From a virus: a stretch of DNA of 23,093 nucleotides. This document shows, piece after piece, positions 1 to 23,093 of the stretch (its first letter is position 1; the number at the start of each line of letters is the position of its first letter). The translations under genes were made by a program, and so were the position numbers. Location of the stretch: positions 1-23,093 of IMG/VR virus record IMGVR_UViG_3300030108_001674; one strand, given 5' to 3'. The notes below the pieces were generated by a model, which was not told where the DNA came from, did not search any database, and was given only the letters and a program-made list of their open reading frames with translations.

Positions 1-2
1 CA

Positions 3-3000
3 TACACACCTGGAATCGGTGCGTCGGAGGTGATGGAGATCGCCAATGCCGTTCAACAAGGAGTCATCCGTCCTGATGCTGACTTCTTGCTGAGGGTCAA
101 GGAAGTAAGAGAAGAGAATGAAGACATCAGTGAATACGATGCAATCATTCAGGTAAATGATGAGTTCATCAAGGCCGGAAAGGGCGACTATATGTCGATG
201 GCTCCGGTCTCTGAAATCGAAGAAGAACAGAGAGCAGAAGTGCCTGTATTCGGCACACAGACGTACCAGGATGTCAGCACCACGACTGCTTCTCTCCTTG
301 TAGCCCTGAATGTCGGCAAAGCCAGCTTTATGAAGGGCTTTGAAAAAGGTCGAGGCATAAAAGGGCGAGTGTACTACGGCTTGTTGTCAGCACTCGGCGC
401 TGCTGGAGCCTACGGTCTGTCTAAGACTGCTCTCGACGCCTTGTACGGTGTTCGGTTCGGTGTAGAAGATCAAGAGTATGACATCCCCGTCCTCAAGGTC
501 GGTAAGACCTCTCGCGGTGTGGTTGACGTAGCCAAGGCATTCGGTGACGCTGTCCCAGGCGTGCCACGGTTTCAGCAGTACTTGGAACTCAGCGGACCAG
601 CTACCAGAGCCATGTTGACCACCGGCATCGTCAATATGGCCGTTGATCTGGGTCTAGCAGACAAAATATCTGAAATGCCAAGCGTGAAGGCATTCATTGA
701 GACTGCTGCTAAGAACCCATCACTCAGTGAGCAAAAAATAAAATCGTTCACGCAGAATATGCAAGCATGGGGCTTCATGCCTATGCAATGGGCGTTGCAG
801 GCCTCATACCATCCACTTGTCAGGGATGAGATGAAGCAGGCGGCTGAGAAAGTAGGTGTCAGTAAGGACTCAAGCTATTGGAATCAATACTCTGAGATGT
901 CTGAGGAGGCTCTCTCTACATTCGGAATCGATGCTGAACTGAAAGACAGAGATAAGGTATCCGAGCTTCGGTCATCTATGCTTCAAGATATCTTGAGAGA
1001 GATTGTAGGCACGGATGAGTTCAGAAGGCTGAAAAATCATGAGCGTGAGGAAGCTCTTCTCAGAATGATCAACAGGACGAACGAAGAGGTTCGCCTGAAG
1101 GCTCTCGATTACAGCGAAGATGAGTTCTACAAAGAGTACGAGAAGTTTGTTCAAAATCCAGACAAATACTCTGAATACGACAAAAAGATGGTCATCAACT
1201 CGTTTGTGAACAACTCTTCGTGGAGAAGCGCGAACGAAAAGTGGAGGGGCAAGCAACCAAATGTAAAGCTGGTGAAGTCCTTCATCAAAAGACACTTTGA
1301 ACTTGGTGGTGAGGAGCCAGATTCCGACAAGCTGCCAGAGTTTTATGAGTTGTTCAAAATGGTGCAAGATGAAGCACCGGACTCTGAGATCCAGTCTCTG
1401 CTGAATGCAATGCCGCTCGGCTATGTCATGGAGTTCAACACCTCCAACAAAGACCCCGTCTGGCGTCGACCGTCCGACGAGGAGATGCTCGACTTTGCCA
1501 AATATATCTACGATTTCAAGGTAGAGAAGCGTGGCCGTAAAGCCGCTGCTGCTGCAACCAAGAGTGTTCAGCGATCAAATTTGAAGCTCATAAATTCATC
1601 TGGTCATGGCATGAGCGTGGAGCCAACAGCATTGAATAGGCTCTTTCAGGCCTTGAACTTTACTGAGACCATGGTTGATGAGCTACCGATAACGAATCCT
1701 GCATTCATGTCACCATTCTTGGAGCGCATGGGACTACCTGGAGGTGTCTGGGGGACAAGTGCTGGGGTAGACCGTCAACTTGGTACAAACCTCAGAGCAT
1801 CAATGCCAAACTATTGGGCACGTGTCATCGGGTTCAGTAGTCAACTACTGGGTGGTACCGGCGCTGGTTTGGAGGAGGTTTATCAAGCCGCAGGCATCAA
1901 GCGTTCAGACCCTGAGTACGGTTACGCTCTCTCAGGGTATGGCCTCGATTTTTTGCCCACCATACGAGTCGCCGGATCTACCGTCACGAATGCGGTTCGC
2001 TTCGGCGGTAATCTCAGTCGCCTGTCGAAGAACCCGATGTTCAAGACCGCAAATGGTCGAGCAGCTAATACACTTGCTATGCTCGAAGCGATGGACGGCA
2101 TCCGTTCATCTAAGAGTCTTGATGAAGCCACAGTGTATCATCAGACCTTGGAATCTATCCTGAGAGATGAAATAGCCGCTGGTCGCAACCCTCTGGAGTT
2201 TCTGACCAAGGCCGAGCGAGACCTCTTTGACTCTATCTTCCTTACTAGCGGGAGAAATCCCGATCATGGAAAGGTTGCGATGGAGAAGGCCACCAAGAAA
2301 GCCAAGTATGTGCATATCGTTATTGATCAAGCTCGTAAGGATATCGGAGACAACGAGTTCAACATCTTGCGATCGTCTCCCTCTTACAAGCGACTGCGTC
2401 TTCAAATCGATCGACTCGTCCAGGGTGGAGTGATCAAGGCCGAGTACGGTGATCAGTTGATGAGCCTCATCGAGTATCAAGCAATTGTAGCCTCGAAGAG
2501 CCCAAGCAGTAAGTACATGACGCCAGAGCGTGTGCTTCAAAATGTTGCAGTCACCTACAACAAGGCACCAGGAGTTGGCATCAGTCCGACTGTCAGGATT
2601 GTTGATCGCAACAACAACCCTATTGCTGGTCAGAGAGGCATTCCTAAAGGGTACTTCGAGTACGACGATCGTACCGGGCGTGCGATCATCAACTTCTTTA
2701 AGGACGGTGACATCGACTCAGTCTGGAAGATGGAAGGTCACCTGATGTCCCACTTGATGGGTATCGATTTCAAAAACAAGGTCTTCCGATTCTTCGATCA
2801 CGAGTACGCGAGCGGCGGTCAAATCCGGCTCACAAAAACAGGGAAGCGTCAGTTTGCAGAGGCTTGGCAGGCCTATAGGCGGACTGCCGACAACAGTAAT
2901 GGGTATATCCGTCGATTGTTCGATGGCCTGTGGCTCGGACTACAGAACTTCTGGGCACGGCTTCGTCGTAAGCCTCATGTGCTTCCTAAGGAGTTGAGGA

Positions 3001-6000
3001 CATACTGGGATCTTGAGTTCGGTGCCTTGCCTACTGATGTTCGGTTCGCTCAAGCGCTGTCATCTGGGGCGATCTTCCACCGGCTTCGTTCGACGTATCA
3101 ATCATCAGATCGCGCAATCGGTGAGGCCGGTTTGATGGCGTCTCGTGAAGCGATGGTCAAAGACATGGGGTATGACGAGGCGACGATTAGGAGCCTATTC
3201 GGAGACCGTAAAACACAGGTCGTACGGAATGTCCTCGATGAATCAACGGGTCAGACTAAGCGCGTTGTAGAACAAAAGTATGAGCCACGTCAGTACGATG
3301 CCGTAGAAGCCACGGTCAAGGCAATCGCGCTGATTAAGACTGCTGACTTCCGCAAGCGCGCTAACTTGGTGGGCAGGAAAACGAGAAAGTACGCCATTGT
3401 CGGTAGTGGTCGATATCGCGTACCTCAATCGATCCTCAACAACCTGATCAATCGTGTCAATGATCGTCTCAACGGTGCGATGGGTGAGGCTTGGACACAG
3501 ACTAAGAAAAAGATTTTCCAAGTTGGTCGAGATGGTAGGAATGTTCTGAGCGATCCGTCCACGTATCCGACGAATGTGAGAGATGCTGATGTTGCGGCGT
3601 TTGCAGATCGCATGGAGGCCATGACAGGCAACCGTGACGGATTCGATGTTGCCACAAGACAGAACTTCTTCGTCTTGACTGCTCGCCAGGAGGGCGGCCT
3701 GAAGACCTTGCTTCAGGAGATCGGCAATCAGCCTGAGGCTGATGTTTTACCGATCCAGTTGCTCGATCCGTACGCAAATCTGAGGATTTTGTCGAACTCG
3801 GAATACAACAAGATCATCGAGGTAATGACCGACATTGAGGCCACTCCCCTGAACCGGAGGAGCAGGAATGATGTCAAGCCTGGTCTATTCAATGCGATAA
3901 ATGATGCAATCAAGAGTCGTAAATCCATGCAGGCGATTGCAAGCTGGTTCGACGGATTCACGAATAAATTTAAGGATGAAGACTATATACCAGATAGTGG
4001 ATCATACGACCCCGGAGCCGTTGAGATTCTGAAGGGTGGTGTGCGTAAATGGAAGAACGCAGCGCAAGAGTTACTGGAACTTTCTAAAACGAAGGATTTC
4101 GCTAAGATAGATACCGTCGGGAAGTTCTTCAAAAAATATATCGATCAATCAGTATCGAGAGTAAATCTTCAATATATCGATACACTATTCGAGTTGGTCC
4201 ATAGAATGAATGGGTTGATGGATGATGTGGAGGTAGCTGCCGTATCGGACTTGGCTGCTGCGAATGCGGCGGGTGGGGCAAATCGAACAGCACCAAGATT
4301 TAAGCTGCCTCAAAAGCTTGATATGGAATACATCACACGCAATCTGCCAGCCATTCAAGAGTTGTTGGACGGCGTATATGGAATGACAGGCAGAGAGCGT
4401 CAGGCCCTCAACATTCTTCGATCTGTCCGTGTCCGAATGAAGAGAGGCGAAAAATTAGCTGATTTCAGTGAGAACGAAGCTGCGGTTATTGTCGACGCCA
4501 TTTCAGTGATTCATGCCGGATTAAAGGTCAAAGACGACTACGTCACGGGAATCGGAGAGAAGCTCACTGTCAGAGCCCTTGTTTTGAAAAACGTATCACA
4601 ATTTGATTATGGTGATTTTTCTAGACGTAAGGGTTTATATAAAACTTATAAATCTTGGTTCAATGGTGATATACAATACTTGTTTGATCAGCCAGATATT
4701 GTATCCGATATTGCTAGAGAAAACGTTGTACCTGGTATTAGGAAGACTCTCACCACCGGAGGGCTTGGTAAAAACATTTCACTCGATGAAATTTCTTTGA
4801 TTGAAGAAATTAGTGATTCCTATAGTCGTACGACAGGTAGAGAGTTGACTGATGCCAACGTAAGAATGATCACAATGCTCACGTTGATGAAGATGGATGA
4901 GATTCAACAGGAAGTCGCCCAGGAGCTTGCTGAGTATGGATATCTGGCGACGAAACGAGAGCTTATAGGTGATCAACCATTCCGAAGTGACATCAGTCTG
5001 GACCGCGAACGGTATATTAATCGAGTCCAGTTCTACATAGATCGATCTCTCGGTTTAGCTGACACCTATAGGCGCGGCACAGCAAAAGGTAGGCCTTCAA
5101 AGCCTGGAAAGGACATGTACGGCCCCACTGAGCAGACGAGCGGTAAGTTCAATTCTGCCGATGCATTTGATGAACTGGATTTTCAAGCTCAACATGATGC
5201 TAATCAAATCATTCGGAGAGCCGGAATCCGCAAAGCGCGTGAGGAGTCTGTATTTGTCAACGTTGGAGACAAGCAGTTCCTCGTACCCAAGAATATGTTC
5301 GATTTCCTCCAAGAACAGATGGAGGCGAAGTACAACATCAGATTCCAGGTGGACTGGGGTAAGGGAGGATCAGGTGAGTACTTCTTGCGTGGCCGCCCTG
5401 AGAACAGAGTCCTTCGCAACCTTCAAGCCACTCTGAGTGCAGCCGGTCGTGCAGCATCGATTCTTGGGCCTACAGGGTTCTATACTGGTCTGCTGATTGG
5501 TACGGGTGGCATTCCTATGATTGGCTACGGTATGGGTGTGTTTATCGGTGGCCTGAGTCAACTACACCTCGGATCTGGTGCTACAGCGGTTGTTCGTGAT
5601 GCGATCACAGGCCCGCTCACGCTCGCTGAGACGTTTGCTGGAACGACCGTCAGAGGGCTCGCGGAGACCGATTTCCGAATCCCGTTTACTGAGCGGTACG
5701 TGGGCATGTCCGATGCTGCCCGCAGCAAGCTTGCAAGCCTTGCGGATAGCATCCAGAGTCGCACTAGCTTTACGGCTGGAGTGTTGGCGAGATTGCACGG
5801 GAAGGATGCTGCTGTACCCTTCACCAAGCCGATACTCATGCCTGATGGCCGCGTCTTCACTGCTGACCAGATCGCCAACAGCGTGCGCCGTTATGGCTGG
5901 CGCAGCGCAATGGTCGACCGATTCCAAGACACCAAGGACATCAATCTGTTCTACGAGCGCTTCTCCAAGAGCAATCCTGTTCTGATGACAACGAGCATCT

Positions 6001-7436
6001 CGACACTGCTTGGTTTGACTAGTGGAGCAACGTTGGGCAGTTCGGCTGTGTTCGGACTAACTCTCGGCTACATGCTCAAGCCTGGAAACATCTTCAGTAA
6101 GGCGCACAAGTACTACAGAGAAGCGTTCTCTGCCATCGATAGCTTCTTGCGTGTCAAGATCTTGATGGATGAACTCAAGCAGGGCAAGAGTCTTGAGGAT
6201 GCAGCAATACGAGTTCGAGATGTCGCTCTCGACTACTCGAACCTTAGTGAGGCTGAGAAGAGCTTCATTGGACGCTACTTCGCGTTCTACACGTACTATT
6301 CGCAAGCAGCAAAACTGTACGCTCAGACATTGATCGAGAATCCACAGAGGATCATCAATCAACTCAAGTTCGTTCAAAAAACCCAGCAAGAGCGAACAGA
6401 TAAGCGTCTGGCTCAAGGTGATCTGCCATCATGGGATGCATTCAGAGCATTCATTCCTATTGAAATCGATGGTCAGTACTACAGAATGCCTTTCCTGATT
6501 AGTGGCGACATCACGGCGATTCCCATCGAATTATTCGGTGCAGCATCGTTCCTCATCAGCGGCTTTGAGGATGAAGAAGCAGTTCAGGAAGTCATGAAGC
6601 TGTTTGGCCGATTGTCTCCCGCAGCGCAATACTCTCTTGAAATCCTCTTCGATGTAAATCCAATGACAGGGAAAACGCGGTCTAGATCTGGTTTTGTTGT
6701 TCCCTATGAGATGATTGAGCTTGATCGGCGCGTGCTCGGTGGTGCCCTCTATGACCTGCTCGACATCGAGTACAAGAGTCTGGATGAAATCATCACAGAT
6801 GAGGGAGAAAAGAAAGACAAGGTCCGTGTCTCATTGAGCAAGATGGATCACCCAGGCAGAGGTGTCTACATTGCTCGCAATAGAAGGGCGTACATTGCTC
6901 TGTTTGACGCCATCCAATCACCAGTGACTGGCCGTATGGGCAGCAACATGCTGGCCTTGTCTAAGGCAAACATGGGTGGATTCGAGATGATGCTCGATGC
7001 AGCCGGATTCATTCAGGACAATGTCACTGATGGTGATCCGATACTGAGTAAGGTCGGGCCACTCATTCAACTCGGCCTCGTCAAGAACAAGGATGCTGGT
7101 CCATCGACGCTGATCGACGTCGACAACTACGTGGACCCGATGGATCCCATGAATGCCCCGGTTGGTGATCTCAAGCTGTTCCAGCAGAATCAGCAGCTAA
7201 GCACTGCGAGGCTTGAGCTTCTCATCGATCAAGGAAAAGCCTTTGAGAAGGATGGAAGGGTCTACGTCTACACTGATCAGTTCTATCCAGGCGAGGCCGC
7301 CAAGACTATAGGCTTCAGCTTGTCACCTAAGTTAAATACTGACAAGAATCTCTCTATGAAACTTAGAGCACGTATTGCTCGGCTGAAAGAGATCATTGGT
7401 GACGAGAACAATCAAGCTAAGGGCAATTCAAACTAA
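3..7436 (+). CDS. Giant phage structural/internal virion protein (5' end outside window)
   Basis: The reading frame is open from the first complete codon of the window and ends at TAA 7434-7436, giving at least 2,477 codons. GTG 30 and ATG 33 are possible starts, but the GGAGG in front lies only two bases from the ATG and the upstream codons read as plausible protein, so I treat the gene as 5'-truncated. I recognise no enzymatic domain. The protein is mostly charged and helical, with an Ala/Gly-rich hydrophobic stretch near residues 90-135, a Gly-rich hydrophobic stretch near 1810-1850, and another near 1985-2015. This mix of long helical regions with late hydrophobic segments is what ejected internal virion or large polyvalent phage proteins look like, and the structural genes downstream agree. 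I found no T7/N4 RNA polymerase motifs. Role as virion/ejection protein is inference. An AT-rich patch lies inside at about 4570-4830. Confidence 0.85.
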   Translation, partial: YTPGIGASEVMEIANAVQQGVIRPDADFLLRVKEVREENEDISEYDAIIQVNDEFIKAGKGDYMSMAPVSEIEEEQRAEVPVFGTQTYQDVSTTTASLLVALNVGKASFMKGFEKGRGIKGRVYYGLLSALGAAGAYGLSKTALDALYGVRFGVEDQEYDIPVLKVGKTSRGVVDVAKAFGDAVPGVPRFQQYLELSGPATRAMLTTGIVNMAVDLGLADKISEMPSVKAFIETAAKNPSLSEQKIKSFTQNMQAWGFMPMQWALQASYHPLVRDEMKQAAEKVGVSKDSSYWNQYSEMSEEALSTFGIDAELKDRDKVSELRSSMLQDILREIVGTDEFRRLKNHEREEALLRMINRTNEEVRLKALDYSEDEFYKEYEKFVQNPDKYSEYDKKMVINSFVNNSSWRSANEKWRGKQPNVKLVKSFIKRHFELGGEEPDSDKLPEFYELFKMVQDEAPDSEIQSLLNAMPLGYVMEFNTSNKDPVWRRPSDEEMLDFAKYIYDFKVEKRGRKAAAAATKSVQRSNLKLINSSGHGMSVEPTALNRLFQALNFTETMVDELPITNPAFMSPFLERMGLPGGVWGTSAGVDRQLGTNLRASMPNYWARVIGFSSQLLGGTGAGLEEVYQAAGIKRSDPEYGYALSGYGLDFLPTIRVAGSTVTNAVRFGGNLSRLSKNPMFKTANGRAANTLAMLEAMDGIRSSKSLDEATVYHQTLESILRDEIAAGRNPLEFLTKAERDLFDSIFLTSGRNPDHGKVAMEKATKKAKYVHIVIDQARKDIGDNEFNILRSSPSYKRLRLQIDRLVQGGVIKAEYGDQLMSLIEYQAIVASKSPSSKYMTPERVLQNVAVTYNKAPGVGISPTVRIVDRNNNPIAGQRGIPKGYFEYDDRTGRAIINFFKDGDIDSVWKMEGHLMSHLMGIDFKNKVFRFFDHEYASGGQIRLTKTGKRQFAEAWQAYRRTADNSNGYIRRLFDGLWLGLQNFWARLRRKPHVLPKELRTYWDLEFGALPTDVRFAQALSSGAIFHRLRSTYQSSDRAIGEAGLMASREAMVKDMGYDEATIRSLFGDRKTQVVRNVLDESTGQTKRVVEQKYEPRQYDAVEATVKAIALIKTADFRKRANLVGRKTRKYAIVGSGRYRVPQSILNNLINRVNDRLNGAMGEAWTQTKKKIFQVGRDGRNVLSDPSTYPTNVRDADVAAFADRMEAMTGNRDGFDVATRQNFFVLTARQEGGLKTLLQEIGNQPEADVLPIQLLDPYANLRILSNSEYNKIIEVMTDIEATPLNRRSRNDVKPGLFNAINDAIKSRKSMQAIASWFDGFTNKFKDEDYIPDSGSYDPGAVEILKGGVRKWKNAAQELLELSKTKDFAKIDTVGKFFKKYIDQSVSRVNLQYIDTLFELVHRMNGLMDDVEVAAVSDLAAANAAGGANRTAPRFKLPQKLDMEYITRNLPAIQELLDGVYGMTGRERQALNILRSVRVRMKRGEKLADFSENEAAVIVDAISVIHAGLKVKDDYVTGIGEKLTVRALVLKNVSQFDYGDFSRRKGLYKTYKSWFNGDIQYLFDQPDIVSDIARENVVPGIRKTLTTGGLGKNISLDEISLIEEISDSYSRTTGRELTDANVRMITMLTLMKMDEIQQEVAQELAEYGYLATKRELIGDQPFRSDISLDRERYINRVQFYIDRSLGLADTYRRGTAKGRPSKPGKDMYGPTEQTSGKFNSADAFDELDFQAQHDANQIIRRAGIRKAREESVFVNVGDKQFLVPKNMFDFLQEQMEAKYNIRFQVDWGKGGSGEYFLRGRPENRVLRNLQATLSAAGRAASILGPTGFYTGLLIGTGGIPMIGYGMGVFIGGLSQLHLGSGATAVVRDAITGPLTLAETFAGTTVRGLAETDFRIPFTERYVGMSDAARSKLASLADSIQSRTSFTAGVLARLHGKDAAVPFTKPILMPDGRVFTADQIANSVRRYGWRSAMVDRFQDTKDINLFYERFSKSNPVLMTTSISTLLGLTSGATLGSSAVFGLTLGYMLKPGNIFSKAHKYYREAFSAIDSFLRVKILMDELKQGKSLEDAAIRVRDVALDYSNLSEAEKSFIGRYFAFYTYYSQAAKLYAQTLIENPQRIINQLKFVQKTQQERTDKRLAQGDLPSWDAFRAFIPIEIDGQYYRMPFLISGDITAIPIELFGAASFLISGFEDEEAVQEVMKLFGRLSPAAQYSLEILFDVNPMTGKTRSRSGFVVPYEMIELDRRVLGGALYDLLDIEYKSLDEIITDEGEKKDKVRVSLSKMDHPGRGVYIARNRRAYIALFDAIQSPVTGRMGSNMLALSKANMGGFEMMLDAAGFIQDNVTDGDPILSKVGPLIQLGLVKNKDAGPSTLIDVDNYVDPMDPMNAPVGDLKLFQQNQQLSTARLELLIDQGKAFEKDGRVYVYTDQFYPGEAAKTIGFSLSPKLNTDKNLSMKLRARIARLKEIIGDENNQAKGNSN

Positions 7437-7504
7437 CGATGACAACCTTTATCTTTGTGTTATCATTCAACCGATCCTCTTCCCCTTCCCCTATGGAGTA
7501 TTAA

Positions 7505-7975
7505 ATGTCTCGAATTCCTGAACTGTCTGGCGGTCGTCGCCTTGAGCACGACATCCCCACCGAGGGTGACCTTCAACTTGAGCCCGGAAAGGGAATCAAG
7601 GCTCGTGGTCAAACCGCTTTGATGACGCTTCTGTCTGGCGCTACAAGCCTTATGGCGTACAAAAGTGAAGCTATCGCCATGGGTGATGCTGCTCACACGC
7701 TTCTCGTCACGGGTACAGCATCTAGTAACCAAACAAAGATCACTTCTAATGTCCTGATTGTTGATCCAGAAAGCAGTGGGTCGACTGAAGACCTCAACCT
7801 GCCTGCGGAAGCATCATGCACTGGACTGTTGTTGATCATCCTGAACAGCGGTGGTGAAGGCATTGTCATCAAGGACGACGGAGGAGCAACAAAGCTCACT
7901 TTGGATACCGCACAAAGCGGCCTGTTGTTCTGCGATGGAACGACATGGCGTGGATTCATGGGCGCGATCACCTGA
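7505..7975 (+). CDS. Small putative virion protein, 156 aa
   Basis: ATG 7505 is preceded by GGAG at 7495-7498 with six bases of spacing, a good ribosome site. The protein is rich in Gly, Thr, Leu and Ser. Its N-terminal 40 residues are polar, followed by alternating beta-strand-like segments and a C-terminal part (IVIKDDGGATKLTLDTAQ, then a Cys-Asp-Gly-Thr-Thr-Trp turn) of the kind found in phage capsid decoration or fibre-base proteins. There is no signal peptide or membrane segment. It is the first gene after the giant protein, 68 bases downstream, and is followed by a strong stem-loop, so it may form its own transcription unit with the giant gene. I do not recognise the family; a structural role is inferred from composition and context. 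The 68-base gap upstream holds only a weak inverted repeat and no promoter I can defend. Confidence 0.8.
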   Translation: MSRIPELSGGRRLEHDIPTEGDLQLEPGKGIKARGQTALMTLLSGATSLMAYKSEAIAMGDAAHTLLVTGTASSNQTKITSNVLIVDPESSGSTEDLNLPAEASCTGLLLIILNSGGEGIVIKDDGGATKLTLDTAQSGLLFCDGTTWRGFMGAIT

Positions 7976-7992
7976 TCCTGAACCTTTGATCT

Positions 7993-8029
7993 GAGGGGGG
8001 TTTCGGCCCCCCTCTCTCAACCATTTTTT
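7993..8029 (+). terminator. Probable intrinsic terminator / strong stem-loop
   Basis: Arms GAGGGGGG (7993-8000) and CCCCCCTC (8007-8014) pair perfectly over 8 bp around the loop TTTCGG. A run of six T occurs at 8024-8029, about ten bases after the stem, so this is not a textbook terminator; it could be a partial terminator or an RNA-processing/stability hairpin between two virion genes. The T run leads directly into the GGAGG of the next gene. Confidence 0.6.
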
Positions 8030-8039
8030 GGAGGCTCTC

Positions 8040-8477
8040 ATGGCCAAGCAAGGGTTCATCGTCAACGATGCCGAAGTTACTGGCATTGGTACTAGCTACG
8101 CAGCAGCTAAAAAGATTTTGCTTCACGAGGACTCGACGGCAGATCCACTGTCGAAGCGTTTGCCTCAAGCTTGCTACATCTCACATCTTGATCTGCAATT
8201 GGATGAAACATCCGCTACAGTCGGTCAAGTGAGTTGCGTCTTGGCGTGGGACTCTGATGGAGATGATCCCATGGCGGGCGAATCTGCCGGCAACGTCGTG
8301 TGGAGTGGGCTGACTGACACAAGTCTACGCAATACCTCAATTGCTCTGGACGTTTATGTGACTGCACCGACTGGTCAGACAACATCAGGTAAGTGTTACT
8401 TGTGGGTAAAGGTAGACTCTGGCGCAGTTACCTTGAAAAAGGCGAGACTTCACTGGGCTATCGGACCTACTCGATAA
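8040..8477 (+). CDS. Small putative virion protein, 145 aa
   Basis: I choose ATG 8040 because GGAGG lies at 8030-8034 with five bases of spacing; an in-frame TTG at 8028 would place the start before this site. The 145-residue product begins MAKQGFIVNDAEVTGIG, has no membrane segment, contains an acidic turn (AWDSDGDDPMAGE) about two thirds along, and ends in a basic, aromatic tail (KKARLHWAIGPTR). The pattern of short alternating hydrophobic residues suggests a beta-sandwich such as head-decoration, neck or fibre-attachment proteins, but I cannot assign a family. It lies between the stem-loop at 7993-8014 and the fibre-like gene, 12 bases before the latter, and is likely co-transcribed with the following structural genes. 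Confidence 0.8.
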   Translation: MAKQGFIVNDAEVTGIGTSYAAAKKILLHEDSTADPLSKRLPQACYISHLDLQLDETSATVGQVSCVLAWDSDGDDPMAGESAGNVVWSGLTDTSLRNTSIALDVYVTAPTGQTTSGKCYLWVKVDSGAVTLKKARLHWAIGPTR

Positions 8478-8489
8478 TCGGAGTTCAAT

Positions 8490-9695
8490 GTGGGTGACTT
8501 TTACAATCGTGGCGGTGGCGCTCTAACAACGACCACAATCAACGCGACAACAATCACCGCTGATGATCTTGAGATCGATAGCGGAACGCTGTCCATTGAT
8601 GAGACCAACAACCGTGTTGGCATCGGCCTTACTACCCCTAAGACTGCACTGACGGTAGAAGGCCCCGTCACGCTCAAGGAGCAGGCCAACGCTGATGGTG
8701 ACACCGCCGCGTACGGGCAGTTGTGGGTCAAGACGGCTACACCTAACGAGCTTCACTTCACCACCGATGCTGGTGATGACATCCAGATTACGTCTGGTAC
8801 ATCGGTGGTTGGCCCTGCTAGTGCCGTCTCAATGACCAACGGTTCGGACAACCGCATCGCGACAGCGACGGGCTCTACGGCTTTGAACGGTGAAGCTAAC
8901 CTTACCTTCGATGGCAACACTCTGACCGTGACTGACGCGGTTACAGATACCAGCGCCGGGACGTTCATTGCGGTCGATGTCAACTTCGACAAGACCGGGA
9001 ACAGCACCAGTGACAACACCATGATCGGGATCAACCTCGACATGGACAACACGTCAGCTACCGGCGGAAACAATGAGATGGTGGGCATCAAGGTTACACC
9101 CACTCTGACTCATGCCAGCGGTACTGGGACTGCGACCTGTAAGGGTCTTGAGATTGTTGCTACAGGTGCTACGGCAACGCCACAGCAAGAGACTGTTAGG
9201 GCTATCGACATCGTGGCCACTGGTGCGGAGACAAACCAGGGCATCTTCATGAAGGTGGACAACGGCACTGGCCCTGACATCAAGATGATTAGCTCTGCAA
9301 ACAGCGCCGATAGCTGCACCCTGACTACTAGCGCGAATGGCGAGTTCACTATTGCGACGACGGATGGTGATGCCGCACTAGCGCACATCAACATTCAAGC
9401 TGACGGTAATCTCAACTTGAAGGGTGGTTCGACCACCGGCCTTGCCCTAAACAGTTCTGGCGAAGTCACCACCTTCAATATCCCAGCAGCAACGGTTGCT
9501 CAGGCCTCTGACCACATCATCTTCCTCGATGGTGGCGCTACAGGCGCACCCAAGGCCGAGTCGATAGATGACTTCCTGACGGCGATTGCAGGAACCGGGA
9601 TCAGTGTAAACAGTAGCCAGTTGACTGCGTCTGCTGGTGGCGGGTCGGCAGCCGACGACCTAAATCTTATTCTTCACATGTCAACATTCTCTTAG
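8490..9695 (+). CDS. Fibre-like structural protein with VGIG-type repeat, 401 aa
   Basis: The GTG start at 8490 has GGAG at 8480-8483, six bases away; the overlapping ATG at 8488 is in another frame and stops at once. The product is very rich in Thr, Gly, Ala, Ser and Asp and nearly free of Cys and aromatic residues, typical of trimeric beta-helical tail fibres. Residues near 40-58 carry NNRVGIGLTTPKTALTVEG, which fits the VGIGTxxP-type element seen in many phage fibre and bacterial adhesin-like proteins. It is followed by an acidic YGQLWVKTATPNELHFTTD segment and a long repetitive body with several NLTF/NLNL-type strands. There is no obvious enzymatic domain or intramolecular chaperone. A role in the tail fibre or another surface appendage is a family-level inference; the stop is followed after nine bases by the next gene. 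Confidence 0.8.
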   Translation: MGDFYNRGGGALTTTTINATTITADDLEIDSGTLSIDETNNRVGIGLTTPKTALTVEGPVTLKEQANADGDTAAYGQLWVKTATPNELHFTTDAGDDIQITSGTSVVGPASAVSMTNGSDNRIATATGSTALNGEANLTFDGNTLTVTDAVTDTSAGTFIAVDVNFDKTGNSTSDNTMIGINLDMDNTSATGGNNEMVGIKVTPTLTHASGTGTATCKGLEIVATGATATPQQETVRAIDIVATGAETNQGIFMKVDNGTGPDIKMISSANSADSCTLTTSANGEFTIATTDGDAALAHINIQADGNLNLKGGSTTGLALNSSGEVTTFNIPAATVAQASDHIIFLDGGATGAPKAESIDDFLTAIAGTGISVNSSQLTASAGGGSAADDLNLILHMSTFS

Positions 9696-9704
9696 GATTG
9701 AATC

Positions 9705-10067
9705 ATGCCAACAATGTCAAAGGAGATCCTCAGCGGATCTACGAACGGTAGAGGCAAAAAAGTAACTGGAACCGACACATCAGGGGCAGTTACACTTCAC
9801 ACAGTGACAAGTGGTGGTAGTGGAGCGGACATAGATGAAATTTTCATCTACGCGACGAATACGTCGGCATCGCAAGTGAAGCTAACTATAGAGTTTGGTG
9901 GGACCACGTCTCCAGATGACCACATTGTCGCAAACATTCCAGCAGAGACGACGGTCTTAGTCGTGCCTGGGCTTATTCTCAAGGGAGGAGTTGTGGTCGA
10001 AGCATTTGCTGGAACTGGCAACGTCATCACTTGCCACGGTTTTGTTAACCGAATCGACATTAGCTAA
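9705..10067 (+). CDS. Small Gly/Thr-rich structural protein, 120 aa
   Basis: ATG 9705 is preceded by AGGA at 9694-9697 with about seven bases of spacing; the site overlaps the end of the fibre-like gene. The protein is a small predicted beta-sandwich: polar N-terminus, a flexible TSGGSGAD stretch, then strands (IFIYATNTSASQVKLTIEFGG) ending in a hydrophobic segment without a membrane helix. The strand-turn layout recalls the two proteins at 11159 and 11532 (an X-I-X-NTx-A-V-hydrophobic core), so all three may share a fold, but similarity of this one is weak. Its TAA shares one base with the ATG of the next gene, implying translational coupling. Virion-associated role is inferred from position; family unknown. 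Confidence 0.8.
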   Translation: MPTMSKEILSGSTNGRGKKVTGTDTSGAVTLHTVTSGGSGADIDEIFIYATNTSASQVKLTIEFGGTTSPDDHIVANIPAETTVLVVPGLILKGGVVVEAFAGTGNVITCHGFVNRIDIS

Positions 10068-10945
10068 TGGCTAGGCGTACACGAATCCCCGGACCGATTG
10101 CTCAAGATCAAAGCTTGGGCAACACTAACGAACGTGTTCCGCAGGGTATCAGTAAGTGGGTCAGCGTCGACCCATCTGATGGTTCATGGACGGTGTATGA
10201 CCCCAACAGCACACTTGTATCTTCTTCTACGTCGACATCCGGGTTCCGCTTTGCTGTGGACAAGGACAAGAACTCTTCGTCGTATAGATGGACTGCTAGT
10301 AATCAGGGGTCAGTTCGGTGGCATAAGCCGTTGATTGGTCCAGACGGTCAAACACTTACATGGGCCGATTTCTTCAGCATGGAAATCTTGATCGAATGTA
10401 CCGCAAGAAATGCAAACAATGGTAGCACCGGGGTGGTACGCGACTACCATGGGGTGATGGTTGGTATTGGCGGAAATGGCGTAACAAACGCCACAAGTGG
10501 TATTAAGTGGGTGGGCCAAGCAGCAACGCATCAGTTTGCCAGCTTGACTGACGGTTCCGGCCTGAAGAGCATAATCGGCGGTACAAGCGGGATCAGTAAC
10601 GACCATTCGTCTACGTGCAAGAAAGTATATGGAGTAATCTCAGCGCCGGTCGATGGCACTGATGCGGACGGCAACCCACACACCATGCACACCTACTCTT
10701 TGTGCTTGGATGCTAACAACAGAATCACAAATAACGGCGATGATGCTATCCAGCCTAACCTTCAGGGCCATGAGTACACAAGCTCGGATAATCTGTATCT
10801 ATTTGTTGGCAGCACTTATGCTGCAACTACAAGTCTTTCAAGCGGTGAGAACCCTGAAGCTACCTGGAAGATCTGGTATCGGCTCAGCGCAGCGCGCGAT
10901 GGTCTCAACCCAACTTACATCCCTGGCGGCGGCGAAAGCGGCTAA
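10067..10945 (+). CDS. Putative virion surface/fibre-associated protein, 292 aa
   Basis: ATG 10067 overlaps the stop of the preceding gene by one base and has no clear Shine-Dalgarno site of its own, so translation is probably coupled. The 292-residue product starts with a basic MARRTRIPGPIAQDQ arm and continues as a Ser/Thr/Gly/Asn-rich globular protein with scattered Trp and Tyr (for example FRFAVDKD, SVRWHKPLIGP, WADFFSMEILIECTARN, ATWKIWYRLS), which suggests a beta-jelly-roll or lectin-like domain. It ends in a Gly-rich tail (YIPGGGESG). No signal peptide or catalytic motif is seen. Such proteins at the end of a fibre cluster often contribute to receptor binding, but I do not recognise the family and the role is inference only. 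Confidence 0.8.
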   Translation: MARRTRIPGPIAQDQSLGNTNERVPQGISKWVSVDPSDGSWTVYDPNSTLVSSSTSTSGFRFAVDKDKNSSSYRWTASNQGSVRWHKPLIGPDGQTLTWADFFSMEILIECTARNANNGSTGVVRDYHGVMVGIGGNGVTNATSGIKWVGQAATHQFASLTDGSGLKSIIGGTSGISNDHSSTCKKVYGVISAPVDGTDADGNPHTMHTYSLCLDANNRITNNGDDAIQPNLQGHEYTSSDNLYLFVGSTYAATTSLSSGENPEATWKIWYRLSAARDGLNPTYIPGGGESG

Positions 10946-10963
10946 TCACTTCAAGGAGAAATC

Positions 10964-11155
10964 ATGAAGGATTTCATCGACCAACTTTTTTGCTCACAGA
11001 AGCGCATCTCTTGGCGACGACTGGCTGTGCTCACTCTCGGAACCGTACTGCTGGCAAGCGGCTTGCTTGATTCTGAGCAGTGGCTGTATCTCGGCCTTGC
11101 TTATATTGCTGGCGATTCCGCCGAGAAGGCAATGAGCGCAATCTCGAAGAAGTAG
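10964..11155 (+). CDS. Small membrane protein, holin candidate, 63 aa
   Basis: A strong AAGGAG lies just before ATG 10964. The 63-residue product has a charged N-terminus (MKDFIDQLFCSQKRISWRR), a hydrophobic helix (LAVLTLGTVLLASGLL, about residues 20-35), a short acidic turn (DSEQ), a second moderately hydrophobic segment (WLYLGLAYIAGDSA, about 40-53) and a lysine-containing tail ending KK. Two short membrane segments with a charged tail is the layout of class II holins, and a lysis set lies just downstream. Two structural genes and the lysine-rich gene lie between it and that set, so it could also be a virion membrane-interacting protein. Holin is a candidate, not a recognised family hit. 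Confidence 0.75.
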   Translation: MKDFIDQLFCSQKRISWRRLAVLTLGTVLLASGLLDSEQWLYLGLAYIAGDSAEKAMSAISKK

Positions 11156-11158
11156 TGA

Positions 11159-11530
11159 ATGGCCTTTGTAACCACCAAGTTTGATGATGCGACCACATTT
11201 AAGATCGCATACAACGCTCAAATCACGAACAGTGTGACAAATAATCTCACTAGTGGTTCTGGTGTTCTGTACTCCGTGAAGATCGAGAACACCAACGATG
11301 CTGCTGTGTTCATCAAGATTGCGAATGCCATCGCGGCAACGTCAGGGACAACAGCACCAGACTGGGTATTCTCTTGCCCTGCGGCAAGCACCTATACCTA
11401 CGAGATCCCTGGTGGGGTCGCGTATGATCACTTGTCTTGCTGGGCCACTGAGACTGCTGATGAGAGCAACAATCAGGCACCCAGTGTCAGCGGCAACGAA
11501 GCCGTCAAAGTAACGATCTTGGTGGGTTGA
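11159..11530 (+). CDS. Structural-like protein, first of a tandem paralogous pair, 123 aa
   Basis: ATG 11159 follows the previous stop by three bases; GAAG-type purines in the end of the previous gene may serve as ribosome site. The protein contains LYSVKIENTNDAAVFIKIANA near residues 38-58, then PDWVFSCPAASTYTYEIPGG, then a Trp in LSCWATETADE, and ends in VKVTILVG. The next gene product has the same order of elements (MYLIQIDAT, CYVKIIDASGG, PELVLYAPLGQITTYVISGG, LSLWAVQTA) and ends in VKVTILSS. The two are clearly related by descent. The compact all-beta look fits a decoration or fibre-accessory protein; no family name is recognised. Confidence 0.8.
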   Translation: MAFVTTKFDDATTFKIAYNAQITNSVTNNLTSGSGVLYSVKIENTNDAAVFIKIANAIAATSGTTAPDWVFSCPAASTYTYEIPGGVAYDHLSCWATETADESNNQAPSVSGNEAVKVTILVG

Positions 11531-11531
11531 T

Positions 11532-11924
11532 ATGGCTACTGTGAGCACAACAGTTCTTGGTGATCTGGCTGGAAAGCTAATCATCAATGATGATGCCGAT
11601 ACCACTGCTGCTGTAGATGTGACTGGTACTACTGGATCGATGTACTTGATTCAGATTGACGCGACTGCGGGCACACCGACGACTGCTGAGCCTGCTTGCT
11701 ACGTCAAAATTATCGACGCTTCTGGCGGTGTCACTGGTGGTGGAGGGAGTAGCTCTACGCCTGAACTGGTGTTGTACGCTCCACTCGGTCAGATAACCAC
11801 TTACGTCATCAGTGGTGGCTGGGCATTCTCTGCTGGTCTCAGTCTCTGGGCTGTTCAGACCGCTGCGGTGGCTGGAGACGATTCTCCTACCGCTGATGTT
11901 AAAGTTACGATTCTATCCTCATAG
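11532..11924 (+). CDS. Structural-like protein, second of a tandem paralogous pair, 130 aa
   Basis: ATG 11532 lies one base after the TGA of its paralogue, with only a weak GGTGGG upstream, so translation is probably coupled. The 130 residues match the preceding protein in layout: an N-terminal beta region (VLGDLAGKLIINDDADTTAA), a core strand with a longer loop (ATAGTPTTAEPACYVKIIDASGGVTGGGGSSS), then a domain with an ITTYVISGGWAF strand and LSLWAVQTA, and a C-terminal VKVTILSS. The Gly/Ser-rich loop near residues 68-76 is an insertion not present in the neighbour. There are no catalytic motifs or membrane segments. Tandem duplication followed by divergence suggests exposed, adaptable virion proteins; this is inference. 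Confidence 0.8.
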   Translation: MATVSTTVLGDLAGKLIINDDADTTAAVDVTGTTGSMYLIQIDATAGTPTTAEPACYVKIIDASGGVTGGGGSSSTPELVLYAPLGQITTYVISGGWAFSAGLSLWAVQTAAVAGDDSPTADVKVTILSS

Positions 11925-11932
11925 GTGAAATT

Positions 11933-12148
11933 ATGTACCAAAGTAAAATTGCATGGGCTCGAACTCAACTCAACTCTAAGTTTGGCGATAAGTCTGGAGG
12001 CATTCGTGCTCTTCTTGGCGTGATTCGTGAGCTTGAAACTAAGATTTCTAAACTTGAAGCAGACGCAAAGGCTAAAAAATCTAAGCCTGCTGCCAAGAAG
12101 CCTGCTGCCAAGAAGCCTGCCGCTAAGAAGTCTACAGCCAAAAAGTAG
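11933..12148 (+). CDS. Small protein with coiled coil and histone H1-like PAAKK tail, 71 aa
   Basis: ATG 11933 has AGGTGA a few bases upstream, right after the previous stop. Residues 1-30 are mixed (MYQSKIAWARTQLNSKFGDK), residues about 25-48 form a short heptad-like amphipathic helix (IRALLGVIRELETKISKLEADAK), and residues 49-71 are almost only Lys, Ala, Pro, Ser: KSK followed by PAAKK three times and STAKK. Such tails resemble the C-terminus of histone H1 and of bacterial AlgP/HC1-type proteins, which bind nucleic acid without sequence specificity. The gene lies between virion and lysis genes, so it may coat or condense DNA in the particle, bind host nucleic acid, or contact acidic partners. 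Function is inferred from composition alone. Confidence 0.75.
   Translation: MYQSKIAWARTQLNSKFGDKSGGIRALLGVIRELETKISKLEADAKAKKSKPAAKKPAAKKPAAKKSTAKK
12086..12145 (+). repeat. 15-bp coding tandem repeat (PAAKK units)
   Basis: Four 15-base units end the preceding gene: two identical copies of CCTGCTGCCAAGAAG (12086-12100 and 12101-12115), a third with two silent-position changes (12116-12130) and a degenerate fourth (12131-12145, STAKK). The stop codon TAG follows directly. Identical DNA in the first two units points to recent slippage or unequal recombination, so unit number may vary between related phages. Confidence 0.9.
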
Positions 12149-12161
12149 TTACTATCATCAT

Positions 12162-12232
12162 GTCGATCACTGCTTGTTGAGCGGCATGGTTTTAGTTGAT
12201 TTGTGTAGTGTAGTGATCGACTTCAACAAGAG
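12162..12232 (+). promoter_or_regulatory. Interleaved inverted repeats before a lysis-region gene (possible RNA switch or operator)
   Basis: In the 90-base gap between 12148 and 12239, arm A GTCGATCACT (12162-12171) is perfectly complementary to A' AGTGATCGAC (12212-12221), and arm B CTTGTTGA (12173-12180) to B' TCAACAAG (12223-12230). The order is A-B-A'-B', so the two stems are interleaved: they could form a pseudoknot or, more likely given the one-base linkers, alternate with each other. B' overlaps the AAGAG (12228-12232) that I take as ribosome binding site of ATG 12239, so B-B' pairing would hide it while A-A' pairing would free it. As DNA the same arms could be protein binding sites. 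No T run follows, so it is not a terminator. Confidence 0.55.
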
Positions 12233-12238
12233 TTTGGA

Positions 12239-12637
12239 ATGTTCAAGATGGAACCAGTAACGCTTACGACAATCACTGTTCTGGCAGCCCTGGGTGTCGG
12301 CTTCGGCGCTGGATGGGGCCTGAAGCCTGATGCGGGCGTAAAGGCGCTTGAGGCGCAAACAGAGGCGATTGAGGCCTTGAATGAGGGCAATCAATCACTC
12401 GTAGAAAAGGTACAAGAGGTTTCCGTCGAGGAAGCCAAGCGAGAAAGTGCCATCGCCAACAAGCTCACTGATCTGCCACCTCCATGCATCAAGGAGGTTG
12501 GGGGGGATCCCATGTCTCTGCAATGCATGTGGGCACTGTGTATCCGCACAGGTGAAACAGATAAGCAACGATGCGAGCCGTCTAAGTTGACCGACAAGCT
12601 TCTAGGGTCTTATAGTTGTCCTGAGACCGCTGAATAG
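12239..12637 (+). CDS. Membrane-anchored coiled-coil protein with Cys-rich end, spanin-like candidate, 132 aa
   Basis: ATG 12239 is preceded by AAGAG at 12228-12232; a second in-frame ATG at 12248 is less well placed. Residues about 6-28 (PVTLTTITVLAALGVGFGAGWGL) form one membrane helix, followed by a long polar helix with heptad character (VKALEAQTEAIEALNEGNQSLVEKVQEVS) to about residue 75. A C-terminal part has a PPP motif and five cysteines (CIKEVGGDPMSLQCMWALC, then RCEPS and YSCP). N-terminal anchor plus periplasmic coiled coil is the plan of inner-membrane spanins; the Cys-rich end would be stabilised by disulfides outside the cytoplasm. It starts the lysis block and follows the unusual inverted repeats. 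Spanin assignment is tentative, with no family hit recognised. Confidence 0.75.
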   Translation: MFKMEPVTLTTITVLAALGVGFGAGWGLKPDAGVKALEAQTEAIEALNEGNQSLVEKVQEVSVEEAKRESAIANKLTDLPPPCIKEVGGDPMSLQCMWALCIRTGETDKQRCEPSKLTDKLLGSYSCPETAE

Positions 12638-12651
12638 GACTGAGGTGTACT

Positions 12652-12960
12652 GTGGAAATCAAAGATCTTGCAGTTCCTGGACTGACCGTCATCTTCGCGG
12701 CGGGTGTATCGTTCGCGTCACTTGAGTCTGCGGCCCAAGATGTAGAGGAACTCGACAAGCGAGTGACTGTTCTTGAAAGCAAGAAGGCGACGAGCATGAC
12801 TCACCAAGAGGTGGTCGATGTCAAGATTGAGGGTGTTGAGAAGCGTCTGGATAAGATGGAAGACATTGTTTCTAAGATGCTTGAGAACCAGCAACACCAG
12901 GCTGTCAACATCGCCCAGATCTGCCAGGCCACAAACGCCAACTGTAGCAGCGGTAACTAA
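12652..12960 (+). CDS. Small membrane-anchored coiled-coil protein, 102 aa
   Basis: The GTG start at 12652 has GAGGTG at 12642-12647 with good spacing. A hydrophobic segment near residues 6-24 (LAVPGLTVIFAAGVSFASL) is followed by an amphipathic, heptad-rich stretch (VEELDKRVTVLESKK, then VDVKIEGVEKRLDKMEDIVSKML) up to about residue 85 and a tail with two cysteines (QICQATNANCSSGN). The N-terminal helix could be an anchor or an uncleaved signal. It sits between the spanin-like gene and the YkuD-like gene, 14 bases after the former and one base before the latter. The layout suggests a partner in envelope disruption or holin regulation; this is inference. Confidence 0.75.
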   Translation: MEIKDLAVPGLTVIFAAGVSFASLESAAQDVEELDKRVTVLESKKATSMTHQEVVDVKIEGVEKRLDKMEDIVSKMLENQQHQAVNIAQICQATNANCSSGN

Positions 12961-12961
12961 T

Positions 12962-13549
12962 ATGCGCCCTGAGATCCTCGATTACGCTGAGTCGCTCGGC
13001 TACAAGGTCTTCGAGTCTGGGGCCTACAACGTCAACATTATTGGCGTCCGCTCAGTCGATCATAAGGCCAACAGCTTCGACGATGTCATTCACTGTGTCT
13101 TCAAGGACGAGGATGATCAGTGGGTACACAAGTCATGGGCCTGCACGACTGAGCCCGGTAGCTACTGGCTTGAAAACCCTACGAATGTCAACGGCACCGC
13201 CATTCTTGTCCCAGGCCAGTATCGAGGCGTGTGGAAGATCGACAAGCATCAAGGGAAGTACGATGCGCTCTGCCAGAGAAACGGTAAGGTCAAGACTTAT
13301 CGTGACAGCAATAAAGACGACATCGTTGATTGTGATGTGGAGTCTATTACTGAAGGCTTCTATGGCATCAACATTCACAAGGCCGGGGCACACTCGACGC
13401 AAGTAGATCGATGGTCTGCTGGCTGCCAAGTCTTCGCGAACGCAGAAGACTTCTCTGAGTTCATGGACATCTGCTACAAGGCCAGAGACAAGTGGGGCAA
13501 CTCATTCAGCTACACGTTGGTGCCTGAAGAAGCCAAACGAGTGGTCTGA
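12962..13549 (+). CDS. YkuD-like (L,D-transpeptidase fold) cell-wall enzyme, endolysin candidate, 195 aa
   Basis: I start at ATG 12962, one base after the previous stop, because the longer in-frame extension overlaps most of the upstream gene. From memory, the sequence matches a common phage protein type with NVNIIGVRS near residue 23, a conserved middle (TTEPGSYWLENP, then GTAILVPGQYRGVW) and GINIHKAG followed by WSAGCQVF. His139 and Cys155 in the S-A-G-C context correspond to the His and SxGC elements of the L,D-transpeptidase (YkuD) active site, which acts on peptidoglycan stem peptides by acyl-Cys chemistry. No signal peptide is seen, so export would need the holin. In its place among TM-coiled-coil genes it is the best endolysin candidate; hydrolase versus transpeptidase activity cannot be told from sequence. 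Confidence 0.8.
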   Translation: MRPEILDYAESLGYKVFESGAYNVNIIGVRSVDHKANSFDDVIHCVFKDEDDQWVHKSWACTTEPGSYWLENPTNVNGTAILVPGQYRGVWKIDKHQGKYDALCQRNGKVKTYRDSNKDDIVDCDVESITEGFYGINIHKAGAHSTQVDRWSAGCQVFANAEDFSEFMDICYKARDKWGNSFSYTLVPEEAKRVV

Positions 13550-13857
13550 TGGAGGCTATCGTTGATTCCTTGTTGGCCGATGGTCATCTCGGTATCTTCG
13601 CGGCTTTTCTCGTGTTCCAGTTCATCACGATGCAGAAGCGCCTGGACAAGCTCGTAGAGGGCTTCCAAGAGCAGATTGAAGAGATCCGTAAGGACTACGA
13701 CGACCGCATTGAGAAAATACGTGAGCGGTACGACCGAGTCATTCAAGAGTATCGGAACAACGCCGATAGTCAGTCTAAAGACTTTTTGATCGCACGGACC
13801 AAGGTACACAACGACATCGTGTCTCGACTCGACCGCATTTTAGATCGAGACAAGTAA
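13549..13857 (+). CDS. Membrane-anchored coiled-coil protein, spanin/holin-like candidate, 102 aa
   Basis: ATG 13549 shares its A with the TGA of the YkuD-like gene (TGATG), so the two are translationally coupled. Residues about 12-28 (GHLGIFAAFLVFQFITM) are a single membrane helix; residues 30-80 are highly charged, with a heptad pattern (KRLDKLVEGFQEQIEEIRKDYDDRIEKIRERYDRVI) predicting a strong coiled coil. The tail is polar (RTKVHNDIVSRLDRILDRDK). This is the typical build of an Rz-like inner-membrane spanin, and coupling to the wall-acting gene supports a lysis role. No nested o-spanin with a lipobox is seen. Family is not recognised by sequence. Confidence 0.78.
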   Translation: MEAIVDSLLADGHLGIFAAFLVFQFITMQKRLDKLVEGFQEQIEEIRKDYDDRIEKIRERYDRVIQEYRNNADSQSKDFLIARTKVHNDIVSRLDRILDRDK

Positions 13858-13868
13858 GGAACACAGCC

Positions 13869-14357
13869 ATGCCATCACCAGCAGAAACGCCCGCAAATGT
13901 TGACCTCGCCAATTTAGACATCGGACCAGAGCCCCCAGAGCTTTCAGAAACGCTCGGTGTTGCTTCAGACATCACTGCTGCTGCTGATGCGGCGAAGTCG
14001 CTGGGCGGTGAACATGCGCCCATGGTGGCCGTTGCCCTGGCGGGTATGGCCGTGGCCGGTGGCTCAAAGGCGTTCAAGCTGTACCGTGACTGGGCTGAGC
14101 AAAAGCATGAACGGGAGATGAAGAAGCTTGAGATCGAGTCTCAGAATCAGGGTCTTGAGGGTCAGCAGCCTCCTCCTTGTGCAGCCAAGTGTGCAGCCAT
14201 GCAAGCAGAGATTGAAGGTCTCAAGGCCAAGCTTTCAGGCATTGAGAAGAAGACATCCAGCATCTCTGCCGACTTCGATGGCGACGATGTTGATCGTCAG
14301 ATGAAGCGGATGAAGAAGCGTGTTGATGAACTGTTCGAGATTGTTGAGAAGGGCTAA
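13869..14357 (+). CDS. Small protein with central membrane helix and C-terminal coiled coil, 162 aa
   Basis: ATG 13869 has AAGGA about nine bases upstream, after the previous stop. The N-terminal 45 residues are acidic and Pro-rich (PAETPANVDLANLDIGPEPP). Residues about 50-68 (HAPMVAVALAGMAVAGGSKAF) form a membrane helix. The rest is charged with a coiled-coil pattern (WAEQKHEREMKKLEIES; MQAEIEGLKAKLSGIEKK; RQMKRMKKRVDELFEIVEK) interrupted by a PPPCAAKCAAM turn with two cysteines. It is the last gene of the plus-strand block and its stop overlaps the stop of a minus-strand gene by four bases. It could be a holin-like or envelope-associated protein; no family is recognised. Confidence 0.78.
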   Translation: MPSPAETPANVDLANLDIGPEPPELSETLGVASDITAAADAAKSLGGEHAPMVAVALAGMAVAGGSKAFKLYRDWAEQKHEREMKKLEIESQNQGLEGQQPPPCAAKCAAMQAEIEGLKAKLSGIEKKTSSISADFDGDDVDRQMKRMKKRVDELFEIVEKG

Positions 14358-14647
14358 ATCAGCTTACTGATTAACGTCAGGACGGAAAGGACTAATGCCG
14401 CAGAAGAAAAGATCATCGCTCGTCTATTGGCACGCCAACTGCGCTCAACACCATGTCGCTTTACTTCAAACTCGAAGTGCTGCTCAGGCGTCCAGTCAGG
14501 AATCTTCTGAGTGTACTCAGGACACTTCCGGTGCTCCCACACAGCGTCCTCAGGAACGTCAAGGCCTCGATACATCAAGCAGACACCTGCCTGTTTGCTG
14601 ACACCGTCGTAGGATTTGAAGAATCCACATCGTCCGCATCGAGCCAT
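14354..14647 (-). CDS. Small Cys-motif protein with C-terminal membrane anchor, 97 aa
   Basis: The minus-strand frame starts at ATG 14647 just downstream of an intrinsic terminator, with only a weak purine stretch as ribosome site, and ends at 14354, overlapping the end of the plus-strand gene. The N-terminus MARCGRCGFFKSYDGVSKQA plus GVCLMYRG and RKCPEY puts four cysteines (4, 7, 23, 42) in a spacing suited to bind one metal ion. A charged linker follows and the last 20 residues (AMIFSSAALVLSVLTLISKLI) form a membrane helix. A zinc-knuckle head on a tail anchor is unusual in such a small protein. Because it lies antisense to nothing but its own tail and has coherent motifs I regard it as real; function is unknown. 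Confidence 0.6.
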   Translation of the reverse strand: MARCGRCGFFKSYDGVSKQAGVCLMYRGLDVPEDAVWEHRKCPEYTQKIPDWTPEQHFEFEVKRHGVERSWRANRRAMIFSSAALVLSVLTLISKLI

Positions 14648-14660
14648 AGGTCACTCTACC

Positions 14661-14698
14661 AAAAAAAAACTGACAGAGAGCCCCACGCCCCCTGCCAG
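14661..14698 (-). terminator. Intrinsic terminator, minus strand
   Basis: Read on the minus strand, CTGGCAG (14698-14692) pairs with CTGTCAG (14676-14670) over 7 bp with one G-U pair, around a G-rich 15-base loop, and is followed directly by nine T (14669-14661). It would end transcription coming from the small Cys-rich gene at 14736-14924. Just upstream in the same direction, 14711-14727 holds a perfect CTCACCA/TGGTGAG hairpin with a three-base loop. Confidence 0.65.
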
Positions 14699-14735
14699 CA
14701 TTTCTTCATTACCCACTCACCATGCTGGTGAGAGA

Positions 14736-14924
14736 TCAGTCTACTGCGTTCATGATTTTTCGGCAAGACTTACAAGTAATAGCCATCCGATCTGGGCTGT
14801 GAAAGACCTCTTCAACTGACCTACCGCAAAGCGTTTTTGTAGGCTCCGGCGTCTTCTTCCAGAAAAGAAGGAAGCATGGCTTTCTGTGCTCTTTGGTTTT
14901 GTGCATCTTCTTACTTGTCGCCAT
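14736..14924 (-). CDS. Small Cys/His-motif protein, 62 aa
   Basis: I prefer ATG 14924, with GAGAAG upstream, over an in-frame ATG at 14960 that lies within the preceding terminator. The basic N-terminus (MATSKKMHKTKEHRKPC) is followed by an LFWKK segment, then KTLCGRSVEEVF and ITCKSCRKIMNAVD. The CGR...CKSC arrangement matches a type of tiny phage and bacterial protein in which a Cys-x-Arg turn and a C-terminal CxxC pair probably hold zinc; these are common but unassigned. It follows two transcription stops and is followed by another, so it may depend on its own promoter or on read-through. Moderate confidence that it is translated. Confidence 0.55.
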   Translation of the reverse strand: MATSKKMHKTKEHRKPCFLLFWKKTPEPTKTLCGRSVEEVFHSPDRMAITCKSCRKIMNAVD

Positions 14925-14943
14925 ATCAATGTACTTCTCACAT

Positions 14944-14980
14944 AAAGAAACCCCGCTCAAGTCGTGACTCTCAAGCGGGG
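14944..14980 (-). terminator. Intrinsic terminator, minus strand
   Basis: On the minus strand CCCCGCTTGAG (14980-14970) and CTTGAGCGGGG (14961-14951) form an 11-bp stem with two G-U pairs, an 8-base loop, and the tail TTTCTTT. On the plus strand the two G-U positions become C-A mismatches and there is no T tract, so the direction is minus. It is the second stop after the DUF2589-like genes. Confidence 0.75.
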
Positions 14981-15030
14981 TCAGGTTTAATCCACGGGAT
15001 TAGTTGGCAGCCCCAGCCTATCTGAGGTTA

Positions 15031-15120
15031 CCAAAAGTAAACCCTGCACCCCCACCCGGTAGGAATCGCCCATGCTCAACCCCAGGCATGGGATTAGACG
15101 ATGTGGGTGGGGGTGCAGGG
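15031..15120 (-). terminator. Large nested stem-loop with T-rich tail after the DUF2589-like gene
   Basis: CCCTGCACCCCCACCC (15042-15057) and GGGTGGGGGTGCAGGG (15105-15120) are perfect 16-bp inverted repeats. Inside, ATCG (15065-15068)/CGAT (15099-15102) and CCCATGC (15069-15075)/GCATGGG (15086-15092) add two more helices, giving one long rod with small internal loops. On the minus strand it begins eight bases after the stop codon of the gene ending at 15128 and is followed by TTTACTTTT, so it can act as a terminator; its size and nesting are more than a terminator needs. The rest of 14925-15127 holds a small TAATCC/GGATTA hairpin (14988-15002) and no gene that I can see. Confidence 0.7.
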
Positions 15121-15127
15121 GGGTCGC

Positions 15128-15733
15128 TTAGCTCTTTTTAGCCGGTGTCGCGCCAGCAGGGGTAGGCGCGATGGCGTCGTTGAGCATATCCAGAACCTTC
15201 ATCAGGCCCTCTGGCGGGCCGTCATCACGCGCGACCACCTTGACATCGTACTTGGCACTGTTGTCGCTCTTGCGACTGTTCTCGCTGTGGTTGGCTACGG
15301 AGCCGTGAACGGTCACGTCACAGCTAAACAGGCCAGCGTTGTACTTGGCGTGCGCTGTAAGCTCAGCCTTTGTGTCGGATGTGGTCTTACTGGATGTCGA
15401 TGACTTCACTTCCATGGTGAAACGGACCTCAGCCTCCTTCACGGAGAGAGAGGGCGTGTTGATGATGGCCAGCAGTGGAACTTGTAGGTCAACCTTCTCC
15501 AGTGATGTGGAACCATCAGGAGCCGTGGTGGGGCGGTTGAAGCTGAAGTCGACCGTGCGGGCACTCATGTTGCCGCCACCGGCATCGTTCAGTCCGACAT
15601 CCTTGATGAAGTCGCTGGAAGCCTTGGCAAGGAGCGTCTGAGCGCTACAGGCGGCCTTGAGTGGGCCACCGATAAGCTGGTCCATGGGGAGACCACCAAA
15701 CTGGTCTGACATCTTTACAAGTTGATCTGGCAT
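15128..15733 (-). CDS. DUF2589-like protein, 201 aa
   Basis: Two adjacent ATG codons lie at 15736 and 15733; AGGAG ends three bases before the first and six before the second, so I choose 15733. From memory of the family, the N-terminus (LPMDQLIGGPLKAACSAQTLLAKASSDFIKDVG, residues about 15-47) is the typical DUF2589 opening helix pair. A beta-rich middle follows (VDLQVPLLAIINTPSLSVKEAEVRFTMEV, then repeated amphipathic strands) and the protein ends with the family-like PPEGLMKVLDMLNDAIAP and a Lys tail. The function of DUF2589 is unknown to me. The gene is last in the exonuclease/RecT operon, its ribosome site overlapping the stop of a related gene. I see no signal peptide or membrane segment. 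Confidence 0.8.
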   Translation of the reverse strand: MPDQLVKMSDQFGGLPMDQLIGGPLKAACSAQTLLAKASSDFIKDVGLNDAGGGNMSARTVDFSFNRPTTAPDGSTSLEKVDLQVPLLAIINTPSLSVKEAEVRFTMEVKSSTSSKTTSDTKAELTAHAKYNAGLFSCDVTVHGSVANHSENSRKSDNSAKYDVKVVARDDGPPEGLMKVLDMLNDAIAPTPAGATPAKKS

Positions 15734-15742
15734 CATTTACTC

Positions 15743-16237
15743 CTATGGAATCAGCTTTATTAGCTGGTCATCGATTCTTGCATAACCTTCAGGGGGTTCA
15801 CTGCCCTTGAAAATCAGCTTTACCTTAGCAGCATTGTTCTGCTTTTTGAACCATGACGGAGTGTTGGCGCAAGGCCGGACCATCAACTTGCCTTTCTTCT
15901 TGTCCGCCGTAAGCCCAGAGATCTCGACAGACATCTCCACTTCAAGCGTATCCACACGCAGGCTTTGACCCGTCGTGAGCGACTGGAGGGGGACCGGAAC
16001 TCTCTTGTGTACCAGTACTCCATCTTCCCATGTTGGGATTTCCATGACGACCATGCGAGGTACATAAATGGGCCTTCCATGTTCATCATTAAGTGGCTCC
16101 CCGGAATCATCAGTCTTTTGCTCCCAGAACTCCTCGTTCGTAATCGAGTCAAGCTCATGGCGCTCGGCAATATCTGTGGCCGCGATGACGGCAGACTGAA
16201 TCGAATGGACAATGTCGTCTAATGAGTGATCAGCCAT
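15743..16237 (-). CDS. DUF2589-like paralogue, 164 aa
   Basis: ATG 16237 has GGAGAG a few bases upstream, between the tRNA and the gene. The N-terminus (MADHSLDDIVHSIQSAVIAATDIAERHELDSI) has the two-helix look of DUF2589 proteins, followed by an insertion naming an acidic loop (DDSGEPLNDEHGRPIYVPRMVVMEIP). The segment VPVPLQSLTTGQSLRVDTLEVEMSVEISG matches VPLLAIINTPSLSVKEAEVRFTMEV of the next gene in order and spacing, and VKLIFKGSEPPEGYARIDDQLIKLIP matches its C-terminal PPEG segment. The two are thus diverged relatives, probably forming a hetero-complex or sharing a binding partner. This copy lacks the LIGGPL element. Function unknown. Confidence 0.78.
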   Translation of the reverse strand: MADHSLDDIVHSIQSAVIAATDIAERHELDSITNEEFWEQKTDDSGEPLNDEHGRPIYVPRMVVMEIPTWEDGVLVHKRVPVPLQSLTTGQSLRVDTLEVEMSVEISGLTADKKKGKLMVRPCANTPSWFKKQNNAAKVKLIFKGSEPPEGYARIDDQLIKLIP

Positions 16238-16255
16238 GATCTCTCCAAATTATGA

Positions 16256-16331
16256 TGGCGGGGCGGTTGGACTCGAACCAACAACGTTCGGGATTACAAC
16301 CCGATGCACCTGCCAGTGGCGCCTCACCCCA
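16256..16331 (-). tRNA. tRNA with anticodon GUA (Tyr), class-I shape
   Basis: Read on the minus strand from 16331, the 76 bases fold as a cloverleaf: acceptor TGGGGTG/CGCCCCG (7 bp, two G-U pairs), D arm GCGCC-ACTGGCA-GGTGC, anticodon arm TCGGG-TTGTAAT-CCCGA (anticodon GTA, T33 present), variable loop ACGTT and T arm GTTGG-TTCGAGT-CCAAC. The sequence ends in GCCA. Oddities: position 8 is A instead of the invariant U, the 1-72 pair would be U-G with C73 followed by CA, or the helix is one pair short with G73 and an encoded CCA. Bacterial Tyr tRNAs normally have a long variable arm, which is absent here; the ends look more like bacterial tRNA-Gln. It abuts the stop codon of the FmdB-like gene and is likely cut from the operon transcript. 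Confidence 0.75.
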
Positions 16332-16535
16332 TTACTTTTTCTTCAGGCCGTAGTTGTCCCTCGCCCAGCCTTCACCCTTGAGGCTGAAGTTGGTCACGCA
16401 TATCTTGCGCTTCATGTCGACTGACGTGCCCAGGTCGAGAGCACAAGCCCCACAGTGGGGGCTTGGGTCTCCGAATGCCTGTAAAACCTCAACAGTCAGA
16501 TCGCAGTTAGGACAGACGAACTGATACAACGGCAT
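16332..16535 (-). CDS. FmdB-type zinc ribbon protein, 67 aa
   Basis: ATG 16535 gives the family start MPLYQFVCPNC; an upstream in-frame start would add 14 unrelated residues and overlap the preceding gene. Cys8, Cys11, Cys28 and Cys31 form two CxxC pairs of a zinc ribbon, and the end (RKICVTNFSLKGEGWARDNYG) is the conserved FmdB tail (F-x-L-K-G-x-G-W). FmdB-family proteins are small putative regulators first linked to formamidase/amidase genes; they are frequent in phages, where the role is not known to me. The start lies four bases after the TGA of the upstream gene with a weak ribosome site, so translation is likely coupled. The stop codon touches the first base of the tRNA. Confidence 0.85.
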   Translation of the reverse strand: MPLYQFVCPNCDLTVEVLQAFGDPSPHCGACALDLGTSVDMKRKICVTNFSLKGEGWARDNYGLKKK

Positions 16536-16539
16536 CGTA

Positions 16540-17199
16540 TCAGTCGTTGAAGACCACAGGCTCTGGCTCAGGCTCACCCGATGCTGCCACTGGCTCAGCC
16601 GGAATCGTAGCAGACGTTGTCGTCTTGGCTGCGATTGCCTCTACAAGCTTCTCAATCATGCCTGCAAGATGTGAGTCATCAGTCTGACGGTTGGTCAGAG
16701 CATCAACAACCTCTTGAGGGATCGGGTTCGTCTGAACGTTTACGGTGGTAGCAACAGGCGCTCCGTTTCGGTACTGAAGATCCTCATTGTTGTCGACATC
16801 GACAAACTTGACCACGATGAACAGACGCTCAACCTTGTCTGAGTCGTGATCAATCTTGCTCTCGAACTCAAGCAGCTTCCAGTCACCGTTAGGCTGACTG
16901 TTCCGAATGGTCTTCGTCATGCCTGCGATGGTTGCATTCAGCATGTTCGCCCATGTTGGCTCAGTCACGTTGCCCTGGAGGTTGTGAAGAGGCCATGACG
17001 AATCAGCCAGACGAGTCCGGTATCCCTCACAGTTTGAGACCTGTGCATCAGTGAGTTGCTGCTCACCGAACACATCATTCACCACCCGCAGAAGCAGAGA
17101 CGTTTGGTTGATTGTAGGGATCTCAGATTCATTCGACTTAGGCTTGGTACGCTCACCGAATGGATTCTTCGCCTTCTTAGCTTCATCAAACAAACTCAT
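16540..17199 (-). CDS. Unknown protein with acidic tail, possible ssDNA-binding accessory, 219 aa
   Basis: ATG 17199 is preceded by a strong AAGGAGA. The N-terminal 30 residues are Lys-rich and polar (FDEAKKAKNPFGERTKPK), the middle (about 33-150) looks globular with conserved-looking aromatic positions (SSWPLHNLQGNV, EPTWANMLNATIAGM) and beta strands (DKVERLFIVVKFVDVDNNED). The last 30 residues are disordered, rich in Pro and Glu (EPVAASGEPEPEPVVFND), ending with an acidic-hydrophobic tip. A globular domain with an acidic tip tail, encoded next to RecT, exonuclease and HNH genes, is compatible with an ssDNA-binding or recombination accessory protein. I do not recognise the family and the tip is not the classical DDDIPF, so this is a weak inference. 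Confidence 0.78.
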   Translation of the reverse strand: MSLFDEAKKAKNPFGERTKPKSNESEIPTINQTSLLLRVVNDVFGEQQLTDAQVSNCEGYRTRLADSSWPLHNLQGNVTEPTWANMLNATIAGMTKTIRNSQPNGDWKLLEFESKIDHDSDKVERLFIVVKFVDVDNNEDLQYRNGAPVATTVNVQTNPIPQEVVDALTNRQTDDSHLAGMIEKLVEAIAAKTTTSATIPAEPVAASGEPEPEPVVFND

Positions 17200-17210
17200 A
17201 ATGTTCTCCT

Positions 17211-17432
17211 TTACTTTCTTGAACGATTTGTTTTTTTACTTTCAACTCTAAGGTTTTTCTTCGAGTTGTTTGTTGGGTTTCCATCTTTATGATGGACATC
17301 TTTTCCATCGCCTTTCTTAACTCGTATCAACATGGTCATGATACGGCGAGCACGATTGCGCCCAGCGCGCCTCTTCTTTTGATCTGGCTTGCTGTGGTAC
17401 TGCTCGTACTCGCGTTTGTAATCACGGGCCAT
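17211..17432 (-). CDS. Small HNH-like protein, 73 aa
   Basis: ATG 17432 lies eight bases after the RecT stop, with GAGGA overlapping that stop about twelve bases away. The product is very basic: MARDYKREYEQYHSKPDQKK, RRAGRNRARR, and an HNH-like C-terminal motif DVHHKDGNPTNNSKKNLRV followed by TNRSRK. The His-His-x-Asp, Asn-Asn and NLR elements agree with the metal-binding His, the beta turn and the end helix of HNH nucleases; a third catalytic His is replaced by other residues. Such 70-80 aa proteins are frequent in phages as HNH relatives that may nick DNA or only bind it. Here it lies in the recombination operon, between RecT and the acidic-tailed protein. Confidence 0.8.
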   Translation of the reverse strand: MARDYKREYEQYHSKPDQKKRRAGRNRARRIMTMLIRVKKGDGKDVHHKDGNPTNNSKKNLRVESKKTNRSRK

Positions 17433-17440
17433 GCTGTCGA

Positions 17441-18259
17441 TTAATCCTCAAGCAATGATTCTTCTGCGTCCGTTTGCTGCACAAGCTCATCAAGCTGCTC
17501 AGACAAAACGTTCATGGTGTTGACTTCTGGAACCTCGTTCATGTCTACCACGTTGAGATCCTCAGCCGGTGCATCCTGAATACCGTCGTGCTCGTAAGCG
17601 CTTGTGGTGGTGTCGTCCATGGTGACGATGCCGCGAGCAAACGCATACCGGAGCCCGGTCTTGAGCGCCATCTCAATGGGCCACTGACCCCACGGGGACT
17701 GGTTCTTGTTGCGCTTGTAGGAGTCCGAGTTTGCCCGACGCTTCTCGATGTCAGCCTTGCGGATCACGACGAAGTCCTTGCTGCCGTCCTTGTAGTGAGC
17801 GACGACATAGACTGCCACCAGGGTGTCCCAGGACTGATCTGCCGAGAGATCAGGAACGTGCTCCAGCTTCGGCTCCGTCCCTTCAATGACGTGGAACGTG
17901 TCGCTCTCAAACACCGCCTTGGTGCGGAGGCGCACACCGCTTCGAGCGGCGAGCTTCGAGAAGCCTCGATGAGATACCTGCCACTGTAGGCTTTTGCCTC
18001 GTGGAAGCAGGTAGACATCTGGTAGCGGCCCACCAGGCATAAGGCCTGTCATCGCCGAGAGGGCGACGGCCTGGGCTACTGATGCGGGGTCACACCCGTA
18101 TAGACGGTCATTGGTCTGGGCAGCCTGACGGAATGCCAGGGCTACACGACCTGCTGCCTTTGCCCCTTCTTCCGTACCTGCCATTGCCTGGAGGAAGTCA
18201 GAGGCCTTGGACTCTACGACGTTCCTGAAGTGATGTGCTGGGTGGATTGCTGTGCTCAT
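17441..18259 (-). CDS. recT: RecT family single-strand annealing protein
   Basis: RecT anneals complementary single strands and works with a 5'-3' exonuclease in phage recombination. The 272 residues show the RecT layout: an N-terminal helix region, CDPASVAQAVALSAMTGLMPGGPLPDVYLLPRG (about 56-88), the LQWQVSHRGFSKLAARSG core (91-108), VVAHYKDGSKDFVVIRKADIEKRR near 150-175, and a C-terminal acidic tail (VLSEQLDELVQQTDAEESLLED). Length is typical. The start ATG 18259 overlaps the exonuclease stop by four bases (ATGA), the usual pairing of the two partners. The segment SPWGQWPIEMALKTGLRYAFARG matches the family's C-terminal core element. I am confident of the family. Confidence 0.95.
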   Translation of the reverse strand: MSTAIHPAHHFRNVVESKASDFLQAMAGTEEGAKAAGRVALAFRQAAQTNDRLYGCDPASVAQAVALSAMTGLMPGGPLPDVYLLPRGKSLQWQVSHRGFSKLAARSGVRLRTKAVFESDTFHVIEGTEPKLEHVPDLSADQSWDTLVAVYVVAHYKDGSKDFVVIRKADIEKRRANSDSYKRNKNQSPWGQWPIEMALKTGLRYAFARGIVTMDDTTTSAYEHDGIQDAPAEDLNVVDMNEVPEVNTMNVLSEQLDELVQQTDAEESLLED

Positions 18260-19170
18260 TTTTTCTCTCCTGTGAATGAGAACCTGAATGTTCGCGTTGG
18301 CTCGCCAATCTTAACGTAGTTCTTGGCGAGGTCTGGGTGATCAGCCTCGAATGAGGTCCGATCGAATCGACTACGTGGCTTGCTCTGAGACCACGTAGCT
18401 ACACCACTGATACCATATGCGGTACCGATTTCCTCTTTTATTTTATTCTCAAGCATCCGCTTTTTTTCGTCTAACTCGGCGCTCATGCGGCGGACCTCTT
18501 TGAGTTCCATGGCCAAGTCGAGGTGAGCCTCAGACGGCTCGATGAACTCCTTCGACTCTTGCTCGAATAGCTTAGCCAGGGATCTGGAGCATGCGGTGGA
18601 GCCGTCCACCTCTGGGGGCTTACCCTCTCGAATGTGACGGTCATACCAGTCCCTGACATAGTCGATCATCTTCGACTCGACTGATGAGTCCCTGTGAATC
18701 TTGAAGCATCGGTACTCATCGTTCATCGTTGCGAAGGCCGCAAGGTCACATCGCTCATCATCCGTAACGGCCATCTGCCAGATACACTGCGCCGCGTAGT
18801 ATGGCGGCACACCGTTGGAGCCTGACATGCCCCACTTGTGGTCGAACTTGCGCGTCGATTTGATCTCAAGCAGCCAACGAGCGTCCTCCGACTTCACAAA
18901 AAAGTCTGGGCGTGCATGCATCCACTCCTCTGGCCCGATGATTGGAGCGGCCTCGTACTCTGGTCCCTTCTCGATCTGGACGTTGTTCAGGTGTGCATAG
19001 TGGGCACCAATGGCTGGCTCAAGGATGTGACCTCGTTGCGTAGCTGCGGACGAGGAGCTTTCAGTCAGACCGTGGGCTCGTGCCCATACATCCCATGGGC
19101 TGCTCCAGGGGGACAGGCCGAGGATAGCCCCGATGCTGCTGCTCCCGATTGTGGGTAGGTTTTCATTCAT
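18256..19170 (-). CDS. YqaJ-type viral exonuclease (RecT partner), 304 aa
   Basis: This enzyme would degrade 5' ends of duplex DNA to expose 3' strands for RecT. GSSSIGAILGLSPWSSPWDVW (9-29) is the YqaJ signature; catalytic residues of the lambda-exonuclease fold are seen as E51 (HILEPAI), D89 (ARPDFF), E102-x-K104 (LLEIKSTR) and Q128 (YYAAQCIWQ). The C-terminal half has a coiled-coil stretch (LDLAMELKEVRRMSAELDEKKRMLENKI), then a short end rich in basic and aromatic residues. ATG 19170 is preceded by AGGA about ten bases away. It is the first gene of its operon, with a dyad-rich control region upstream, divergent from the regulator gene. Confidence 0.93.
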   Translation of the reverse strand: MNENLPTIGSSSIGAILGLSPWSSPWDVWARAHGLTESSSSAATQRGHILEPAIGAHYAHLNNVQIEKGPEYEAAPIIGPEEWMHARPDFFVKSEDARWLLEIKSTRKFDHKWGMSGSNGVPPYYAAQCIWQMAVTDDERCDLAAFATMNDEYRCFKIHRDSSVESKMIDYVRDWYDRHIREGKPPEVDGSTACSRSLAKLFEQESKEFIEPSEAHLDLAMELKEVRRMSAELDEKKRMLENKIKEEIGTAYGISGVATWSQSKPRSRFDRTSFEADHPDLAKNYVKIGEPTRTFRFSFTGEKK

Positions 19171-19188
19171 ACTGGCTGGTTCCTGTGT

Positions 19189-19228
19189 TTGACTTTACTG
19201 TATCACGGCGTGATGGTAATAACATCAC
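19189..19228. promoter_or_regulatory. Divergent control region with overlapping dyads (operator candidate)
   Basis: In the 90 bases between the exonuclease and the regulator, ATCACG-G-CGTGAT (19202-19214) is a perfect 13-bp dyad, and GTGATG-gtaataa-CATCAC (19210-19228) is a second one that shares the GTGAT half-site. A TTGACT at 19189-19194 could be a plus-strand -35 element, but no good -10 follows at standard spacing. The dyads are the natural target of the Cro/C1-like protein encoded at 19261, controlling both divergent transcripts; this is inference. Confidence 0.6.
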
Positions 19229-19260
19229 CTCACCCGGACAATTTCTGACTGGATTTTTTT

Positions 19261-19497
19261 ATGGACATACGATCATTCCGTGAGAGCCAGCCCGCTTTTT
19301 ACAGCCGATTTGGCTTCTGCAAGTGGATCAACGAGACACTCAGACCACAAGGCCTGAGCGTATCGGTGCCCTACTTGCGTGACCTGGAGTCGGGCCGATC
19401 GATTCCGTCTTTGCGTTTGGCTATCGCCATCGAAGACTTCACCAAGAAGAAAGTGACCGTGCGTGAGTGGGCTGGCCTTACGAGTGCAAGACGCTAA
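19261..19497 (+). CDS. Cro/C1-like helix-turn-helix regulator, 78 aa
   Basis: The gene is the only plus-strand gene in the right half. ATG 19261 is preceded by a weak GGA and seven T. The sequence FCKWINETLRPQGLSVSVPYLRDLESGRSIPSLRLAIAIEDFTKKKVTVREW fits the Cro/C1 or YdaS-like fold: helix, turn, recognition helix (about 33-46, with SVPYLRDLESGR and the conserved P-S-L), and an A-x-A-I-E-x-x-T ending. It would bind the two overlapping dyads just upstream and control the exonuclease/RecT operon and itself. The stop overlaps the stop of a minus-strand gene by four bases, so the replication operon runs into it head-on and may interfere with it. It is too short for a separate dimerisation domain. 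Confidence 0.75.
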   Translation: MDIRSFRESQPAFYSRFGFCKWINETLRPQGLSVSVPYLRDLESGRSIPSLRLAIAIEDFTKKKVTVREWAGLTSARR

Positions 19498-19703
19498 GCC
19501 TCAGCAGCCTTCGATGTCTTGAGTACATACATCATGCTGGCGTAAAGCTGTGCAAGTTCAAACTCGTTGTTCAGGATGTCGTGTAGCTCTTCAGCACTTT
19601 CGGCTTCGCAGACGAACTCATCTTCCTCGTCTCTGATGACGTAGCCGTCGCCGGTATCGACCATGTACCAGCCCTCAGGAAGTCTCTTCAATACATCAAT
19701 CAT
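19494..19703 (-). CDS. Small acidic protein of unknown function, 69 aa
   Basis: I take ATG 19703, one base after the TAA of the helicase gene, as the start; a longer frame upstream would only run antisense-like through the helicase coding region. The product is acidic (MIDVLKRLPEGWYMVDTGDGYVIRDEEDEFVCEAESAEELHDILNNEF) with a helical, slightly hydrophobic C-terminus (LAQLYASMMYVLKTSKAAEA). The first half looks like a small beta-hairpin sheet (GWYMVDTGDGYVIRDEEDEFV) followed by a helix, resembling many tiny phage accessory proteins. It ends the replication operon. No family recognised; translation is likely coupled to the helicase gene. Confidence 0.7.
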   Translation of the reverse strand: MIDVLKRLPEGWYMVDTGDGYVIRDEEDEFVCEAESAEELHDILNNEFELAQLYASMMYVLKTSKAAEA

Positions 19704-19704
19704 T

Positions 19705-21072
19705 TTAGGAGCACCCGAGCTTAGTGTAGAGCTTTTGACGCTTCCGAGCGAGTCCATGCATTGCTCCGCTATCGTCGATGCAATCAATAACAATCGGATC
19801 TTGCTTCTGTGGGTGGGGTCGCATGACGCGACCGATCCTTTGCTGTATTCGGCCCATAGCTTTCGTCGGAGTTGTGAGTACAACAGTGTCGAGTGATGGA
19901 AGATCAAGGCCCTCATCTGCGACCGTTGTGGCACATACGACCTGAATCTCTCTGTTATCTGCACGTTCTAAAACCTCTGCTCTTTGTTTCTTAGTCATCT
20001 TTCCTACGAGTGGCTCTGCGACAATCGAATGTGATTGCAGAACCCTGGCGATCTTCATGCAGTGATCCACACGATCGGAGAGAACAAGGATCTGTCGGCC
20101 ATTGTTGCAAGCCTTCACAACGCGATTGATGATCTTCTCGTTGCGATCATCATCCGTGGTCATCTTAGTAATAAGCTTCGACCAATCGACTCGATTAGGC
20201 GGACCACTGTAATCAGTGAATAGCCACTCGATTGTTGGCGCTACAACGTGCCCAGACGCAGTCAACTGAGCGTTGGTGATCTCATAGACCGGGTTGCCGA
20301 AGTGCCACCATAGAATTGATGTCAGACCATCCGGTCGCTCTGGCGTGGCCGTCAATCCGAGTCGGTGTCTTGCTGGCATGCAGAACATGACAGAACAAAA
20401 CGTATGCGCTGGAACGTGGTGTGCTTCATCAACGATACACATTCCGAACTGACGCCCGAACTTGTACCGTTCTGTAAATGACATTCGTTCAAGAGTCTGG
20501 AAAGTCGCGACGACAATCCGTCCAGAGTCATCCTTCTTACCCGCGCCATACTGGGTTGCCTCCTCGTTGAGCATTGACTGGATGCGATTCATCCACTGCA
20601 CTGCCAGGTCGTTGGTATGAACCAAGACCAGCGCCTTGGTGTTGAACTTGGTCATCGCTGAGACGCCGATGGCTGTCTTGCCGGCACCGCAGGGGGCGAC
20701 GATTACACCCTCACCTTTGTTCTTGAGCCACGCATTGAGTGCGCTCTGCTGGTAGTCTCGAAGCGAGAAGCCCTTCGATAGGGTCAACAGACGGGCGTCT
20801 GGTGCGGTCCTCACGTCGATGATGTTGCCCAGGTTCATCTGCGATGCTGCCTTGCGCGGCACGGCGAGACCTCCACCCCAGGGGTGATCGAGAGGAATCC
20901 GGTGACATGCATTGATGTGCTTGTCAGGAATAGGCACGTACTTGCCGTTCTTCCTCATGCCCATCGCCATGTCGTACTCAGGATTACGGATCTGAAATCT
21001 GCTCAGCACTGACTCTTCATTTTGATATCCAGGCGCGAGGAATACCCCGCCACCCATTGCTACTTTACTCAT
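19705..21072 (-). CDS. SF2 DNA helicase (SSL2/XPB-like DEAH type), 455 aa
   Basis: An ATP-driven strand-separating enzyme for replication or recombination. After a 95-residue N-terminal region, the motor domain shows FSLRDYQQSAL (102-112), Walker A APCGAGKT (126-133), VDEAHH (214-219; DEAH box), GLTATPERPDG (239-249), the second RecA-like domain with ILVLSDRVDHCMKIARVL (328-345), TTVADEGLDLPSLD (382-395) and QRIGRVMRP (411-419; arginine finger motif VI). The pattern is that of SSL2/XPB/phage UvsW-like helicases. The 1-95 region may contact DNA. ATG 21072 overlaps the TAA of the VapE-like gene by one base and has GGAAG upstream. It lies in the replication operon with the VapE-like and Toprim-type genes. 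Confidence 0.93.
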   Translation of the reverse strand: MSKVAMGGGVFLAPGYQNEESVLSRFQIRNPEYDMAMGMRKNGKYVPIPDKHINACHRIPLDHPWGGGLAVPRKAASQMNLGNIIDVRTAPDARLLTLSKGFSLRDYQQSALNAWLKNKGEGVIVAPCGAGKTAIGVSAMTKFNTKALVLVHTNDLAVQWMNRIQSMLNEEATQYGAGKKDDSGRIVVATFQTLERMSFTERYKFGRQFGMCIVDEAHHVPAHTFCSVMFCMPARHRLGLTATPERPDGLTSILWWHFGNPVYEITNAQLTASGHVVAPTIEWLFTDYSGPPNRVDWSKLITKMTTDDDRNEKIINRVVKACNNGRQILVLSDRVDHCMKIARVLQSHSIVAEPLVGKMTKKQRAEVLERADNREIQVVCATTVADEGLDLPSLDTVVLTTPTKAMGRIQQRIGRVMRPHPQKQDPIVIDCIDDSGAMHGLARKRQKLYTKLGCS

Positions 21073-22406
21073 TATGCTTCCTTATTACTTAATTTAAGTA
21101 CTTCATTTTTTGACCATACGTATTTCTTTTTACCACCTATTCTCATTCTCTTCTTTTCGTATCCCAACTCTCTCAGTATCTCAGCAATACGCAACTCGTC
21201 TCTACGGCTCATACGTCCACGGTCGATCTGCAAACCCTCCTCCATGATGAGGTTCATCGTTACCGGGCCTCGTTGAATCATAAGGTAGTCCGAGATGGGC
21301 TCAGCCCAGGGGTCGTCCTGGCGGTAGATCAAGCTGGAGTTGTGACGATCTTCATCAGCTTCCTTGTCCAGATACCATGTCTCACCGTTCTTGAATGCGA
21401 CGATGGCCTCGGCCCACAGTTGGTCGCGGTTCTCTCTGACCCAGTGTAGGTTGATCTCGCTCACCTTGATGGGCCAGTATCGGCGCGACCCCGTCATGTC
21501 GTTGATGAACTGAGACTCATTAGTCGTACCGGCAAAGACAACGTGACGCTTCAGGGTGATCGCGTGACGCCCGTAGGCTGGCCGGAAGTTGTCTTCCTGA
21601 GCACTGAGGAAAGCCTTGGTCGCACTGTTAGCGGAACGTCGCACTGAGTCCAACTCCGCGACCTCATAGATCCAGGCGCGAGCAATCTGGCTGTACGAGT
21701 TTGCAGAGCCGATGTCGAGCGGTGTATCCGCGAAGTACTCGTCAGTGGCCAGCGTGCGGAACAGAGTGCTCTTACCAGCGCCCTGCTCGCCCGCGAGGAT
21801 GAGCACACAGTCAGCCTTGCAGCCTGGGCTGTAGGCTCTCGCAATCGCCTGAATCAGCCACTTCTCCGCCATCTTCTTGTTGAGCTTGGTGTCCAGGCAG
21901 TCGGTCGCCTCCACGATCCAAGACGCGAGTCGAGGCACACCGTCCCACTCGATGCCGTCCAGCCACTCAGTGAGGGGGTTGCGCTTGTTCTCCTCTCCGA
22001 TCAATTGGACCGTCGAGCTTATGGCTTCGTTACCGTACTCCAGCCCGTATGCACGAGAGACCCACAGAGCGATGCGCGTGTCATCAGTGTCCCTGTAGTC
22101 ACGGTCGTCGATCTTGAGAACATTGGTGAACTCGTTCAACCAGACTCGACCACGCCATCTGCGGTCCCGTCGAAGGATGATGTACAGGTTGTTCTTGTTC
22201 TTACGGGGCCGTCCGCTGGGGTTGCCTTCCCGGTCCATGTATTGGTCGAGCATGTTGGTGACATTGATGTCTCCGACGTTCTCAGGAAGCTCCACCTCTT
22301 GTTGGGGTTGATTCGGCTCATTGATGCAGTGATCAGATTCAGCAGCGCTCAGCAAGTCAGCAAGTCGTCGCTCTCCAGCGGCGAGCACTTCATCAAGGTC
22401 AGCCAT
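21072..22406 (-). CDS. VapE-like (virulence-associated E) ATPase/helicase, 444 aa
   Basis: VapE/VirE proteins are phage-type AAA+ helicase relatives that work with a primase. Walker A GEQGAGKST lies at 206-214, Walker B AWIYEVAELD at about 244-253, the sensor FAGTTNESQFINDMTG at 291-306 and SRRYWPI at 307-313, which supplies the arginines typical of this family. The N-terminal 140 residues, up to the WLDGIEWDGVPRL element (148-160), are of the kind found in phage VapE proteins. The C-terminus (EKKRMRIGGKKKYVW) is basic and its DNA is AT-richer than the rest, with a TACTTAA/TTAAGTA dyad. ATG 22406 overlaps the Toprim-type gene by eight bases. Together with the upstream gene it forms a primase-helicase pair. 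Confidence 0.9.
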   Translation of the reverse strand: MADLDEVLAAGERRLADLLSAAESDHCINEPNQPQQEVELPENVGDINVTNMLDQYMDREGNPSGRPRKNKNNLYIILRRDRRWRGRVWLNEFTNVLKIDDRDYRDTDDTRIALWVSRAYGLEYGNEAISSTVQLIGEENKRNPLTEWLDGIEWDGVPRLASWIVEATDCLDTKLNKKMAEKWLIQAIARAYSPGCKADCVLILAGEQGAGKSTLFRTLATDEYFADTPLDIGSANSYSQIARAWIYEVAELDSVRRSANSATKAFLSAQEDNFRPAYGRHAITLKRHVVFAGTTNESQFINDMTGSRRYWPIKVSEINLHWVRENRDQLWAEAIVAFKNGETWYLDKEADEDRHNSSLIYRQDDPWAEPISDYLMIQRGPVTMNLIMEEGLQIDRGRMSRRDELRIAEILRELGYEKKRMRIGGKKKYVWSKNEVLKLSNKEA

Positions 22407-23093
22407 CGTTGGACTCCAGGGGTACGCGGTACAGTGTGTGTTGGGGAAGGTGATCGCAGATTTCTACCGCATAGTCATCGCCGGAGTCATCTGAATCTGT
22501 TGCTATGAAAACCTTTAGGTCAGTGGGGATGTCCATCTTAGCAAGCCCTTTGTAGCTGCCGGACGTTCCAGCTACGATCGCGAGGTTCATACTCTCACGA
22601 TGTGCTTGCTCGCAGGCTCTCATGTAGTCGGTAATGCCCTCACAGATCAACAAGCCTTCGAGATCATCGATTGACTTGCTTCGCATGAGCTTTCGTGCGC
22701 CAGGATTCGCCATCAGCAATCCACCGGCCTCGTACCCAGTCGGCCAGCGAGTCTTAGATCCCGATGGCTGTCGTCCCTTGGCAAAGCTGACGCTGCGACA
22801 GTGAATGCTGGCGAACGTCCCGTCTGGCTCGAAGCATGGGGCTGCGACACGGTAGATGCCGCCCCACTGGTGCGGGAACCACCCAGGGTACTTGTAGTCG
22901 TTCGGCAGAGGCATGATGCGGATACTGTCCGTCATGTCCATGATCTTGGGGGCGAATCGCCTGTTGATAAACCACCGAGTCAGTTGATCGGCGTATCGGA
23001 CAGGCTGCTCCATGGCTGCCTCGACAGTAAGCGTGTTGGCCCACAAGTCATGAAGCTCATCCTCTGGTGGCCTGAGGTATCCCGCTGTGGGCG
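22399..23093 (-). CDS. Toprim-type primase, N-terminus outside window
   Basis: The frame is open to the right edge; TTG 23046 is only an internal codon because the upstream codons read as ordinary protein. The visible part contains the N-terminal side of the Toprim fold: GLLICEGITDYMRA (catalytic Glu), a middle strand NLAIVAGTSGSYKG, and VFIATDSDDSGDDYA (the acidic D-x-D motif), with a final helix (EICDHLPQHTLYRV). The preceding segment (FINRRFAPKIMDMT, then GIYRVAAPCFEPDGTFASIHCRS) is that of phage DnaG-like primases. The end overlaps the VapE-like gene by eight bases. It should synthesise primers together with that helicase. Zinc finger or other N-terminal parts cannot be seen. Confidence 0.85.
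   Translation of the reverse strand, partial: PTAGYLRPPEDELHDLWANTLTVEAAMEQPVRYADQLTRWFINRRFAPKIMDMTDSIRIMPLPNDYKYPGWFPHQWGGIYRVAAPCFEPDGTFASIHCRSVSFAKGRQPSGSKTRWPTGYEAGGLLMANPGARKLMRSKSIDDLEGLLICEGITDYMRACEQAHRESMNLAIVAGTSGSYKGLAKMDIPTDLKVFIATDSDDSGDDYAVEICDHLPQHTLYRVPLESNDG

Follow-up and report, generated by a model that had tools for sequence, protein, structure and literature searches.

Our analyses indicate that a tRNA gene carrying a Tyr anticodon in an uncultured bacteriophage is probably an anticodon-shifted ("remoulded") phage tRNA-Asn, one that would have lost Asn decoding, would at best be poorly charged, and would be tolerated as a dispensable gene. The gene lies in the 23,093-nucleotide stretch of viral DNA analysed here (the window), taken from a virus record of 29,095 bases, itself a fragment, of which it is the sole tRNA. 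Judging from the orthologous GUU gene at the same site in related phages and from sequence identity, its body is Asn-derived; this ancestry, the restriction of the changes to one lineage and the intact cloverleaf are the parts of the explanation that we count as established. In the proposed scenario, A72 would have been lost and base 36 changed within one small lineage, from U (Asn) to G (His) and then to A (Tyr). The tRNA would be co-transcribed with the surrounding operon and excised by host tRNA-processing enzymes, Asn codons would no longer be served, and charging with Tyr would be poor or nil. A folded tRNA in transition would persist, its alteration being tolerated because the phage group can do without this tRNA.

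A minus-strand tRNA-Tyr (gta) was called by ARAGORN at positions 16257-16331, and the gene matched the Rfam tRNA covariance model RF00005 with 37.7 bits, above the curated gathering cut-off of 29. Read from 16331 to 16256, its sequence is UGGGGUG AG GCGCC ACUGGCA GGUGC A UCGGG UUGUAAU CCCGA ACGUU GUUGG UUCGAGU CCAAC CGCCCC GCCA, which corresponds to a class-I shape with a variable loop of five bases (ACGUU) and an A at position 8. The first-pass annotation had described a class-I-shaped GUA tRNA between two operon genes, with a five-base variable loop, A8 and an ambiguous 1-72 end, and had named ARAGORN as a check; this description was borne out by that program, by Rfam, by the coordinates and by the absence of A72. 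The 3' acceptor end reads CGCCCC-GCCA in the window as compared with CGCCCCAGCCA in relatives; it lacks A72, which makes the 1-72 end irregular. Two readings of this end are possible: either base 72 is missing and G73 is kept, or a U1-G72 pair is followed by C73. An antisense open frame crosses the tRNA on the plus strand (16236-16424, reading ...GGAVGLEPTTFG...) and is not a gene, false translation of the antisense strand of a tRNA being a usual artefact.

Table 1. Coordinates of the tRNA gene, its parts and its neighbours in the window.
Feature	Position	Strand	Basis or remark
p164, DUF2589 gene, downstream	15743..16237	minus	Pfam DUF2589
tRNA gene, anticodon GUA, encoded CCA, Asn-derived body	16256..16331	minus	ARAGORN, Rfam RF00005, orthologous tRNA-Asn at the site in relatives
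A72-less junction, CCCC/GCCA	16259..16260	minus	CCCCAGCCA in relatives such as L035
Anticodon	16295..16297	minus	Base 36 = 16295
D arm, five-pair stem with C14-G21	16306..16322	minus	Two D-stem pairs changed on both sides; all 17 sequences pair
p81, zinc-ribbon protein gene, upstream	16332..16577	minus	Pfam Zn_ribbon_8

The TAA stop codon of p81 directly abuts U1 of the tRNA, the base preceding U1 being the A of the stop, and the start codon of p164 lies 18 bases past the encoded CCA. The minus-strand run of genes around the tRNA also includes RecT, a RecE-like exonuclease and two helicase/primase-type genes. Two adjacent minus-strand genes (15128-15736 and 15743-16237) both match DUF2589, a family without a described function for which a literature search gave one unrelated mention, and positions 30-7436 on the plus strand encode a protein of 2468 residues with no match in PHROGs, Pfam or cultured phages. 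No cultured phage relative was found in INPHARED with p164, the 2468-residue protein or RecT; the first two gave no match, and all RecT matches were below 60% identity. A genome collection searched for the host with a RecT alignment gave no relative, and a search of the collection for a host tRNA donor, using the pattern of the unusual tRNA core described below, gave no match.

A RecT protein search of IMG/VR yielded 57 related loci, and two IMG/VR scans that used the 5' and 3' tRNA halves yielded 27 distinct alleles. Among the related loci that cover the site between the same flanking genes, those with a tRNA there mostly have an Asn (GUU) anticodon, while L001 and L004 have His (GUG) and L043, like the window, has Tyr (GUA). 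Twenty-five of the 27 alleles combine GUU with A72 and G73; the remaining two, GUA and GUG, are the only alleles without A72, and an IMG/VR scan for a base other than T at position 36 returned only L001, L004 and L043 beside the window. By position and body the window tRNA belongs to the phage tRNA-Asn family of this site, sharing with the GUU genes of the uncultured phages L050, L007 and L037 an odd core (A8 and a five-pair D stem), and being 92% identical to that of L050. It departs from them at base 36, at base 38, at one variable-loop base and at A72, so that GUU with U1-A72 and G73 is not retained and Asn codons are not read. The nearest conventional tRNAs are also tRNA-Asn (L092, 86%; L089, 78%). 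The first-pass annotation had proposed a former tRNA-Gln with a changed anticodon; the anticodon has indeed changed, but the parent is Asn, Gln ancestry being ruled out by synteny and by identity (61% with E. coli tRNA-Gln as compared with 78-92% with the tRNA-Asn of related and other phages). The Gln-like look of the acceptor ends arises because U1-A72 with G73 is common to Asn and Gln tRNAs.

The site itself is variable in this phage group: it may be empty or occupied by a tRNA, by the truncated beginning of one, or by a stretch of other sequence of about 0.5-1.1 kb (L002, L003, L006, L013, L019, L053). L002 and L003 cleanly lack the tRNA; L053, and probably also L005 and L006, have a cut-off start of it. 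The phage group is often without the tRNA, which has been lost repeatedly at this site.

Loss of A72 and change of base 36 are found only in a clade of four contigs, namely the window and L043 (GUA) and L001 and L004 (GUG), among which base 36 (16295) is the sole variable base of 76, A in the former pair and G in the latter. Over about 3.8 kb around the tRNA, divergence among the window, L043 and L001 is 2.1-2.4%; L004 is 5.5-6.3% from these three and branches outside them. Because L004 (GUG) lies outside L001, the window and L043, with Asn outermost, the simplest order of events at the anticodon would be GUU to GUG to GUA, that is, base 36 from U to G to A. Assembly error is unlikely, as GUA and GUG are each supported by two contigs that were assembled separately, with flanks 2-6% different. 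Phylogenetic signals around the tRNA conflict, and recombination is likely to have occurred there. Compared with the window, L050 differs at 3/324 positions in the downstream gene, at 6/76 in the tRNA and by 33% upstream; given this upstream difference, a recombination point at or beside the tRNA fits equally well as rapid change of the tRNA after the split from L050, and the latter is not claimed.

Selection within the four-contig clade is not demonstrable because the clade is shallow and the sequence flanking the tRNA is conserved to nearly the same degree, with 13 variable sites in 624 bases. From this local variation about 1.6 changes would be expected in the 76-base tRNA and one was seen, the probability that the remaining 75 bases would all stay unchanged being 0.21. 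Two points weigh against the preferred reading. A gene that was merely lapsing would be expected to suffer damage to its stems in time, and there is none, in a clade that is shallow; and the location of the sole change in the anticodon, which makes up 3 of the 76 bases, hints at something besides drift.

A fold of the family beyond chance is well supported by covariation: among 17 compared alleles, all 21 stem pairs form in every one, and eight pairs have changed on both sides, as compared with 1.5 in shuffles and none in slid controls. The RNAfold energy of the single window sequence is ordinary (z -1.2). In the window tRNA, stems and T loop are undamaged, the D loop keeps its GG, and CCA is encoded. 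The core is unusual in having A8 (16324) and C14-G21 in place of the usual U8-A14. Since the conventional tRNA-Asn of other phages in the set (L092, L098 and L089) combine U8 and A14 with the acceptor stem of the odd-core family, the odd core has arisen from an ordinary tRNA-Asn. A8 and the five-pair D stem are a feature of the phage tRNA-Asn family of 27 alleles (e.g. L058, L061, L074 and L082). The odd-core tRNA stands beside a second, conventional tRNA-Asn in L058, L061, L062, L073, L074, L078, L082, L083, L085 and L090, and may therefore serve more than Asn supply.

Among the identity rules for bacteria (PMC9976931), Tyr requires A73 and G1-C72, and Asn requires G73 together with the GUU anticodon; for His the elements are G-1 and C73, although some alpha-proteobacteria follow other rules. 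The window tRNA has the GUA anticodon of a bacterial tRNA-Tyr (16297-16295), but neither the long variable arm of class II nor A73 with G1-C72, as it carries U1 and its base 73 may be either G or C, according to the reading; by the Asn rule, it is the anticodon that does not fit. In this the gene is as unlike a normal bacterial tRNA-Tyr as first noted. Without the Tyr signals of bacteria, charging with Tyr would be poor or nil, and normal Tyr charging is unlikely, bearing in mind that the rules derive from few organisms and may not fit the host of this phage. A comparison of codon use, which had been suggested as a check, revealed no special demand for Tyr (28 per 1000 as compared with 45 for Asn and 15 for His).

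These identity rules bear on a functional switch, in which the gene was retooled into a working tRNA-His and then into a tRNA-Tyr used by the host of the phage. Were U1 to pair with G72 after the loss of A72, base 73 would become C, the bacterial His discriminator, and the changes of U36 to G and C38 to U give the loop UUGUGAU, confirmed by sequence to be that of E. coli tRNA-His, so that C73, G36 and U38 represent three changes in one direction. However, the base before U1 is the A of a stop codon and not G-1, which is the main His element of bacteria; the GCCA end is just as compatible with a retained G73 and a missing base 72; and U38 is not diagnostic, as another tRNA-His among the related loci (L093) has A38. 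The Tyr allele in turn lacks A73, G1-C72 and the long variable arm, although alloacceptor shifts in eukaryotes often violate known identity rules and yet seem to persist (PMC3923123). A passing His function of the GUG allele is thinkable, and a switch through His to Tyr seems unlikely.

The tRNAs cleaved by colicin E5 form the GUN class (Asn, His, Tyr and Asp), and the three anticodons observed at this site are all GUN. The gene might in principle encode a decoy, or a resistant tRNA, directed against host nucleases that cut this class, its anticodon varying only within the class; there are established examples of phage tRNAs that withstand, or compensate for, defences based on tRNA cutting (PMC10264068, PMC11555353, PMC13096335). 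The restriction to GUN nevertheless carries little weight, since there were two events and changes at base 36 suffice to explain it, and the seven neighbouring proteins scanned included no defence-related gene, giving only weak HNH matches. Moreover, the phage tRNA-Tyr that offsets retron-Eco7 lost its effect when its anticodon was changed, which argues for a translational role (PMC11555353); as that anti-defence tRNA needs its anticodon, a decoy role is not simply transferable to the window tRNA, and we hold it to be decidedly improbable. The broader proposition that selection moved one tRNA of this phage lineage through the GUN anticodons, from Asn to His to Tyr, whether as a decoding switch or in evasion of nucleases, appears rather unlikely.

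An equally doubtful alternative to the decoy is a plain pseudogene, in which the loss of A72 ended processing or charging and the anticodon drifted. The coincidence of A72 loss and anticodon change, both confined to the four-contig clade, and the repeated loss of the tRNA at this site are in line with this, but the paired stems, T loop, D-loop GG and encoded CCA have all been preserved, and none of the differences from the L050 allele (36, 38, variable loop and 3' end) lies in a stem. Finally, acquisition of an archaeal or eukaryotic-type tRNA-Tyr, which is naturally of class I and would account for the shape and the GUA anticodon, is virtually untenable, as such tRNAs require C1-G72 and A73 (PMC9976931) and the hypothesis is contradicted by U1, by the absence of A73 and by synteny, the same-site ortholog being a tRNA-Asn at 92% identity.

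Alloacceptor anticodon shifts have been described in metazoan mitochondria, under the name of "remoulding" (PMC4783518), and in eukaryotic nuclear genomes (PMC3923123). The preferred reading of the window gene, a remoulded phage tRNA-Asn, shares with these cases an orthologous tRNA at one site that combines the anticodon of a new amino acid with an ancestral body and accompanying extra changes; by synteny, the ancestry of the body differs from the anticodon, as defines a remoulded tRNA, its function with the new amino acid being putative. In contrast to the mitochondrial and nuclear cases, it belongs to a bacteriophage, is present in a single copy without tRNA duplication of the mitochondrial type, and has lost A72, and its shallow clade has two successive anticodons. 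The tRNA-Tyr of phages T5 and T6, which offset retron-Eco7 and Septu (PMC11555353, PMC13096335), are likewise phage-encoded with a Tyr anticodon, but they have a distinctive variable loop, are cleaved or resistant there and require their anticodon, whereas the window tRNA is of class I and Asn-derived. Anticodon shifts as such are already known; for phages, we found no report of an alloacceptor shift in the open-access literature searched, the coverage of which is incomplete.

The locus offers a small, clear example of a change of tRNA label in a phage, and a caution that annotation of phage tRNAs by anticodon only can mislead. The presence of Asn, His and Tyr alleles at one locus of otherwise nearly identical phages would provide a natural test of whether phage tRNAs are charged and take part in translation, or act otherwise.
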